From Bacillaceae bacterium (lineage in GTDB: Bacteria; Bacillota; Bacilli; JACDOE01), in assembly GCA_017656255.1 (NCBI GenBank), contig JACDOE010000006.1, positions 1-64,000 of the forward strand: DNA of 64,000 nt. The letters run 5' to 3'. The notes beneath the pieces were generated by a model. The model had not been told where the DNA came from. It saw only the letters and a program-made list of their open reading frames with translations, and ran no database searches. The translations under genes were made by a program, and so were the position numbers. Every line of letters starts with the position of its first letter. Position 1 is the first letter of the stretch. Of this stretch, positions 1 to 64,000 are shown piece by piece.

Positions 1-289
1 GGTTCTTGATCGGTGGTCTGGTCGGACTCCTCGACAGGTTGTCCATCGTCAACAGCGTCCTGGCCTTCATCAGCAGCGGGTTCTTGATCGGTGGTCTGGT
101 CGGACTCATCGGCAGGTTGTCCATCGTCAACAGCGTCCTGGCCTTCATCAGTAGCGGGTTCTTGATCGGTGGTCTGGTCGGACTCCTCGACAGGTTGTCC
201 ATCGTCAGCAGCGTCCTGTCCTTCATCATCAGCGGGTTCTTGATCGGTAGTCTGATCGGACTCATCGGTTGTCTGTTCATCAGAGTTGC
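1..289. repeat. 78-bp in-frame tandem repeat
   Basis: Near-identical units begin at 1, 79, 157 and 235 (the last is partial and diverged), with exact 78-base spacing. Each encodes 26 residues of the acidic surface protein. Differences between units are a few point changes, some of them silent, which suggests recent duplication. The array probably continues to the left of the window. Confidence 0.9.
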
Positions 290-1034
290 TTAATCCTAAT
301 AAATTATCAATATATGTTTGATAATATGTGACAAGCTTTAGGTATCCATTGATTATAGAGCGATACATTTGGTCAGACCGGCTTGCATTGTCATCGGAAA
401 TCGTATCATCATCGATAACCTCACCGTCTTCGGTGATTTCTTCATCAGAAGTGGGTTCATCGGCAGTGTCCCCGTCTTCAGTGACTGCTTCATCAGAAGT
501 GGATTCATCGGCAGTGTTACCGTCTTCGGTGATTTCTTCATCAGAAGTGGGTTCATCGACAGTGTCTATGTCTTCAGTGATTTCTTCATCAGAAGTGGGT
601 TCATCGACAGTGTCTCCGTCTTCAGTGATTTCTTCATCAGAAGTGGGTTCATCGGCAGTGTCCCCGTCTTCGGTGGCTGCTTCATCAGAAGCAGATTGAT
701 CGGCAGTGCCACCGTCTTCAGTGACTGCTTCATCAGAAGTAGATTCATCGACAACGTCGCCGTCTTCTGTCACACTCTCATCTGTTCCCCTGTCTCGGGC
801 TACCTGACTCATTAATTTCCCTTTTTCGGGTCCACCTGATATGGAAGTAGCCCATTCTGAAACTTTTTGTCCGTGGTTTTTATAGATTTGTTCTTCATCA
901 ATAGAAACATAGACATCATCTGTTACGCTTTTTGCTTGTTCTTTTGCAAAAGCGGACGGTGCACCCGCATGAATAAACATCGAAGCGACAAGCGTAGTGG
1001 ACATGACAAAGGGTAAAAACTTCTTCGACTTCAT
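1..1034 (-). CDS. Secreted acidic repeat protein, 5' part (truncated by window edge)
   Basis: The reading frame opens at an ATG at 1034 (reverse strand) and stays open to the left edge, so the C-terminus is not visible. An AAGGAGGAG ribosome binding site lies just upstream. Residues 1-30 form a signal peptide: a KSKK start, a hydrophobic core, then AFA before KE. A short non-repetitive region of about 65 residues follows. Next come seven 16-residue acidic repeats of the type EDGDTADEPTSDEEIT, a 40-residue linker rich in Tyr and Leu, and at least three 26-residue repeats built on DEGQDA/DDGQP/ESDQTTDQEP. No LPxTG, lipobox or catalytic motif is visible in this part. The protein is probably an exported, highly negative, intrinsically disordered cell-surface or extracellular protein. 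Its function is unknown. Confidence 0.75.
   Translation of the reverse strand, partial: MKSKKFLPFVMSTTLVASMFIHAGAPSAFAKEQAKSVTDDVYVSIDEEQIYKNHGQKVSEWATSISGGPEKGKLMSQVARDRGTDESVTEDGDVVDESTSDEAVTEDGGTADQSASDEAATEDGDTADEPTSDEEITEDGDTVDEPTSDEEITEDIDTVDEPTSDEEITEDGNTADESTSDEAVTEDGDTADEPTSDEEITEDGEVIDDDTISDDNASRSDQMYRSIINGYLKLVTYYQTYIDNLLGLSNSDEQTTDESDQTTDQEPADDEGQDAADDGQPVEESDQTTDQEPATDEGQDAVDDGQPADESDQTTDQEPAADEGQDAVDDGQPVEESDQTTDQE
434..769. repeat. 48-bp in-frame tandem repeat, seven units
   Basis: Units start at 434, 482, 530, 578, 626, 674 and 722, each 48 bases (16 codons), inside the acidic secreted protein. They alternate between variants encoding SDEEIT and SDEAVT. The sequence is unrelated to the 78-bp array in the same gene. 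Confidence 0.9.
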
Positions 1035-1302
1035 ATTGATCGATCTCCTCCTTGTAAACAGTTTTTAAAATTTAGTAGATGGGGAACTGTGAGAAAACCT
1101 CCTTTCCTGTTTGTGTTACGGCTCCTTGACCGCCTGTCTATAAACCTAAACAAAAAATATAACCAGACTGTGAAGAATAAAAAAAATATTATGATAAATC
1201 TGTTAAAAGTTTATGACCATGAAAAAACCATCCATAAGATGGACGAGGAGAAGACTGTCACAGGGGTGGGACGAATACCGAATGACGTGCATCAAAAAAG
1301 AG

Positions 1303-1331
1303 TTGTCAGAATATATTTTTTCCGGCATAAT
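1303..1331 (+). promoter_or_regulatory. SigA-type promoter of the cobalamin operon
   Basis: TTGTCA (1303-1308), a 17-base spacer, then CATAAT (1326-1331), placed about 35 bases before the riboswitch. I recognise nothing in the stretch 1035-1302 apart from the ribosome binding site of the divergent surface-protein gene. Confidence 0.6.
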
Positions 1332-1364
1332 AGATGTAACAAATTCATATGGTCCAAACGCCAT

Positions 1365-1540
1365 ATTCAGGTCCCGGGTAATACCGGGATAATAGGGAAG
1401 TTCGGTGCAAATCCGACGCGGTCCCGCCACTGTGAATGGAGAGGACATCACAAGAGCCCACTGTCGCTCGCTGATGCGATGGGAAGGGGTGATGGACGAT
1501 GACCCATGAGCCAGGAGACCTGCCTGAATGTGCGGCCTTT
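1365..1540 (+). promoter_or_regulatory. Cobalamin (adenosylcobalamin-type) riboswitch
   Basis: The leader carries the conserved landmarks of the B12 riboswitch in order. These are GGGAAnnnCGGTGcAAnTCCG near 1395-1415, GCGGTCCCGCCACTGT near 1419-1434, GATGACCC near 1498, and the B12 box AGCCAGGAGACCTGCC at 1509-1524. It precedes a terminator hairpin and then the B12 uptake genes. Known members bind a cobalamin and turn expression down when B12 is plentiful. The exact ligand form is not deducible by eye. Confidence 0.95.
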
Positions 1541-1613
1541 GACATTCCTCCGGGAGAGAGGAAGAGGCTGGTAGTGTGATGCTTTGTTTTTATTATAAGA
1601 TGTCATACCGAAG

Positions 1614-1654
1614 CGCCTGACATTTTCCATGCCCGGGGAATGCAGGCGTTTTTT
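1614..1654 (+). terminator. Riboswitch expression-platform terminator
   Basis: GCCTG-CATT-CC pairs with GGAATGCAGGC, followed by TTTTTT at 1649-1654. It sits between the B12 box and btuF, as expected for transcriptional control by the cobalamin riboswitch. Confidence 0.8.
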
Positions 1655-1687
1655 AATTTTACAAATAGATAGAGGAGGAACCATACG

Positions 1688-2695
1688 ATGTATGCAAAAA
1701 GAAGCAAACACATTTTACACATCTTACTCAGCATGTTCATGATTTTAACTCTGCTGGCCGGGTGCGGTAGCGCAACTGACACACAGGGAACCGGAACCGA
1801 AACCGGTACAAGTAGTGAAAATGCTAAAGAGACATCTGAAGCAAACGCAACCGAAGAACCCGAGAAGGTAGCGTCATTTCCGGTTACGATCACTGATTCC
1901 ACTGGAACTGATGTTGTCATCGAAGCACAGCCTGAACGCATTGTATCTATTATTCCCAGCGCCACAGAAACAGCGTTTGCCCTCGGACTGGGAGACAAAA
2001 TCGTCGGGGTATCCGACTGGGACAACTACCCGGAAGAAGTAAACGACATTGAAAAAATCGGCGGACTGGAAGTTAACACCGAAAAAGTGGTATCCCTGGA
2101 ACCGGATCTGATTCTGGCGAACTCTTCTAACGGAGAAGCGATTCAAGCCCTGCGCGATCTGGGATTGACCGTTCTGGTCCTGGATGCCAACAACCTCGAA
2201 GAAGTGTTTGCGTTAATTGAGACGATGGGCCGGGCGACTGGAACACTGGATCAGTCGGAAAATGTTATCCGTGAGATGAAGCAATCCCGCGACGATATCG
2301 TGGAAGCTGTCTCTGACATTCCAGAGGAAGATAAGAAAAAAGTCTGGGTAGAAGTTTCCCAGGAACTTTACACAGCCGGAAAGGGAACCTTTCTGGATGA
2401 ATTGATCACCCTCGCCGGAGGGATCAATATCGCCGGGGATACGGAAGGATGGGTTCAGTTATCGGAAGAAAAAGTAATTGAGAAACAACCGGATGTCATT
2501 CTGACGACATATGGTTATTATGTACCTGATGCCGTAGAACAGATTAAGGCACGTTCCGCCTGGCAGGATATCCCCGCCGTGCGGCAGGACCGGGTCCATA
2601 ATTTGAATTCGGATACTGTGACGCGTCCGGGTCCTCGACTGGTGCAGGGGCTTGAAGAAATTGCCCGTTATCTGTATCCGGAAAAGTTTGAATAA
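1688..2695 (+). CDS. btuF: Cobalamin ABC transporter substrate-binding lipoprotein (BtuF-like)
   Basis: This is a 335-residue class III (TroA-type) periplasmic-binding-protein fold lipoprotein that should capture corrinoid outside the membrane for the BtuCD-like transporter. The N-terminus has basic residues, a hydrophobic stretch and the lipobox LLAGC, so Cys26 would be lipidated. A Thr/Glu/Ser-rich tether of about 40 residues follows. The core starts at RIVSIIPSATE, with LEPDLIL and GGxNIAG motifs typical of FecB/BtuF proteins. It starts at ATG after AGAGGAGG. It is first in a four-gene set under the cobalamin riboswitch, which makes B12 a better substrate guess than a siderophore. Confidence 0.88.
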   Translation: MYAKRSKHILHILLSMFMILTLLAGCGSATDTQGTGTETGTSSENAKETSEANATEEPEKVASFPVTITDSTGTDVVIEAQPERIVSIIPSATETAFALGLGDKIVGVSDWDNYPEEVNDIEKIGGLEVNTEKVVSLEPDLILANSSNGEAIQALRDLGLTVLVLDANNLEEVFALIETMGRATGTLDQSENVIREMKQSRDDIVEAVSDIPEEDKKKVWVEVSQELYTAGKGTFLDELITLAGGINIAGDTEGWVQLSEEKVIEKQPDVILTTYGYYVPDAVEQIKARSAWQDIPAVRQDRVHNLNSDTVTRPGPRLVQGLEEIARYLYPEKFE

Positions 2696-2712
2696 GCGAA
2701 CGTGAAGTTAAG

Positions 2713-3777
2713 ATGAAGGAACAACACACCACTAAAAAATGGATCTTTCTGGGGGCCACTCTTTTCCTCGTGCTGCTGTTGGTCATAGTCTGGAGTGTCA
2801 CCATGGGAAGTGCGAACATTTCTTATTTAACCGTGTGGAAAATAACCATCTGGAAAATTGTCTTTAGCCGGATTCCGGGACTCGAGACCCTTTTTGACGG
2901 ATCCTGGAAAAGTTTCGAAGAAACGATTGTCTGGCAGGTTCGGCTTCCCCGTGTTTTTCTTGCCGGGCTGGTGGGAATGGCACTGGCATCCGCCGGGGTC
3001 GTCTTTCAGGGCGTACTTCGAAATCCGCTGGCAGACCCTTACATTCTCGGTGTATCCTCCGGATCCGCCCTGGGGGCTGCCCTGGTGATCATCACCGGGT
3101 GGCAAAACAGTTTTCTCGGGGCATGGACGCTACCTCTGACAGCATTCGTCACCGGCATGATTACCCTTTTGATCGTGTACCGTCTGGCTTATGTCGGTCA
3201 CCGGGTCAAGATGGAGACCATCCTGCTGTCGGGAGTCGTAGTACAGGCGTTTGTAGGGGCTGCGCTCTCTTTTATCCTGTCTGTTTCAGATGAACGGATG
3301 CAACAGATTGTTTACTGGTTAATGGGCAGTCTGGCGCTGACCGGCTGGGAACACGGATGGGTCATTATGCCGCTGGTGCTGACCGGTATTGTGATCATGT
3401 GGCTCTTTACCAGAGAGTTGAATATCCTGGCTCTGGGGGAACAATCCGCCTATCATGTGGGGGTATCCGTGGATCGGGTTCGACTCGTCCTTCTGGTGAT
3501 GGCATCGCTGATCACCGGGGCGGCCGTATCCGTATCCGGCACCATTGGTTTTGTGGGACTGGTTGTGCCACATATTGTCCGGTTGATAGTGGGAACGGAC
3601 CATCGTGTGTTACTTCCCGTTTCGGCCCTGACGGGAGCCATCCTGTTGATCGCAGCGGACACAGTGGCCCGAACGATTATGGAGCCGCGGGAATTGCCGA
3701 TTGGGGTGATTACTGCCTTTCTGGGGGCGCCGTTTTTTGCTTACCTGCTTCGCCGAAGAAAGCGTCACTATTTTTAA
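2713..3777 (+). CDS. btuC: Cobalamin ABC transporter permease (FecCD/BtuC family)
   Basis: A 354-residue polytopic membrane protein with about ten hydrophobic segments. FecCD-family landmarks include RLPRVFLAGLVGMALASAG near residue 75, RNPLADPYILGVSSGS near residue 105, and GFVGLVVPHIVRL near residue 280, the loop that contacts the ATPase. Family members form the homodimeric channel of a type II importer. It begins 17 bases after btuF and is followed by the ATPase gene, so it is one transcript under the cobalamin riboswitch. Confidence 0.88.
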   Translation: MKEQHTTKKWIFLGATLFLVLLLVIVWSVTMGSANISYLTVWKITIWKIVFSRIPGLETLFDGSWKSFEETIVWQVRLPRVFLAGLVGMALASAGVVFQGVLRNPLADPYILGVSSGSALGAALVIITGWQNSFLGAWTLPLTAFVTGMITLLIVYRLAYVGHRVKMETILLSGVVVQAFVGAALSFILSVSDERMQQIVYWLMGSLALTGWEHGWVIMPLVLTGIVIMWLFTRELNILALGEQSAYHVGVSVDRVRLVLLVMASLITGAAVSVSGTIGFVGLVVPHIVRLIVGTDHRVLLPVSALTGAILLIAADTVARTIMEPRELPIGVITAFLGAPFFAYLLRRRKRHYF

Positions 3778-3810
3778 TTGACATTTCCGGTAAAAAAGAA
3801 GGTGTAGACC

Positions 3811-4590
3811 ATGCTTGAAGCGCGAAAGATAGGGAAAAAATGGGGAGAAGAATGGGTTTTACAGGATATCCGTTTCAGTGTAAAACCGGGAGAATGCCTC
3901 GGGATTATCGGCCCGAACGGTTCCGGCAAGTCCACGCTCCTGAAGGTGCTGTCCGGCGCTGAAAAACCGGATACCGGTGAGGTGCTGTTGGATCATAAGC
4001 CGATCCGGAACTATTCAAACCGGAAACTGGCGATGAAAATGGCGGTACTGCCCCAGGAAGGACTGCAGCCCTATCCAGTGACGGTCTATGATACGATAAT
4101 GATGGGCCGGTACCCGTATTTGAAATGGTATCAGCATGAAAGCGGTGAAGACCGTCGGGTGGTTCAAGATATTCTTGAAGAAACCAGCCTGACCGGACTG
4201 GCGTATAAAACACTCGACCAGCTGAGCGGTGGGGAAAGGCAGCGAGTGGCGATCGCCCGTGCCATGGCCCAGCAGCCGGAGATCATGATGCTGGATGAGC
4301 CGACCACTTATCTGGATATCGGCTATCAACTTTCCATTTTAAACGGTCTGAAAAGCTGGCAACGCAAAAAATCAGCGACGTTGATCATTGTGTTGCATGA
4401 TCTGAATCTGGCTGTCCAGTACTGTGACCGGATTCTGTTGATGGAAAAAGGTAGAGTTTACAAATGGGGGAGCGGCCGCGACGTTATGGATGCGAGTACC
4501 CTGCAAAAAATTTACGGAGTCCGGCCGGTGGTGATCGAACATCCGGATTTGAAAGTACCGCAAATTATTTTGCAGTCGGGTCTATCGTGA
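3811..4590 (+). CDS. btuD: Cobalamin ABC transporter ATP-binding protein (BtuD/FecE-like)
   Basis: A 259-residue cytoplasmic ATPase that should energise the BtuC-like channel. Walker A GPNGSGKST is near residue 37, the signature LSGGERQRVAIARAMA near residue 140, Walker B IMMLDEPTTYLD near residue 163, and the switch histidine is in LHDLN. The length is usual for the FecE/BtuD group. It starts at ATG about 34 bases after the permease stop and is followed closely by the adenosyltransferase gene. Confidence 0.88.
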   Translation: MLEARKIGKKWGEEWVLQDIRFSVKPGECLGIIGPNGSGKSTLLKVLSGAEKPDTGEVLLDHKPIRNYSNRKLAMKMAVLPQEGLQPYPVTVYDTIMMGRYPYLKWYQHESGEDRRVVQDILEETSLTGLAYKTLDQLSGGERQRVAIARAMAQQPEIMMLDEPTTYLDIGYQLSILNGLKSWQRKKSATLIIVLHDLNLAVQYCDRILLMEKGRVYKWGSGRDVMDASTLQKIYGVRPVVIEHPDLKVPQIILQSGLS

Positions 4591-4617
4591 TTTTTAATAA
4601 AAGGGAGATGATTGAAA

Positions 4618-5178
4618 GTGAGACTCTACACCCGTTCGGGAGATAAAGGGCAGACCAGTCTGATCGGAAAAAGGGTGGACAAAGACGACCTTCGTGTTGA
4701 AGCCTACGGCACGGTGGATGAGGCGAATGCATTCGTCGGGGAGGCGATGACCCGTCTGGATCCGGAGCGGGACCGGGATCTGCTGGATCAATTAACGGAA
4801 ATTCAGCATGAATTATTTGACTGCGGCGGTGATCTGGCGGTTGTGAATAATAAACGGCCTTTTAAAATGACGGCGGACAAAGTGGAACGGCTGGAAAAGT
4901 GGATCGACGAACATGTTAAACATGCCCCGGAAATCAAGCGCTTTATTTTACCGGGAGGCTGTGCCGCCTCTTCGGCGCTGCATGTTGCCAGAACGGTGGT
5001 GCGCCGGGCAGAGCGCCGGGTGGTCAGCCTGCGCAAACAGGAAGAAATTAATGAGGAGGCGGCCCGTTACTTAAACCGCCTGTCTGATTACTTGTTTGCC
5101 GTGGCCCGGGTGATGAACGCCCGGGAAGGCGTCGGTGATGTGGAGTATGTGAGAAGTGCCGATGTGTTTAAGGATTAA
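4618..5178 (+). CDS. Cob(I)alamin adenosyltransferase, PduO/YvqK type
   Basis: It transfers the adenosyl group of ATP to cob(I)alamin to give adenosylcobalamin in the cytoplasm. The N-terminal signature LYTRSGDKGQTSLIG and the AYGTVDEANAFVG motif mark the PduO/MMAB family. Near the C-terminus is RTVVRRAERRVV, containing the ATP-binding Arg residues, and RYLNRLSDYLF. I chose GTG 4618 over TTG 4612 because the AAGGGAG site lies 10 bases before it and because relatives begin with M-(K/R)-LYTR. It is last in the riboswitch operon, so uptake is coupled to cofactor activation. Confidence 0.9.
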   Translation: MRLYTRSGDKGQTSLIGKRVDKDDLRVEAYGTVDEANAFVGEAMTRLDPERDRDLLDQLTEIQHELFDCGGDLAVVNNKRPFKMTADKVERLEKWIDEHVKHAPEIKRFILPGGCAASSALHVARTVVRRAERRVVSLRKQEEINEEAARYLNRLSDYLFAVARVMNAREGVGDVEYVRSADVFKD

Positions 5179-5212
5179 AAAAGTATGTCATATCAAGTAT
5201 GGAAATAAGTAG

Positions 5213-5240
5213 CCCCTCGGGATCCCTGAGGGGATTTATT
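5213..5240 (+). terminator. Terminator of the cobalamin operon
   Basis: CCCCTC pairs with GAGGGG across a short loop, followed by the T-rich ATTTATTTT. It lies 35 bases after the adenosyltransferase stop. Confidence 0.65.
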
Positions 5241-5384
5241 TTGGTTTGGAATCTGATTGTTTTATCATAAACCATCGGAATAATAGGGGGCCAGAAATGT
5301 AAAGGCAAAAGCCGTTCTTGTTCTTTTCATGTATAATAACACTGAAAAGCTTACAGTCTTCAGGCTGAGACAGGAGTTGACAGT

Positions 5385-5963
5385 ATGGGTTCGACCGACA
5401 AGCGTAAAGTGAAGGTTGTGCCATACAATCCGGACTGGAAACGGATGTTTGAACAGGAGGCCCAAAGGCTTCAAACCGTTCTGGAACCGCTTTTGCCCCG
5501 GATACATCATATCGGGAGTACCGCAATTACCGGAATCCGGGCAAAACCGATTATCGACATCCTCGTGGAAGTGGTGGACATCAGCCGGGTGGATCGTTAT
5601 AATCGGTCAATGCAACAACTGGGTTATGAACCGAAAGGAGCGTTTGGCATTGCAGGCCGACGCTTTTTCATCCGCGGCGGGAATCAGCGAACCCATCACG
5701 TCCACATTTTTCAAAAAGGAAATCCGGAAATCAGGCGGCATGTGTTGTTTCGAGATTACCTGATTGCCCATCCCCGTGAAGCCGCCGAGTATTCTGCCTT
5801 GAAAGCAGAACTTGCCCGGAAATTTCCCGAAGAAATCGAGGCCTATATAGAGGGAAAAGATGGCTTTATCAAGAAGATAGATCAACAGGCTGAATACTGG
5901 TATCAAGAAAGAAAAAAGCGGGGGGACGCTAGTGATACGTCAGGCAAGGAAGACAGCTGTTGA
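5385..5963 (+). CDS. GrpB/UPF0157 family nucleotidyltransferase-fold protein
   Basis: A 192-residue protein with the GrpB family pattern: VVPYNPDWKRMFEQEA at the start, HHIGSTAITGIRAKPIIDILVEV near residues 42-64, and a later HVHIF and LFRDYL block. The family has a minimal nucleotidyltransferase fold with the GSTA...D.DI layout, but its physiological reaction is not established. ATG 5385 is preceded by AGGAG at a good distance. The 3' end overlaps the next gene by 32 bases, so the two are likely co-translated. Confidence 0.8.
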   Translation: MGSTDKRKVKVVPYNPDWKRMFEQEAQRLQTVLEPLLPRIHHIGSTAITGIRAKPIIDILVEVVDISRVDRYNRSMQQLGYEPKGAFGIAGRRFFIRGGNQRTHHVHIFQKGNPEIRRHVLFRDYLIAHPREAAEYSALKAELARKFPEEIEAYIEGKDGFIKKIDQQAEYWYQERKKRGDASDTSGKEDSC

Positions 5964-6744
5964 AGCTGTGCGGGCCGCCGGCCAAATCGCCCGGAAGAAG
6001 TTTGGAAAAGCCGTTCAGATACAAGAAAAAGGGGACTGGGGCGACCTGGTGACGGAAGTGGATCATGAAGCGGAACAGGTGATTCTAAAACGGATTCACG
6101 CCCATTTTCCCGACCATCAGGTACGCAGCGAAGAAACCGGCTGGTCGGGGGTGGAGAGTGAATGGCTGTGGCTGGTTGATCCGTTGGACGGGACCAACAA
6201 TTATACACTGGGACTGCCGGTATATGGCGTGGCCATCACACTTTTGCATCGCAGGAAACCGGTCCTCGGTGTTATCTATGATGCCCATCAGGACCTGGTA
6301 TATATAGCAGAGAAGGGGAAAGGGATGACCTGTAACAACCAGCCGATCAGGCTTGATACCATCCGACCCTTAACGAATCGGGAACGCGATCCACGTCGCA
6401 TGACGGTGGGATGGATACAGGGGCACCAGGTGCAAAAAGAGTCACGAGCCATGGCTCTCAAACAGGAACTGGATCTGCGGTTCAAGCGTGTGCTCCGCCT
6501 GTGGGCCCCTTCCCTGTTGTGGTGTATGATGGCCAGGGGCGATCTGGACGGCATTGTTTTGTATAACTCGGAAGGGGACGATCTCTATGCCGGCGTCCTG
6601 ATGGTTGAGGAGGCGGGGGGACTGGTGATGGATTACCGGGGCAATCCGTTTGAGGGGATGAATGAGGAACCGTATCTCATCGCCTGCAGACCGGAGGATC
6701 GTCATCTGTTTCTCAACCTGGTGCAGGCCGTCATGTTAAAATAG
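5932..6744 (+). CDS. Inositol monophosphatase family protein
   Basis: A 270-residue Mg-dependent sugar/inositol phosphatase of the SuhB/IMPase/FIG superfamily. Metal-binding motifs are DLVTEVDHEAE near residue 35, SEETG near residue 67 (the first acidic ligand), and WLVDPLDGTNNY near residues 81-92. The C-terminal metal site, normally WD or GD with acidic residues, is read here as EGDDLYAGVLMVEEAGG. The substrate could be inositol phosphate, fructose-1,6-bisphosphate or a nucleotide such as PAP. GTG start, overlapping the GrpB-family gene. Confidence 0.82.
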   Translation: MIRQARKTAVEAVRAAGQIARKKFGKAVQIQEKGDWGDLVTEVDHEAEQVILKRIHAHFPDHQVRSEETGWSGVESEWLWLVDPLDGTNNYTLGLPVYGVAITLLHRRKPVLGVIYDAHQDLVYIAEKGKGMTCNNQPIRLDTIRPLTNRERDPRRMTVGWIQGHQVQKESRAMALKQELDLRFKRVLRLWAPSLLWCMMARGDLDGIVLYNSEGDDLYAGVLMVEEAGGLVMDYRGNPFEGMNEEPYLIACRPEDRHLFLNLVQAVMLK

Positions 6745-6773
6745 GACATAACAGGATACGAGGAGTCTTGATC

Positions 6774-7619
6774 ATGATAACCATTGGACTGACTGGTTGG
6801 GGTGATCACGATGAGCTATACCTCGACGGTACCCCGAACAGAGATAAACTTCGCGTATACAGCAGTCATTTTCCCGTGGTGGAATTGGATGCTTCCTTCT
6901 ATGCCATTCAACCACAGCGAAACTATGAAAAATGGGTGGACGAAACGCCGGACTCATTTTCATTTGTGGTTAAGGCCTATCAGGGGATGACCGGTCACAG
7001 CCGGGGGAAGATCCCCTTTGACTCTATTGGAGAGATGTTTGAGAGGTTTAAAGAATCTGTCCGTCCGCTGATGGATGCCGACAAACTGAAGGCGGTGTTG
7101 TTCCAGTATCCGCCCTGGTTTGACTGTACCCGGAAGAATGTGGAACTATTGAAATATACAAAATCGAAAATGGACGGAATTCCGTCCGCCCTGGAATTTC
7201 GCAACCGGACCTGGTTTTCTAAAAGCTGGCGGGACAAGACGCTGCAGTTCATGGAAAAGGAAGGCTGGATTCACAGCGTCTGTGACGAACCGCAGGTGGG
7301 AGAAGGCTCGGTGCCCACGGTTCTTCATCCCACCCATCCGGACCTGACCATCGTCCGGATGCACGGACGCAATGAGAAGGGTTGGGTAAACACCGGACAG
7401 CCGGACTGGCGGGATGTTCGCTATCTCTATCGGTACAGTGAACAGGAGTTGAAAGAATGGGCTGAGAAGATTCGGGAACTGGCCCGGGGATCGAAGGAAG
7501 TCTGTGTCCTGTTCAACAATAACTCGGGCGGTGACGCAGCCAGGAACGGTAAAGAGTTGATATCCCTGCTGGGGATTGAATATGAGAATCTGGCACCCCG
7601 ACAGTTAGACCTGTTTTAA
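6774..7619 (+). CDS. DUF72 family protein
   Basis: A protein of about 281 residues with the DUF72 signature. It has ITIGLTGWGDH at the start, a VELDASFYAIQ strand, FSFVVKAYQGMTGH, LFQYPPWF, ALEFRNRTWF and VRMHGRN, consistent with a TIM-barrel fold. The biochemical role of the family is unknown. I prefer ATG 6774 to TTG 6768 because AGGAG at 6761-6765 is too close to the TTG. Confidence 0.8.
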   Translation: MITIGLTGWGDHDELYLDGTPNRDKLRVYSSHFPVVELDASFYAIQPQRNYEKWVDETPDSFSFVVKAYQGMTGHSRGKIPFDSIGEMFERFKESVRPLMDADKLKAVLFQYPPWFDCTRKNVELLKYTKSKMDGIPSALEFRNRTWFSKSWRDKTLQFMEKEGWIHSVCDEPQVGEGSVPTVLHPTHPDLTIVRMHGRNEKGWVNTGQPDWRDVRYLYRYSEQELKEWAEKIRELARGSKEVCVLFNNNSGGDAARNGKELISLLGIEYENLAPRQLDLF

Positions 7620-7636
7620 TCAAGGAGACGCATGTG

Positions 7637-7915
7637 ATGAATCTGGAAAAACGCCTCAAACAAATGAAACCTGTACTTCAGGAGAAATTTCATGTAAAAA
7701 GGATCGGCTACTTCGGCTCATACGCCCGCGGCGATCAGACCCATAAAAGTGATGTGGACATTCTGGTAGAGTTCTCGAAACCGGTGGGATGGGAATATAT
7801 TGATTTAAAAGAGTATCTGGAAAAACATTTGAGAAAACGCGTGGATCTGGTGACACTGGATGGACTCAAACCGCTTGCGCGGGAAGAAGTATTGAAAGAG
7901 GTTATTTACCTATGA
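7637..7915 (+). CDS. mntA: MNT-type nucleotidyltransferase antitoxin
   Basis: A small (about 92-residue) nucleotidyltransferase-domain protein. The GSYARGDQTHKSDVDILVEF region carries the GSx10DxD catalytic pattern. In characterised MntA/HepT pairs (type VII toxin-antitoxin) the MNT protein AMPylates and neutralises the HepT RNase. The start is ATG 7637 (GTG 7634 is possible) after AAGGAG. It overlaps the downstream hepT-like gene by four bases (ATGA), the usual arrangement of these pairs. Confidence 0.85.
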   Translation: MNLEKRLKQMKPVLQEKFHVKRIGYFGSYARGDQTHKSDVDILVEFSKPVGWEYIDLKEYLEKHLRKRVDLVTLDGLKPLAREEVLKEVIYL

Positions 7916-8274
7916 GGAGACGAAATAAACTCTACCTGAAGGACATCCTTCAATCCATGGAAAAAATAGATACATATACCCGGGGACTGGATTACGATAC
8001 GTTCATGGCTGACGAGATGCGCAAAGATGCCGTCATCCGAAATCTGGAGATCATCGGAGAAGCGGCAAAGCACGTTTCCCACGATATCAAAAAGAGGTAT
8101 CCGGACGTTCCCTGGAATCGGATGGTGGGGCTGAGAAACGATTTGATTCACGAATACTATGAACTGGATCCCCACATATTGTGGCAGGTGATCACGGTCA
8201 ACATTCCGGATACGAAACCCTGGATTGAACAAATCCTGTCCGATTTTAAGAACGAACCGAAGAAAAGGATATAA
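7912..8274 (+). CDS. hepT: HepT-like (DUF86) ribonuclease toxin
   Basis: A 120-residue, mostly helical HEPN-fold protein. The HEPN catalytic motif Rx4HxY is present as RNDLIHEYY near residue 84. The block AVIRNLEIIGEAAKH near residue 42 is typical of DUF86/HepT. Family members cut RNA until AMPylated by the partner MNT protein. Its ATG overlaps the stop of the MNT gene. Both active-site motifs look intact, so the pair should be functional. Confidence 0.88.
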   Translation: MRRRNKLYLKDILQSMEKIDTYTRGLDYDTFMADEMRKDAVIRNLEIIGEAAKHVSHDIKKRYPDVPWNRMVGLRNDLIHEYYELDPHILWQVITVNIPDTKPWIEQILSDFKNEPKKRI

Positions 8275-8296
8275 AATTAAAAAGGGGTGATGGAGT

Positions 8297-8938
8297 ATGC
8301 GTCTGTTTCATTATCACCACTGGACGCCGTATGTAAGAGAAACGGAAGCGTTCTATCAGAAGCTTGGTTTTGAGGTGACGCTTCGACTCGGAAATCAAAA
8401 GGGGGAGATCAAGACATTCAATCCGCCTTTGACCTGGGAAGATTTCGGAGATCAGAAAGTGACTTTCCGCATTATTGAAGTCCGTCAGGGACAGGTTAAC
8501 ATTACGTTTGGGCATGGTAAGAAAACGATTTTTGATCATATCGGGTTTCTGGTGGAACCCGCTGAGCATGATGAAATCTGCAGACGGGCGGAAACCCTCG
8601 GCTGGAAAACGGAGGTAGGGGAAAGGCGAACCTTTGTCGATACGCCCCTGCCATTTAGAATCGAACTGCAACCCCGAAAAGATGTGGTCACGCCGGACCC
8701 TGATCCGCTGTTAAAGCAGATGCAGATCTACATAAACCGGGGGGATATGAAAGTTCTTGCCGATACCGGTTATCTGCTGGGAGCCTCACAGGAGGGGCAT
8801 CAACTGGTCCATGAAGAATGGATGCTGGATTTTCAGGAGGGCCAGGACGCTCTTCTCAACAAGGTTGCCTTTACTTCCGGACGTGTTTTTGAAGATCGGG
8901 ACCCGACCGGGGTTTACGTGTTGAACAGCGTCCATTAG
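8297..8938 (+). CDS. VOC (glyoxalase/dioxygenase superfamily) protein
   Basis: A 213-residue protein whose first 130 residues follow the VOC beta-alpha-beta-beta-beta pattern: FHYHHWTPYVRETEAFYQKLGFEV at the start and FDHIGFLVEPAEHDEI as the second half. The remaining 80 residues are an extra C-terminal extension. Candidate metal ligands include His in DHIGF and Glu in RIELQ. The substrate cannot be told. ATG follows AGGGGTGA. Confidence 0.65.
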   Translation: MRLFHYHHWTPYVRETEAFYQKLGFEVTLRLGNQKGEIKTFNPPLTWEDFGDQKVTFRIIEVRQGQVNITFGHGKKTIFDHIGFLVEPAEHDEICRRAETLGWKTEVGERRTFVDTPLPFRIELQPRKDVVTPDPDPLLKQMQIYINRGDMKVLADTGYLLGASQEGHQLVHEEWMLDFQEGQDALLNKVAFTSGRVFEDRDPTGVYVLNSVH

Positions 8939-9019
8939 GAACCGAAATGGATCGCTTGAAACTTAACCCGGTAAAATAAATAAATGTAAAATCCTTCGAG
9001 ATAAAGAAAGGAAGAAACG

Positions 9020-9571
9020 ATGACGACATCAGGTATTTTCAAAGAATTATACGGTTGGATCAACTCACTGTTTATCGCACTGATTCTGGCGCTTGTTATC
9101 AATACGTTTGTGCTGCAAACCTATGAAGTTCGCGGTGAGTCGATGCTCCCTACCCTGCAAAACCGGGATTTTACGATCGTGTTAAAGGTCGGCCATAACT
9201 ATGATTACGGAGATATTGTCGTGATCGACAGCCGCGTCAACCGTGAACGGACGGTCATGGATGAGATCATGGAAAACGGGCTGGTCGCCCGTTTAATGGG
9301 AGAGACCGACCATCATCTCTGGATAAAACGGGTGATCGGGAAACCGAACGACAAACTGGAATTTAAAGATAATCAGCTTTACCGCAATGGTCAAAAGCTG
9401 GAAGAACCCTATATCCGTGAACCCATGAAAGATATCCCGGACCGGACCATCGTCGTTCCGGAAGGTCATTACTTTGTGATGGGGGATAACCGCAATTTCA
9501 GTAACGACAGCCGTTATATCGGAAGTATCCCCGCTGCTCATGTCGTAGGAAAAGTGATCTTTACCCGTTAA
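9020..9571 (+). CDS. sipS: Type I signal peptidase
   Basis: A 183-residue membrane-anchored signal peptidase. One N-terminal transmembrane helix (about residues 13-32) is followed by the extracellular catalytic domain. The nucleophile Ser41 is in RGESMLPTL and the general base Lys103 in WIKRVIGKPND. The conserved GDNRNFSNDSR box is near residue 155. The Ser-Lys spacing is 62 residues, against about 40 in Bacillus SipS. There is therefore an insertion between box B and box D, containing DEIMENGLVARLMGE. ATG after AAAGGAAG. Confidence 0.9.
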   Translation: MTTSGIFKELYGWINSLFIALILALVINTFVLQTYEVRGESMLPTLQNRDFTIVLKVGHNYDYGDIVVIDSRVNRERTVMDEIMENGLVARLMGETDHHLWIKRVIGKPNDKLEFKDNQLYRNGQKLEEPYIREPMKDIPDRTIVVPEGHYFVMGDNRNFSNDSRYIGSIPAAHVVGKVIFTR

Positions 9572-9577
9572 CCAAAT

Positions 9578-11515
9578 TTAAGATGTAACCTTATTTTGAT
9601 GATATGTTTCAAACAGTTCTTTCATTTCCTCAGCGGGCCGCGGGGGACTGAACAGAAATCCCTGAACTTCATCACACAATTCTTCTTTCAGGAACGAAAA
9701 TTGATGTTCATTCTCCACCCCTTCGGCAATCACTTTTAATTGCAGGTTTTTGGCCATGGCGATAATGGAGCGGGTGATCGTCTCATCATCCCGGTCGACG
9801 TCAATATCCCGAACGAAGGATTGATCGATCTTCAATTTTTGAACCGGGAATTTTTTCAGGTAATTTAACGATGAATAGCCCGTGCCAAAATCATCAATAG
9901 CAATCTGAACGCCCAGTTTTTTAAGTTGTTCCAGTTTTTCGATGGCAAAATCCTCGTGATGCATGGCGATGCTTTCGGTGATTTCCAGCTCCAGGTATTG
10001 TGGGTCAAGACCGGTTTCTTTTAGTATCTTGTCCACCATGTCCGTCAGGTTGTGTTGCTGGAACTGACGCGGTGACAGGTTGACAGATATGTTGATGTGC
10101 GGAAATCCCTGGTCCTGCCATGCTTTCATCTGTTTGCAGGCCTGATACAGGACCCATTCGCCGATCGGAATAATCAATCCGGTGTCTTCAGCCACCGGGA
10201 TAAATTCACCGGGACTCACCGATCCCAGTTCGGGGTGGTTCCAGCGCAGCAGTGCTTCGACCCCGATCATGTCCCCGGTTTGAATATCCCATTGCGGTTG
10301 ATAATGAACTGACAGCTGGTCAAGTTCCAGAGCTTTACGCAATTCTCTTTCCAGAAGCATGGTCCGGGTCAGGCTCTCATCAATATCGGCGGCGTAAAAC
10401 TGATAGTTATTCCCCTGTTCTTTGGCTCTGTACATCGCCGCATCGGCATTGTTGATCAGGGTTTCGATATTTTCGCCGCTTTCCGGATACATACTGATTC
10501 CGATACTGATCGTAAGAAAGACTTCATCTTCTTTTAACAGAAAAGGTTTGGTCATGACATCCAGCAATTTTTTGGCGATCGTTTCCGTTCTTTCCTGATC
10601 GGTATCCGGAAGCAAAATTGTAAATTCATCGCCTCCCTGTCGGGAAACGATATCATGCTCATCCAGATTTGTGGTCAGTCTCCGCGCGACGCTTTTTAGC
10701 AATAAATCGCCGGCCTCGTGGCCGAGTGTATCGTTGATCCATTTAAAACGATCCAGATCGATGAACATCACGGCCAGTTTTTTGTCGTTCTTTTCCGCCT
10801 CAATGATGGCACTGGTGAGCAGTTCCAGGAACATACGGCGGTTGGGCAGTCCGGTCAGGGCATCGTGGTAGGCCATGTGGCGGATGGTTTCCTGGGCCTT
10901 TTTGGACTCGGTTACATCTTTGCCGTGGAATAAAACGGCCGGTTGTTCATTATATGTAATCGGAATGGATTTCATTTCGACATCGATCATGCTTCCATCC
11001 ATACGAACGAATTTGTATTCTTCCAGACGGGGCTCGTCGTGGGGATGCATGGTGTCTGTGTTCATTTGCTCGCTCAGTTTTTGTTTGTGGGCGGGATGAA
11101 TGTATTTCGTGAGGGATTTGCCGATGATCTGTTCCCGGTTTTTCGCCCCGATTAATTTGACGGCGGCTTCATTGACGAAGACCAGTTTCCCGTGGCTGTA
11201 GACCCCGATGGCCTCAGGGGAGTTATCGACCAGACGCCGGTAGCGCTCCTCACTTTCTATGCGTTTGTCATTTAATCGCATTATTTTTTTGGAATAGCGA
11301 CGGATAAATCCATAGAGGGCAAAAGACGTTGCCAGTATCAGAACCCATCCGTTCAGAGTTTGAGCGGACTGGACAAAAGATGTATCCCGGGTTAACAGAT
11401 GAATCAACGGATCGGAAAGTAGTATCCATAATATACCTACCAATAGGTAAACAATTGAATATTTAAGTGCCATTTTTCTATCTTCACTTAATTCCGGCGT
11501 CCGGTTTTTTTTCAT
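9578..11515 (-). CDS. Membrane PAS-GGDEF-EAL cyclic-di-GMP turnover protein
   Basis: A 645-residue protein with two N-terminal transmembrane helices (about 20-41 and 55-72), a PAS domain (90-200), a diguanylate cyclase domain (215-375) and an EAL phosphodiesterase domain (390-635). The GGDEF signature is intact at 294-298. The product-inhibition site normally reading RxxD is DEHD at 285-288, so it has lost the Arg. EAL (420-422), DDFGTG (541-546) and EGVE (598-601) suggest an active phosphodiesterase. It could make and degrade c-di-GMP depending on a signal sensed by the PAS domain. It converges with the signal peptidase gene. Confidence 0.92.
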   Translation of the reverse strand: MKKNRTPELSEDRKMALKYSIVYLLVGILWILLSDPLIHLLTRDTSFVQSAQTLNGWVLILATSFALYGFIRRYSKKIMRLNDKRIESEERYRRLVDNSPEAIGVYSHGKLVFVNEAAVKLIGAKNREQIIGKSLTKYIHPAHKQKLSEQMNTDTMHPHDEPRLEEYKFVRMDGSMIDVEMKSIPITYNEQPAVLFHGKDVTESKKAQETIRHMAYHDALTGLPNRRMFLELLTSAIIEAEKNDKKLAVMFIDLDRFKWINDTLGHEAGDLLLKSVARRLTTNLDEHDIVSRQGGDEFTILLPDTDQERTETIAKKLLDVMTKPFLLKEDEVFLTISIGISMYPESGENIETLINNADAAMYRAKEQGNNYQFYAADIDESLTRTMLLERELRKALELDQLSVHYQPQWDIQTGDMIGVEALLRWNHPELGSVSPGEFIPVAEDTGLIIPIGEWVLYQACKQMKAWQDQGFPHINISVNLSPRQFQQHNLTDMVDKILKETGLDPQYLELEITESIAMHHEDFAIEKLEQLKKLGVQIAIDDFGTGYSSLNYLKKFPVQKLKIDQSFVRDIDVDRDDETITRSIIAMAKNLQLKVIAEGVENEHQFSFLKEELCDEVQGFLFSPPRPAEEMKELFETYHQNKVTS

Positions 11516-11665
11516 GTGCCTTTCCCCACCTGTCTCTTAATTATACAATAACCAGATTCAACCATCTTAATTATCTAAATCATAACAAATTTCCACACTT
11601 TTCTACAATCTTTATTTATAATGAATGGTGACAGACGTAATGTTCAATTCGGGGGATGACTTCTC

Positions 11666-12172
11666 ATGTTTCTTGTCAGACTGGATAAAGATTTGAGAGA
11701 TCGTGTGAGAGAATTTTACAGGCGTCACTGGGGAGCGCCGGTCATGGTGTCTAAGGGGAGTGTTCATCACATTGATCATCTGTCGGGGGTTGTCGCCCTG
11801 TCGGAGGATGATGAGATCATCGGGTTGATGACTTACTCTGTCCGGGAAGGAGAATGTGAGATTGTTTCTCTGAACAGCCTGCGGGAGAAGCGGGGAATCG
11901 GCACCCGGTTGCTGGAAAAAGTGGTCGAGGAAGCCCGGCAGCTTGGCTTGAAGCGAGTCTGGTTGATTACGACCAATGACAATACCCGTGCCCTCCGTTT
12001 TTACCAAAAAAGAGGATTCGAGATCTGTCAATTCTATCGAAATGCCGTGATCGAGGCGAGAAAAATCAAGCCTGAAATTCCGGAAACCGGATATGACGGC
12101 ATTCCCATCCTTCATGAAATTGAACTGGAAAAAAAGATTGATTCATCGGAGAAGGAGAGAGACACAAATTGA
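11666..12172 (+). CDS. GNAT family N-acetyltransferase
   Basis: A 168-residue GNAT protein. The acetyl-CoA binding motif A is SLREKRGIGTRLLEKVVEEA (near residues 72-91), and the C-terminal motif is NTRALRFYQKRGFE. The acceptor is unknown. It is the first of three consecutive GNAT genes. The next gene starts at a TTG overlapping this stop codon (TTGA), indicating translational coupling. Confidence 0.8.
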   Translation: MFLVRLDKDLRDRVREFYRRHWGAPVMVSKGSVHHIDHLSGVVALSEDDEIIGLMTYSVREGECEIVSLNSLREKRGIGTRLLEKVVEEARQLGLKRVWLITTNDNTRALRFYQKRGFEICQFYRNAVIEARKIKPEIPETGYDGIPILHEIELEKKIDSSEKERDTN

Positions 12173-12672
12173 AACTGACCATCAGACAAATGAACCTGGA
12201 AGAAGACTGGAACCGTGTAAGAGAGATTTTTCAGGAAGGCATTGACACTGGAAAAGCGACCTTTGAAACGGAACCTCCTTCTCTGGAAAAATGGGAAAAA
12301 AGCAAGGTTCCGGGGTGTTCCATTGTTGCCTGCGATGATACTGACATTGTGGGATGGGCAGCCCTAAGTCCCGTATCGGATCGTTGTGTTTATGCCGGTG
12401 TGGCCGAACTGAGTGTCTACATCGGGAAAAATTTTCGGGGAATGGGTGCAGGACGTAAGCTTTTACAGCACATCATCTCCCTCTCGGAAGAAAAAGGGAT
12501 CTGGACCCTGCAGGCCGCCATTTTTCCGGAAAATGAAGCCAGTCTGAGGCTTCATCAGAAGATGGGGTTCCGCATCGTCGGACGGCGGGAAAGAATCGGT
12601 CAACTGAACGGCGAGTGGAAGGATACGATTTTGCTGGAACGGCGGAGTCGGGTTGTGGGTATCTCATCTTAA
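12169..12672 (+). CDS. GNAT N-acetyltransferase, phosphinothricin acetyltransferase-like
   Basis: A 167-residue protein resembling the Pat/YncA subgroup. It has an N-terminal IRQMNLEEDWNRVREIFQEG, the ATFETEPPS segment typical of phosphinothricin/methionine-sulfone acetyltransferases, and motif A NFRGMGAGRKLLQHI. The C-terminal part reads RLHQKMGFRIVGRRERIGQ. It probably N-acetylates a small amine such as an amino-acid analogue. The TTG start overlaps the upstream gene by four bases. Confidence 0.75.
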   Translation: MKLTIRQMNLEEDWNRVREIFQEGIDTGKATFETEPPSLEKWEKSKVPGCSIVACDDTDIVGWAALSPVSDRCVYAGVAELSVYIGKNFRGMGAGRKLLQHIISLSEEKGIWTLQAAIFPENEASLRLHQKMGFRIVGRRERIGQLNGEWKDTILLERRSRVVGISS

Positions 12673-12697
12673 AAAAGGGAAAGGTGGCTGAAAAAAG

Positions 12698-13357
12698 ATG
12701 AAAATCAGACGACTTCAGGACTGTACGTTAACACAGGCTGTCACCGCCTGGAACAGGGGATTTGAGGGATATGATTTTGATATGACGATGTCGGTTGATG
12801 CCTTTACGGCCCGTTTTAACCGGGAAGGATTATCCCCACGTTATTCACTGGTAGCTCTGGATCAAGATCGCCCGGTAGGGATTTTGTTGAACGGAATTCG
12901 TATGGTAAATGGCGTCAAAACGGCCTGGAACGGCGGAACCGCTGTTGATCCCGAATACAGGGGGAAAAAGGTCGGACATGCCCTGATGGAAGCGACATTG
13001 CAAATCTACCAGGAAGAAAATGTGGAACAGGCAACTCTGGAAGCGATCAGCCGGAATATGCCCGCCATCAGGCTGTATGAAAAGTGGGGGTATCACGTTG
13101 TAGGTCAGGTCGCCTCGTTCAATAGCGGTGATCCATTGAAAGACCAGTTTCAGCATGGGGATTCTTTTTCGGTCAAAAGGGGACTGGCCCGGGAAGCAGG
13201 CTATCTGTCGTTTTACCGTTATTCAGCGCCCTGGCAGAATCACTGGGAAAGCCTGAGGGATGGTGGGGAAACATTGATTTTGTGTGACGAAGAAAATGAA
13301 GTGGGATACGCGTTGTACAAGAAAGTCAAGGACCCGGCCGGCCAGATCAGGAAATGA
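12698..13357 (+). CDS. GNAT family acetyltransferase, frameshifted before its C-terminus
   Basis: A 219-residue reading frame with a GNAT domain at residues 1-150: the acetyl-CoA motif is DPEYRGKKVGHALMEATL and then RLYEKWGYHVVG. The following part (150-219) looks like the start of a second, degenerate domain and stops abruptly at QIRK. The -1 frame, entered at the ATGA overlap, continues with a GNAT-like C-terminal sequence for 54 codons. A single missing G in the GG run near 13350 would join them as QIREMILRAL. This suggests either a frameshift mutation or a base-calling error. Confidence 0.7.
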   Translation: MKIRRLQDCTLTQAVTAWNRGFEGYDFDMTMSVDAFTARFNREGLSPRYSLVALDQDRPVGILLNGIRMVNGVKTAWNGGTAVDPEYRGKKVGHALMEATLQIYQEENVEQATLEAISRNMPAIRLYEKWGYHVVGQVASFNSGDPLKDQFQHGDSFSVKRGLAREAGYLSFYRYSAPWQNHWESLRDGGETLILCDEENEVGYALYKKVKDPAGQIRK

Positions 13358-13518
13358 TCTTACGTGCCCTTTTAAAACATGTCTTTGATCCGGTTGACCA
13401 GCCTCTGCAACGGATGGCCGTCAACATTCCACAATCTGATGCATCCCCGGCCCGGATACTGGAGGGAGCGGGTTTAACCCGTTTTGTTGAACAGGTCAGG
13501 ATGGCAAGAACATTCTAG
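13354..13518 (+). pseudogene. Displaced C-terminal fragment of the third GNAT gene
   Basis: A 54-codon frame begins with ATG overlapping the previous stop (ATGA) and ends at TAG 13516-13518. It reads MILRALLKHVFDP and later RMAVNIPQSDASPARILEGA, which resembles the last strand-helix-strand of a GNAT domain. It has no independent ribosome binding site. It is best read as the continuation of the 12698 gene after a one-base frameshift. Confidence 0.6.
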
Positions 13519-13528
13519 ATGACAATGA

Positions 13529-14788
13529 TCAGCCGTACATCATCAATTGCTCTTCCTGCTGGTTACGGGTGAGGTATCGGTATAGCACCACAAAACTATA
13601 CAGGTAGGCCACACCCGCCCCTGCCACCGGCAACAGGATATATTCCATGATCCCGTGTTGATGAAACAAATGCGGGATAGCTGCAAACAACGCCTGAATC
13701 ATAAGCACAGTAAACGTGACGGAGGCAAATGCGCTTCGCTGATAGGCATCAGGCAGGGGGTAAAGCCGGAACATGAATTGGCGGTGAAACACGGGCCAGA
13801 AAGCGCGCATCTGCATCCCGGTCACCATCAGAAACAGGATATACACCGCCAGTTCTCCATAAAAATCGGGAATCAGATAGACCATCAGCCCGTTGACCAG
13901 TGTCAGGCGGAGCAGCATCCCCCAGAGGGCTCCACCCCGGAACAGCATTTTGATCAGGATATAGCGATAAGCCTGTGTCTTATGAAACGGGAGCTTTTCG
14001 GCCAATCCGGGAAGTATCCGGCGATAGACTACCCGATCCTGTAAATGGCCCACATCCACAAACTGATTGACAAAACGGTAAAATCGAGCGTCGGCCACCT
14101 GCTCCATGCGGATTAACGTCTCCCAGTTGTAGGCATGGCTTTTCTGAATCTGCCGTCCCTCATAGGCGGCATAAACGGTGAGCATCATGGCAAGAATGCC
14201 GGAAACGGGAAGCGTATTCAGGCTGGTGATGCTTAAAATCCATAAAGTACTGGCAATCATGCGAAGAAAGAATAGAATTCTTCGCTTTTTTTTGTGATGC
14301 AGCCGGGCTTCGATCCACCGGGCAAACAGATTGGCTCCTTTTAACAGCAGCAGTGTAAACACAAAACCCCAGAAAGAGATTCCGGCTCCTGTCGCATAAA
14401 TCCTCTCGGTATAAAGCGGATTGAGAATCACAGCGAGAATAAACAGTCCCGCTCCCTGAACCGCCCAGTTATAAAAGTAACTGCGGGCAAAATAGGGGCC
14501 CATATTCAGTTCGAGGGGTGTTAAATAAATGAGATCCGCCGGTTTTAAAAGGGTCCGGTGTCCGCCGCGGGTGGTTAAAAATCCGAAAATGACTGCCAGA
14601 AACAGGGAAACGGGAAAGGATGCCGGTAGCCAGTCCAGGAAACTGCGGTAATAATAGGCGCCTGCAATAAACAGGAGCAGGATTACGAACAAAAAGCCGC
14701 TGTTCCCGATTTTGCCGAGGTAAAAAATGGCATTCCGTGAAAAGGCTTGAAACCGTTGACTCCACAGGGTTGAGACATCCAGGTTCAT
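13529..14788 (-). CDS. ecsB: ABC transporter permease EcsB
   Basis: A 419-residue membrane protein with roughly ten hydrophobic segments, paired with EcsA. EcsB landmarks include an N-terminal LWSQRFQAFSRNAIFYLGKI, TRGGHRTLLKPADLIYLTPLE near residue 73, and a cluster of helices in the C-terminal third. In Bacillus and Staphylococcus, Ecs affects protein secretion, competence and intramembrane proteolysis, and the exported substrate is unsettled. The ATG overlaps the ecsA stop by four bases. Confidence 0.88.
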   Translation of the reverse strand: MNLDVSTLWSQRFQAFSRNAIFYLGKIGNSGFLFVILLLFIAGAYYYRSFLDWLPASFPVSLFLAVIFGFLTTRGGHRTLLKPADLIYLTPLELNMGPYFARSYFYNWAVQGAGLFILAVILNPLYTERIYATGAGISFWGFVFTLLLLKGANLFARWIEARLHHKKKRRILFFLRMIASTLWILSITSLNTLPVSGILAMMLTVYAAYEGRQIQKSHAYNWETLIRMEQVADARFYRFVNQFVDVGHLQDRVVYRRILPGLAEKLPFHKTQAYRYILIKMLFRGGALWGMLLRLTLVNGLMVYLIPDFYGELAVYILFLMVTGMQMRAFWPVFHRQFMFRLYPLPDAYQRSAFASVTFTVLMIQALFAAIPHLFHQHGIMEYILLPVAGAGVAYLYSFVVLYRYLTRNQQEEQLMMYG

Positions 14789-15531
14789 GAGCGGACCCTT
14801 CCTTCTATAAACTCCAGATACAGTTCATCCAGCGTTGCTTGCGGATTACCGCTTTTTTGCTGAAGTTCCGAAAGCGTTCCCTGAGCCGCAATTCTTCCGT
14901 CATGCATAATGATGAACCGGTCGCAGTACCGTTCTGCGGTGGACAGGATATGGGTGGTCATCAGGATGCCGGATCCTTCCTGCTTTGCTTTTTCCAGAGA
15001 TTGAAGCAGTGACTGGATTCCCAGTGGATCCAGCCCCATCAGAGGTTCATCGATGATATAGAGGGGCGGCTTGACCATCAGGGCCATCATGATCATCATT
15101 TTTTGCCGCATCCCTTTGGAAAAATGTTCGGGAAACTGATTAATCTTTGCCTCCATGCGGAATGTGTGAAGGAGTGGATGAATCCGTTTTTCAAAGGTTT
15201 CACGGCTGAGACCATAGACCCTGGCCGTAAATTCCAGGTGTTCCCACAGAGTCATTTCCTTATAGTAAACCGGGGTTTCCGGAATAAACGTGTAATGAGA
15301 ACGGTATGTATCCGGGTCATCCAGAAAACGGTGTCCGTTGATAGTAATAGATCCCTGATGGGGCTTTAACAGGCCGAGGATATGTTTGATCGTGGTACTT
15401 TTTCCGGCACCGTTGAGACCGATCAGCGCCACGATTTCATTGGGGTGAACGTCAAATGTTACATCATGAATAATGGGATTGGAGGCATCATACCCTCCGG
15501 TCACGCCATCCAGTTGCAGAATTTTTGTCAT
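14785..15531 (-). CDS. ecsA: ABC transporter ATP-binding protein EcsA
   Basis: A 248-residue ATPase of the Ecs transporter. Walker A GLNGAGKSTT is near residue 40, the signature region is HFSKGMRQKMMIMMALM, Walker B reads LYIIDEPLMGLDPLG, and the H-loop is TTHILS. The longer frame begins at TTG 15558, but I choose ATG 15531. The AAAGAGGG site is correctly spaced only for this start, and MTKILQLDGVTGGY matches how EcsA proteins begin. Confidence 0.88.
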   Translation of the reverse strand: MTKILQLDGVTGGYDASNPIIHDVTFDVHPNEIVALIGLNGAGKSTTIKHILGLLKPHQGSITINGHRFLDDPDTYRSHYTFIPETPVYYKEMTLWEHLEFTARVYGLSRETFEKRIHPLLHTFRMEAKINQFPEHFSKGMRQKMMIMMALMVKPPLYIIDEPLMGLDPLGIQSLLQSLEKAKQEGSGILMTTHILSTAERYCDRFIIMHDGRIAAQGTLSELQQKSGNPQATLDELYLEFIEGRVRS

Positions 15532-15733
15532 CTTCATCCCTCTTTGTCCCAGAGTCAAATCAGGCTTATTATAACATGAAGCGACCCGGGGAAAAAACAG
15601 CAGGCAGCCGTCGAACAGCTACCTGAGTTTCATGGCGTGAACATATGAGAGGGAGATCCTGAAATCCATCATATATTTTTTGAATTAAAAAGCATGAACA
15701 TGTGAGTTAGACAGCTTCATGCCAGTCAAAGTT

Positions 15734-16171
15734 TTATTGACCCAAAAAAGATCTTAACATCCACAGGTGTTTCTCCAGGCTGGAATGGATCGCAAGCAAC
15801 ATATCTTCCGTCACATCATCATGATTTTCGGATGCAACGTTCATCCCTTCTTTTAATTCGCCAATTAATACTTCAAAATCATCGGCGATTGCCTGCACCA
15901 TTTGTTGTGCGGACTCATTCCCTTCCGCTTCCCGGATGGAAGACTGTTCCAGACAACCTTTCATGGAAGCGACAGGTTTTCCGCCTAATGCCAGCAGGCG
16001 CTCAGCCAGCTCATCAATATGTAAAGCCGCTTCATTGTAAAGTTCCTCAAACTTGGTGTGAAGCGTAAAAAACTGTTCTCCTGTTACATACCAGTGATAA
16101 TTGTGAAGTTTAAAATAAAGTACGCTCCAGTTTGCAATTTGCTTGTTTAAGACGTCTTGCAGTTTTTCCAT
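15734..16171 (-). CDS. dps: Dps-family ferritin-like DNA-protection protein
   Basis: A 145-residue four-helix protein with the Dps ferroxidase pattern at the subunit interface: [18 protein letters not shown], then [20 protein letters not shown]. It should oxidise and store ferrous iron and protect DNA from Fenton damage. The start is ATG 16171 with GGAGGTGA directly before it. The longer in-frame extension to 16300 has no signal of its own. Relatives in Bacillus include Dps and MrgA, and I cannot tell which. Confidence 0.85.
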
Positions 16172-16253
16172 TATATTCACCTCCATTCCTAATATACCAT
16201 AAAAACCGGGAAATATTAGAGATCCTTTCCAGTTAAATAGGAACAAAATGTGA

Positions 16254-16281
16254 ACTCCCCTGTTGTTTGAAACAGGGGAGT
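16254..16281 (-). terminator. Hairpin between yokU and dps
   Basis: ACTCCCCTGTT and AACAGGGGAGT form a perfect 11-bp stem with a short loop, just after the yokU stop. The following U-tract is weak on both strands. Confidence 0.6.
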
Positions 16282-16286
16282 CTATT

Positions 16287-16562
16287 TTACAGAAAACCAA
16301 ACAGATTAACCGTTCTGTCTTCCGGAGCCTCCAGCAACTGCTGATAACTGAACTCCCGCGGGAATTCGGACAAATCTTTGAGTATCAGGGATTCTTCGAC
16401 TTTTTGAGTGACTTCGTCCTCCTGATAGGTGATGCCGCAGTGTTCACAGTGGATGGAAGGAACCGCTTTGATCATCACGGCACTTTTTCCGTCCGGCATG
16501 ATCCAGGGGCAGTCGACCTGTGTGCGGAACGCCCCTTCCGATTCACACCACATACATTTCAT
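16287..16562 (-). CDS. yokU: YokU family zinc-finger protein
   Basis: A 91-residue protein with two CxxC pairs: CMWC near residue 3 and CEHC near residue 39. These make a zinc ribbon similar to YgiT/MqsA N-termini, followed by a YQEDEV helix and a hydrophilic tail. In Bacillus, YokU is encoded beside kamA, the same arrangement as here (47 bases downstream of kamA, same strand). Its function is unknown, and a role tied to lysine aminomutase is an inference from neighbourhood only. Confidence 0.75.
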
Positions 16563-16609
16563 AACGCAAGTCCTCCTTGTCGTATGGCGATTCAGGATCT
16601 TGATTTTTC

Positions 16610-18007
16610 CTAATTCTTTTGTTGCTGAGCCTTGAGCAGGCGCTCTTTCATCTGATCCCGTTTTTGCCGGCGGTCTTTTAACGAGGCGTGCCCTTCTTCC
16701 TGATATTTTTTGCGTTTATTCATCCGTTTCAGGCCTTCGGGCACCAGGTTGAACGTTTGATCTTTCATCAGACTGCTGACGCCGACGGCTTCCGGTTCGG
16801 GTTCGCCATAAATTTTGTTAAAGTATTCATCGGCACGGCCGGGTTCGTAGTTTTCCGGTTCCGGATAGGTGGTAATCACCCCTTCAAAGTTGCGCAACAC
16901 GACTTTGTCCGGGCTCTGGGAAATCAGGTAGTTGGGTTGCAGGGCGATTTTGCCTCCCCCTCCGGGAGCATCTACCACGAAAGTGGGCACAGCGTATCCG
17001 GATGTGTGGCCGCGCAGGGCTTCGATGATTTCCAGTCCCTTGGAGACCGGGGCACGGAAATGGCCGATACCCTCGGACAGGTCACACTGATAGATATAGT
17101 AGGGGCGCACCCGGATTTTCACCAGTTCATGCATCAATTTTTTCATGATGTGGGTGCTATCGTTGATGCCGGCCAGAATGACGGACTGGTTCCCCAGCGG
17201 AACACCGGCATTGGCCAGCATTTCACATGCTTTTTTCGCTTCGTCGGTAATCTCCAGCGGTGTATTAAAATGCGTGTTGAGCCAGACCGGGTGGTATTTT
17301 TTCAGGATGTTGCACAGGTTTTCGGTGATCCGCTGCGGAAACACCACGGGAGCACGGGTTCCAATTCGAATGATTTCCACATGGGGAATGGCCCGCAAAT
17401 TTTTCAGGATATATTCAAGAATGTTGTCATTGATCAGCAGTCCGTCTCCGCCGGAGATCAGGACATCTCGTACTTCCGGGGTGTTGCGGATATAATCGAT
17501 CGCCTGATCCAGTTGTTTTTTGGGCACGCCCATGCCGATCTGGCCGGAAAAACGGCGGCGTGTACAGTAACGGCAGTACATGGAACACTGGTTGGTGACC
17601 AGAAACAGCACCCGGTCCGGATAACGGTGGGTTAACCCGGGCACCGGGGAGTCCTCGTCTTCGTGCAGCGGGTCTTCCAGATCATAAGGTGTTTTGTGGA
17701 TCTCCGCCGATACCGGTACCGACTGTCGGCGAATGGGGCAGCGCGGATCATCCGGATCCATCAGGGATGCATAATACGGCGTAATGTTAAGCGGGATTGT
17801 TTTGAGGGAGTTGCGAACCCCTTCTTCCTCCTCCGGCGTCAAGTTAATCACTTTTTTCAAATCATCCAGGGTGCGGATGGTGTTGGTAAGCTGCCAGAGC
17901 CAGTCATTCCACTGCTCATCAGTAACATCTTTCCAAAGCTCAATATCACGAAAATGACGCCTTTTCACCGGATTCACCTTTTGTAAATCTTTTTCCTTTA
18001 AACTCAT
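16610..18007 (-). CDS. kamA: L-lysine 2,3-aminomutase
   Basis: A 465-residue radical-SAM, PLP-dependent enzyme that converts L-lysine to L-beta-lysine. That product serves lysine fermentation or compatible-solute (N-acetyl-beta-lysine) synthesis. The [4Fe-4S]/SAM motif CSMYCRYC has Cys141, Cys145 and Cys148. The PLP-lysine lies in [34 protein letters not shown] is typical of KamA N-termini. Length matches the Bacillus enzyme (about 470). It has its own sigma-54-type promoter and lies downstream of a RocR-like activator, so expression is probably induced by an amino-acid signal. Confidence 0.93.
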
Positions 18008-18054
18008 CGGTTTCCTCCTGTTAAAAAGATTTTTCGTTCTTGCCCTGATAGTGT

Positions 18055-18071
18055 TGCAAGAACCATACCAA
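18055..18071 (-). promoter_or_regulatory. Sigma-54 (-24/-12) promoter of kamA
   Basis: On the reverse strand the sequence reads TTGGTATGGTTCTTGCA. It has GG and GC exactly ten bases apart and only two mismatches to the TTGGCACGNNNNTTGCA consensus. It lies about 50 bases before the kamA start and follows the activator's terminator. Confidence 0.75.
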
Positions 18072-18083
18072 CTTTTTTGGGCA

Positions 18084-18108
18084 TAAAAAAAGAGGGGGGA
18101 AACCCCTC
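18084..18108 (-). terminator. Terminator of the sigma-54 activator gene
   Basis: On the reverse strand GAGGGG and CCCCTC form a stem followed by TTTTTTT. It separates the activator transcript from the kamA promoter just downstream. Confidence 0.75.
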
Positions 18109-18153
18109 ATCACGCTGTTTTTCATATTATCGATAATCAGAATGGAGCCGTAG

Positions 18154-18202
18154 GTGCAAATTTTTTGGCAGTTGGACAGGTCAAGTGCAAAATTTTTGGC
18201 AC
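18154..18202. promoter_or_regulatory. Paired upstream activator sites for kamA
   Basis: Two near-identical, near-palindromic sites are present: GTGCAAATTTTTTGGCA at 18154-18170 and GTGCAAAATTTTTGGCAC at 18185-18202. Their centres are about 31-32 bases apart, which is three helical turns. They lie 90-140 bases upstream of the -24/-12 promoter, where enhancer-binding proteins sit. The second abuts the activator's stop codon. Confidence 0.6.
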
Positions 18203-19636
18203 CTAGTGATATCGGTCCAGCTTATACTTCTCGATTTTATATTGCAGGGACTGGCGTTTGAGTCCCAGTGCTTCCGCAGTATGTGTGATATTCCAGTCAT
18301 TTTCCCGCAGGGCATTGAGAATCGCATCCCGCTCAATCTGATCCAGCATGTTGGGCAGGTTGATTTTACTGGAGTGGTGTTGTGGGTCCGGGGTATTCGC
18401 CAATCCGACGCCCCTGCCTGTGCTTACCAGATTGGGAGGGAGATGCTCACGGCTGATCCACTGGCATCCCGTGTCAATCATGTTAAAAGCTGATTCAATA
18501 GCGTGACTCAATTCCCGGATATTACCCGGCCATGCATACTGCATTAATAGCTGCAAGGCTTCCGTTTCCACACCTTTGACCCGGGTGCCGAACATGCCAT
18601 TGAATTTGTCGACGAAATGGTCGATTAACAGCGGGATATCTTCTGTCCGTCGGGACAGGGGAGGCATGTGGATTGTCACCACATTGAGCCGGTAATAAAG
18701 GTCGGAACGGATCAACCCTTTTTCCAGGGCTTCGTGGGGCGGGACGTTCATGGCAGCGATGATGCGCACATCCACATCTTTCTCCCGGGTACCGCCGATG
18801 CGGCGAATCCGTCCATCCTGCAACACTCTCAGCAGTTTGGACTGCAGATCCTTGTCCAGGCTGTTCAGTTCATCAAGAAACAGGGTCCCTTCGTGCGCCT
18901 GTTCAAACAGTCCCGGCCGGTCGACGGCGCCGGTAAAAGCACCGCGGGTGGTGCCGAACAGGATACTTTCCATCAGATCACGGGGGACGGCCGCACAGTT
19001 CTGGGCGACAAAGGGCTGGTCCCGCCGGATGCTGGCGTTATGAATGCTCTGGGCCACCAGATCTTTACCCGTTCCGGTCTCACCGTAGATCATGACGGGG
19101 GACTGGGAGCGGGAGGCTCTTTTGGCTATTGCAACTGCCTGTTGAAAAGCAGGGCTTTCTCCGATCAGGTCAGAAAAATGGTACTGGGCCGTGCCTTCCG
19201 ATTTGCGGTTTTTATTCCGTTCACTCAACTGTTTGCGCAGGTCAAGGATTTGATCGTTCAATTCAACGATGCGCGTGATGTCCCGGGCAATCTCCACGGC
19301 GCCGATAATCCGGTTGCAATCGTCATACAGGGGATACGTACTGTTGATGGTGGTGATATGTTTGCCGGTCAGATTGACATACGTCTGGATCTTTTCCACC
19401 ACTTTTTCACCGGTTTCCAGGACGTGATGGAGGGTGCTGGTCTCATCCGTCAGGGACGGGAAAAGATGAAAAAAGTTCTGGCCCAGCGCCTGTTCCTGAT
19501 CAATGCCGTCAATATCGGCCATGGTTCGGTTGTAGAAGACGGTTGTTCCGTTTCGATCCACCAGATGAACCCCGACATCAATGTTGTTAAGGATCCATTC
19601 AACCTGTTTCAACCACTCTGTCAGCGTACCGTTCAC
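18203..19636 (-). CDS. Sigma-54-dependent transcriptional activator (RocR-like)
   Basis: An enhancer-binding protein of about 477 residues. It has an N-terminal PAS sensor (about 10-125), a short coiled linker, an AAA+ domain with GETGTGKD (Walker A), GAFTGA (the sigma-54 contact loop) and LFLDELNSLD (Walker B). A Fis-type helix-turn-helix at the end contains NITHTAEALGLKRQSLQYKI. I place the start at GTG 19636, preceded by GGGAGGAG at six bases, not at the upstream ATG 19690. It presumably activates kamA, whose sigma-54 promoter and candidate binding sites lie directly downstream. Confidence 0.9.
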   Translation of the reverse strand: MNGTLTEWLKQVEWILNNIDVGVHLVDRNGTTVFYNRTMADIDGIDQEQALGQNFFHLFPSLTDETSTLHHVLETGEKVVEKIQTYVNLTGKHITTINSTYPLYDDCNRIIGAVEIARDITRIVELNDQILDLRKQLSERNKNRKSEGTAQYHFSDLIGESPAFQQAVAIAKRASRSQSPVMIYGETGTGKDLVAQSIHNASIRRDQPFVAQNCAAVPRDLMESILFGTTRGAFTGAVDRPGLFEQAHEGTLFLDELNSLDKDLQSKLLRVLQDGRIRRIGGTREKDVDVRIIAAMNVPPHEALEKGLIRSDLYYRLNVVTIHMPPLSRRTEDIPLLIDHFVDKFNGMFGTRVKGVETEALQLLMQYAWPGNIRELSHAIESAFNMIDTGCQWISREHLPPNLVSTGRGVGLANTPDPQHHSSKINLPNMLDQIERDAILNALRENDWNITHTAEALGLKRQSLQYKIEKYKLDRYH

Positions 19637-20128
19637 ATTTTTCTCCTCCCTGAGTGAAACACACATATCTTCTATTACAAATAGTAACATAAAATCCGCT
19701 TTTCACCTATTGCGGAAGTTGCCTGCCACACATCCAATATAGTAAATAGAAAAAAGGAAGGGGGATGACGAAGTGGTTCGTTATCGTACACGTCAGGTGG
19801 TGAGGCGGGGTGCCGGAGTGAGCCCGTTTTTGTTTTGCCGGCGTTTTTGCCGTAACATCTGCAGAGTAACGTTCCCGGGGTCGGTCAGGTGTGTACGGGA
19901 TTGTTTGTTATGCCAGCGTCGCCGGTTTATTGGGGTGAACAGGCGTCGGTGCCGGGGATGCCGAGGGTGAACAGGAAATGGATGACGTGAGGCGCTCCGC
20001 AACCTTTTAGGATTAGCGGGAGCGCCTAATAATTTATAGCCACGAATCCGACGGAATATGTTAAGATGAGCTATAAATCAGGTACCGAATTACCCGAGAT
20101 AATTTACATAGACAAGGAGGAAAATGTT
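19637..20128. other. Intergenic stretch with an uncertain small ORF
   Basis: No recognised gene. A GGAAGGGGG site precedes GTG 19773, which opens a 65-codon frame rich in Arg and with clustered Cys (FCRRFCRNIC, CVRDCLLC, CRGC). Its composition looks more like GC-rich noise than a typical protein, and I could not match it to a family. A strong hairpin follows at 19990-20032, so some transcript probably ends here. A small RNA or a small Cys-rich protein are both possible. Confidence 0.25.
19990..20032 (+). terminator. Intrinsic terminator-like hairpin
   Basis: AGGCGCTCC pairs with GGAGCGCCT across a 20-base loop, followed by the A/T-rich AATAATTT. It lacks a run of U, so efficiency is uncertain. 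Confidence 0.5.
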
Positions 20129-20494
20129 ATGAGTGATACGATTACATTTTATGGATATGACAGATGCAGCACCTGCCGCAAAGCAAAAAAATGGTTGAAC
20201 GATCACGGCATCGCGTTTAAGGATGTACCGATCGTGGAACAGCCTCCTTCCCGTGCGGAGCTGAAGGAAATCTGGAAAAAGAGCGGGCTGGAATTGAAAA
20301 AGTTGTTCAATACCAGTGGAAAAAAGTACAGGGAACTGAATCTGAAAGATAAACTGAAAGAGATGACGGAGGAAGAGCAGCTTGACATGCTGGCTTCTGA
20401 CGGAATGCTGCTGAAACGCCCTATTGTCGTAGCGGATGACAGGGTCACCATCGGGTTTAAAGAGGCGGATTTTGAAAAAAACTGGCTGAAGTAA
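20129..20494 (+). CDS. ArsC/Spx-family protein (YusI-like)
   Basis: A 121-residue thioredoxin-fold protein of the ArsC/Spx/MgsR family. A redox CxxC is present as RCSTCRKA near residue 10, followed by FKDVPIVEQPPSRAELKEI and the RPIVVADDRVTIGF segment. In Bacillus the closest neighbour-defined member is YusI, next to gcvH, and gcvH also occurs 3.5 kb downstream here. Function is unproven. The start is ATG 20129 after AAGGAGG, and the longer frame from 20066 has no such site. Confidence 0.78.
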   Translation: MSDTITFYGYDRCSTCRKAKKWLNDHGIAFKDVPIVEQPPSRAELKEIWKKSGLELKKLFNTSGKKYRELNLKDKLKEMTEEEQLDMLASDGMLLKRPIVVADDRVTIGFKEADFEKNWLK

Positions 20495-20516
20495 TTATGA
20501 AGGGAGAGAGGAGAGC

Positions 20517-21692
20517 ATGATGAGGTGGAAGCCGTCCAGCCGTCTGGATCATCTCGGTTCGGCGATTTTTACAGAGATGAATAAATTGAAAAAGAAAGTG
20601 GAGGTGTCTGGCACCCGGGTGATTGACCTGGGGATCGGCAGTCCCGACCAGCCCCCGGCTCCTCATGTGATCGAGGCGCTGGTCAATTCGGCACGGAATC
20701 CGAAACACTACGGGTATCCGATGAGTGACGGAACACCGGCGTTTCGTCAAACGGTGGCCGACTGGTACCGGTTCCGGTTCGGGGTGGAATTGGATCCTGA
20801 TACGGAAGTTTTAAGCCTGATGGGATCGCAGGACGGGCTGGCGCATCTGGCACAGGCCTGGGTGAATCCGGGTGATGTGGTCCTGGTGCCGGATCCGGGG
20901 TATCCGATTTATGCGGCCAGTATTCATCTGGCGGGAGGCAGGTTGCATCCGATGCCCCTTTGTAAAGAAAATGGTTTTCTGCCGGTTCTGGAGGATATTC
21001 CGAATGCGATCCGGGAGAAAGCGAAGATGATGATTTTAAATTATCCCAACAATCCGCTGGCGGCGACGGCGGACTGTTCCTTTTTTGAGGACGTGGTTCG
21101 GTTTGCGCAGAAGCATGACATCATGGTGGTGCATGATCTGGCTTATTCGGAACTGGCTTTTGACGGTTATCGCCCGTCCAGTTTTCTGGAAGTGGATGGG
21201 GCCCGGGAGATCGGGGTGGAGTTTAATTCCCTTTCCAAAAGTTTTAATATGGCCGGTTGCCGCATTGGTTATGTCGTGGGAAATGCGGAGATCATCAAGC
21301 CGCTGGCTGTGATCAAGTCCAATATCGATTACGGGGTTTTCCTGCCGGTTCAGGATGCTGCCTGTGCGGCGATGAAGGCGGATATGGACGGGCTGGAGAA
21401 TCGGAATCATCTCATCTATCAGGAACGACGGGACCGGCTGGTTGAGGGATTGCGACAGGCCGGATGGCCGGTGGAAAATCCGAAGGCAACCATGTTCATC
21501 TGGGCGGAAGTGCCGGATGGCCGCTCTTCTGAAGAATTTGCGTTTGACCTGCTGGAACAGGCGGGTGTGGTGGTGATTCCCGGTAATGCGTTCGGGACGG
21601 AAGGAGAAGGGTATGTCCGGATTGCGCTGGTGGAACCGGTGGACGTGCTGGATGAGGTTGTGGAGAGGTTGAAGGGGTTTTTGGGTGGTTGA
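20517..21692 (+). CDS. Class I/II aminotransferase (LL-diaminopimelate aminotransferase-like)
   Basis: A 391-residue PLP-dependent aminotransferase of fold type I. The start is RLDHLGSAIFTEMNKLKKKV, followed by IDLGIGSPDQPPAPHVIEAL. The PLP-stacking and substrate region is LNYPNNPLAATA, the Asp/Tyr pair is in VVHDLAYSEL, and the Schiff-base lysine is in FNSLSKSFNMAGCRIGY. Close families are LL-DAP aminotransferases and alanine/methionine transaminases. As Bacillales usually make DAP by the acetylase route, a catabolic or broad-range role is as likely. It follows the YusI-like gene by 22 bases. Confidence 0.82.
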   Translation: MMRWKPSSRLDHLGSAIFTEMNKLKKKVEVSGTRVIDLGIGSPDQPPAPHVIEALVNSARNPKHYGYPMSDGTPAFRQTVADWYRFRFGVELDPDTEVLSLMGSQDGLAHLAQAWVNPGDVVLVPDPGYPIYAASIHLAGGRLHPMPLCKENGFLPVLEDIPNAIREKAKMMILNYPNNPLAATADCSFFEDVVRFAQKHDIMVVHDLAYSELAFDGYRPSSFLEVDGAREIGVEFNSLSKSFNMAGCRIGYVVGNAEIIKPLAVIKSNIDYGVFLPVQDAACAAMKADMDGLENRNHLIYQERRDRLVEGLRQAGWPVENPKATMFIWAEVPDGRSSEEFAFDLLEQAGVVVIPGNAFGTEGEGYVRIALVEPVDVLDEVVERLKGFLGG

Positions 21693-21720
21693 AGATATAA
21701 CATCAGGTCAATGTTTAAAG

Positions 21721-21759
21721 AGCTCACCAGGGCAAAGTGTTCTGGTGAGCTTCTTTTAT
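21721..21759 (+). terminator. Terminator after the aminotransferase
   Basis: AGCTCACCAG and CTGGTGAGCT form a perfect 10-bp stem, followed by TTCTTTTATT. Confidence 0.85.
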
Positions 21760-21877
21760 TCCATAACAATTATAACAATTTCTACTAAATAAAGGGGTTT
21801 ATTGAAGGCATGAAGAAATAAAACTATAACAGCAATGAACGGATATTCAATCTATTAATCATTTTAGGAGGGATCCA

Positions 21878-23398
21878 ATGCGTTTGGCAGAGATTTTGCC
21901 TCAAATGACTAAACTTTTTTTATCAAAAACAGTTGACAGTTTTGTTAAAGATGTCAAATTCAGTGATGAAGAAGAAATGCGTGAGATGATTCTTAAAAAC
22001 ATTGAAGAATTCAAAAATGAAGACAGATTAAAAAGCAGATTGAATTTTTTAGAAACTGACAGGGATATTGCATTACTTAATGAAATTTGCCTGTTGTGTC
22101 TTTTGGATCAGGAAGGTTATTTGTTAAAAGAATCAGAGTTGTTTTCTAAAGTCGAACAGTATGAAAAAGATATTGTAAAAAACAGCCAGGATAGTGATTT
22201 TGTAGAACAATCTATTCCTGAGTCCTCACAAAGAATTTACACAGCAGTTTTAAAAGCAGCATGGAATAGAGATGAAGATTTAAACCCACATGAAGTACAC
22301 ATTCTGAATGTTTTAAGACAAGAATTAAATTTATCCAAAAGGGATCATTACTTACTGGAAAGTATCATTGGACGTTTTCCGCAGAAAGGCAATAAACTAC
22401 ACAGTCACAAACAAATTGACAGATCTTTAAAAGATCTGCAATCAAGAGGCTTAGTTTTACGCTTTAAAACAGATGACGTTTATTATGTCATTCCTGAAGA
22501 GATCTCAAGGACGATTCGATATTCACTTGGTGGAGAATTAAGAAACGACGCTTACCAAAAAATGCTTTCAGAATTTAATGTTGTGGATCTGAAAAAAGTT
22601 CTGAATGAATTTGAACTAATCACTACTGGTACTAAGAGTGAACTGATTGAACGGATTACAAAACATAATATTCTCCCTTCTTCTTTTCTTTATGTTTTTA
22701 GTTCTTCCGAATTAACAGGTTTTCTAAGGAATCTTGAGGGAGTGAAGATTAGTGGAACGAAAGAAGAAAAAATCCAGAACATTATCGACTATTATGAAGA
22801 GTTGATGATCGCAACGCCATCAGATCCTACAGATGAGCGAGCCAAATACTATGACTTCTTTGAGGAATTAGCTTCAAGACAATACAAAAAACTGCGTGCA
22901 AACAAAATTATTCAAAAAGATATAGACGTTGAACGATATTTTGAACTCGCAACACAATATATTTTTGAGAAAAAATTAGGGCTAGAGTTACAGATCATGA
23001 AGGGTTCCAGGCATGCTGACGGTAAAATCAATTGTGGTTCGAATGAAGTCGTTTTGTGGGATAACAAGAGTACAGAGGAACCCTATCAATTTCCACAAGA
23101 GCATTTCGATCAATTTTTAGGTTATATCCGTAGTGAAGCAAAGAGAGTCACGACATTTTTAGTTATTGCATCAGAATTTACAAACGAAGCCGAAAATCAG
23201 GCGCAAAAATTAAAAGCATTTTCAGGTGAAGATACAGATGTTTCGTTAATTTCGGCAAAGGATCTCAAGTTTTTGGCTGAGGAATGGAAGAACTACTCAG
23301 GCCAAAAAAAGCCGGTGTTTAATATGAATATACTTGATTATACAGGTGTTTTAACGAAGCAGTTGTTAAAGGATAGAATGTCATGGATTCTTAAATAG
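21878..23398 (+). CDS. Orphan SAP-domain protein with FokI-like PD-(D/E)XK nuclease domain
   Basis: A 506-residue protein with clearly AT-richer codon use than its neighbours. Order of parts: an acidic helical N-terminus (1-110), a TerB-like helical segment containing WNRDEDLNPHEVHILNVLRQ (about 118-165), a winged-helix stretch (165-206), two SAP-like helix-turn-helix repeats (about 236-262 and 277-305), and a C-terminal nuclease domain (350-470). The nuclease has GSRHADGKI with Asp381 and LWDNKS with Asp395 and Lys397, then an FDQFLGYI helix. This is the same layout as the FokI cleavage domain (GSR.PDG...D.K). No methyltransferase gene is adjacent. It is likely a DNA-binding nuclease for defence or repair, probably acquired horizontally. 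ATG after GGAGGGA. Confidence 0.7.
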   Translation: MRLAEILPQMTKLFLSKTVDSFVKDVKFSDEEEMREMILKNIEEFKNEDRLKSRLNFLETDRDIALLNEICLLCLLDQEGYLLKESELFSKVEQYEKDIVKNSQDSDFVEQSIPESSQRIYTAVLKAAWNRDEDLNPHEVHILNVLRQELNLSKRDHYLLESIIGRFPQKGNKLHSHKQIDRSLKDLQSRGLVLRFKTDDVYYVIPEEISRTIRYSLGGELRNDAYQKMLSEFNVVDLKKVLNEFELITTGTKSELIERITKHNILPSSFLYVFSSSELTGFLRNLEGVKISGTKEEKIQNIIDYYEELMIATPSDPTDERAKYYDFFEELASRQYKKLRANKIIQKDIDVERYFELATQYIFEKKLGLELQIMKGSRHADGKINCGSNEVVLWDNKSTEEPYQFPQEHFDQFLGYIRSEAKRVTTFLVIASEFTNEAENQAQKLKAFSGEDTDVSLISAKDLKFLAEEWKNYSGQKKPVFNMNILDYTGVLTKQLLKDRMSWILK

Positions 23399-23488
23399 AT
23401 TACCTTTAAAAAGTACGATTGCCCATGCATAACAACCGCCCCCTTTTTAAATATTAAAAGATGAACAATCATAACAGGAGGCGGTAAC

Positions 23489-23938
23489 ATGCCACTCAGT
23501 CTCAAACAAGACATGCCCGAATTTAAAGGGATCGAAGAATGGATCAACGGCCAGGTCAGCAAACAGGACCTCCTGGGAACCCCGTCCATCGTACAGTTCT
23601 GGTCCATCAGTTGCGGCGCCTGCAAGGAAAGTCTTCCCAAAATGAAGGAATGGCACGAAATCCACGATGAAAACAACCTCCGTCTTGTCGGGATCCACAT
23701 GCCCCGCTCCGATGAGGATAAAGACATTGAAAAGGTAAAAGAAATCATCGACCAGTATGAATTGACCTATCCCATTGCCGTCGACAATCAGCTTGAGATG
23801 ACGGAAGCTTATGACAACATGTATGTTCCGGCTTTTTACCTGTTTGATGAAGAGGGAAAACTGCGCCATTACCAGGTTGGAGCCAAAGTCAAAATGCTTG
23901 AACAACGGCTGGAAAAAATGACGGGCGTGACCGTTTAA
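23489..23938 (+). CDS. Cytoplasmic TlpA/ResA-like thiol-disulfide redoxin
   Basis: A 149-residue thioredoxin-fold protein. The active site SCGAC is near residue 43, in the context VQFWSISCGACKESLPKMKEW. The cis-Pro region MYVPAFYLFDEEGK follows. It lacks a signal peptide or membrane anchor, so it should be cytoplasmic, unlike ResA. The Cys-Gly-Ala-Cys dipeptide differs from the CGPC of thioredoxin. It lies upstream of gcvH but is separated by 75 bases. Partner unknown. Confidence 0.82.
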   Translation: MPLSLKQDMPEFKGIEEWINGQVSKQDLLGTPSIVQFWSISCGACKESLPKMKEWHEIHDENNLRLVGIHMPRSDEDKDIEKVKEIIDQYELTYPIAVDNQLEMTEAYDNMYVPAFYLFDEEGKLRHYQVGAKVKMLEQRLEKMTGVTV

Positions 23939-24013
23939 ATACTGGAAAGATACAGTCGGACACGATAGAATAGATTTGATGGATTTGATCATAAGCTGGA
24001 GGTGTTTTTCATC

Positions 24014-24397
24014 GTGAATCTGCCTGATAATCTGAAGTACAGTAAAGAACACGAATGGGTGCGCGTTGAGGGGAACAAAGCGTACATAGGCATCACCGAT
24101 TTTGCCCAGTCCGAACTGGGAGACATTGTTTTTGTAGAACTGCCGGAAGAAGGGGATGACGTGGCCCAGGACGAAACATTCGGAAGCGTTGAATCCGTCA
24201 AGACGGTTTCTGAGTTGTATTCGCCGGTCAGCGGTAAAATCCTTGAAGTTAATGAAGAACTGGAAGATGCCCCGGAACTGGTTAATGAATCCCCGTATGA
24301 CAAAGGCTGGATGATTGTCGTGGAAATGTCCGATGAAAGCGAATTGGACAATTTGATGAGTGCCGATGAATACGAAAAGATGGTTACGGAAGAATAG
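24014..24397 (+). CDS. gcvH: Glycine cleavage system H protein
   Basis: A 127-residue lipoyl carrier. It begins [19 protein letters not shown], and the lipoylated residue is Lys63 in [18 protein letters not shown]. It shuttles the aminomethyl group between the P, T and L proteins, and in Bacillus it also relays octanoyl/lipoyl groups for lipoate assembly. I take GTG 24014 as the start because the TGGAGG site is 11 bases upstream and relatives start here. The alternative GTG 24002 overlaps the site. No gcvPT genes are nearby, as is usual in Bacillus. Confidence 0.93.
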
Positions 24398-24428
24398 GAA
24401 TAAAAACCTGTTCAGGAGTTGAACCATC

Positions 24429-24662
24429 TTGAGTGATGTGACACGCATCGATGTAACGGACCGGGTCAGGGGTATTTTGAAAGAAAGTGAAATCATCCTG
24501 ACCTTAAACGACCGGGAAATCGGCAGAGTTTCGCTGACGCCCGACTGTTTTCAATTTCACGACGGATATGAAATTCACAGTCACCGTATCTTTCGCCTGG
24601 ATTCGGCTGATGTTTTGAAGCACAGTCATTATGCGGAAGACTGTGACATGGGCTGGTGTTAA
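24429..24662 (+). CDS. yusG: YusG family protein (DUF2553)
   Basis: A 77-residue protein starting at TTG after AGGAG. The order gcvH followed by this small protein, and the sequence block IDVTDRVRG...FHDGYEIHSHRIFRL, match YusG of Bacillus, which is encoded beside gcvH. Its function is unknown. The His/Cys/Asp-rich end (YAEDCDMGWC) might bind metal. Confidence 0.65.
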   Translation: MSDVTRIDVTDRVRGILKESEIILTLNDREIGRVSLTPDCFQFHDGYEIHSHRIFRLDSADVLKHSHYAEDCDMGWC

Positions 24663-24677
24663 AACCGGCCTTTTTTT
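24651..24677 (+). terminator. Terminator after yusG
   Basis: GGCTGG and CCGGCC form a stem overlapping the yusG stop codon, followed by TTTTTTT. Confidence 0.75.
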
Positions 24678-24812
24678 ATGTTGGCAGGGATTTTCGGGTT
24701 TTCTCTTACCAGTCCACCCATTTTTTGTGGATGGGAAAAAGGGATTCACTCCTATACAATAGAATAAGTATAGTAGGAAGGATGAAATGCATCCAGGCAA
24801 GGAGTGATCCCT

Positions 24813-25235
24813 ATGAGTTTTTGCTGTGGAGCAAGCATGATCGGGGCGGTCGGGAACCTTCGTCACTACAAGACTCGTATTCTGGACGTACCGATTTTGT
24901 ACTGTCCGGTTTGTAATCGGATCGAGGTTCATCCGGCGATTGAAGAAGAATACGAAATCCTGGCCGAGTATGCCCATGCTGATCATGCACCGGAAGTGGA
25001 TTTCTCCGATTATATCGGAGAGGACACCATGCAGGAGATTTTTGACAATTGTACGGTTGTAGACCGGGGAAACATGGACGAACTATTCCGCCAGCAGATC
25101 GATACGGCACTGGATTTGCTGTCGGTTGCCAAAAACCTGGAAGATAAAGAATGGGAAGAACATTTGAAAAATCGGCTCAAAAAACTGAGTAACCGTTTGA
25201 AAATGTGGAAAGCAAAACGCAAATCCCAGCTCTAG
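24813..25235 (+). CDS. Hypothetical protein with a zinc-ribbon-like Cys motif
   Basis: A 140-residue protein with no family I can name. The N-terminus has FCCGA, and then CPVC near residue 30, a possible metal site. A very acidic middle (EEEYEILAEYAHADHAPEVDF) and a basic coiled C-terminus (KNRLKKLSNRLKMWKAKRK) follow. ATG 24813 is chosen because AAGGAG is eight bases upstream, and GTG 24804 overlaps it. It lies 10 bases before the next small gene, so the two likely form an operon. Confidence 0.6.
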   Translation: MSFCCGASMIGAVGNLRHYKTRILDVPILYCPVCNRIEVHPAIEEEYEILAEYAHADHAPEVDFSDYIGEDTMQEIFDNCTVVDRGNMDELFRQQIDTALDLLSVAKNLEDKEWEEHLKNRLKKLSNRLKMWKAKRKSQL

Positions 25236-25245
25236 GAGGAGACGT

Positions 25246-25533
25246 ATGCCTGTTGTCATCCGGCATATCACAACCAGACAACTGGTCACTGACCGAATGA
25301 AAAATGTGTACGGTTTGATGTATTACGGCGTCAAACACTGGGACACCATGGAGGAAGCCCGGCAGGAGTGGAAAGAATACCTGCTTCATTTTATCCCGGA
25401 GGTTCCGTTTGAAGAATGGGAGTTGTGTGAAATTTCCGGGGAGACGCTTAAATCGGGCAATGTCAAATTAAATAATGAACCGTCCCGGATTCTGTTTCTT
25501 GAGGAAGACGGACGGATTAGACTGGAAAAATAA
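25246..25533 (+). CDS. Hypothetical protein
   Basis: A 95-residue soluble protein, ATG after TAGGAGGAG. It has a mixed alpha/beta pattern, with IRHITTRQLVTDRMKNVYGL at the start and PSRILFLEEDGRIRLEK at the end. Not recognised. It is probably co-transcribed with the preceding Cys-motif gene and is followed by a terminator. Confidence 0.6.
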   Translation: MPVVIRHITTRQLVTDRMKNVYGLMYYGVKHWDTMEEARQEWKEYLLHFIPEVPFEEWELCEISGETLKSGNVKLNNEPSRILFLEEDGRIRLEK

Positions 25534-25535
25534 TG

Positions 25536-25565
25536 GAGCAGCCGGAACCGGCTGTTCTTTTGTTT
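25536..25565 (+). terminator. Terminator of the two-gene hypothetical operon
   Basis: GAGCAGCCGG pairs with CCGGCTGTTC, followed by TTTTGTTTT. Confidence 0.75.
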
Positions 25566-25812
25566 TATGAATAAAAGTAGGGGCATTGGCTCAGTCAAAG
25601 ATTTGAACGATGACATATCGTCACTTGATATAGTGGAAAAAATGGAACCTATCGTCTGCCCCCATTAAACCGGCCGCCAGCGAAACCATCCTTCATCTCC
25701 CAAGTCTGGCACACTCCAACTTCCATGCACCTGGCAAACCGGCAGGATTCATAACCGTGCAGCACGAAAGATATATATCAAAGTGAAAAAACCAGAAGGA
25801 GGGGATCGATGC

Positions 25813-26991
25813 ATGGAGGACGTTTACATTCTGCAAGGGGCGCGAACACCTTTCGCCACATTCGGTGGGGCATTAAAAGATGTTGATCCAACAGAACTGG
25901 GGGCTATCAGTTCATCTGAAGCGGTAAAAAGGAGCGAACTGGAACCAAAAGAGATTGATCAGGTCGTGATCGGAAACGTGATTCATGCCACTAAAAATGC
26001 TTCCTATCTGGCTCGCCACATCGCATTGCGGGCCGGCATTCCCGAAGAAACACCGGCGTTAACGGTGAACCGGCTGTGTGGGTCAGGACTTCAGGCTGCA
26101 GTTTCTGCTGCGCAGGCGATTAAATTGGGTGAGTCTCAGGCAGCTCTGGCCGGGGGTTCGGAAAACATGAGCATGTCTCCGCATGTGCTGCGCCAGACCC
26201 GTTTCGGGAGTAAAATGGGTGCACCGCAAATAGACGATATGCTCCTGGCAACCCTGACCGATGCCCATTGCGGCTGTGGGATGGGTATCACTGCCGAAAA
26301 TCTTGCGGAGAAATACAGCATTAGCCGTCAAGAACAGGATCAATTCGCTCTGGAAAGTCAGAAAAAAGCCGCAGCAGCTCAGGAAGAAGGCATCTTTGCC
26401 GAAGAAATTGTGCCGATAACAGTTAAAACCCGGAAAGGGGAAATCGAGGTCAGCCAGGATGAACACCTCAGACCCGAAACCACCCTTGAGGGACTAAGTC
26501 AGCTAAAACCGGCCTTCAAAAAAGACGGGACCGTAACGGCCGGGAACTCCAGCGGGATTAATGACGGAGCGGCCGCAGTGGTACTGGCGGGAGAATCGTT
26601 TATACAACGTAAGAACTTGAACCCGCTGGCCCGTATCGTTTCCTGGGGAGTGGCCGGTGTCGATCCGCGGATTATGGGAATTGGACCGGTACCGGCCAGC
26701 CAGATGGCCCTGGAGCGAGCCGGAATTTCCATTGATGACATTGACCTCGTCGAAGTCAATGAAGCTTTCGCCGCCCAATACCTGGCCGTGGAAAAGGAAC
26801 TGGGACTTGATCGTTCCCGTGTCAATCTGTATGGTGGAGCGATTGCTCTCGGACATCCGGTGGGGGCAAGCGGTGCCCGGCTCTTGTACAGCATGGCCCT
26901 GTCTTTGAAACGTAATAAGAAGAAATACGGCCTGGTTTCCCTTTGTATTGGCGGAGGACAGGGGATTTCCATGGTTATAGAATCGGTATAA
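25813..26991 (+). CDS. Acetyl-CoA C-acyltransferase (thiolase)
   Basis: A 392-residue thiolase that cleaves 3-ketoacyl-CoA with CoA, or runs in reverse to condense acetyl-CoA. The nucleophile Cys89 is in VNRLCGSGLQAA. The GGSENMS, NEAFAAQ and LGHPVGASGAR motifs and the final SLCIGGGQG (general-base Cys) are all intact. I start at ATG 25813, with AAGGAGGGG eight bases before it. The frame opens earlier, at GTG 25783, but that includes the ribosome binding site. It is a single gene followed by its own terminator. Chain-length preference (FadA or acetoacetyl type) cannot be settled by eye. Confidence 0.9.
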   Translation: MEDVYILQGARTPFATFGGALKDVDPTELGAISSSEAVKRSELEPKEIDQVVIGNVIHATKNASYLARHIALRAGIPEETPALTVNRLCGSGLQAAVSAAQAIKLGESQAALAGGSENMSMSPHVLRQTRFGSKMGAPQIDDMLLATLTDAHCGCGMGITAENLAEKYSISRQEQDQFALESQKKAAAAQEEGIFAEEIVPITVKTRKGEIEVSQDEHLRPETTLEGLSQLKPAFKKDGTVTAGNSSGINDGAAAVVLAGESFIQRKNLNPLARIVSWGVAGVDPRIMGIGPVPASQMALERAGISIDDIDLVEVNEAFAAQYLAVEKELGLDRSRVNLYGGAIALGHPVGASGARLLYSMALSLKRNKKKYGLVSLCIGGGQGISMVIESV

Positions 26992-27010
26992 AAAGTAGAG
27001 GATGTGTTTA

Positions 27011-27044
27011 AACGGCGTGCCAACACTGGTTCACGCCGTTTTTG
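27011..27044 (+). terminator. Terminator after the thiolase gene
   Basis: AACGGCGTG and CACGCCGTT form a perfect 9-bp stem, followed by TTTG. Confidence 0.8.
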
Positions 27045-27098
27045 TGTTGGATAAGGATCCGACTTCTGACTTCCGAACTCCGGCCTATGACCTCCGGT

Positions 27099-28394
27099 TC
27101 AAATTAAAAGCCCCAGCTGTTTCGCCTTAAACGTCAGTTCATCGCGAAAATTGGGGTGAGCGATGCTGATCAATAGCCGGGCTCGCTCATAAATACTTTT
27201 ACCCTTCAGATTCACCGCCCCGTATTCCGTCACCACATAATGCACGTCATTCTTGGACGTGGTCACAGCAGAACCGGGACTCAACTGGGGTTTGATCCGG
27301 GAAATGCTCCCGTCACGGGTGGTGGAATGCAGACAAATAAACCCCCGTCCATAGGGTGAAAAAGCAGCCCCTCTGGCAAAGTCCGCCTGCCCGCCGCTAG
27401 AGCTGTAATAGCGGCCCTGTATCGTTTCCGAAGCACACTGTCCGTAAAAATCAATTTCCGTGGTGGAATTGATGGAAATCATTTTTTCTTCCTGACCAAT
27501 CACCCTGGGGTCGTTCACGTGATCCACCGGCATCATCATGACCCCGGGATTCTGATCGATGAAATCATAAAGTTTTTTTGTCCCCATGGCGAAAGTACCT
27601 ACAATCTTACCCGGATTGGTTTTCTTCATCAGCCCATCAATCACACCGCTCTCCACCAGGTCCACGATCCCGTCTGTTAGAAGTTCGGTGTGGATCCCCA
27701 GATGTTTTTTGTCATTCAGAAAACTGATAATCGCGTTGGGCACCCCTCCGATTCCAACCTGCAGGGTGGAACCGTCCGGAATTAGTTCAGCCACATACGA
27801 AGCAATATTTCGGTCGATGTCGCCGGGCGGATGTGTCTCCACTTCAAAATTGGGATAATCTACCTCAATAAAACCTTCAACCTGACTGATATGAATCTGG
27901 TTGTTTCCGAAGGTACGCGGCATCTGCCTGTTTACTTCCAGTACAAAGGGGGCTTTTCCGATAAAACTGGCGGTATAATCGGCATTGGTGCCCAGGGAAA
28001 AATAACCGTGTTCATCCATGGGGGAAGAGACAGCCATCACCAGATTGTGACTCGTTCTTTCCCTCAGGATACGGGGAACTTCATGAAAATTGTTCGGTAC
28101 CAGATCACATTTTCCTTCCAGAAAGGCTTTGCGAGATGCCCCGCTGAGGAAATAAGCGACATGGCGGAGGTGACCGGGAAACGCCCCGTGAATGTAAGGT
28201 CGTGCTTTACGGGGATGCATCTGATGGATTTTTACATTTTTCCAGCGTGTCGCATGGGCTTCGATTGTATCAAGCAACACCTCCGGTTCACCGTTGGCGA
28301 GAGGGATAATAATGTCGTCGCCATCCTTGATCAATGTGAGTATATCCTCCGGGTTCATTTTCTTTTCCTGGTACATCTGTGCGGGTTTTTTCAT
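27099..28394 (-). CDS. Acetyl-CoA hydrolase/CoA-transferase (4-hydroxybutyrate CoA-transferase-like)
   Basis: A 431-residue family I CoA-transferase of the Cat1/AbfT group. It moves CoA between acetyl-CoA or butyryl-CoA and a small carboxylate. The glycine-rich LQVGIGGVPNAI near residue 213 and the catalytic-Glu region SINSTTEIDFYGQ near residue 290 are present. The last third has the GGQADFARGA and VTEYGAVNLKGKS blocks typical of the family. I use ATG 28394 since GGGAGG touches the ATG at 28400. It is convergent with the thiolase. The true substrate (acetate, succinate or 4-hydroxybutyrate) is unknown. Confidence 0.82.
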   Translation of the reverse strand: MKKPAQMYQEKKMNPEDILTLIKDGDDIIIPLANGEPEVLLDTIEAHATRWKNVKIHQMHPRKARPYIHGAFPGHLRHVAYFLSGASRKAFLEGKCDLVPNNFHEVPRILRERTSHNLVMAVSSPMDEHGYFSLGTNADYTASFIGKAPFVLEVNRQMPRTFGNNQIHISQVEGFIEVDYPNFEVETHPPGDIDRNIASYVAELIPDGSTLQVGIGGVPNAIISFLNDKKHLGIHTELLTDGIVDLVESGVIDGLMKKTNPGKIVGTFAMGTKKLYDFIDQNPGVMMMPVDHVNDPRVIGQEEKMISINSTTEIDFYGQCASETIQGRYYSSSGGQADFARGAAFSPYGRGFICLHSTTRDGSISRIKPQLSPGSAVTTSKNDVHYVVTEYGAVNLKGKSIYERARLLISIAHPNFRDELTFKAKQLGLLI

Positions 28395-28647
28395 GCTCAT
28401 CCTCCCAAAAAAACTGTCATTACCTCTTGAATATTCCCTTTGCTTATCTCACTTCCTCCCATTAGTTTTAAAGTTTTTGTGAAAGATTATCCGGTTCGGG
28501 TATCAATTGCCATAATTGTGAACGGATCATGACATTTGCCTGCCCCATAAACTTACCCGGAACACGAAACATTATAATGGAGACAGCGTCTAAATAAATA
28601 AAATCGAAAAAAATATACATCAGGAGAACACAAAAGAGGGAGAGACC

Positions 28648-31101
28648 ATGGCGAAACGAAAAACGAAGAAGAATCTGCTTGCCCGACGAATCAAATGGTT
28701 AATCGGTGCTGCGGTCTTATTTTTTATACTGTCCATAGCCGCTTACTGGGGAGCGGTTTATGCCGGTTCACAACTGGTGGACGAACAGAAACTGAAGATG
28801 GTGGAAGCGTCAACGATACTGGATGAGAATGGCAACGAAGCGGGGAAATTGTTTATTGAAAACCGCGAGTATGTCACACTGGATCAGGTTCCGGATAAAT
28901 TGGAGAAAGCTTTTATTTCGGTAGAGGACGCCAGATTTTATGATCATGGCGGAATTGACTTTATCGCGATTGGTCGTGCGCTCTATGTGGATATACTCGC
29001 CGGGGAGGCGATACAGGGTGGAAGTACGATCACCCAGCAACTGGCGAGAAATGCCTTCCTGAGCCATGAGAAAAAAATTCTGAGAAAAACGAAAGAAGCC
29101 CTGATTGCCGTCTATCTGGACCGCAAATACAGTAAAGACCAGATTCTGGAGATGTATTTGAATCAAATTTATTTCGGTCACGGAGCTTACGGTGTGGAAG
29201 CTGCGGCGCAACTCTATTTCGGAAAAAGCGTCAATGAACTGACTGTCTCTCAGATGGCGATGCTGGCGGCCCTGCCGAAAGGCCCCAACGCTTATTCGCC
29301 GTTTAATAATCCGGAAAAAGCGCTGGAACGCCGTAATCTGGTTCTGAGGCTGATGGAAGAGCATCAGGTTATCACGCCGGAGGAACGGCAGGAAGCGGAA
29401 AAACAGGAGCTTAACCTGGCACCGGAACCAGGAGGACAGAAAGCTTATCTGCGGGCCTACATCGACTATGTGATTCAGGAAGCCAGGGAGAAATACGACA
29501 TATCTGAGGATGATCTCTACCGCGGGGGCTATCAAATCTATACCTACCTGAATCTCGATGCCCAGCAAAGGATGGATCAGGTTTTTAAAAACGATCAACT
29601 GTTCCCGCCTGCCGGTAAAGAGCGGGAAGTGGAAAGTGGCATGGTGATTGTCAATCCCAAAAACGGGGGAATTACGGCTCTGGCAGGCGGACGGCATTAC
29701 GTGGCCAAAGGGTTGAATCATGCAATCCGGACTCGACAACCGGGATCCACCTTTAAACCGATAGCCGTGTATGCACCGGCGCTCGAAAAAGGCTGGCACC
29801 CCTATGACATGCTTAAAGATGAAAAAATGAATTTCGGCAATTATCAACCGCGAAATTATGACGGAAAGTACCGCGGGGAAGTCACGATGATCGAAGCCCT
29901 GCAGGAGTCCTACAATGTCCCCGCTGTCTGGCTTCTAAATGAAATTGGGGTGAAGGCCGGGGTTCAGTCTGCTGAAAAATTCGGCATTCCTCTGGCAGAT
30001 CAGGATCACAATCTGGCGATTGCACTGGGCGGGCTGACCCATGGGGTTTCCCCGCTTCAGATGGCGCAGGCATACAGTGCCTTTGCCAACAACGGGATTA
30101 TGATCGAGGCCCACGCGATTAAGAAAATTGTTGCACGGGACGGTACCGTCATAGGGGAGGCCGACCCGCAATCGACGGTAGTCATCAGCGAACAAACAGC
30201 TTATTACATGACACGTATGCTGGAAAAAGTGGTTCAGGAAGGAACCGGCCGCAATGCAAGAATGGCGTGGCCCGTTGCCGGAAAAACGGGTACTACACAG
30301 TATGATGAGGTTGACAATGGTAACAAGGACGCCTGGTTTGTCGGATATACACCTTATTATGTCGGCGCCGTCTGGCTTGGTTTCGGCACGACGGACAAAG
30401 ATCATTACTTGACAGGCGGTAGCGGTTATGCCGCCGGCATCTTCCGGGAAGTGATGACGGGGGTGCATCAGGGCCTGGCCGTTCATCCGTTTCAAAAACC
30501 TGATGGAGTCGAAGAACTCAGACCTCCTGTCCAGCTGACGCGGATTGAGGATTTATCCGCCGAACTGGCTCTCGATACCGAGTTAAAGGTTCATCTGGTT
30601 TGGACGCCCAATGAAGATGAACGCATCACCTACCGGATTTACCGGTTTACGAAGGATATTGAAAATCGGGAACTGGTTGACGAAGTGTCCGGAAACAACT
30701 GGGTGGGACCGTTTGATCTGGACAAAATGTATAAGTATGTGGTGGTACCGGTTAATCCTTTTACCGGTGAAGAAGGAGAACTGTCCAATGTAGCCGAGGT
30801 AAACTGGACCTTGCTTCCGTCGATTTTACAGTTTGGAGAAGGGCATGAACAGGATGGGGATGATTCCCGGGGCGAAAATACCGAGCAAGATCGGGACCAA
30901 GATGATGACGATAAGAAAAGACAGGAAAGAATCGAGGAACTGATTCGCGAATATGAGGAAAGAGATGAACCCCTGCCTGACTGGCTCATTGACCTGATTG
31001 AAGGGGAAGAAGGTCAGGAGGAAGAAAACGTGGGTAATGGACAGAATGATTCATCCGCGGATGAAGATCCGCAACCGGAAGAAGAAGTAACAACTCAATA
31101 G
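28648..31101 (+). CDS. Class A penicillin-binding protein (PBP1A family)
   Basis: An 817-residue bifunctional peptidoglycan synthase. Cytoplasmic basic tail, one transmembrane helix (about 16-38), then a glycosyltransferase domain with catalytic Glu93 in VEDARFYDHGG and GGSTITQQLARN. The transpeptidase domain has S367-T-F-K370, SYN in QESYNVPAVW and KTGTT. A fibronectin-III-like segment follows (about 635-720). The last 90 residues are an acidic low-complexity tail with a coiled stretch. It is close to Bacillus PbpG/PbpF-type enzymes, but the exact orthologue is uncertain. ATG follows GAGGGAGAG. Confidence 0.9.
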   Translation: MAKRKTKKNLLARRIKWLIGAAVLFFILSIAAYWGAVYAGSQLVDEQKLKMVEASTILDENGNEAGKLFIENREYVTLDQVPDKLEKAFISVEDARFYDHGGIDFIAIGRALYVDILAGEAIQGGSTITQQLARNAFLSHEKKILRKTKEALIAVYLDRKYSKDQILEMYLNQIYFGHGAYGVEAAAQLYFGKSVNELTVSQMAMLAALPKGPNAYSPFNNPEKALERRNLVLRLMEEHQVITPEERQEAEKQELNLAPEPGGQKAYLRAYIDYVIQEAREKYDISEDDLYRGGYQIYTYLNLDAQQRMDQVFKNDQLFPPAGKEREVESGMVIVNPKNGGITALAGGRHYVAKGLNHAIRTRQPGSTFKPIAVYAPALEKGWHPYDMLKDEKMNFGNYQPRNYDGKYRGEVTMIEALQESYNVPAVWLLNEIGVKAGVQSAEKFGIPLADQDHNLAIALGGLTHGVSPLQMAQAYSAFANNGIMIEAHAIKKIVARDGTVIGEADPQSTVVISEQTAYYMTRMLEKVVQEGTGRNARMAWPVAGKTGTTQYDEVDNGNKDAWFVGYTPYYVGAVWLGFGTTDKDHYLTGGSGYAAGIFREVMTGVHQGLAVHPFQKPDGVEELRPPVQLTRIEDLSAELALDTELKVHLVWTPNEDERITYRIYRFTKDIENRELVDEVSGNNWVGPFDLDKMYKYVVVPVNPFTGEEGELSNVAEVNWTLLPSILQFGEGHEQDGDDSRGENTEQDRDQDDDDKKRQERIEELIREYEERDEPLPDWLIDLIEGEEGQEEENVGNGQNDSSADEDPQPEEEVTTQ

Positions 31102-31120
31102 TGTTCATGGTAAAAACGAC

Positions 31121-31153
31121 AAGCCCTGCTTGGTATGTTCAAGCAGGGTTTAC
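31121..31153. terminator. Bidirectional terminator
   Basis: CCCTGCTTG and CAAGCAGGG form a 9-bp stem between the convergent PBP gene and the small reverse-strand ORF. T-rich tracts lie on both sides (TTTACTATTT forward, GTCGTTTTT reverse). Confidence 0.75.
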
Positions 31154-31299
31154 TATTTGGATTCCTTCTCTTTGCGAATGGCTTTAAGGGCTTTTTCCGG
31201 GCCGAGCAACTCAATCATCTCTGTCAATTCTTGATTGGACAACGGGCGCTGTTTCCCTTTTTCAATCAATTCTTCAAGCCGCTTTGTATTTTCAGCGAT
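31153..31299 (-). CDS. Small basic/acidic helical protein with apparent ATC start
   Basis: A 48-codon frame ends at TAG (31155-31153) and reads AENTKRLEELIEKGKQRPLS followed by NQELTEMIELLGPEKALKAI, a convincing amphipathic helical protein. A perfect GGAGGTGA ribosome binding site (31313-31306) lies six bases before an ATC at 31299. There is no ATG, GTG or TTG at that position. The codon before the ATC in frame is TCC, and a TGA lies two codons before that. Translation may therefore start at ATC, or an ATG has been lost by a point change. An internal TTG is a weaker option. Family not recognised. Confidence 0.55.
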   Translation of the reverse strand: MAENTKRLEELIEKGKQRPLSNQELTEMIELLGPEKALKAIRKEKESK

Positions 31300-31409
31300 G
31301 GATCGTCACCTCCGTATTCTCATTTTTTCCGAACAACGGCAAAAACATTTGCAAGATGGTCATAAAAAATATGGATTTGCAGAGATTATAAGCAGGGAGG
31401 GATTTTTTG

Positions 31410-31694
31410 ATGGAAAATGAGAAGCAAACACAAAATCAGCCCGGGTTCAATCCGGAACCCGCAACATCCCCTCGGTTTATGAACAAGAGTGATTCCGGTG
31501 ACCCGAACCGCCCGCAAACCAGTCGGTACGTCGGTCCCGATGTGTCCAACCAGACGACGGCGGTTCCCAATCTGGAAGAAACACGGATTGACCGTCCCAA
31601 AGTTATCGGGCCTCCAGTAGATCCCGGAACCGGAAGGTATGACGGCCGTCTCGAAGAAAAACAGGTCCAAACGGAAAAAACGCAACGTGACTAG
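31410..31694 (+). CDS. Small disordered hydrophilic protein
   Basis: A 94-residue protein with no hydrophobic core: rich in Asn, Gln, Pro, Thr and charged residues (ENEKQTQNQPGFNPEP, then RYVGPDVSNQTTAVPN). ATG 31410 follows GCAGGGAGGG at eight bases. It resembles small sporulation-associated or coat-type hydrophilic proteins in composition only, and I make no family claim. It is followed by a strong hairpin. Confidence 0.55.
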   Translation: MENEKQTQNQPGFNPEPATSPRFMNKSDSGDPNRPQTSRYVGPDVSNQTTAVPNLEETRIDRPKVIGPPVDPGTGRYDGRLEEKQVQTEKTQRD

Positions 31695-31700
31695 TGGAGG

Positions 31701-31741
31701 AATCACCGAAGCCGTATCGGGTTTTCGGTGATTTTATTTTC
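31701..31741. terminator. Bidirectional terminator
   Basis: AATCACCGAA and TTCGGTGATT form a perfect 10-bp stem followed by TTATTTT. It lies between two convergent genes. Confidence 0.85.
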
Positions 31742-31742
31742 A

Positions 31743-32225
31743 TTAGTGAAGGTATGTGCCGGGTTCATCTTTGTGAAATAAGCCACCCGTTTCTTCATCG
31801 GGGTCCATCTGGTAAAAATGGTTAACAATTTGCTGGAGGACAGTTTTTTTCAACCTGTCCGTATCCTCATCGGTATAAGTCAGATAACAATCCTCAAGAA
31901 AGCGTCTGAATTTGTGGGGATCCCAGTCGATCCTCAGGGATTTATGGATATCATCAATCTGATCACCCCAGCGGATCTCAAGGGACTGGTAATTTTCCTG
32001 CAACTGATCCCAGAACGAATCACGAAGGGCAAAGTGGACTTCATAACGTCGTGTCGTCAGCTCAATGACGATCACGGGCATGTGTTCATACACGCCGGCA
32101 TGCCACGCCAGCTCGATCGGTTCTGAATGGAGTCCGGAAACCCATTTTTCCGGAAATTCTTCTTCTGGGGAGATGTGGCAGATTAGATGATTCGCGTTGA
32201 CTTTGACTTGTTGAATTAAAAACAT
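31743..32225 (-). CDS. Hypothetical protein
   Basis: A 160-residue soluble protein, ATG after GCAGGAGTGA. It has an N-terminal beta-rich part (FLIQQVKVNANHLICHI; VIVIELTTRRYEVHF) and an acidic helical C-terminus (DPDEETGGLFHKDEP). Family not recognised. It converges with the preceding small gene. Confidence 0.6.
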   Translation of the reverse strand: MFLIQQVKVNANHLICHISPEEEFPEKWVSGLHSEPIELAWHAGVYEHMPVIVIELTTRRYEVHFALRDSFWDQLQENYQSLEIRWGDQIDDIHKSLRIDWDPHKFRRFLEDCYLTYTDEDTDRLKKTVLQQIVNHFYQMDPDEETGGLFHKDEPGTYLH

Positions 32226-32364
32226 CGGATCACTCCTGCCGTAAGATTAAAGAAATCAGCATGTATTTTTCAAAGTAACCTTTTTAAGCTCAGGAGTCAA
32301 CAGAAAAATATTGCACAAACACATTCGAGACAATATCGTCACTTTATACGTGGCGTGAATGTAG

Positions 32365-32370
32365 TATAAT
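32365..32370 (+). promoter_or_regulatory. -10 element upstream of the 32402 gene
   Basis: TATAAT overlaps an ATG at 32369 that opens the frame. A -10 box here means that ATG is not transcribed and supports the GTG start at 32402. No good -35 is visible. Confidence 0.4.
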
Positions 32371-32401
32371 GAAATATCATGACCATCGGAGGGGGAGAGC
32401 C

Positions 32402-32734
32402 GTGGGACAACAGGAAACACCGGAATTGGAACCTTATTTTGAAAAGAAATTGAAAGAAGCGAGGATTCATTTTGAACGCGCTCTGGCGTGCAAACACACC
32501 GAATTTGATAATTTGTACCCGTATATGCATGAACACCCGCAATTTTTCTGGTATAAACGTTATGTTGCATGGCAGGAATTGTTAACGATTGTACAGATGG
32601 CCTCGGAACTGGGTGTCGAATGGCGAACCCATTTTACAGAACAGCAAACTGTCTTTATTGAGAACAAAGTCCTGGAAAGTAAAGTGCTCGATAACTGGTT
32701 TGAACAGGACAAGCAGAAAGAAGAAACCCGTTAA
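32402..32734 (+). CDS. Hypothetical protein (possibly YpoC-like)
   Basis: A 110-residue helical, charged protein. GTG 32402 is preceded by GGAGGGGGAG. The aromatic-rich middle (YPYMHEHPQFFWYKRYVAW) recalls YpoC-type proteins of Bacillus, but I cannot confirm that. It lies 20 bases upstream of the rRNA methyltransferase gene and is probably co-transcribed with it. Confidence 0.55.
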   Translation: MGQQETPELEPYFEKKLKEARIHFERALACKHTEFDNLYPYMHEHPQFFWYKRYVAWQELLTIVQMASELGVEWRTHFTEQQTVFIENKVLESKVLDNWFEQDKQKEETR

Positions 32735-32754
32735 GCAGAGAGGAAGCTTATCAC

Positions 32755-34155
32755 GTGAACTTGCCTGAACCATTTACTGCTCGAATGAAAGAATTACTTG
32801 CAGATGAATATGATGCCTTTCTTCAGTCATTATCAGGGCAACGCCGATACGGTCTTCGCATCAATACGCTGAAAATCTCAACGGATGATTTTAAGCGCCT
32901 GTCTCCTTTTACATTAAAACCGATCCCATGGACCCGAGACGGATTTTACTACCAGGAAGATGAAGTGCCCGGGAAGCATCCTTATTACCATGCCGGGCTT
33001 TATTATATCCAGGAGCCGTCCGCCATGTTTCCGGCTGAAGTTCTGGATGCCAGGCCCGGGGAGCGGATTCTGGATTTGTGCGCGGCACCTGGCGGCAAGA
33101 CGGTCCAGATTGCGGCAGGGTTGAAAGGGGCAGGCGTACTCGTCACCAATGATATACATCCCCGGAGAGTCAAGGCCCTGGTGAAAAACATCGAGTTGTA
33201 CGGGATAAAGAATGCCATCGTCACCAATGAAACACCGGACAGGCTTTCCCGGGCTTTCCCCGGCTTTTTTGACAAGATTTTGATCGATGCTCCCTGTTCC
33301 GGTGAAGGCATGTTTCGGAAAGATCCGGATATGATCAAAAGCTGGAATGTTCATTCCGTTGCCTCTTGCTGCGTCAAACAGCAGGAAATTCTGCAGCATG
33401 TTTCTCCCATGTTGAAGCCCGGGGGGAAGGTGATTTATGCCACCTGTACATTTGCCCCGGAAGAAAATGAGCAGATGATCGCCCAATTTATACGCGAGCA
33501 TCCGGAATTCAGGCTGTTGGATATTCCCAAAAATCATGGCATGGCCGGTGGGCGTGGAGACTGGTTGGATGACGATCAGATGGATTCCCATGTTCGGCAG
33601 GCAATGTCCGGAACAGTACGTTTGTGGCCGCATCGGTTAGATGGTGAAGGACATTTCGTGGCCCTGCTGGAAAAGCAGGCGGACACGGGCGAACGGTATG
33701 AGCCGGTGAATTTTCCACCAGTTCCTGATCGGGTTCTTGAAGATTACCATCAATTTGTGAATACGTATTTAACCTCATCTCCCCAAACGGTAGCACCAGA
33801 CCTGAAACTGTTGCTGCAAAAAGACCGGTTATTTCTCGTACCGGCAGACCTTCCTTCCCTGCACGGTCTGAAAGTGGCCCGGTCGGGATGGTTTCTGGGT
33901 ACACTGAAGAAAAAAAGGTTTGAGCCGAGTCATGCTCTGCTGATGGGGCTGGACGGAGATAATATAAAGCAGACTCTGTCATTTTCAGCAGATGATGACA
34001 GGCTGCATCGCTATCTGCGGGGTGAAACACTGGCAGTTCAACCGAAGGGAAAAGGGTGGCACGGGATTGAAGTGGATGGCTATCCGTTAGGCTGGGCCAA
34101 AGCAGCAGGAGAAATGCTGAAGAATCATTATCCACCCGGCTGGAGAATGATGTAA
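32755..34155 (+). CDS. RsmF-type rRNA m5C methyltransferase (NOL1/NOP2/Sun family)
   Basis: A 466-residue SAM-dependent RNA cytosine-C5 methyltransferase. The SAM-binding region is LDLCAAPGGKT near residue 105. The catalytic motifs are DAPCSGEGMF and ATCTFAPEENE, containing the two conserved Cys. The C-terminal 170 residues match the RsmF-type ferredoxin-like and PUA-like extension that binds rRNA. GTG start after GAGGAAG. It is followed 15 bases later by a pseudouridine synthase gene, giving an rRNA-modification pair. Confidence 0.87.
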   Translation: MNLPEPFTARMKELLADEYDAFLQSLSGQRRYGLRINTLKISTDDFKRLSPFTLKPIPWTRDGFYYQEDEVPGKHPYYHAGLYYIQEPSAMFPAEVLDARPGERILDLCAAPGGKTVQIAAGLKGAGVLVTNDIHPRRVKALVKNIELYGIKNAIVTNETPDRLSRAFPGFFDKILIDAPCSGEGMFRKDPDMIKSWNVHSVASCCVKQQEILQHVSPMLKPGGKVIYATCTFAPEENEQMIAQFIREHPEFRLLDIPKNHGMAGGRGDWLDDDQMDSHVRQAMSGTVRLWPHRLDGEGHFVALLEKQADTGERYEPVNFPPVPDRVLEDYHQFVNTYLTSSPQTVAPDLKLLLQKDRLFLVPADLPSLHGLKVARSGWFLGTLKKKRFEPSHALLMGLDGDNIKQTLSFSADDDRLHRYLRGETLAVQPKGKGWHGIEVDGYPLGWAKAAGEMLKNHYPPGWRMM

Positions 34156-34170
34156 AGGAGATATTCAATC

Positions 34171-34887
34171 ATGCAGCGCCTGGACAAAGTCCTTTCACGA
34201 ATGGGTTATGGGACGCGCAAAGAAGTCAAGAAGGCAGTTAAAAAGGGTTATGTAATGGTCAATGACAGAACGGCTGATGATCCCGGAATGCATGTTGATC
34301 CCTACCGTGATCATATCAAAATCATGGGTGAAACGGTCGTTTACCGCGACAACATCTATATCATGATGAACAAACCGGCAGGGGTTGTTTCGGCGACAGA
34401 GGACCGTGCCGATCAGACGGTGATTGATCTCCTCGAAGGGCAATTCGAGCCGTTTCACCTGTTTCCGGTGGGGCGGCTGGACAAGGATACGGAAGGGCTT
34501 ATGCTTATTACCAGCGACGGACCGCTGGCACATCGCCTTTTATCTCCCCGGCATCATGTTCCCAAAACCTATTTTGCCAGGATCGAAGGAGAAGTTACGA
34601 AAGCGGACCAGGAGCTTTTTCAGAAGGGCATTAAACTGGATGACGGTTATACCACCCTGCCGGCAGAACTGAATATTCTTCAATCTGGTATGATCTCAGA
34701 GGTCGAAATCACGCTCCGTGAAGGAAAATATCATCAAATTAAACGAATGTTTTACGCTACTGGTAAAAAAGTGATATATTTAAAAAGGATGTCAATGGGA
34801 TCACTTGTGCTGGATCCCGGACTTAAACCCGGAGAATTCAGGGAACTGACAGAACAGGAGCTGACACAATTAAAAAAACAGGAGTAG
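34171..34887 (+). CDS. 16S-rRNA-type pseudouridine synthase (RsuA family)
   Basis: A 238-residue protein with an N-terminal S4 RNA-binding domain (QRLDKVLSRMGYGTRKEVKK) and the RsuA/RluB catalytic domain. The catalytic Asp104 is in GRLDKDTEGLML, and motif III is EVEITLREGKYHQIKRMF. It isomerises a uridine in rRNA. The target position cannot be deduced. ATG after AAAGGAG. Confidence 0.87.
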   Translation: MQRLDKVLSRMGYGTRKEVKKAVKKGYVMVNDRTADDPGMHVDPYRDHIKIMGETVVYRDNIYIMMNKPAGVVSATEDRADQTVIDLLEGQFEPFHLFPVGRLDKDTEGLMLITSDGPLAHRLLSPRHHVPKTYFARIEGEVTKADQELFQKGIKLDDGYTTLPAELNILQSGMISEVEITLREGKYHQIKRMFYATGKKVIYLKRMSMGSLVLDPGLKPGEFRELTEQELTQLKKQE

Positions 34888-34965
34888 TTGCAAATTTTGC
34901 ACTTTCACATGCAGGCAACGATACAATACAATAATTACCAGTTATGGTAAGAAGGGAGACGACTC

Positions 34966-36018
34966 ATGTTCAAAGGGGTACAATCTCTGGAAAGTCTGAT
35001 CCGGTCGATTCACCAGTTGTCATCGTTGTTTGATCATATGGATGATGGTCTTGTCATTGCCGACAAAAAGGGAGAAATCCTGTACATAAATCGTTCAGGC
35101 CGTAATATGATTCGGGATATCCTTGAATTTCAATTAAAACACCGGCAGGACAACACGGATTCTATTGATTACCATATCGATTTTCTCGATTCTTACATCG
35201 GGGAATCGCTAACACGTCAAAAAACCTTTAAGAATGAAAAAGTGACGGTGTACAGGTACCAGGAATCATACAGCCTGTATCTTTCCACCGAGTTAATCTA
35301 TTCGGAGGCCGATCAATTACTGGGTGTATGGCTCACGATAAAAAATCATCATAGATATCAAAATGATGATACCGGTGACTTCTCGGAAACTTTTTCCGCC
35401 CTGGGGCAAATTGCAGCGGGTGTGGCACATGAAATCCGCAATCCCCTGACGGCTGTTTCCGGATATTTGCAATTGGCCGTTGAAGAACTTGAAGGGCATC
35501 ACCTGCAGAAGAAATTTAAAGACATTGTATTGCCAGAATTAAACCATACTCTGGAAATACTGAGTGACTTTATCAACATGTCCAATCCTCCCGCACCTTC
35601 CAGAAAAACCACCACGATCGAAGATCTTTTGCAACAGATTATCCATAAAATCACCAAATCCTGTCTGAATCACAACATTAATTTAAATTTGAATATTGAC
35701 TCGAATATACCGCCGGTCCGTGTGGATGAGGGCCAGATGAAACAAGTGCTGTGGCAGACAGCGCGAAGTGGGATTGACTCCATGCCTTATGGTGGCACTC
35801 TCTCTATCCGGGCCCAGTACCTTAACGTTGTGCAATATGTCCTGATCCAGTTTGAGGATACGGGTTTGGGCCTGAAAAAAACTGATTTTCAACAATCAGT
35901 GATCTCTCGCATTATTGAGAACCATGGGGGGAACCTCCAAATTGATTCCATTCGTGGCAAAGGCTCGTGCGTTTCCATCTATATTCCTCCTTTTGATGAG
36001 TCTCAACATTTCTCATAG
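34966..36018 (+). CDS. PAS-domain histidine kinase-like protein with degenerate ATPase domain
   Basis: A 350-residue cytosolic protein resembling sporulation-type kinases. It has a PAS domain (about 15-130), then a HisKA domain with His155 in GVAHEIRNPLTAVSGY. In the HATPase domain the G1 box DTGLG is present. The N-box asparagines are replaced (QVLWQTARSGIDSM), and the whole F-box/G2 lid (normally PFFTTK...GTGLGL) is missing: DTGLGLKKTDF runs straight into SRIIENHGG. It probably cannot autophosphorylate normally. It could accept phosphate from another kinase or act as a phosphatase or decoy. The frame is otherwise intact. ATG after AAGGGAG. Confidence 0.75.
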   Translation: MFKGVQSLESLIRSIHQLSSLFDHMDDGLVIADKKGEILYINRSGRNMIRDILEFQLKHRQDNTDSIDYHIDFLDSYIGESLTRQKTFKNEKVTVYRYQESYSLYLSTELIYSEADQLLGVWLTIKNHHRYQNDDTGDFSETFSALGQIAAGVAHEIRNPLTAVSGYLQLAVEELEGHHLQKKFKDIVLPELNHTLEILSDFINMSNPPAPSRKTTTIEDLLQQIIHKITKSCLNHNINLNLNIDSNIPPVRVDEGQMKQVLWQTARSGIDSMPYGGTLSIRAQYLNVVQYVLIQFEDTGLGLKKTDFQQSVISRIIENHGGNLQIDSIRGKGSCVSIYIPPFDESQHFS

Positions 36019-36170
36019 CCTCTACGGATAAGCCTTGAATCTTTGTGATAATCTATAGATAACACCATGTCTTTTCCCACAAATTCCCTGAAACTATTCT
36101 CTCACCTCCTCCGTCTGTTACAGTGAAAGTCGCAATCAATCATTCATAAAGTGTGAACAGGAGGAATAAA

Positions 36171-36608
36171 ATGAACCATAATATAAAATGGACGTTTTTT
36201 GGGCTATTGATCCCGATTCTTGTGGCAAGTATGCTTTTGGGAGATACTATTTCCGCCTTTGAAGGAAAGGAGAAGCAAATGGCACCTTCAAAAAATATCC
36301 AGGTCAAACATGTTGAACTGGATCAGGCTCCCGGTGAGATCCAACAATGGGTGAAACGTCACCGTCATGATGAAGGGACCTATGTGAAGCATCAGGGAGA
36401 CCGGACATATCTGCTGGTCAGCTGGGGAGAAAAGAAGACCGGCGGTTATACCGTTAACATTGATTCCATTGAGGAATATCCGGATAAACTGGTTGTCCAT
36501 GTCTCTTATCAGAAGCCGGATGGCATGGTGATCCAAGTGATCACATATCCATTTGATCTTGTGTCGATTCCAAAAACAGATAAAGAAATCGTGTTTGAAA
36601 AAATATAA
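36171..36608 (+). CDS. Secreted/membrane protein with PrcB-like C-terminal domain
   Basis: A 145-residue protein with a hydrophobic N-terminal segment (about 9-30, signal peptide or anchor). The C-terminal domain has TYLLVSWGEKKTGGYTVNI and then LVVHVSYQKPDGMVI, the beta pattern of PrcB C-terminal (protease-complex-associated) domains. Its role is unknown. ATG 36171 follows AGGAGG; GTG 36153 lies upstream of that site and is rejected. Confidence 0.65.
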   Translation: MNHNIKWTFFGLLIPILVASMLLGDTISAFEGKEKQMAPSKNIQVKHVELDQAPGEIQQWVKRHRHDEGTYVKHQGDRTYLLVSWGEKKTGGYTVNIDSIEEYPDKLVVHVSYQKPDGMVIQVITYPFDLVSIPKTDKEIVFEKI

Positions 36609-36637
36609 CCGTTGCCTTGTTGCAACGGTTATTTTAA
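36607..36637 (+). terminator. Terminator after the PrcB-like gene
   Basis: AACCGTTGC and GCAACGGTT form a perfect 9-bp stem with a short loop, followed by ATTTTAA. Confidence 0.8.
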
Positions 36638-37332
36638 TCCTTGGGGGCCGCCGGGTGAACATGTTTGTACAGGTCTGCCAGTATCGGATAATGATCGGAA
36701 TATTTTGTTTTGATGACCCGGTATCGCAGCAGATGGAAATGCGGGCCTGCCAGTATAAAATCGATTCTTCTGCGCAGCGGGTAAAAAGTGGGAACATGGT
36801 CCTGATTCGCCGCTTTTCCTGTATCGTAAAGGGGGTGGATCACCGGCGGGCGTGATGTATTGAAATCACCGGTCAACAGGGTGGGATGAATGAGCGGATT
36901 GTTCTCAGACACAATTTCCTGAATACGCTGAAATTGCCGGTTTCTTTCCTGTTGCTTCAGACCCAGGTGGGTGCTCATTACATACACAGGTACAGGTGGA
37001 ACAGCCAGCTTGACCACGAGCAGTCCCCGTTGTTCACGGAGACCCGGCAGGAGAACGTTGGAAAAGGCTTGTACAGGGAAGCGGGTTAAAATGGCATTGC
37101 CGAAAAAACCGTCGCCTACCGGATGGTTGGCCCCAAACCGATAGTTCATCCCGAGTTTATCAGCGAGTTGGTCGGCCTGCATGCCCTTTTGTTCATTTTG
37201 ATGTACTTCCTGCAGAGAAATGATATCAGCTTCCGATTCCTTGAGAAGGTCTCCGATCTGTTCCAGGGTGGGACGCCGGTAAAGATCAGTTCCACTATGA
37301 ATGTTGTACGTGATCATCCTGATTTTGTTCAT
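36634..37332 (-). CDS. Endonuclease/exonuclease/phosphatase family protein
   Basis: A 232-residue member of the DNase-I-like superfamily. Metal and catalytic motifs are ITYNIHSG (Asn), ISLQEVH (Glu), STHLGL (His), LTGDFNT (Asp-Asn) and SDHYPILADL (the final Asp-His). All catalytic positions look intact. The substrate could be nucleic acid or a phospho-lipid/sugar ester, and the short form without a signal peptide suggests a cytoplasmic enzyme. Confidence 0.83.
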   Translation of the reverse strand: MNKIRMITYNIHSGTDLYRRPTLEQIGDLLKESEADIISLQEVHQNEQKGMQADQLADKLGMNYRFGANHPVGDGFFGNAILTRFPVQAFSNVLLPGLREQRGLLVVKLAVPPVPVYVMSTHLGLKQQERNRQFQRIQEIVSENNPLIHPTLLTGDFNTSRPPVIHPLYDTGKAANQDHVPTFYPLRRRIDFILAGPHFHLLRYRVIKTKYSDHYPILADLYKHVHPAAPKD

Positions 37333-37356
37333 GGCTGTTTTCTCCCGGTTCGGGTA

Positions 37357-38991
37357 TCAACCGGCATCATGTTCGTCAATTCTCCCTTCCTGCATTCTGT
37401 TTCTGAAAAGTGTGTATTCGGCTCCCTCATAAATCTCCTCAAGTGAGAGGCTTCTTCCCATCCCATCCTTATAGATCACGTGTCCGGTGCTGAAGTTGAC
37501 GGGACTGTCCAGTCCGGCGGCTGCGGCCAGCATATACAACCCTTTTCTGAGGGTGATCAGGTAATTGAGAACGCGGTATCGCTTTTCTTCGATCACAAGC
37601 GCCTTTTGCAGATTGGGGTCCGTTGTTGCGACACCGACCGGACATTCATTGGTGTGACATTTCTGGGCGCTGATACAGCCGATGGAAATCATAAATCCCC
37701 GGGCGATATTGACCAGATCCGCTCCCATTCCCAGGGCAACGGCAATGCGGTCTGCGGTAAACAGTTTTCCCGATGCGATGATTTTTATTTGCCGGCGAAG
37801 TCCATATTTTTTCAGAACAGAATGGGCGATCATCAGGGCAGATTTAACGGGGAGGCCTACACTGTCCGCCATTTCGATATAAGTGGCCCCTGTCCCTCCT
37901 TCACCGCCATCGACGGTAATAAAATCGGGATGTTTTCCGTATGCTTTCATTTGAACGGTGAGTGCCTCAAATTCCTTTTGATCACCAATAACAATCTTAA
38001 TGCCAACCGGTTTCCCGGTTACTTCCCGGATCTTCTCAATGAATTCGAGCATGGAGGGGATATCATCAAACTCTTTAAAGCGGTTCGGGCTGTCGATGGT
38101 CTGGTAGGGTTTGACACCGCGGATCCGGGCGATTTCAGGCGTCACTTTTTTTCCTTCAACATGGCCGCCGCGGATTTTTGCCCCCTGCCCCAGTTTTAAT
38201 TCAAAAGCTCTGACGCGGGGATTTTCCGCCTTCTTTTTTAATTCATCCCATGAAAAATTCCCTTCTTCATCCCGTACCCCGAACAGGCCGGGACCGATCT
38301 GAAAAATAAGATCTACATTCCCTTTTAAATGGTGCGGGGAAAGTCCCCCTTCTCCGGTATTCATCCAGGTCCCGCCGGCATCAGCAAGTCCCAGGGAAAG
38401 GGCCGAAATTGCCCGTTCTCCAAGAGCGCCGTAGCTCATGCCGGACATCCCGATCAGGCCTTTCAAGACAAACGGATGGCGACAGGTTTCACCAATGACC
38501 ACCGCATCGTCATCATCGAGCAACCAGGTGGAGGTCTCTTCCATAACGGGCGTATCTTTTCTGGAGATCAGGCTTTCCCGGGAGCGATAGGTCAGGGTGG
38601 ACACTTTTTGAGAGTGGTCGACTTTCAATTCATGTTCCTGTTTGGGGAAAAAGACATTTTTCAGATAGTAACCTTCTTTTTCAAAGTCCCGTCGGGAACC
38701 GAACCCGATGATGGTTTTCAGGTACTTGGATGCGAGGACGATACTCTGGAAATCAACGCGCGAAAAAGGTTTTCCCGCCAGATCATGGTCAAAAAAGTAC
38801 TGTCTCAATTCCGGTCCGATCATTTCAAAAAAATATCGGATTCTCCCGAGGAGCGGATAATTTCGCAAAACGGAGTGCTGTTTCTGTCTGCGGTCATAAA
38901 TGTAAAATCCGATGAAGGCGATCACCGGGGTGACGAACATCACCACCAGCACGACAAAAGAGATCATAATCAAATAATCAGGGAGGTTCAT
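37357..38991 (-). CDS. FMN-binding glutamate synthase family protein (YerD-like)
   Basis: A 544-residue protein with an N-terminal transmembrane segment (about 8-30) and a glutamate synthase alpha-subunit-like FMN/Fe-S barrel. Key blocks are FVLKGLIGMSGMSYGALGERAI, GEGGLSPHH, ELKLGQGAKIRGGHVEGKK, VDGGEGGTGATY and the cysteine cluster GCISAQKCHTNECPVG. It lacks the glutaminase domain, so it is not a complete GltB. Relatives include YerD of Bacillus and archaeal-type glutamate synthase cores. The physiological electron donor and reaction are uncertain. Confidence 0.87.
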   Translation of the reverse strand: MNLPDYLIMISFVVLVVMFVTPVIAFIGFYIYDRRQKQHSVLRNYPLLGRIRYFFEMIGPELRQYFFDHDLAGKPFSRVDFQSIVLASKYLKTIIGFGSRRDFEKEGYYLKNVFFPKQEHELKVDHSQKVSTLTYRSRESLISRKDTPVMEETSTWLLDDDDAVVIGETCRHPFVLKGLIGMSGMSYGALGERAISALSLGLADAGGTWMNTGEGGLSPHHLKGNVDLIFQIGPGLFGVRDEEGNFSWDELKKKAENPRVRAFELKLGQGAKIRGGHVEGKKVTPEIARIRGVKPYQTIDSPNRFKEFDDIPSMLEFIEKIREVTGKPVGIKIVIGDQKEFEALTVQMKAYGKHPDFITVDGGEGGTGATYIEMADSVGLPVKSALMIAHSVLKKYGLRRQIKIIASGKLFTADRIAVALGMGADLVNIARGFMISIGCISAQKCHTNECPVGVATTDPNLQKALVIEEKRYRVLNYLITLRKGLYMLAAAAGLDSPVNFSTGHVIYKDGMGRSLSLEEIYEGAEYTLFRNRMQEGRIDEHDAG

Positions 38992-39154
38992 AGGCAGCTC
39001 CTTTCATTAGTTGAGAATATCGTTTATATAACTTATACTATTCGATGATTTGAGTGTTTTTCCTGTGCGAAGTCTTCAACCACAGATTTGACGGCCCTGT
39101 CCCGGAATGAGAGGATAGATATAATCAGACTGAGTCACACAGGAGGTTGGACAC

Positions 39155-39901
39155 ATGAACGTATTTATCATAACCGGAACATCCAGAGGGCTCGGGGAAG
39201 CTATCGCGACTCGGCTCGCTGAACAGGAAGACCATTATCTTTTTTGTATATCCCGAAATAAAAGTGAAAAATTAAGGTCGATTCCCAGTGATCGGGTGCA
39301 ATATTTTGAGTATGACCTGAGTCGGCCGGACGGAATCCCGGCGTTGATGGAACGGATTTTTGAAAAAATAGACGAAACGTCTGTCCGGACGATTCACCTG
39401 ATTAATAATGCCGGCGTGTTAACGCCGATAAAACCGATTGACAGAGCGGACAGCCGTGACATCATGCAAAACATGATGGTTAATTTAGCCGCACCGATAT
39501 TGCTCACGTCTGAATTTGTTCGCCGCACAAGAAAATGGAATGTTGACAAATGCGTACTGAACATCTCGTCCGGAGCTGGAAAACACCCTTATGACGGCTG
39601 GAGTTGTTATTGCAGTTCCAAGGCGGGGCTGGATATGTTTACACGTTGTGTGAGCCTCGAACAGCAGGATCAAAAATATCCCGTCAAAGTTCTGTCGCTG
39701 GCTCCCGGTGTGGTGGACACAGCAATGCAAACCCTGATACGTTCCACCCGAAAGGAAGATTTCCGTCATGTCGACCGATTTATAAAATTAAAGGAAGAAG
39801 GGGAACTGAGGACGACGGATGAAGTTGCGGCAAAAATCGCCGATCTCTTAATGGGGCCGGATTTTGAACAGGGAGGGGTCCTTTCCATTCAGGACATCTG
39901 A
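39155..39901 (+). CDS. Short-chain dehydrogenase/reductase (benzil reductase/YueD-like)
   Basis: A 248-residue SDR. The NADP-binding motif TGTSRGLGEAIA is at the start, then NNAG, and the catalytic Ser in LNISSGAGKHPYDGW with Tyr-x-x-x-Lys as YCSSKAG. The PGVVDTAMQ segment after the active site fits the benzil reductase/sepiapterin-reductase-like subgroup (YueD). The natural substrate is unknown. ATG after AGGAGG. Confidence 0.82.
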   Translation: MNVFIITGTSRGLGEAIATRLAEQEDHYLFCISRNKSEKLRSIPSDRVQYFEYDLSRPDGIPALMERIFEKIDETSVRTIHLINNAGVLTPIKPIDRADSRDIMQNMMVNLAAPILLTSEFVRRTRKWNVDKCVLNISSGAGKHPYDGWSCYCSSKAGLDMFTRCVSLEQQDQKYPVKVLSLAPGVVDTAMQTLIRSTRKEDFRHVDRFIKLKEEGELRTTDEVAAKIADLLMGPDFEQGGVLSIQDI

Positions 39902-39994
39902 GGCTGTCTGTGCAAATATTTGACCTGTACAATGGATTGGTGCAGGGATTATACTATAGTTACAACATCATATCTGGTAGCTGAAGGAATGACC

Positions 39995-40043
39995 AAGGCT
40001 ATTTTCCTGCTGGAGACAGCGGGGAAATAGCCTTTTGTTTTTT
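39995..40043 (+). terminator. Strong hairpin terminator just before the secretion operon
   Basis: AAGGCTATTTTCC pairs with GGGAAATAGCCTT and is followed by TTGTTTTTT. It lies 52 bases before the first gene of the type IV secretion-like operon. A TATACT box sits 40 bases upstream of it (39950-39955). It may end the SDR transcript or act as an attenuator for the operon. Confidence 0.75.
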
Positions 40044-40094
40044 GATGAATGGTTGTGATGAGTTTTTCTGGAAACGGAAAGGAGGTGAAATGTG

Positions 40095-40457
40095 ATGAAA
40101 TATCGGATATTAATTGGGGTTTCTGTATTGTTGGCATTATGTTTGGTGCTTCCTGTTTCCGGCCTCGCAGCGGGAGAAGATGAGTTGAAAAATGTCCTGG
40201 GGGAGCGAGACATCGATAAAGACAAGATATACGGTGATATCCAGCAGATTATCTACTTTATCTATGGCATCAGCGGGCTGGTGATATTGACATCCGTCAT
40301 TGTATCCTCTGTTCTCCTCTCCACTTCGGGATCCAACCCTCATAAACGGGCGGCGGGATTCGGTGCACTCGGTATGGCCGCTCTAGGAGGTTATGTGCTG
40401 GTGAAAGCATTTGATATCGCCGCATTTTTATCCACTTTTGCCAGTTCCGGCGGTTAG
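40095..40457 (+). CDS. Small secreted two-helix protein, VirB2/TrbC-pilin-like
   Basis: A 120-residue protein with a signal peptide (about 1-26, ending SGLAA), a short charged segment with an acidic/basic helix, then two transmembrane helices (about 49-75 and 88-110) separated by a small cytoplasmic loop (GSNPHKRAAG). This is the architecture of VirB2/TrbC-type conjugative pilins and of equivalent small proteins that open Gram-positive T4SS operons. The residue similarity is too low to be sure. ATG 40095 follows a perfect GGAGGTGA. It is the first gene of a six-gene operon. Confidence 0.55.
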   Translation: MKYRILIGVSVLLALCLVLPVSGLAAGEDELKNVLGERDIDKDKIYGDIQQIIYFIYGISGLVILTSVIVSSVLLSTSGSNPHKRAAGFGALGMAALGGYVLVKAFDIAAFLSTFASSGG

Positions 40458-40470
40458 GAGGAAATTGTGA

Positions 40471-40785
40471 ATGCGTGAGGTAACCGTTCCTGTTGATCTG
40501 GTTTCCGAAATGAAAAATATTATGGGAAAAGTCTCGACCCGTCAACTTTTATATCTGATCGTCGGAGGGATCATCCATTACCATATTGTCTTAAATCTGC
40601 CGACACCTGTTGATGGCCTGTACGGTTATGTGCTGAATGCGCTGATGGATTTCCCGTTCATTTTGATGACATTCGCACCCGCCTTTCTATATCTTGCCCG
40701 ATACGATCTGTATCTGGACAAGTATCTCTGGTTCTGGTGGCAATCCAAAAAACAGACCGGTACCTGGTATTATCACGGTTCATAA
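40471..40785 (+). CDS. PrgI family (VirB3-like) membrane protein
   Basis: A 104-residue protein starting VTVPVDLVSEMKNIMGKVST followed by RQLLYLIVGG, the PrgI family signature, with two transmembrane helices (about 27-48 and 55-75). PrgI/TcpE/VirB3-like proteins recruit the VirB4 ATPase to the membrane channel in Gram-positive conjugation systems. ATG after TAGGAGG, 13 bases after the pilin-like gene. Confidence 0.75.
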   Translation: MREVTVPVDLVSEMKNIMGKVSTRQLLYLIVGGIIHYHIVLNLPTPVDGLYGYVLNALMDFPFILMTFAPAFLYLARYDLYLDKYLWFWWQSKKQTGTWYYHGS

Positions 40786-40814
40786 ATCATTTGTTATTCG
40801 GGGAGGGTTCATCT

Positions 40815-41618
40815 GTGGGGATAGCAGAAGTGGGACTGGCGGTCACGCTGTTCATCATCCTTTTTCTATCATTTGTTACCGGAAAAAGGAGCGGGCTGAC
40901 GGATTTTATTAAGGATCACAGAAGTCAAGGAAAGGAAGAGTCGTCCCCTTTTCCGGATTTCATCGGTATCAGGCAGATTTCCCGGGAAATGATATGGCTG
41001 CCGGATCATACGTATATGGCTGCTTTAAAGTGCGAACCGGTCAATTATGATCTGAAGAACGAAACGGAACAGGAAGCAATTGACATCGCGTTTGACCGCT
41101 GGCTGTCTTCCGTTGAATGGGACATGTGCTGGTACACGCAGTCACGGGCGGTAGACCTGACACAACAGCTGGAGCTTTACAGAGAAAGAATGTCTGGTAT
41201 GAATGAGCCGTCCCGGGAATACGGACAAAATACGATTCGTTATCTGGAGAGCTGGGTTCGATCACAACCGCGTTTTGAGACCATTCGTTACATTCTGTTT
41301 CCCTATCAGATTCCGGGAAAAAAAGTGTCACAACTGAGTGAGGAACAAATGACCGAAAAAGCGTTGGGTGAGTTATCCCGCAGGATTCGGATGACACGCC
41401 TGTCACTGGAACGCTGCCATATCTATTCCCATCCGTGTACGTCTCAGGATCTCAGGGAGATGGTCTATTTCGCTGTCAACCGAAGGCGTGCCGGTCTGGC
41501 CAGACTCGAGGATGTCGACGAGTATGACATGCTGGCACCGTCTGTTACATCTGACGAATCCGGGGCGCAAAATGAGGTGAATGTACATGAGGATTTTCCA
41601 GAAAAAAAGGCGGGATAA
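40815..41618 (+). CDS. Membrane-anchored VirB4 N-domain-like protein
   Basis: A 267-residue protein with one N-terminal transmembrane helix (about 4-22) and a cytoplasmic domain. FIGIRQISREMIWLPD...LKCEPVNYDL and the AFDRWLSSVEWDMCWYTQSR segment resemble the N-terminal (CagE/TrbE/VirB) domain of VirB4 proteins, without any ATPase motif. It may be comparable to TrsD-type proteins that accompany VirB4 in staphylococcal conjugative plasmids. GTG 40815 is chosen because GGGGAGGG lies seven bases upstream. The longer frame from 40737 overlaps the PrgI gene. Its 3' end overlaps the VirB4 gene by 32 bases. Confidence 0.6.
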   Translation: MGIAEVGLAVTLFIILFLSFVTGKRSGLTDFIKDHRSQGKEESSPFPDFIGIRQISREMIWLPDHTYMAALKCEPVNYDLKNETEQEAIDIAFDRWLSSVEWDMCWYTQSRAVDLTQQLELYRERMSGMNEPSREYGQNTIRYLESWVRSQPRFETIRYILFPYQIPGKKVSQLSEEQMTEKALGELSRRIRMTRLSLERCHIYSHPCTSQDLREMVYFAVNRRRAGLARLEDVDEYDMLAPSVTSDESGAQNEVNVHEDFPEKKAG

Positions 41619-43656
41619 TGCCCGTTCCAGCAAACACAGGGTTGCGCAATCGGCACCGGAAACGGTTCTTGATGACAGGACACCCGATGTTCGCCAGTCA
41701 ACACCTTCCATCTGGGATGTCATCGCACCGGATGGTCTGGTTTTTCCCGGGACTCGTCTCTTTCAAAAACCTGCTGATTATGCCAGGTTTCAGGACAGTC
41801 TGGGAGGAGAGCGATTTCTTCGGCCGTTCTATCTGACAAGGGCAGGGTGGCCGAGAAAGCTTTCCACCGGCTGGCTGAGAGAACTCTACAGCTACGGTGA
41901 GATCGATACAATGGTCCATATATCAAAAACACCGAGGCGCGAGGCAGTCCGAAGTCTGCAAAATCTGCTGACTATCCTGCAGACCAACCTGAATGCAGAG
42001 TTGAAACGAGGGAACATCGACCAGATTTCGGATCTGGAAACGCGAATTGAGGATACCCGGATACTGCGGGATGAAATTTCATTTATGCTCAATGATCAGT
42101 ATTTTGTAGCGGTACAGGCAGTTCTCTACAGTGACAGCCAGGAAGAACTGGACCGGCAATCCAAGTTGCTTGAAGACGAGATGGCGGGAAGGCAGATTCA
42201 CCTGCGCAGCGCTTTTTTACGATTGTTGGACGGTTGGAAGAGCGTGTTGCCCCTGGGAATCAATCGAATGAAAGACACCTATCGCAATCTGGATCGCAAG
42301 GCACTGGGAACTTTATTTCCGTTTGCCTCCAGTGAGTTGAGGTTTTGCGGAGGGATTCCGCTGGGAATCAATATGCAGACCGGCAATCAGGTGTTTTATA
42401 ACGCCTTTGCCGAGCACATCAACAATTATAATCTGTCAGTGTTTGGCGTAAGTGGTTCCGGTAAAAGTTTTACCATCAAAGCGCTCACGGCACGAAGTGT
42501 CCTGGATGAAATCCGGTCGGTTTTGCTGGATCCGGAAGGAGAATACAGGGGGATAACGCAACTTCTCGGAGGCATCTACGTTCCGCTGAAAGAAGATACA
42601 AATATCGTCATTAATCCCTGTGCCATGACTGTGGAAGAAGAAGCTCACAAAACACAGGAAGGAAAATGGATCAGGCGAAAGAGGGTTCCGGTTAGAGAGA
42701 AAATCAGTGAGCTGCTCGGTTTCTTTGATGTGTTGATGTCTGGAACCGGAGAAGGGGAAGGGTTGAATACCTTTGAATCAGCGATTCTGGATGACTGTAT
42801 CCAGAAATATTTCCACCGCCTCGGAATCAATGAAAATGCTGAAAGCCTCTATGAAAAACGTTCAGTTAAAAAAGAAGGCACCATTTACTACGACCGGGTA
42901 CGGAAACCGGAACCTGAATTGTCGGGCATCTATGAAACATTGATCAAAGAATACACCCGTGAACAGGGCGGGGAACGTTTTCCGGATCCTCATGCGGAAC
43001 GCCTGATTGCCGGTATCCGCCCTTATTTGAAAGGAAATTCGCGGGGAATTTTTGACGGCCAAACCTTTCTGGGAGAATGGCAGCAGAATGATGAAACGGC
43101 ATTAGATACCGCCCCAATTATCTGTTTTGATATCAGTCAGCTGGAAGAGGGGTTTTTAAGGCCGCTTGCTTTTCATGTCTGCCTGACCTGGACCTGGGAG
43201 TATTTTGTAAAGAAAGAGAAGAAACAGAAGAAACGGGTCGTGGCCGATGAGGCATGGATGCTGGTGGATCACGAACAGACCCTGAAGTTTCTGGAGAAAA
43301 TGTCCCGGCGCTGCCGCAAACGGAATGCTTCCATGACCATTGCCAGCCAGGATTTCCATAAGTTTGCGCGCAATGATCGTGCCCGGGCAGTCCTGCAAAA
43401 TTCTTCTGCCCTTCTTCTTCTCAAACAGAATGCCATGGACATCCCGCTGATAGAGGATACGTTTCAGATGTCACAGGGAGAGATGGAGATCATTCTTTCT
43501 GCCGGTCCCGGAGAAGGTGTGTTTCGTGTCGGAATGGAAACGGTGTGGATGCAGGTGGATGCGTCGAAACATGAAATGGCGTTTCTGGAGAGCAATCCGA
43601 ATATCCTGTCCCGAATGGAAGCACAGACAACGCGGGTAGAGGAGGAGGGCGTGTGA
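41587..43656 (+). CDS. VirB4-family type IV secretion ATPase
   Basis: A 689-residue ATPase. The N-terminal half holds the VirB4 domain (VHISKTPRREAVRSLQNLLT and a long helical LETRIEDTRILRDEISFML region). The C-terminal ATPase has Walker A GVSGSGKS at about 287-294, LDPEGEYRG after it, Walker B VVADEAWML with Asp554-Glu555, and the MSRRCRKRNASMTIASQD segment typical of TraE/TrsE/PrgJ. It powers assembly of, and transport through, a T4SS channel. ATG 41587 follows GAGGTGA at six bases. All motifs are intact. Confidence 0.92.
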   Translation: MRIFQKKRRDNARSSKHRVAQSAPETVLDDRTPDVRQSTPSIWDVIAPDGLVFPGTRLFQKPADYARFQDSLGGERFLRPFYLTRAGWPRKLSTGWLRELYSYGEIDTMVHISKTPRREAVRSLQNLLTILQTNLNAELKRGNIDQISDLETRIEDTRILRDEISFMLNDQYFVAVQAVLYSDSQEELDRQSKLLEDEMAGRQIHLRSAFLRLLDGWKSVLPLGINRMKDTYRNLDRKALGTLFPFASSELRFCGGIPLGINMQTGNQVFYNAFAEHINNYNLSVFGVSGSGKSFTIKALTARSVLDEIRSVLLDPEGEYRGITQLLGGIYVPLKEDTNIVINPCAMTVEEEAHKTQEGKWIRRKRVPVREKISELLGFFDVLMSGTGEGEGLNTFESAILDDCIQKYFHRLGINENAESLYEKRSVKKEGTIYYDRVRKPEPELSGIYETLIKEYTREQGGERFPDPHAERLIAGIRPYLKGNSRGIFDGQTFLGEWQQNDETALDTAPIICFDISQLEEGFLRPLAFHVCLTWTWEYFVKKEKKQKKRVVADEAWMLVDHEQTLKFLEKMSRRCRKRNASMTIASQDFHKFARNDRARAVLQNSSALLLLKQNAMDIPLIEDTFQMSQGEMEIILSAGPGEGVFRVGMETVWMQVDASKHEMAFLESNPNILSRMEAQTTRVEEEGV

Positions 43657-44990
43657 ACAACGAGGAAAACTCATGGTGGGAGATTATCATTGAACGTTTT
43701 CTCTCCAAAATTCTGGAACCGTTTCAGCAACTGAAACCCATCGAAAAACTGGTGTTTGAATCATCACCGGATGCAGTCTGGGGATTGTTTACACTAGAGG
43801 AATATGAACAGGTGATCATCCCCGGACAAAATATTGTTTCGTTTCTTTCCTGGACGGTATTAGTGGTTGCGATTATCCTGGCCGCCCAGAGACTATCACT
43901 TTCCAGGATCAACCCCGGTGCTCGCCAGGACTATTTTCAACTGCTGGGTAACTGGTTGATTGTCACGGTCCTTTTGTACCAGGTGGAGACGATTTTTGAC
44001 ATCCTGTTTATGATTAATCATGCGATTGTGACCCTGTTTTACATCGAATCACCCGGTTCATTCCACGACATATTGTTTGTTAATCCGGAAACGGGAGCGG
44101 AATTGAATATCATCGCACAATTGATCATTCAGCTTGTCATTTTTGGATTATCGATCTGGCTCAACTTTTTTTACATCATGCGCAAATATGTGTTAATCTT
44201 TCTGATCATTCTGGCTCCTTTTTTTATCGTGCTTTTTCTTTTTCCGCAATCACGCGGTGTAACGGGGGCGTGGATGAAAGAAACGGTGAGTAATATTGCG
44301 GCACAAGCAGTGCATGCGATGATGCTGTGGGTTTATCTTTCCATGGGAGATGCCATATCGGCTAATTGGCTGGTCTATATTGTCGTATTGTGCCTGTTTA
44401 TTCCCTTTTCCGAAACACTGCGGATGCTGTTGGGGGCGACTGGAAGTACCGGACAACTGGCAACAGCAGGAACCATGATGGGGGCCGGTTTTCTTTTACA
44501 TATGGGACGGACATTTCAGCAAAGCCGGCAACTGGGGCGAGACATGGTGACCAGTCTCAGAGGGGATGAAGAAAAGCAAACTTCTTCATCTTCTTCAGAA
44601 GCTCGTCCCACACGACATCAACATCGGAACACTCAATCCGAAAAAAGAACGGCTCCCGTCAATCGACAGCGGATGCAAACGGCTTCCCGAATCACAGGAA
44701 GCGTAACAGGATTAACCGCAGGGGCCGCTGGAGCCATTATCGGAGCAGCGGCCATGGGTAGAGAAGGGATCGAGACAGGTGAGACCGTCGGACGTACGTT
44801 TGGTGAACCGGCGGGACAAGCAGTCGGGCGTGCTGCGTATGCTGGAGGGACTGTTGTGTCATCTTACGTGATCCGAAAGAAACAGACACAGCAGGATTCA
44901 CACCCCCAACCCGCATATGATGGTTTATACCGGGAAAAAGTGGCCGAAAGACGTCTGAGAAAGCGGCGAATCCGGAGGAACATCCGATGA
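43653..44990 (+). CDS. VirB6/TrbL-like polytopic membrane protein
   Basis: A 445-residue protein with an N-terminal amphipathic region, then five to seven transmembrane helices between about residues 57 and 275, including FFYIMRKYVLIFLIILAPFF. A hydrophilic linker rich in Ser/Gln/Arg follows, then a Gly/Ala-rich stretch (TGLTAGAAGAIIGAAAMG) and a basic tail. This is the form of VirB6/TrbL inner-membrane channel proteins. The GTG start overlaps the VirB4 stop (GTGTGA), and the end overlaps the next gene's ATG. Confidence 0.72.
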   Translation: MNNEENSWWEIIIERFLSKILEPFQQLKPIEKLVFESSPDAVWGLFTLEEYEQVIIPGQNIVSFLSWTVLVVAIILAAQRLSLSRINPGARQDYFQLLGNWLIVTVLLYQVETIFDILFMINHAIVTLFYIESPGSFHDILFVNPETGAELNIIAQLIIQLVIFGLSIWLNFFYIMRKYVLIFLIILAPFFIVLFLFPQSRGVTGAWMKETVSNIAAQAVHAMMLWVYLSMGDAISANWLVYIVVLCLFIPFSETLRMLLGATGSTGQLATAGTMMGAGFLLHMGRTFQQSRQLGRDMVTSLRGDEEKQTSSSSSEARPTRHQHRNTQSEKRTAPVNRQRMQTASRITGSVTGLTAGAAGAIIGAAAMGREGIETGETVGRTFGEPAGQAVGRAAYAGGTVVSSYVIRKKQTQQDSHPQPAYDGLYREKVAERRLRKRRIRRNIR

Positions 44991-46309
44991 GGTTATCCTC
45001 ACATACAGGCGAGGCCATGACAAAAAAAATATGGAGACGTCTGTCTTCTAAAGCGGGCAGAGTGGTCAACCGGTTATTATTTGTCATCATACGGGCAGCC
45101 ATTAAATTTGTATTAAAAAGACTGTTATGGATCCTTTCCGGGTCTGTCGGTCTTCCCGGTTTGCTCAGTCTGATTTTGATTATATTTATCGGGGGTGCGC
45201 TTATTTTTTTCTCTGTCGGATTTGACTGGGATATGACAGGGGACGGGAAGGAAGATCCGCGAATCAGGGAACAATTCATACAGGCTTCCAAAGAGAGCAT
45301 CGACCGATCCAGGGAAGAACAACTTCCCTATCAGTTGCCGTGGGCCGTAATTGCCGCACTGGAAAGAGTCCGCCTGCTCAAACAGGGTGGAGCTATTCAA
45401 CCCGTTCAAAGAATGGAAGAATTAAAACCGGTATTTGAGTATCAGTCGTATCCATTTGAAAACCATCGATATACAGTCATTACCACTTGTGGTCCGAACG
45501 GCTGTAAAAGCTATCAAACAGCGTTGAAAATCACCCATCCCCGAAGAAGAATGTTAACCAAAGCCTCAACCTGGGAAGGTGTGACAACCATCCATTACAT
45601 CAAAAAATCGGAACAGACCTTTCATAAAACAGGGGAAAGAATCTACCATAACGGGGAATATACCAAAACATTTACCGACTACTTAAAACGAGCCGTTTAC
45701 TGGGAACAGGAAGAAAAAACGTTCATCTCAGATTATTCCAGACTGGATACTGTTTTTGCCGACCACCACTTTCAACCGGATGACCGGGTACTGTTCAGCG
45801 AGATTGCCCGTGCCTTCAACCCTGAACTTAACCTTCCGTTTATCACGGCATACACTGGGATCACACCCTTGATTCCAGGGAGTACTTACACCGGTACCGT
45901 GAATGGCATGTGGGGCTGGCCGGTGCCTGAGAATACGGTGATCACGTCCCAGTTCGGATATCGCCGCATCACTGGAAGAGGGGAAGAATTTCATAAAGGC
46001 ATTGATATAGCCCCGTTAAAAACGGGAGTTAACGGAGACCCGGTTCATGCTGCTGCTGACGGCAGGGTGACTCGTGCAGAATGGTCCCGAGGTGGATACG
46101 GATGGGTCATTTACCTTCGACATGAAGATGGGTTTCAGACACGATATGCCCATCTGAGCCGGATTCTGGTGAGAGAAGAGGGACAGGTAAAAAGAGGGGA
46201 CATGATCGGCCTGATGGGAAACACGGGGGATTCTACCAATACGCATCTACACTTTGAAATCAGAAAAAATGGCCGGCCGCACGACCCCCTCATCTATATA
46301 AGGCCGTAG
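44987..46309 (+). CDS. Membrane-anchored M23 peptidase of the secretion operon
   Basis: A 440-residue protein with one transmembrane helix (about 55-80), an extracellular linker domain (90-300) and a C-terminal LytM/M23 zinc peptidase. Zinc motifs are HKGIDIAP and HLHFEIRKNG, with YAHLSRI between them. It should cut peptidoglycan cross-bridges to let the secretion channel through the wall, the job of VirB1/TrsG/PrgK-type hydrolases. CHAP or SLT domains are more common there, so M23 is a variation. The start overlaps the VirB6-like stop (ATGA). It ends the operon. Confidence 0.82.
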   Translation: MRLSSHTGEAMTKKIWRRLSSKAGRVVNRLLFVIIRAAIKFVLKRLLWILSGSVGLPGLLSLILIIFIGGALIFFSVGFDWDMTGDGKEDPRIREQFIQASKESIDRSREEQLPYQLPWAVIAALERVRLLKQGGAIQPVQRMEELKPVFEYQSYPFENHRYTVITTCGPNGCKSYQTALKITHPRRRMLTKASTWEGVTTIHYIKKSEQTFHKTGERIYHNGEYTKTFTDYLKRAVYWEQEEKTFISDYSRLDTVFADHHFQPDDRVLFSEIARAFNPELNLPFITAYTGITPLIPGSTYTGTVNGMWGWPVPENTVITSQFGYRRITGRGEEFHKGIDIAPLKTGVNGDPVHAAADGRVTRAEWSRGGYGWVIYLRHEDGFQTRYAHLSRILVREEGQVKRGDMIGLMGNTGDSTNTHLHFEIRKNGRPHDPLIYIRP

Positions 46310-46321
46310 CACACCTTCCCC

Positions 46322-46765
46322 TTACCTTTTATAGATTTTGATCCTGACCCGGTCTTGATCATGGCGGATCTTCATTCTGGAAGGGTCCATATCTTCTCCG
46401 ACATAAATCTGCCTGGTAAACCGGCTGGCATTCTGACTCTTTCGATAGATATTTTGCCCTTTCAATTCGGTTTGTTCATCATGGGCACCTGTGATAATCA
46501 GTGAACCGCTTTCACAGAAAACTTGAATATTTTGTGGATCCATTTTCGGCACCCCGGCCTGTACGAGATAATAATCACCGGCGTCCTGAACGGAAATTGA
46601 GAACTGATCCACATTGTATAAACGGTTTTGTCTGAATCGCTCAAACAGCTCCCGGAAATCCATCATCTCGTTAAACCAGGCGTCGACTTCCGACCGTTTT
46701 CCCTGGCGAGGATATCGAACCATCAACAATCCCTCCTCTAAAAGTTGATCAACCATCTGTTCCAT
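46322..46765 (-). CDS. Hsp20/alpha-crystallin-like small heat-shock or spore-coat-type protein
   Basis: A 147-residue protein with an alpha-crystallin-like domain at about 48-145: QFSISVQDAGDYYLVQAGVP, IQVFCESGSLIITGAH, and ending in RMKIRHDQDRVRIKIYK. The N-terminus is helical and charged. The canonical GVL/AxxxNGVL motif is not clear, so it could be a CotM/CotP-type spore protein rather than a chaperone. It converges with the M23 peptidase gene only 12 bases away. Confidence 0.7.
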   Translation of the reverse strand: MEQMVDQLLEEGLLMVRYPRQGKRSEVDAWFNEMMDFRELFERFRQNRLYNVDQFSISVQDAGDYYLVQAGVPKMDPQNIQVFCESGSLIITGAHDEQTELKGQNIYRKSQNASRFTRQIYVGEDMDPSRMKIRHDQDRVRIKIYKR

Positions 46766-46854
46766 ATTTTCACCGGGAAAAACCTTTTATAATATGTTAT
46801 GTTTATTAGAGAAAACAGGTACGAAAAACATGAAGTTCGGAGGCTCTGTCAACG

Positions 46855-47382
46855 ATGTATCCGGAAGCGTATATCCACTATCTGGTTCATTTTCATGCCA
46901 CCCGCGATTATTTCGAATGCCATGAAATTCTGGAGGAATATTGGAAAAGCCTGCCCCCTTCAAAGGATCATGACATCTGGGTTGGGCTGATTCAACTGGC
47001 CGTTTCACTGTATCATCAGCGGCGGGACAATTTTGCCGGTGCCGTTAAGATGATGAAAGGGGCATTGAACAACCTGGAACCTTGCGGAGAAAAATTAAAA
47101 GAACTGGGGTTGAACCCCGATGAACTCATCCCCGCTCTCAAAACCAGGTTGCGTGAACAGGAATTAAAGCAGCCGTATTACAGTATGAATCTTCCAATTA
47201 AAGATCCCGAACTAGAAAGACAGTGTCTGGATTTGTGTGAGAGAAAAGGGGTAAAATGGGGAGAACCCAGCCGTTTATCCGATACATTTTTAATTCATAA
47301 GCATAAATTGAGAGACAGAAGCGACGTGATTGCCGAACGCAGGCGACAACTTCAGCAAAAGAACCGGAATCGGCTGCAATAA
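46855..47382 (+). CDS. DUF309 family protein (YpuF-like)
   Basis: A 175-residue helical protein with the DUF309 signature [19 protein letters not shown] near residue 12 (His/Glu pattern) and [18 protein letters not shown]. The C-terminal 60 residues are a charged extension. Family function is unknown, and the His-Glu motifs suggest metal binding. ATG after GGAGG. It lies 41 bases upstream of uvrC. Confidence 0.78.
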
Positions 47383-47423
47383 ACAGGTTGGAAAGGGCTC
47401 TGAGACATCTGGAGGGAGTGACC

Positions 47424-49202
47424 GTGAAAGAACTGAAACAGAAACTGGCGCTTTTGCCGGACAAACCGGGCTGTTATCTGATGAAGAACGGTGACGGTGA
47501 AGTTATTTATGTGGGAAAGGCAAAAGTGTTGAAAAATCGTGTCCGGTCCTATTTTACCGGAAGCCATGACAGTAAGACACAGCGTCTTGTCAGTGAGATC
47601 CGAGATTTTGAATATATTGTCACCAACAGTGCCTCGGAAGCGCTGTTGCTGGAGTGTAATCTTATTAAAAAACATAATCCCCGTTACAATGTGATGCTCA
47701 AGGATGACAAGACCTATCCTTATATCAAAATTACCAATGAAACACATCCCCGTCTGGAGATCACACGAAAAGTCAAGCGGGACGGCGCCAAATATTTTGG
47801 ACCCTATGTCAGTGCGGGAGCAGCCCAGCAGACAAAAAAACTGCTGGATAAATTATATCCGCTCCGCAAATGTAAAAATATCCCCAATAAAGTCTGCCTG
47901 TATTATCATCTGGGACAGTGCCTCGCTCCGTGTGAGCATGATGTGGATGTCGCCGACTATGATGATATGATTCAGGAGATCACCCGTTTTCTTAACGGCG
48001 GTCATGATGAAATTCGGGAGCAACTTCATGAAAAAATGATGCAGGCATCTGAAAACCTGGAATTCGAAAAAGCAAAGGAACTGCGCGATCAAATTCGTTA
48101 TATTGATTCCATTCGGGAAAAACAGAAAATTACATTTAACGATCATATCGATCGTGATGTGTTTGGATATTATGCTGACAAAGGATGGATGTGCATTCAG
48201 GTTTTCCATATCCGGCAGGGAAAATTGCTGGAACGGAATGTAACCATTTTTCCCTATTACAGTGATGAGAAAGATGACTTTCTTTCCTATGTCACGCAAT
48301 TTTATCATGAACAAAACCTGCGCCCCAAAGAGATTTACCTGCCCGAGGGCGTGGACACCGAGGATCTGCAGGACTTGCTTGGAGTGACAGTCCGGGTTCC
48401 CAAACGGGGATTGAAAAAACAACTGGTGGATATGGCAATCGAAAACGCTGAAATCGCGCTAGAGGAAAAATTTAAAATGATGGAGCAGAACGAAGCGCGG
48501 ACCATCCAGGCCATTGAAAATCTCGGCAAAATTCTGGGTATCCAGATGCCCCGACGTATTGAAGCCTTTGATAACTCCAATATCCAGGGAGTTGACCCCG
48601 TTTCTGCGATGGTGGTCTTCATTGACGGAAAGCCGGAACGAAGCGAATATAGAAAATATAAGATCAAAACGGTTCAGGGCCCGGATGATTATGAATCGAT
48701 GCGGGAAGTGATCCGCCGCCGGTACACCCGGGTCCTCAGAGAAAACCTTCCCTTGCCCGATCTGGTCGTCGTGGACGGCGGAAAAGGGCAGATTTCGGCA
48801 GCCATTGATGTGCTGGAGAATGAACTGGGCTTATACATTCCAGTATGCGGCCTGGCAAAAGATGAAAAACACAAAACTGCCCGGTTATTGATCGGAGATC
48901 CGCCTCAGGAGGCCAACCTTAAACGTAACAGTTATGAATTCTACCTCCTGCAACGTATTCAGGAAGAAGTTCACCGTTTCGCCATCACCTTTCATCGAAA
49001 GACCCGGGGAAAAAAGATGTTTCAGTCTGAACTTGACGATATCCCGGGAGTGGGGCCGAAAAGAAAACGCTTGTTGTTGAAACATTTCGGATCAATCAAA
49101 AAAATGAGAGAAGCAACCGTAGATGATTATCGACAAATTGGGATCGGAGACAAACTGGCAAAGCAGATTCTTAAGCACTTAAAGAAAGAAAGCAATGCAT
49201 GA
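47424..49202 (+). CDS. uvrC: UvrABC system subunit C
   Basis: A 592-residue nucleotide-excision-repair endonuclease that makes both incisions around a lesion. Domains are a GIY-YIG nuclease ([20 protein letters not shown], residues 14-95), UVR (about 195-230, [15 protein letters not shown]), a UvrC RNase H domain with [10 protein letters not shown] and [13 protein letters not shown], and a C-terminal HhH pair ([20 protein letters not shown]). Length fits Bacillus UvrC (598). GTG 47424 has GGAGGG at seven bases; the extension to 47388 is rejected. Confidence 0.95.
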
Positions 49203-49213
49203 ACAAAGTCCGG

Positions 49214-49242
49214 TTGCATCGATATAGAACCCGTGTTATAAT
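49214..49242 (+). promoter_or_regulatory. SigA-type promoter of lysC
   Basis: TTGCAT (49214-49219), a 17-base spacer, TATAAT (49237-49242). It lies 50 bases before the lysine riboswitch. Confidence 0.8.
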
Positions 49243-49291
49243 GCTAGGCAAGTAAATTTTGAAAATGAAAAATAGCATGCCTCACTTCCTT

Positions 49292-49480
49292 GAAGTGAGG
49301 TAGAGGAGCGGAAACCATCAGTACCTGTTGGGAGAAAACGGTTTTTCCATGAACAGCAGGGAAAGGGGAATTCGCCGAAGTTTTGTCTGAAACCGTGCAG
49401 GCAAAGCTGGGCTTGCGTTGAATAAGCGTAAGACTGTCATTACAGATTTATCCCGATCTGTAATGGAGAACTATCTCACA
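49292..49480 (+). promoter_or_regulatory. Lysine riboswitch (L box)
   Basis: The L-box landmarks are present in order: GAGGTAGAGG, ATCAGTA, AGGGGAATTCGCCGAAG, GCTGGGCTTGCGTTGAATAAGC (a stem), AGACTGTCATTACAG, and TGGAGAACTATCTCAC closing P1 against GTGAGGTAG. Known members bind lysine and terminate transcription of the downstream gene. Confidence 0.95.
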
Positions 49481-49494
49481 GGGGAAGGGGTTGT

Positions 49495-49547
49495 GTTGTT
49501 GTACGGGTTATACGCAACAACGAGGTCAACCTTGTTGTTGCTTTTTT
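49495..49547 (+). terminator. Lysine-riboswitch antiterminator/terminator switch
   Basis: GCAACAAC (49514-49521) can pair either with the upstream GTTGTTG (49495-49501, antiterminator) or with the downstream GTTGTTGC (49534-49541), which is followed by TTTTTT (terminator). The two choices are mutually exclusive. Confidence 0.85.
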
Positions 49548-49675
49548 CATATTTTTTTAGCCGGAGTGTCATGCACAAAAAGTACAATTGTTCACCCTGG
49601 GTGGACACACCGGCGTTATTAAACCATTTTTATAACACAGATAGGAGAATGGGAGTAGGAGGAATTAAAAAAACG

Positions 49676-50917
49676 ATGAGTATTGTTGTTCAGAAGTACG
49701 GAGGAACTTCCGTAGGAAGTGTGGAACGGATTCAGCATGTAGCCAGGCGGGTCGTACAGGCCAGAGAAGCCGGCCATGACTGCGTGGTTGTCGTGTCCGC
49801 CATGGGTAAATCAACGGATAAACTGGTTGATATGGCTAAAGAAATCTGTCCTTATCCCGATGAACGGGAAATGGATATGTTGTTGACGACCGGCGAACAG
49901 GTATCCATTGCCCTGCTTACCATGGCTCTTCACCAGTTGGGGCATAAGGCTGTTTCCATGACCGGCTGGCAGGCGGGCATTTTGACGGAGCCGGTTCATG
50001 GCAGTGCCAGAATCAAAAAGATTAATCCGGAACCGGTACTGAATGAATTAAAACAGGGAAAAATAGTTGTCGTAGCAGGTTTCCAGGGATGGACGGAAGA
50101 CAGACAGATTACCACACTGGGACGGGGCGGATCGGATACGACGGCGGTTGCACTTGCTGCGAGCCTGAATGCGGAAAGATGTGAAATCTATACCGATGTC
50201 ACGGGAGTCTATACGGCTGATCCACGGATTGTGCCCCAGGCGCGCAAGCTGAAATCCATCTCTTATGATGAAATGCTGGAATTGGCCAATCTGGGTGCCG
50301 GTGTGTTGCACCCCCGTGCTGTCGAAACGGCCAAGAATCATGATGTAAAGCTGGTTGTATGTTCAAGTTTTGTGGATGAACCGGGAACAAAAGTAGAGGA
50401 GGAATCAAACATGGAGCAAGGTCTGGTAGTCAGCGGTGTTGCCCATGATAAAGATATTGCCAAAATCACAGTGACGAAAATGCCCAACCGGGTCGGAACC
50501 CTGTCCAAGTTGTTCACCACACTCGCCGAAAATCACATTAATGTGGACATCATCATCCAGAGTACTTATGTGGCGGATACAACCAATATCTCTTTCTCTG
50601 TTTCCGGAAATGATCTGAAGAAAACACTTGAAGTGCTGGAAAACAACAAAGATAAGCTTTCATATGAAGAAGTGCTTCATGAAGACGGTCTGGCCAAAGT
50701 TTCTATCGTCGGAGCCGGCATGATTTCCAATCCCGGTGTTGCTGCCCGGATGTTTCATGAACTGAGCGAGGCGGATGTGCCGATTCACATGGTCAGCACC
50801 TCTGAAATTAAAGTATCCTGTGTCATTCCTGCAGGGAAAACGGAAGAAGCGGTCAATGCGCTTCACACAGCTTTCGGCCTGAATGCCGAGGACCAGGCGG
50901 TTGTTCACGGGTCTTAA
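49676..50917 (+). CDS. lysC: Lysine-sensitive aspartate kinase (alpha and beta from one gene)
   Basis: A 413-residue aspartokinase, the first step of the aspartate-family pathway (lysine, DAP, methionine, threonine). The N-terminal kinase domain has VQKYGGTSVGSVERI and TLGRGGSDTTAVALAA. The C-terminal half carries two ACT domains (VGTLSKLFTTLAENHINVDI and VSIVGAGMISNPGVAARM). An internal ATG at 50411 (Met246) has AGAGGAGG eight bases upstream. This matches Bacillus aspartokinase II, where the beta subunit starts internally. The frame opens at 49418 inside the riboswitch, but the start at 49676 is the one that matches the family. Confidence 0.93.
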   Translation: MSIVVQKYGGTSVGSVERIQHVARRVVQAREAGHDCVVVVSAMGKSTDKLVDMAKEICPYPDEREMDMLLTTGEQVSIALLTMALHQLGHKAVSMTGWQAGILTEPVHGSARIKKINPEPVLNELKQGKIVVVAGFQGWTEDRQITTLGRGGSDTTAVALAASLNAERCEIYTDVTGVYTADPRIVPQARKLKSISYDEMLELANLGAGVLHPRAVETAKNHDVKLVVCSSFVDEPGTKVEEESNMEQGLVVSGVAHDKDIAKITVTKMPNRVGTLSKLFTTLAENHINVDIIIQSTYVADTTNISFSVSGNDLKKTLEVLENNKDKLSYEEVLHEDGLAKVSIVGAGMISNPGVAARMFHELSEADVPIHMVSTSEIKVSCVIPAGKTEEAVNALHTAFGLNAEDQAVVHGS

Positions 50918-50963
50918 GAAAAATTTGGAGCATATAAGAACCATTTTCACCAATCATTAAAAA

Positions 50964-51066
50964 GGGGATGGCATATTCCGGTTTCATTGGGTACACTATA
51001 AAAGGTACAAGTATCCAAACAGATATGACGCCAGTGGGAACGGAATCACTGTCATTTCCCATCCCC
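50964..51066. ncRNA. Candidate structured RNA: three nested stems
   Basis: Nested complementary segments: GGGGATGG (50964-50971) with CCATCCCC (51059-51066), ATTCCG (50975-50980) with CGGAAT (51041-51046), and TTGGGTAC (50987-50994) with GTATCCAA (51011-51018, one G-U). This makes a 103-base rod. On the reverse strand the last stem arm is followed by TTTTT, as in a terminated small RNA. No known RNA family recognised. Confidence 0.4.
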
Positions 51067-51106
51067 TGACTTTATCGGAAGACACATTGATTACTGTCTG
51101 TGTTTA

Positions 51107-51128
51107 AAAGCGAAACATTCGCTTTATT
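51107..51128 (+). terminator. Terminator downstream of lysC
   Basis: AAAGCGAA and TTCGCTTT form a perfect 8-bp stem with a 3-base loop, followed by ATTT. From here to the sdh promoter (51129-51348) I see no gene or clear element. Confidence 0.65.
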
Positions 51129-51348
51129 TAACGTCAACCACGGGTGTATTTTTTTTGATTATGATTCATCGTGTGTCTTTATATTTCCGAATATTTTGAT
51201 GTATCCCATACATTATCGTTTGTGTTAATCTTTTAGCCGGATATCGCAGTGACTGTTTTTCGAAACAGCATATGAAAAGCAGGAAAACGGTTAAATGGTG
51301 CTCATAAGGGGAACGCACCCCCTTTTACAGACATATCCGGGAGATTTC

Positions 51349-51377
51349 TTGACGCTCTTACATTGTAAGAGTACAAT
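51349..51377 (+). promoter_or_regulatory. sdh promoter with a palindrome filling the spacer
   Basis: TTGACG (51349-51354), a 17-base spacer, TACAAT (51372-51377). The spacer CTCTTACATTGTAAGAG is a perfect inverted repeat (8+1+8), so a dimeric regulator probably binds between -35 and -10. Confidence 0.75.
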
Positions 51378-51550
51378 AAGTTTGTCATAGAATGTTCAAA
51401 TGTTTGTTATTAATTTCACATTATGTTTTACCTTTAAAAAGGGGGCGTTGCACAGAGGATTTTGGAGTGGAGAGTTTTTGTAAGTGGAGAAAAAGAGATG
51501 AAAGAGAGACCGAAGAAGACGTGATTATGGTGAAGGAGGGACAACCACTT

Positions 51551-52183
51551 ATGGCGAGCAGCCACTATTTCAATCGAAAACTTCATTCGTTGTTGGGCGT
51601 TATCCCGGTAGGTTTTTTTCTGATTGAACACCTGATTACCAACTATTTTGCGACAAGAGGCCCCGAAGCCTTTAATGAAAAGGTGGAATGGATTGAGAGT
51701 CTTCCGTTTTTGCCCTTTTTAGAAATCTTTTTTATCTTTTTACCGCTGTTGTACCATGCTGTGTACGGGTTGCACATTGCGTTTACAGCCAAACACAATG
51801 TAGGCAATTACGGATATTTTCGCAACGTTATGTTCATGCTGCAGCGGGTTACGGGCGTCATTACATTGATTTATGTTGCCTGGCATGTGTGGGAGACCCG
51901 TCTCCAGAAACTCTTATATGGAACAAAAGTAAACTTCGATATGATGGCTGAGATCCTGGATAATCCGTTCATGGTTGCTTTTTATGCGATCGGGATTGTG
52001 GCAGCGGTCTTCCATTTCAGCAACGGTATGTGGTCATTTCTGGTTAGCTGGGGAATCACCATCGGTCCCCGGGCACAGCGGATTTCGACTTACGTTTGGA
52101 TGGTTGTATTCGTGATCGTTTCTACCATCGGATTGATGGCACTGTATGCCTTCGCTAATCCGTCAATGGCCGGCCAATTATAA
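51551..52183 (+). CDS. sdhC: Succinate dehydrogenase cytochrome b558 subunit
   Basis: A 210-residue, five-helix dihaem membrane anchor of the Bacillus type that passes electrons to menaquinone. It starts HYFNRKLHSLLGVIPVGFFL, where the first haem-ligand region lies, and further His residues are in LYHAVYGLH and AWHVWE. ATG 51551 is chosen because relatives begin just before the (K/R)LHSLLG block; the frame opens much earlier (51392). It is the first gene of sdhCAB. Confidence 0.92.
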   Translation: MASSHYFNRKLHSLLGVIPVGFFLIEHLITNYFATRGPEAFNEKVEWIESLPFLPFLEIFFIFLPLLYHAVYGLHIAFTAKHNVGNYGYFRNVMFMLQRVTGVITLIYVAWHVWETRLQKLLYGTKVNFDMMAEILDNPFMVAFYAIGIVAAVFHFSNGMWSFLVSWGITIGPRAQRISTYVWMVVFVIVSTIGLMALYAFANPSMAGQL

Positions 52184-52208
52184 GGATAAAGGGGAGTGAG
52201 AGGATACC

Positions 52209-53972
52209 ATGAGTAATTCCAAAGTCATAGTCGTAGGTGGTGGCCTGGCAGGTCTGATGGCTACCATTAAAATAGCTGAATCCGGAGTACCCGTTGACTT
52301 GTTCTCGTTAGTCCCGGTTAAACGTTCTCACTCCGTTTGTGCCCAGGGTGGTATTAACGGGGCTGTCAATACAAAAGGGGAAGGTGACTCTCCTTACGAA
52401 CATTTTGACGATACCGTGTACGGTGGTGACTTTCTGGCTAACCAGCCTCCGGTAAAAGCGATGTGTGATGCAGCACCGAGCATCATCTACATGCTGGACC
52501 GGATGGGGGTCATGTTCAACCGTACCCCGGAAGGGTTGATTGACTTCCGTCGTTTTGGTGGAACCAAACACCACAGAACGGCTTATGCCGGAGCAACGAC
52601 CGGACAGCAGCTCCTTTATGCGCTGGACGAGCAGGTACGCCGACACGAAGTAAACGGCCTGGTGAACAAATATGAACACTGGGAATTCCTTTCCATCGTT
52701 CAGGATGATGATGGCGTCTGCCGCGGTATTGTGGCACAGAATCTGCGCAATATGGAAATGAAGACTTTCCGTGCCGATGCTGTTATTCTGGCTACGGGCG
52801 GACCTGGAATCATTTTTGGTAAATCCACCAACTCGGTGATCAATACCGGAACAGCTGCATCGGCGGTTTACCAGCAGGGGGCTTACTATGCCAATGGTGA
52901 ATTTATTCAGATTCACCCCACTGCCATCCCCGGTGACGATAAACTAAGGTTGATGTCCGAGTCAGCACGCGGTGAAGGTGGGCGTGTCTGGACTTACAAA
53001 GACGGTAAACCGTGGTACTTCCTGGAGGAAAAATATCCGGCATACGGAAACCTGGTTCCCCGGGATATCGCCACCCGTGAAATTTTCCATGTCTGCGTTG
53101 ACCTGAAGCTGGGAATCAACGGTGAAAACATGGTCTATCTGGATCTGTCCCATAAAGATCCGAAGGAACTGGACGTCAAACTGGGCGGTATCATTGAGAT
53201 CTACGAGAAGTTTATGGGAGAAGACCCGCGTAAGATCCCGATGAAGATCTTCCCGGCGGTTCACTATTCCATGGGTGGACTGTGGGTTGATTTTGATCAG
53301 ATGACCAATATCCCCGGTCTGTTTGCGGCAGGGGAAGTGGATTATCAATATCACGGCGCGAATCGTCTCGGCGCTAACTCTCTCCTGTCATCTATCTTCG
53401 GAGGTATGGTGGCCGGACCGAAAGCGGTCGAATATATTAACGGACTTGAAAAATCTGCTGATGATATTTCCAGCACCTTCTTCGATAATCAGCTGAAAAA
53501 AGAAGAAGAGAAGTATCAAAATATCCTGAAGATGGACGGAACTGAAAATGCGTACGTGATCCACAAGGAACTGGGTGAGTGGATGACTGATAACGTGACG
53601 GTTGTACGCTACAATGACCGTCTGAAGAAAACGGATGAAAAGATTCAGGAACTGATGGAACGCTATCAAAATATCAACATTAATGATACGCTGAACTGGA
53701 GCAACCAGGGAGCATCCTTTACGCGTCAACTGTGGAACATGCTGCAACTGGCACGCGTCATTACACTGGGTGCACTGAACCGGAATGAAAGCCGCGGTGC
53801 TCACTATAAACCGGAATTTCCGGAGCGTAATGATGAGGAATGGTTGAAAACGACCAAGGCCAAATTTAATGCGAGCAACAATGGTCCTGACTTTGAATAC
53901 GAAGATGTTGATGTGTCGTTGATCAAACCAAGACCGCGTCGTTATGATGTGGACAAGAAGGGAGCGAAGTAA
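52209..53972 (+). CDS. sdhA: Succinate dehydrogenase flavoprotein subunit
   Basis: A 587-residue FAD subunit that oxidises succinate to fumarate. The dinucleotide motif VVGGGLAGLMATIK is at the start, and the flavinylation-region His lies in KRSHSVCAQGGINGAVN. Active-site blocks are RTAYAGATTGQQ, HPTAIPG and ARGEGGRVW. The C-terminal ESRGAHYKPEFPERND is typical. ATG after GGGGAGTGAG, 25 bases after sdhC. Confidence 0.95.
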   Translation: MSNSKVIVVGGGLAGLMATIKIAESGVPVDLFSLVPVKRSHSVCAQGGINGAVNTKGEGDSPYEHFDDTVYGGDFLANQPPVKAMCDAAPSIIYMLDRMGVMFNRTPEGLIDFRRFGGTKHHRTAYAGATTGQQLLYALDEQVRRHEVNGLVNKYEHWEFLSIVQDDDGVCRGIVAQNLRNMEMKTFRADAVILATGGPGIIFGKSTNSVINTGTAASAVYQQGAYYANGEFIQIHPTAIPGDDKLRLMSESARGEGGRVWTYKDGKPWYFLEEKYPAYGNLVPRDIATREIFHVCVDLKLGINGENMVYLDLSHKDPKELDVKLGGIIEIYEKFMGEDPRKIPMKIFPAVHYSMGGLWVDFDQMTNIPGLFAAGEVDYQYHGANRLGANSLLSSIFGGMVAGPKAVEYINGLEKSADDISSTFFDNQLKKEEEKYQNILKMDGTENAYVIHKELGEWMTDNVTVVRYNDRLKKTDEKIQELMERYQNININDTLNWSNQGASFTRQLWNMLQLARVITLGALNRNESRGAHYKPEFPERNDEEWLKTTKAKFNASNNGPDFEYEDVDVSLIKPRPRRYDVDKKGAK

Positions 53973-53974
53973 TC

Positions 53975-54724
53975 ATGGCGGAACGTGAAATTCATCTCAT
54001 TATTACTCGCCAGGATGGTCCCGATAACGCCCCTTATCAGGAAGAGTTCAAACTGCCGTATCGTCCGAATATGAACATCATCGGCTGTTTGATGGAAATT
54101 CAGCGTAATCCTGTTAATGCGAAAGGTGAGAAAACAAAACCGGTTGTCTGGGAATCCAACTGTCTGGAAGAAGTCTGCGGTGCCTGCTCCATGGTCATTA
54201 ACGGCAAACCGCGCCAGGCATGTACGGCACTTGTGGACAAGCTGGAACAGCCGATCCGGGTTGAACCGATGAGCACGTTCCCGGTTATTCGGGACCTGAT
54301 TATCGATCGTAACCGGATGTTTGATGCAATGAAACGTATCAAGGGCTGGATTCCGATTGACGGAACCTATGATCTGGGACCGGGTCCCCGTATGCCGGAA
54401 GTGGAACGCCAGAAAGCTTATGAATTATCCAAATGTATGACCTGCGGGGTCTGCCTGGAAGCCTGTCCGAATGTAAATGACAAATCACCGTTTATCGGAC
54501 CGTTTGCCATTTCACTGGTAAGGCTCTACAACAGCCATCCGACCGGTGCCATGAATAAGCACGAAAGACTGGAAGCGTTAATGGGAGAAGGGGGCATCAC
54601 CGACTGCGGAAACTCTCAAAACTGTGTCCAGTCCTGTCCGAAAGGAATCCCGTTGACCACTTCCATCGCCCATATGAACAAAGAAACGACACTGCATGGA
54701 TTTAAGAAATTCTTTACGTCTTAA
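53975..54724 (+). CDS. sdhB: Succinate dehydrogenase iron-sulfur subunit
   Basis: A 249-residue Fe-S protein linking the flavin to the haem anchor. Cysteines for the [2Fe-2S] cluster are in SNCLEEVCGACSMVINGK and PRQACTALV. The [4Fe-4S] and [3Fe-4S] cluster ligands are in CMTCGVCLEACPN and NCVQSCPKGIPL. ATG two bases after the sdhA stop, with GGAGCGAAG before it. A terminator follows. Confidence 0.95.
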   Translation: MAEREIHLIITRQDGPDNAPYQEEFKLPYRPNMNIIGCLMEIQRNPVNAKGEKTKPVVWESNCLEEVCGACSMVINGKPRQACTALVDKLEQPIRVEPMSTFPVIRDLIIDRNRMFDAMKRIKGWIPIDGTYDLGPGPRMPEVERQKAYELSKCMTCGVCLEACPNVNDKSPFIGPFAISLVRLYNSHPTGAMNKHERLEALMGEGGITDCGNSQNCVQSCPKGIPLTTSIAHMNKETTLHGFKKFFTS

Positions 54725-54745
54725 TCCGTATCGGAGAGAATATCG

Positions 54746-54783
54746 AATCCGCCTTCCGGAATAGGGAGGCGGATTTTCTTTTC
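54746..54783 (+). terminator. Terminator of sdhCAB
   Basis: AATCCGCCTTCC and GGGAGGCGGATT form a 12-base stem with one G-U or mismatch and a short loop, followed by TTCTTTT. Confidence 0.85.
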
Positions 54784-54829
54784 CATATTTACGCGTTAGA
54801 GTAAAAAGTGATAAGATGTTATTATAAAA

Positions 54830-54847
54830 TGAATGAGTATTCAGTCA
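54830..54847 (+). promoter_or_regulatory. FadR-type operator before the metallo-hydrolase gene
   Basis: TGAATGAGTATTCAGTCA matches 16 of 18 positions of the Bacillus FadR consensus TGAATGAMTANTCATTCA. A TATAAA -10-like box lies directly upstream (54824-54829), so binding would block transcription. Confidence 0.6.
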
Positions 54848-54868
54848 TTAATGAAATGAGGTAACGAT

Positions 54869-55714
54869 ATGGTTGAGGTCTTCGATCATGGTCCCGTGAA
54901 GGTCTGGCACATTAAATTTAAAATACTCGGACAGTTTTTTCAGTCCTGTGTTTACCTGCTGGACGGTCTGTTAATTGATACCGGTCCGGCACGGTTTCAA
55001 AATCAATTAAGCTCATTTTACCGGGAACACGGCGTGGAACAGGTGGTCCTGACCCATCATCATGAAGATCACAGTGGAACAGCAGGCTGGATAGCCCGAA
55101 ACATGAATATTCCGATATACGCCCATCGGGCGGGATTGCAAAATCTGGCATCCCCTGCGAAATTGCCCTTTTATCGGAAAAAAGTATGGGGCAACTGTGA
55201 ACCGGTTCAGGCCCTCCCTATGTCCGACGAAGTTGAAACAGAACGTTTTCGTCTTTCGGTCATTTATTCTCCGGGGCACAGTCATGATCATGTGGCATTA
55301 CTGGATGCCGATAACGGCAGGCTATTTGCAGGGGACCTCTTTCTGGGTCGCAGGATCAAATATATTCTGAGGCATGAGAATGTACCTGTTCTGATTCGTT
55401 CCCTTGAAACTGTGCTGAAGCAGGATTTCGACACGCTATTTTGCGGGCACAGTGGCGTTGTTCTTAGTGGAAAGCAGGCGTTAAAATCGAAGTATGATTA
55501 TTTGACAGAACTGCGTGAACAGGTTCGCTCACTTCGAAGTCAGGGATATTCGATAGGGGCGATCAATCGCAGGCTGTTTGGGTTCAATCTGTTTCAGGAA
55601 GTTTTTACGGGTGGGGAAGCCTCCTCCCGCCACATCGTTCGTTCCATTTTACAAGATGATGAAGAACCGAATATTACAGACAAAGGAGAACACATGCATG
55701 GTCATCACGTTTGA
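54869..55714 (+). CDS. Metallo-beta-lactamase-fold hydrolase
   Basis: A 281-residue MBL-fold protein. The metal-binding signature THHHEDHSGTAGW is near residue 62, followed by YSPGHSHDHV (third-motif His), FAGDLFLG (bridging Asp) and FCGHSG (last His). Domain positions 1-210 are the hydrolase, and the last 70 residues look like a helical DNA- or substrate-binding extension. The upstream FadR-like operator suggests a role in fatty-acid or acyl-thioester metabolism (thioesterase or lactonase), but this is inference. ATG after TGAGGTAACG. Confidence 0.82.
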   Translation: MVEVFDHGPVKVWHIKFKILGQFFQSCVYLLDGLLIDTGPARFQNQLSSFYREHGVEQVVLTHHHEDHSGTAGWIARNMNIPIYAHRAGLQNLASPAKLPFYRKKVWGNCEPVQALPMSDEVETERFRLSVIYSPGHSHDHVALLDADNGRLFAGDLFLGRRIKYILRHENVPVLIRSLETVLKQDFDTLFCGHSGVVLSGKQALKSKYDYLTELREQVRSLRSQGYSIGAINRRLFGFNLFQEVFTGGEASSRHIVRSILQDDEEPNITDKGEHMHGHHV

Positions 55715-56408
55715 GAATCTGGTCAAAGCCCGTTTTATTCGAAGAATTAATCGGTTTATTGCGGAAGTTGAATTGGACTCACAACTCATACAGGTGCATG
55801 TCCCCAGTACGGGAAGGCTGGATACGGTATTAAAAGAAGGTTCCCCCTGTTACCTCAAACCCTCACCCAATCCAGCCCGAAAAACGCCGTATTCCATCTT
55901 TATAGTCGAGACCCCGGAATCCGCGGTGTGTATCGATGCCCTGGTGGCCAACCGATTTACTGATCTCTTGCTTCAGGAGGGGGTCGTTCCGGATATTGGG
56001 TCCGGAGAGATCCGAAAAGAGGTGAAAGCGGGAGGGAGCCGTTTTGATTTTGCCGTTCAGGATGAAGAACGGACACATCTGATTGAGGTGAAATCCGTCA
56101 ATATGGTCATGGACGGAACGGCCTGTTTTCCTGATGCTCCGACGGACCGGGGGACTCGTCATGTTCAGGAATTGATGGAATGGCAGAAAAAAGGGGATAT
56201 CCAGACCCATGTCATTTTTGTCGTTCAGCGCTCGGATGCAAAAAAATTTGCACCCTGTTCTCTGAGAGATCCTGCCTTTGCGAAAGCTGTCCAGCTGGCA
56301 TGGAAAGCAGGTACAAAGGTTCACGCCTGTTTGACAGAGGTGACACCCGAACAGATCTCGTTTGAGAAATGGATCCCTGTTGAGTTTGAGATGAAAAATG
56401 TTTCATAG
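55698..56408 (+). CDS. sfsA: SfsA family protein
   Basis: A 236-residue SfsA protein. The signature blocks are LVKARFIRRINRFIAEVEL, HVPSTGRL, ALVANRFT, GGSRFDFAV, LIEVKSVNMVMDG and FPDAPTDRGTRHVQEL. The fold has an OB-like N-domain and a nuclease-like C-domain with a PD-(D/E)XK-like Asp-Glu-Lys set (FDF...EVKS). E. coli SfsA binds DNA and was linked to maltose regulation, and other roles are unsettled. ATG 55698 follows AAAGGAG; it overlaps the MBL gene by 17 bases. The extension to 55578 is rejected. Confidence 0.87.
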   Translation: MVITFENLVKARFIRRINRFIAEVELDSQLIQVHVPSTGRLDTVLKEGSPCYLKPSPNPARKTPYSIFIVETPESAVCIDALVANRFTDLLLQEGVVPDIGSGEIRKEVKAGGSRFDFAVQDEERTHLIEVKSVNMVMDGTACFPDAPTDRGTRHVQELMEWQKKGDIQTHVIFVVQRSDAKKFAPCSLRDPAFAKAVQLAWKAGTKVHACLTEVTPEQISFEKWIPVEFEMKNVS

Positions 56409-56450
56409 AAGCATGAGAGACGGGAAAGGACTAAGAGGAGGAGATATGGA

Positions 56451-56945
56451 GTGGCCAGAGCAACCTTTATTCAACCCGATCCGGAAGCCTGGATTCGCAA
56501 ATTCCGTTTTGCAAGACCGATCCAGATCCGGTTCAGTGATACCGACATGCTGGGACACGTCAATAATGTCAAGTATTTCGCCTACTATGAACTGGGAAGA
56601 CTTGATTACATCAAAGAACTGGGGGCTGGGGACGATCTTTTTAACATGAGGGAAGGAAAATCGATCGTGACAGCTGATCTGGAATGTCATTATTTACGTC
56701 AGCTATTCTATGATCAAACGGTTGAGGTACGTGTTCGCACCGCTAAAATCGGACGCTCTTCCCTGGATCTGGAATATGCACTTGTCCTGTCTGATACCGG
56801 GGATCTGGTAGCAGCAGGAAGAGGCGCGCTGGTCCTGATCGATACAAAGACAGGACGGAGTCTTCCGATTCCTGAGGAGACGAAACAAAAGATTATCCGC
56901 TATGAAGATGAACAAGTTGAACAAAGCCAGATGATACGGGAGTGA
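56451..56945 (+). CDS. Acyl-CoA thioesterase (4HBT family)
   Basis: A 164-residue hot-dog-fold thioesterase. The catalytic region is RFSDTDMLGHVNNVKYFAYYE, with the Asp-x-x-GHVNN pattern of the 4-hydroxybenzoyl-CoA/YbgC type. It hydrolyses an acyl-CoA, chain length unknown. GTG 56451 follows AGAGGAGGAG at seven bases. It follows the FadR-site MBL and sfsA genes on the same strand, and may be in the same transcript. Confidence 0.85.
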   Translation: MARATFIQPDPEAWIRKFRFARPIQIRFSDTDMLGHVNNVKYFAYYELGRLDYIKELGAGDDLFNMREGKSIVTADLECHYLRQLFYDQTVEVRVRTAKIGRSSLDLEYALVLSDTGDLVAAGRGALVLIDTKTGRSLPIPEETKQKIIRYEDEQVEQSQMIRE

Positions 56946-56955
56946 AAACAACCAG

Positions 56956-57360
56956 GTGTTTTTTCATGGCATCAACTGGGAATATGTCATCAAGCAATAT
57001 CCCGTTTTATCTCCCCGGGCCAGTGTATGGGAAAAAGATGCAAAACAAATGGCTGATCGGAAACATCTGATTGAACAGTTTGGATTTGAACCGGTTCATT
57101 TGCTTGAATCGTGTCCCCCCGATTACCCGGCGTCCCGCTGTATCCGGGAATGTTTACACTACGGCGACCCTGTTTTCGCCTTTCAGATACTTCCCCTTCC
57201 ATTCTGGCAGCTCAGCCGGCATGAACGTGGTGTGCCGGCGCTGGACCTGCGCACCTGTCTATATATCGTGACCAACCGGGAGGTATACATCCCGGAAATC
57301 AAAACCGTTTTCCCGAAAAAGCCCGTCATATTTTTACGGAATTTGCCGGAATCTAATTAA
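56956..57360 (+). CDS. Hypothetical protein
   Basis: A 134-residue protein, GTG start with a weak site (CCAGG). It has aromatic- and Pro-rich segments (FGFEPVHLLESCPPDY; LPLPFWQLSRHERGVP) and ends TVFPKKPVIFLRNLPESN. Family not recognised. It lies 10 bases after the thioesterase gene, so it is likely co-transcribed. Confidence 0.5.
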   Translation: MFFHGINWEYVIKQYPVLSPRASVWEKDAKQMADRKHLIEQFGFEPVHLLESCPPDYPASRCIRECLHYGDPVFAFQILPLPFWQLSRHERGVPALDLRTCLYIVTNREVYIPEIKTVFPKKPVIFLRNLPESN

Positions 57361-57363
57361 AAC

Positions 57364-57392
57364 TTGTCGAAAATTGGAATATAGCGTATAAT
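57364..57392 (+). promoter_or_regulatory. SigA-type promoter of cheX
   Basis: TTGTCG (57364-57369), a 17-base spacer, TATAAT (57387-57392). The ATG at 57416 and the GTG at 57446 both lie downstream. Confidence 0.6.
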
Positions 57393-57445
57393 GGAAAAAT
57401 ATAGATTGGCATTCAATGGTAAAACAAAAGGCAGGTGTTCGATCC

Positions 57446-57910
57446 GTGGTCCAGGCAAATTATATCAACCCGTTTCTGGAATCGGCGCAAAATGTATTTG
57501 AACAGGTTTGTCAGGTTGCTCCCAAACGGGGTGATCTGGAGATACAGGATGTTAAGCTGGCAGAGAATCATATCTGGATAAAAATAGGTGTAACCGGGGA
57601 AATGCAGGGCAATATTATTTTCGGGCTTCATGAGCAGGTTGCTCTTCGGATTATTTCCGCCATGATGGGAGGTATGACCGTTACGGAAATTGATGAGGTC
57701 GGCAAGAGTGCCATTTCCGAACTAGGTAACATGATTTCCGGAAACGCGAGTACCATTCTCTACAACCAGGGCATTACAGTGGATATCTCCCCGCCGGAAA
57801 TGATGAGTTCCGAAGAGCACAAGCGGTACAAGGAACAAAAAGCGTTGACCGTCCCCATGGAACTTCAGGATATCGGAAAATTTCAAATTCAGGTGATTGT
57901 ACTCAGTTAA
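57446..57910 (+). CDS. cheX: CheX-type CheY-P phosphatase-like protein
   Basis: A 154-residue protein starting VQANYINPFLESAQNVFEQV, the CheX family opening. The phosphatase signature is ISELGNMISGNASTILYNQG near residue 100, with the Glu and Asn that act on phospho-CheY. No other chemotaxis gene is near, so its partner is elsewhere or is another response regulator. I favour GTG 57446 by comparison with CheX starts; ATG 57416 would add ten residues. Confidence 0.83.
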   Translation: MVQANYINPFLESAQNVFEQVCQVAPKRGDLEIQDVKLAENHIWIKIGVTGEMQGNIIFGLHEQVALRIISAMMGGMTVTEIDEVGKSAISELGNMISGNASTILYNQGITVDISPPEMMSSEEHKRYKEQKALTVPMELQDIGKFQIQVIVLS

Positions 57911-57940
57911 TCAAATTGGCAATGGTCTGTCAGGACACAG

Positions 57941-57969
57941 GTTTCGGGTTATTTCCCGGAACTTTTTTT
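57941..57969 (+). terminator. Terminator after cheX
   Basis: GTTTCGGG pairs with CCCGGAAC (one G-U pair), followed by TTTTTTTG. Confidence 0.75.
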
Positions 57970-57995
57970 GTTTACTGGCAACTATCAGCTTGTCT

Positions 57996-58001
57996 TATAA
58001 T
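57996..58001 (+). promoter_or_regulatory. -10 box upstream of the first enoyl-CoA hydratase
   Basis: TATAAT, 90 bases before the gene. The best -35 is TTTACT at a long spacing of 19, so the promoter is only probable. Confidence 0.4.
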
Positions 58002-58090
58002 AGAACCTTAATGTATGGTAAAATAAAGTCGTTCGTTTATAAAACGGTATATACATTTTTCATAATAAAAACAGGAAGGAGATAGGAAAC

Positions 58091-58873
58091 ATGTCAGAAT
58101 CAAACATTCTTTATGAAAAGGATGGACACCTGGCGATCGTTACCATCAATCGTCCGGAGAGCCTCAATTGTTTTGACTATCCGACTCTGAAACTTCTGGA
58201 AGAGACACTGGAAGAGATTCAAGTGGACCGGGAGGTCAGAGCGGTCATTTTTACCGGAGCCGGGAACAAAGCGTTCAGTGCCGGAGCCGATCTGAAAGAA
58301 CGCAGAACGTTGAACGAACAGCAGGTGCGCCGCAACGTAAGGAAAATCAGGGAAGTATTTAATAAAGTGGAACAGCTTCCCCAGCCCACTATTGCCGCGA
58401 TGAACGGGTATGCATTCGGAGGCGGATTTGAACTGGCTCTGGCCTGTGACTTCCGTTATGCCGTATCCGGAACCAAAATGGGACTGACGGAAGTCAGCCT
58501 GGCGATTATTCCCGGAGCCGGCGGTACACAGCGCTTGACCCGTCTCATCGGTCCGTCAAAAGCCAAAGAATTGATCCTGACGGCCCGCAAAATCACATCC
58601 GAAGAAGCTTATGAATACGGCATTTTGAATGGCGTGACAGAGCCTGAAACGCTGATGGATGCATGCAAAAAGCTGGCTGACGAGATTATGGAAAACGCGC
58701 CGCTTGCTGTGATTCAGGCAAAATATGCGATCAACTACGGCAGTGAAGTTGACATGCAGACCGGTCTGGCGATTGAAAGCAAGGCTTATGAAGTGATTAT
58801 TCCGACCAAAGACCGTCTGGAAGCCCTTCAGGCCTTCGCAGAAAAGAGAAAACCCAATTACAAAGGTGAATAA
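58091..58873 (+). CDS. Enoyl-CoA hydratase (crotonase family)
   Basis: A 260-residue crotonase. The oxyanion-hole loop KAFSAGADLKE and the GYAFGGGFELALACDFRYA motif are present. Both catalytic glutamates are at their usual places (GLTEVSLAIIPGAGGTQR and AKELILTARKI), so it should hydrate trans-2-enoyl-CoA. It opens a cluster of three crotonase genes with an EthD gene, an oxidoreductase and PaaX, but is separated from the next gene by a promoter. ATG after AGGAAGGAGAT. Confidence 0.88.
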   Translation: MSESNILYEKDGHLAIVTINRPESLNCFDYPTLKLLEETLEEIQVDREVRAVIFTGAGNKAFSAGADLKERRTLNEQQVRRNVRKIREVFNKVEQLPQPTIAAMNGYAFGGGFELALACDFRYAVSGTKMGLTEVSLAIIPGAGGTQRLTRLIGPSKAKELILTARKITSEEAYEYGILNGVTEPETLMDACKKLADEIMENAPLAVIQAKYAINYGSEVDMQTGLAIESKAYEVIIPTKDRLEALQAFAEKRKPNYKGE

Positions 58874-58902
58874 GACGGTCGGTCAATTTTCAGAATTTTT
58901 CA

Positions 58903-58931
58903 TTGACTGGTTATTTCATTAAAATTATAAT
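58903..58931 (+). promoter_or_regulatory. Strong SigA-type promoter of the paa-like operon
   Basis: TTGACT (58903-58908), a 17-base spacer, TATAAT (58926-58931). It lies 154 bases before the EthD-family gene. A leader of that length could hold the PaaX operator. Confidence 0.8.
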
Positions 58932-59084
58932 AACGTTAGAAAAACGGAACTCCTTTTTTGTGTTATACGATTGACAGGTGTTCGCTGCAATTCGAAAGGG
59001 AATTCTATGAATATGAGTTTTCCGTTAACCATTAGGATCAGGTGTCTGAAACACAATAATTGATGATAAAAAGGAGAGATTGAC

Positions 59085-59384
59085 ATGGTAAAACTGATTG
59101 CATTGTACAAACATCCGGAAGACAAAGAGGCGTTTGATCGCCATTATGAAGAAGTACACACGCCTCTGGCTGAAAAGATGCCGGGACTTGAAAAACTGGA
59201 AGTGACCCGCATTGTCGGCGCCCCCCAGGGCAAGAGCGAATATTACTTAATGGCTGAAATGTACTTCAAAGACCAGGATACGCTGAATAACGCCATGAAA
59301 TCTGAAGAAGGCATGGCTGCAGCAAAAGATCTGATGGGATTCGCCGGAAAAATCGTGTCCATGATGATAGGTGAGGTCAAGTGA
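59085..59384 (+). CDS. EthD family protein
   Basis: A 99-residue ferredoxin-like (dimeric alpha/beta-barrel) protein: VKLIALYKHPEDKEAFDRHY, HTPLAEKMPGLEKLEVTRIVG, and a C-terminal AAKDLMGFAGK helix. EthD proteins are small, often needed accessory or isomerase-like proteins of ether and aromatic degradation. ATG after AAAGGAGAG. Its stop overlaps the GTG of the next hydratase gene, so it is tied to acyl-CoA metabolism. Confidence 0.8.
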   Translation: MVKLIALYKHPEDKEAFDRHYEEVHTPLAEKMPGLEKLEVTRIVGAPQGKSEYYLMAEMYFKDQDTLNNAMKSEEGMAAAKDLMGFAGKIVSMMIGEVK

Positions 59385-60154
59385 GTCTGGAATTCATTCA
59401 GGTAGAGCGGGACGGTAAGGTGGGTCTGATCCGCCTGAACCGTCCTAAACAACTTAATGCTCTCAATTTGAAAATGGTCGATGAAATCGTGGAAACACTT
59501 GAAAGCATGGATGAAGATCCGGAAATTCGTGCCATCGTCATTACCGGTAATGAACAGGCTTTTGCTGCGGGGGCCGATATTGATGAGATGACCGAAGTGG
59601 ATTCCATTGACATGTTGCTTCGGGACCAGTTTCGAGTCTGGGACCGGATTGCCCTCGTGAGAAAACCGATCATTGCGGCAGTGAGCGGGTTTGCACTGGG
59701 AGGCGGCTGTGAGCTGGTCATGAATTGCGACATTGTCATCGCATCGGAAAGCGCACGTTTCGGACAACCTGAAGTGAACCTGGGTGTGATGCCGGGTGCG
59801 GGGGGAACCCAGCGCTTTACCAAAGCACTGGGCAAAGTGAAGGCGATGGAACTGCTTCTCACCGGTGAGAGCTTAACCGCTGAGGAAGCCCTGCATTACG
59901 GATTGATTAACCGGGTGGTCCCGGTGGAAGTTTATCTCGATGAAGCGATGAAATTGGCCAACAGGATTGTCGGCCAGCCTCCGATTGCGGTCAGGTTGAT
60001 TAAACAATCCGTTCTAAAAGCGATTGACCTTCCACTGGATGAAGGGCTTGATTTTGAACGGAAAAATTTCTATCTCCTCTTTTCCTCGGAAGATCAGAAG
60101 GAAGGAATGCGGGCATTTGCTCAAAAACGGAAACCTGATTTTAAAGGAAAATAA
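59381..60154 (+). CDS. Enoyl-CoA hydratase, PaaF-like
   Basis: A 257-residue crotonase. The AFAAGADIDEM oxyanion loop, GFALGGGCELVMNCDIVIA, ARFGQPEVNLGVMPGAGGTQ (first Glu) and KAMELLLTGE (second Glu) are intact. This is a competent hydratase like PaaF, which hydrates 2,3-dehydroadipyl-CoA, but short-chain enoyl-CoA is equally possible. The GTG start overlaps the EthD gene stop. Confidence 0.85.
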   Translation: MSLEFIQVERDGKVGLIRLNRPKQLNALNLKMVDEIVETLESMDEDPEIRAIVITGNEQAFAAGADIDEMTEVDSIDMLLRDQFRVWDRIALVRKPIIAAVSGFALGGGCELVMNCDIVIASESARFGQPEVNLGVMPGAGGTQRFTKALGKVKAMELLLTGESLTAEEALHYGLINRVVPVEVYLDEAMKLANRIVGQPPIAVRLIKQSVLKAIDLPLDEGLDFERKNFYLLFSSEDQKEGMRAFAQKRKPDFKGK

Positions 60155-60175
60155 AGAAACAGGAGGCATACTTCC

Positions 60176-60952
60176 ATGTACGAAACCATCAAATATGAGG
60201 TAGAGCAGGGCATTTGCCGGATCATTCTGAATCGGCCGGATGTGCTCAACTCCTTCAATGCGAAAATGAATAAAGAAGTCACCGATGCCTTTAAACAGGC
60301 GGGGAAAGACCCGGACGTGCGCGTGATTGTACTAACCGGGGAAGGACGTGCTTTTTCTGCCGGTGAAGACCTGGCCAATGTACAGGGAGATGATTTCAGT
60401 TACGGAGATACGCTTCGTAAACGATACAATCCGATGATCAAACAAATTGCCAGTACGGAAAAACCGGTTATAGCCGCCATCAATGGTGTAGCGGCAGGAG
60501 CAGGAGCCAGTGCCGCTCTGGCCTGTGACTTCCGTATCGCAACCCGCAAAGCCAGCATCATCATGGCATTTGTTAACATCGGTCTGGTTCCCGATTCCGG
60601 AGCCATGTACTATCTCCCCCGGCTAGTAGGCATGTCCAAAGCCATTGAAATGGCTTATCTGGGGGACAAGGTAACTGCCGATGAAGCGCACCGGATCGGT
60701 TTGGTCAATGCCGTAGCGGACGAAGATCACTTTGAAGAAGAAGTCAACAGGCTGGCTACTCGCCTGGCTCATTCCGCTACCAAAGCCATCGGCCTGATTA
60801 AACGCGCCCTTTATCACAATATGGAAGTGGGACTGGAAGATGCGCTGGAATATGAAGCATACTGCCAGGAGATTGCAGGAAATACGGAAGATCACAAAGA
60901 AGGCGTCGATGCCTTTTTCAACAAACGGAAACCGGAATTTAAAGGAAGATAA
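60176..60952 (+). CDS. Enoyl-CoA hydratase/isomerase, PaaG-like
   Basis: A 258-residue crotonase. The segment IIMAFVNIGLVPDSGAMYYL carries Asp in place of the usual hydratase glutamate, typical of PaaG. PaaG isomerises ring 1,2-epoxyphenylacetyl-CoA to the oxepin and later shifts a double bond. AFSAGEDLANVQ and AAGAGASAALACDFRIA are the remaining family marks. ATG after AGGAGGC, 22 bases after the PaaF-like gene. Confidence 0.83.
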   Translation: MYETIKYEVEQGICRIILNRPDVLNSFNAKMNKEVTDAFKQAGKDPDVRVIVLTGEGRAFSAGEDLANVQGDDFSYGDTLRKRYNPMIKQIASTEKPVIAAINGVAAGAGASAALACDFRIATRKASIIMAFVNIGLVPDSGAMYYLPRLVGMSKAIEMAYLGDKVTADEAHRIGLVNAVADEDHFEEEVNRLATRLAHSATKAIGLIKRALYHNMEVGLEDALEYEAYCQEIAGNTEDHKEGVDAFFNKRKPEFKGR

Positions 60953-60987
60953 AGGTTATATTCTTGATAACTGAAAGGAAGTCCGAC

Positions 60988-61941
60988 ATGAATAATCCAT
61001 TGTGCCGTGCACTAAATCTCAAATATCCAATCATACTCGGCGGAATGGGGAATATCAGCAGTCCGGAACTGGCTGCAGCTGTTTCAGAAGCAGGGGGACT
61101 GGGTACCATCGGTTCGGGTACCCTCTCCCCCGATCAATTTGAGCAAAAATTACAGAAGCTTCAGTCATCCACCACAAAACCCTATTCCGTCAATATTCCC
61201 ATTACCGTTCAACCTCACGTCAAAGAAATCGTGGATCTGGCAACCCGCTATGAAGTTCCGGTTATCAGCCTGTCAGCCGGAAAACCGGATGATTTGATCC
61301 GCCACTTTAAACAAAAAGGTTTAAAAACCATTGTGGTGGTTGGCACCGTCAAGCATGCAATCAAAGCGGAAAAAGCCGGAGCCGATGCTGTGGTGGCCGA
61401 AGGTTTCGAGGCTGCCGGCATCAATTCACCCGCCGAACTCACCACAATGACCCTGATTCCCCAGGTTGCGGATGCGGTATCCATACCGGTTGTGGCTGCC
61501 GGAGGTATTGGAAATGAACGGGGGCTGGCGGCAGCTCTTGCTCTGGGAGCTTCCGGCGTGCAGATGGGGACCCGTTTTGTTGCCACGAAGGAAGCGGTGG
61601 TTCACCAACTGTATAAAGAAAAAATTCTGGAAGCGAAAGATACGGATACACGCGTCGTAGGACGTAAATGGGGCGTGGTACGAAGACTTCTTGACACCCC
61701 CTATACCCGTTATTTGATGGAGGGAGAAGCAGGAGACTGGACGGAACAAGATTTTGCGGCACATACGGATGAAGACAGTCATTACCGCGGTGCTGTGGAA
61801 GGCCGTTTGTCGGAAGGGCATATCAATAGCGGACAGATCAGTGGTTTAATTCGAGACATCCCAACCGTGCAGGAATTGATGGAGGAAATGATTGATGGGG
61901 TGGACAGGGTGATCAAACATATCAGCACACAATTAACTTGA
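60988..61941 (+). CDS. NPD/nitronate monooxygenase-FabK family flavoprotein
   Basis: A 317-residue FMN TIM-barrel oxidoreductase. Motifs are YPIILGGMGNISSPELAAAV at the start, AGADAVVAEGFEAAGI (the FMN-phosphate region with the catalytic-type EG..AG), VAAGGIGNERGLAAALALGA and GVQMGTRF. Relatives are nitronate monooxygenases and FabK-type enoyl reductases. In this cluster a role on an unsaturated acyl-CoA intermediate is plausible but unproven. ATG 60988 follows GAAAGGAAG; the TTG 60964 extension is rejected. Confidence 0.82.
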   Translation: MNNPLCRALNLKYPIILGGMGNISSPELAAAVSEAGGLGTIGSGTLSPDQFEQKLQKLQSSTTKPYSVNIPITVQPHVKEIVDLATRYEVPVISLSAGKPDDLIRHFKQKGLKTIVVVGTVKHAIKAEKAGADAVVAEGFEAAGINSPAELTTMTLIPQVADAVSIPVVAAGGIGNERGLAAALALGASGVQMGTRFVATKEAVVHQLYKEKILEAKDTDTRVVGRKWGVVRRLLDTPYTRYLMEGEAGDWTEQDFAAHTDEDSHYRGAVEGRLSEGHINSGQISGLIRDIPTVQELMEEMIDGVDRVIKHISTQLT

Positions 61942-62000
61942 CCGGCTCTCCGGAAAAATGTTAACATTCCAGCATGGTTGAAGGAGATGATGAAGCATAG

Positions 62001-62882
62001 ATGAAACCTCGATCAATGATTTTTACGCTTTACGGAGATTATATTCGATATTATGGCGGTGAAATCTGGATCGGCAGCTTAATCAAACTGATGGAGCAGT
62101 TCGGCCATACGCCGCAGTCCGTCCGGGCGGCCATTTCCCGGATGTCCCGACAGGGATGGATTAAAGCACGTAAAGAAGGGAACAGAAGTTATTATTCCAT
62201 GACCGAACAGGGGTTAAAACGGCTGGAAGAAGCAGCCAAACGGATTTATAAGCTGCATAACGATCCCTGGGATGGAAAGTGGAGAATTCTTGTATATACG
62301 ATTCCGGAAGAGATTCGGCAGGTACGTGATGAGTTAAGACAGGAATTGATCTGGAGCGGTTTTGGTATGCTGGCCAACAGTTGCTGGGTCACCCCACTGG
62401 ATCTCGAAGATCAGTTGAAAGACATTCTGGCCCGCTACGAAGCCGAAGATTATGTCGATTTCTTTGTCGCGGATTATATCGGACCTCATCAGAGCAAGGA
62501 CCTGGTGGAAAAGTGCTGGGATCTGGATGAAATTAACGATCGCTATAAAGCCTTCATTGATGAATATCGTCGAAAATACGAACAACATCAAAAAGCCCAG
62601 GAAAACGGGGAACTTAAGGATTCAGACGCTTTTGTGGAGCGGACCAATCTGGTTCACGAGTATCGCAAGTTTTTGTTCTATGATCCCGGTCTGCCTGAAG
62701 AGCTTTTACCCGATGAGTGGCTCGGGCATGAAGCCGCAAAATTGTTCAGTGAATACTACCGATTGCTGGCGATTCCGGCCAACCGTTTTTTTGAAAGCGT
62801 ATACGAGGCTTCTGATCATAATTTGAAGAAGGAAAAAGGGTATAATGTGCTCTACCATCCCTATATGGCGGATGAAGCTTGA
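62001..62882 (+). CDS. paaX: PaaX family transcriptional repressor
   Basis: A 293-residue regulator. The N-terminal winged helix is IFTLYGDYIRYYGGEIWIG and TPQSVRAAISRMSRQGWIKA, followed by the PaaX effector/dimer domain (DPWDGKWRILVYTIPEE, RQELIWSGFGMLANSCWVTP). In known systems phenylacetyl-CoA releases PaaX from operators of the phenylacetate genes. It is the last gene in the cluster of hydratases. ATG after AGGAGATGATG. Confidence 0.9.
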   Translation: MKPRSMIFTLYGDYIRYYGGEIWIGSLIKLMEQFGHTPQSVRAAISRMSRQGWIKARKEGNRSYYSMTEQGLKRLEEAAKRIYKLHNDPWDGKWRILVYTIPEEIRQVRDELRQELIWSGFGMLANSCWVTPLDLEDQLKDILARYEAEDYVDFFVADYIGPHQSKDLVEKCWDLDEINDRYKAFIDEYRRKYEQHQKAQENGELKDSDAFVERTNLVHEYRKFLFYDPGLPEELLPDEWLGHEAAKLFSEYYRLLAIPANRFFESVYEASDHNLKKEKGYNVLYHPYMADEA

Positions 62883-62896
62883 ATGAGACAGAAAGG

Positions 62897-62928
62897 AACC
62901 TGTTCCGTGAACATGGAACAGGTTTTTT
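62897..62928 (+). terminator. Terminator after paaX
   Basis: AACCTGTTCC and GGAACAGGTT form a perfect 10-bp stem, followed by TTTTTTCT. Confidence 0.9.
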
Positions 62929-62966
62929 CTATGTGTTTTTGCAGAGGCTATAAAAAGGTGATGCGC

Positions 62967-63488
62967 ATGTTTAAACATAGCCGGCGAAAATGGATCGGGG
63001 CTCTCATCATCGTCTTCTTTTTCGTTCTCGGGGATAGTGGTCGACTGTATGCGGCCACTCAGCATAAGTTGCCGTTTGATCACGGTATCCCAGAGGAAGG
63101 AAAAGAGGGTGTCTATCTGTATGTCGACAGGGATCGAAACCGGCTCTACGTCATACTGAATGATACGATTGTGTATCATTTTGCGGTTGCCACTGGAAAA
63201 AACAGCCGGTTAACTCCGCAAGGCTACTTTCATATCGTTACCAAAGTCAAGAATCCCTGGTACCTGCCGACCAATATCAGGGGAGGTGATCCGTCCAATC
63301 CTCTGGGAACCCGCTGGATGGGGCTGGACGTTGAAGGGACAAACGGGTATAAATACGGGATACACGGTACCCGTGACCCCGATTCCATCGGAAAACATGT
63401 CAGCCAGGGCTGTGTCCGCATGAAAAATGAGGACGTGGAGTGGCTGTACCGGCACATTCCCCTCGGAACCGAGGTGATCATTCAATAG
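62967..63488 (+). CDS. Secreted L,D-transpeptidase (YkuD family)
   Basis: A 173-residue protein with a signal peptide (about 1-32, ending LYAA). The YkuD catalytic domain has GIHGTRDPDSIGKHVSQGCV, with the HG...S-x-GC-x-R pattern, catalytic Cys and His. It would make 3-3 peptidoglycan cross-links or anchor proteins. No LysM domain is present. I choose ATG 62967 because AAGGTG lies six bases before it. The open frame from 62883 runs through the paaX terminator and is not real. Confidence 0.87.
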   Translation: MFKHSRRKWIGALIIVFFFVLGDSGRLYAATQHKLPFDHGIPEEGKEGVYLYVDRDRNRLYVILNDTIVYHFAVATGKNSRLTPQGYFHIVTKVKNPWYLPTNIRGGDPSNPLGTRWMGLDVEGTNGYKYGIHGTRDPDSIGKHVSQGCVRMKNEDVEWLYRHIPLGTEVIIQ

Positions 63489-64000
63489 GGAATGTCTTCA
63501 CGGCTTCGTACATGGGAGTCTGTCCGAAATGGGACTGGTAGAGGGTGATGCCGTCAACGGTCCAGTGGCATGCCGTTTCGGTTTCGTTGTCAGGAATATA
63601 GATATCGTCAGCCGGGAACAGACGTCCTTTAAATTCACGGGCCAGGGTGATGTGGGGCCTGTAGGGACGCGTTTCTCTGCGAACCAGCCCGGCCTGCTCC
63701 AGGTTTGAGGCAATGTCATTCTGAAGACGTGTCAAACGTTGAAGGTCCCCCCGGATGCCCATCCACAGTATGGCGGGTCTTTTTCGTTGTCCAAATGTAC
63801 CAGGCTTGCCCGTTTCTAATGGGAAACGCCGGTGGCGGGAGATGACTTCTCCAAGAATCTGTTCAATCCGGCGAGTATCCTCAGGATGGCAGTCCCCGAT
63901 AAATGTGAGTGTCACATGGTAATCATCGGGGTGGACCCATTTGCGAAAATAAAGGTCTTTTTTCCATTGGGAAGAAAGTCGGTGCAATTTTTCTCGGCAA
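63478..64000 (-). CDS. thpR: RNA 2',3'-cyclic phosphodiesterase (ThpR/LigT), 5' end off the window
   Basis: About 173 visible residues of a 2H phosphoesterase. The two HxTx motifs HVTLTFIG and HITLAREF are intact. The TTG at 63987 starts the largest closed frame, but the reading frame continues to the right edge (CREKLHRLSSQ). Family members also need a short N-terminal strand, so the start lies beyond 64000. It opens the 2',3'-cyclic phosphate of RNA and overlaps the 3' end of the L,D-transpeptidase gene by 11 bases on the opposite strand. Confidence 0.88.
   Translation of the reverse strand, partial: CREKLHRLSSQWKKDLYFRKWVHPDDYHVTLTFIGDCHPEDTRRIEQILGEVISRHRRFPLETGKPGTFGQRKRPAILWMGIRGDLQRLTRLQNDIASNLEQAGLVRRETRPYRPHITLAREFKGRLFPADDIYIPDNETETACHWTVDGITLYQSHFGQTPMYEAVKTFPIE

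Follow-up and report, generated by a model that had tools for sequence, protein, structure and literature searches.

A compact set of six genes resembling a type IV secretion system (T4SS) lies in the chromosome of a Bacillaceae bacterium and raises the question of what such a machine does in a genome where VirD4, TcpC and the two relaxase families searched are not detected: whether it is the residue of an old mobile element, a channel used by other elements, a protein exporter, or an apparatus kept by the cell itself. The analysis was centred on a window of 64,000 nucleotides at the beginning of contig C6, which measures 160.5 kb and belongs to a genome of 3.41 Mb that is 98.9% complete.

Gene content and organization of the operon

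The operon occupies positions 40095-46309 on the + strand, and its genes were taken from the open reading frame list of the window. The preliminary description of this DNA had reported six intact same-strand genes with short gaps or overlaps and intact Walker A and B motifs, all of which was borne out. The features of the locus are:

39995..40034, + strand: terminator-like hairpin, 18-bp stem and T run (leader fold z-score -4.9)
40095..40457, + strand: VirB2-type pilin (PF18895 T4SS_pilin, E 9.7e-8, above the curated cut-off)
40471..40785, + strand: PrgI/VirB3-like membrane protein (PF12666, E 1.6e-9)
40815..41618, + strand: VirB4 N-terminal part (TrsD-like), a gene of its own (N-terminal region of VirB4_plasma, weak match)
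41587..43656, + strand: VirB4 ATPase (NF045971, CD1110-family VirB4, E 2.5e-63; PF19044, PF12846; TraG/AAA_10/DUF87)
43653..44990, + strand: VirB6/TrbL-like polytopic membrane protein, 445 aa (TrbL, E 3.7e-4; homology to VirB6 of relatives)
44987..46309, + strand: M23 peptidoglycan hydrolase, membrane-anchored, 440 aa (PF01551, E 7e-33)

The start of the pilin gene at 40095 is backed by a ribosome-binding site. The VirB4 N-terminal part was listed as an open frame from 40737, but GGGGAGGG precedes a GTG codon at 40815, and this ribosome-binding site suggests a start at the latter position; for the VirB4 ATPase, listed from 41581, the ribosome-binding site favours 41587. Gaps between consecutive genes are 13, -49 (about +29 if translation begins at 40815), -38, -4 and -4 nt, the 4-nt overlaps falling at VirB4/VirB6 and VirB6/M23.

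The pilin has a signal peptide and a pair of hydrophobic helices joined by a short basic loop (hydrophobic segments 1-30, 52-81 and 95-113), and its homologs are the first operon gene in plasmid relatives too. PrgI is 28-41% identical to PrgI of plasmid relatives. The VirB4 N-terminal part gave no match in a Pfam search and shares about 30-38% identity with the counterpart gene in close plasmid relatives, and key residues of the VirB4 ATPase (Walker A GVSGSGKS, Walker B ADEAW) are invariant in alignments. VirB6 scored 20.8 bits, below the TrbL Pfam cut-off of 25.9, but is a clear homolog of the VirB6 proteins of relatives (25-30% aligned identity). The metal and active-site residues of the M23 protein (HKGID/HLHFE) are intact and invariant in the alignment, and its predicted model matched M23/LytM structures with Z up to 19.5, including the PrgK LytM structure 8s0u (Z 12.1); these matches (Foldseek, VIA-align) fall mainly on the M23 domain of a protein that also has a middle beta-rich domain (about 149-248). 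The operon contains core parts of an MPF-FATA system, namely VirB4 with Walker A/B, PrgI/VirB3, a VirB6-like protein and a VirB1-like wall hydrolase.

The leader hairpin lies 60 nt upstream of the pilin gene and either terminates the transcript of the preceding SDR gene or attenuates the operon. In the stretch from the hairpin to the pilin gene no promoter was identifiable, and comparison of the leader RNA with Rfam returned no credible family. A weak promoter-like site was seen upstream of the hairpin, at 39926-39955.

Genomic setting and composition

The operon lies in a chromosomal core block. On its left are genes for a glutamate-synthase-like protein and an SDR, and on its right are Hsp20, DUF309, uvrC, lysC and sdhCAB (uvrC, lysC and sdhCAB named by eye from the sequence), so that the flanks are as first described. 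No exact direct repeat of at least 9 nt is shared by the operon flanks, no recombinase was recognised among the window ORFs (by eye and by Pfam on 17 proteins), no tRNA was found beside the operon, and no further plasmid gene was recognised there. The earlier statement that the operon carries no mobility genes therefore stood, with no integrase, flanking repeat or tRNA found adjoining, and a reading of the operon as an ICE with attachment sites was rejected on the same grounds.

The base composition of the operon had been described as that of its surroundings. This held for GC content (48.3% against 47.7% for the window; GC3 0.51 against 0.54) and less well for codon usage, which is somewhat less host-like than that of core genes. 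The pooled codon usage score of the operon is 0.060, compared with a mean of 0.105 (sd 0.033) for 39 core genes, and three of its six genes score lower than all 39. A plasmid relative scored -0.114, and the nearby foreign element is, in most of its genes, also further from the host than the operon is. Since GC matches the surroundings and codon usage falls between core genes and the plasmid relative, the composition suggests a long, perhaps not primordial, residence in the genome.

Elsewhere in the window, a low-GC stretch (0.43) contains a gene at 21878-23398 whose 506-aa product has a SAP domain, weakly matches a FokI-like nuclease and is possibly a foreign nuclease. Repetitive open frames are found at the contig start (1-815; IGGLVGLLDRLSIV.. 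and FIRSGFIGSV.. repeats).

Relatives and VirB4 phylogeny

The best plasmid matches are large Bacillales plasmids that carry all six genes in identical order; Planococcus lenghuensis unnamed1, Virgibacillus halodenitrificans Bac324, Halobacillus pLDW-31 and pBpOF4-01 are examples. Because this order is found again on independent plasmids, a chance arrangement is excluded. Identity to the VirB4 of the operon is 35-43% over nearly full length for these four plasmids and 38-45% for the close relatives, with about 42% as the typical figure for the large Bacillales plasmids. Other Bacillota carry more distant versions of the block (pilin-PrgI-VirB4N-VirB4-VirB6-M23), in some cases on single-contig chromosomes. 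Most of the relatives' pilins tested match PF18895 above the cut-off, and some match VirB2 PF04956. A scan of named genomes returned plasmid-type relatives and one distant match, and nothing else; no close relatives were found on viral contigs. In two loci of other Bacillota (L104, G720:C1; L098, G630:C2) the VirB4 relative has one in-frame stop within the match, which may reflect decay or a match that overruns the gene end.

Apart from being plasmid-borne where the present operon is chromosomal, the Bacillales plasmid operons differ from it in content. VirB6 is 1094-1498 aa long in the close plasmid clade and 445 aa in the operon, which lacks the 650-1050-aa C-terminal extension of this sister clade and keeps the membrane core. 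The wall hydrolase combines SLT and M23 domains in close plasmid relatives and has M23 alone in the operon. A seventh gene of ~210 aa, present in nearly all plasmid relatives, is absent from the operon. The model of its product has one TM helix and an NTF2-like domain (pLDDT 75) and resembles NTF2-like folds with Z up to 7.4; the chains listed are mostly NTF2-like at Z 6-7.4, and no VirB8 entry is among the matches listed. Judged from this model, the seventh gene is probably VirB8-like.

In two VirB4 trees, built from Bacillales plasmid and Bacillota sequences, the operon VirB4 was placed as sister to the whole 13-member plasmid clade (support 100/99), which includes Planococcus lenghuensis unnamed1, Bac324 and pLDW-31. 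Since its VirB4 is sister to the clade and not within it, the operon is not a recent capture of any plasmid in the clade. Derivation from within the plasmid clade by trimming was rejected on the same placement. The end branch of the operon VirB4 measures 0.44, compared with 0.94 for the plasmid stem. Loss is the simpler reading for the seventh gene, because the gene is present also in two outgroup plasmids. Loss and late gain fit equally well where the SLT domain and part of the VirB6 extension are concerned, because SLT varies among the outgroups.

Conjugation partners

Whole-genome profile searches for relaxases, covering the two families PF03432 and PF03389 (MobA/MobL), returned no match, nor did whole-genome searches for VirD4 (PF02534) and TcpC (PF12642). 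When the coupling protein of a plasmid relative was used as a query against the whole genome, a chance-level match alone was obtained (E 0.04). The sensitivity of the PF02534 search can be judged from the relatives: a coupling protein was found in 13 of 14 plasmids or genomes carrying them, down to E 1e-7, and in other Bacillota nine of ten were above the cut-off and the tenth just below. No homolog of the NTF2-like seventh gene was found on contig C6, and genome-wide matches were at chance level, a search that a very divergent VirB8 could escape. No VirB5-like tip protein or cargo was seen, and no neighbour of the operon is effector-like. The absence of a relaxase and coupling protein given in the preliminary description thus extends genome-wide for PF03432, PF03389 and PF02534, and its remark that no cargo is apparent agrees with the present result.

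One close relative, Parageobacillus thermantarcticus M1 (L024), also has a genome without a PF02534 match. It has a full-length VirB6 and an SLT+M23 hydrolase and may be another case free of a coupling protein.

A separate integrated element is present at about 69-117 kb of contig C6 (loci L058-L060), on the right side of the operon and some 23 kb away from it. It encodes a large serine recombinase, an HTH repressor, a UvrD helicase, an Alp7A-like plasmid-segregation actin, Tad-like pilus genes (CpaB-, TadA- and TadB/C-like, named by eye), a VirB4-like ATPase, an M23 peptidase and an FtsK-type ATPase, and is a hybrid of Tad pilus and T4SS parts. The FtsK-family ATPase is possibly a TcpA-like coupling protein. 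Comparable blocks of Tad and PrgI/VirB4/M23 genes seem to be present in four other loci (L067, L074, L111 and L113).

Interpretation of the operon

The operon is best explained, with a probability of roughly 0.5, as a chromosomally resident, reduced monoderm (MPF-FATA-like) T4SS that shares ancestry with Bacillales plasmid conjugation operons and works as a pilus or as an export or uptake machine. This reading starts from what was observed directly (gene content, intact motifs, relatives, the VirB4 tree and absence of the listed partner families), from which we infer expression, pilus formation and use of the machine. Because the genome lacks a VirD4-type pump and the two relaxase families, the operon has possibly been kept as a surface appendage or secretion device. 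An earlier proposal of a domesticated chromosomal apparatus, as opposed to a conjugative element, is upheld as far as chromosomal location and the undetected partner families go, and is qualified by its nearest kin, which are plasmid T4SS operons with a VirD4-like coupling protein (T4CP). That proposal had taken a VirD4 gene near related loci, or attachment-site repeats, as signs of an ICE remnant; on the plasmid relatives a VirD4-like gene does lie 29-67 kb from the T4SS operon, and repeats of this kind were not found at the present operon.

In model systems the VirB2 pilin is recruited by VirB3 and VirB6 and drawn out of the membrane with energy from VirB4; assembly takes place at VirB6, and VirD4 acts as the pump for substrate (PMC12624023). 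By extension, recruitment of the membrane pilin here would fall to PrgI/VirB3 and VirB6 and its extraction to the two-piece VirB4 ATPase, with VirB6 as the platform for pilus growth, and the M23 protein would open the cell wall. Without a VirD4 pump and relaxase the machine would not export its own DNA. It might be used as a surface pilus for attachment or contact, by analogy with the proposal for Bartonella Trw, or as a coupling-protein-independent export or uptake device comparable to Bordetella Ptl or Helicobacter ComB (PMC12857230). A pilus-building machine, put to either of these uses, is the simplest reading, because VirB2, B3, B4, B6 and the wall hydrolase are kept and the pump is absent. 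That the six genes form a dedicated, host-owned VirB2-type pilus machine, which dropped DNA transfer and kept pilus building, is put forward tentatively. The main reading of a resident, reduced machine also has in its favour that catalytic residues are invariant in VirB4 and M23 even though VirB6 is cut to its membrane core, that the VirB4 end branch is short, and that composition and codon usage lie closer to the host than those of the plasmid relative or most of the neighbouring element. Against the main reading stand the codon usage of the operon, which is not fully host-like, the lack of a VirB5-like tip protein or cargo, the lack of a named promoter downstream of the leader hairpin, and a VirB8-like protein, described for all known MPF-FATA conjugative elements (PMC12857230) and not found in the genome of the operon.

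Several of these points would also suit a decaying, functionless remnant: a plasmid or ICE, integrated long ago, from which the relaxase, coupling protein, VirB8-like gene and integration genes have been lost. The relatives of the operon are plasmids with a coupling protein, the seventh gene, SLT domain and VirB6 extension are missing, no promoter of its own was recognised, and codon usage is partly foreign. Against decay stand six complete reading frames that overlap closely and end cleanly, catalytic residues that do not vary, the lack of any further recognised plasmid gene adjoining, and a VirB4 end branch that is short despite deep divergence, and we consider a remnant unlikely. Export of proteins as the proper function, by way of an unrecognised coupling factor and effectors encoded elsewhere, is improbable: relaxase-less chromosomal T4SSs often export proteins (PMC3158045), and the 89K system of Streptococcus suis exports a protease (PMC12857230), but that system has a VirD4, of which none was detected here, and the operon has no effector-like neighbour. 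The least probable account is a conjugation channel working in trans, with relaxase and coupling protein supplied by other elements such as the integrated element on contig C6, whose FtsK-type ATPase would act in a TcpA-like manner. MOB and MPF modules often reassort (PMC3158045), and this element encodes the FtsK/SpoIIIE ATPase along with a VirB4-like ATPase, an M23 protein and Tad-like genes. Its possession of its own VirB4-like and M23 proteins speaks against such a partnership, however, as do the great distance of that VirB4-like protein (branch 4.69), the absence of PF03432 and PF03389 relaxases from the genome, and the VirD4 type of the partner carried by the plasmid relatives.

Comparison with known systems

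Relaxase-less T4SSs were reported in 2011 to make up almost half of chromosomal T4SSs (PMC3158045). The operon, in which a chromosomal VirB4 gene is grouped with other T4SS genes in the absence of a nearby relaxase, belongs to this MOBless chromosomal class (Guglielmini et al. 2011, PMC3158045), from which it is set apart by a genome without a VirD4 match anywhere and by the combination of a VirB2-type pilin and a Gram-positive host. Bartonella Trw, Helicobacter ComB and Bordetella Ptl are likewise VirB-type machines without VirD4 (PMC12857230), a likeness of parts alone; unlike the operon, they are Gram-negative systems with outer-membrane core complexes. As compared by published gene list, the operon also resembles in its parts the chromosomal, MPF-FATA-related T4SSs of Patescibacteria (Southlakia epibionticum and others; PMC12102498, PMC10633639), which have a PF18895 VirB2-type pilin, PrgI, a TrsD-like VirB4 N-terminal part, VirB4, VirB6 and a wall hydrolase, mostly with no relaxase. 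The Southlakia system belongs to another phylum, has several pilins and is essential for growth of the epibiont.

Relaxase-less chromosomal T4SSs and the pilin-bearing T4SS of Patescibacteria are therefore already known, and what is special in the operon is the compact set, the lack of a VirD4 detected genome-wide and a Gram-positive host for the pilin. According to a 2025 review, Gram-positive T4SSs have no VirB2 pilins except in Patescibacteria; the same review names as a long-standing question whether T4SSs of Gram-positive bacteria have turned into machines dedicated to effector translocation (PMC12857230). In the family described here, a PF18895/VirB2-type pilin gene leads T4SS operons on plasmids and chromosomes of Bacillota; the present operon is a small chromosomal member of this family that lacks the VirD4 pump. 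If the dedicated pilus reading is true, a VirB2-type pilus would be present in a group where such pili are considered absent outside Patescibacteria; and the six genes, if expressed, would offer, in a Gram-positive bacterium with a normal-sized genome, a far easier test system for pilus function than an epibiont.
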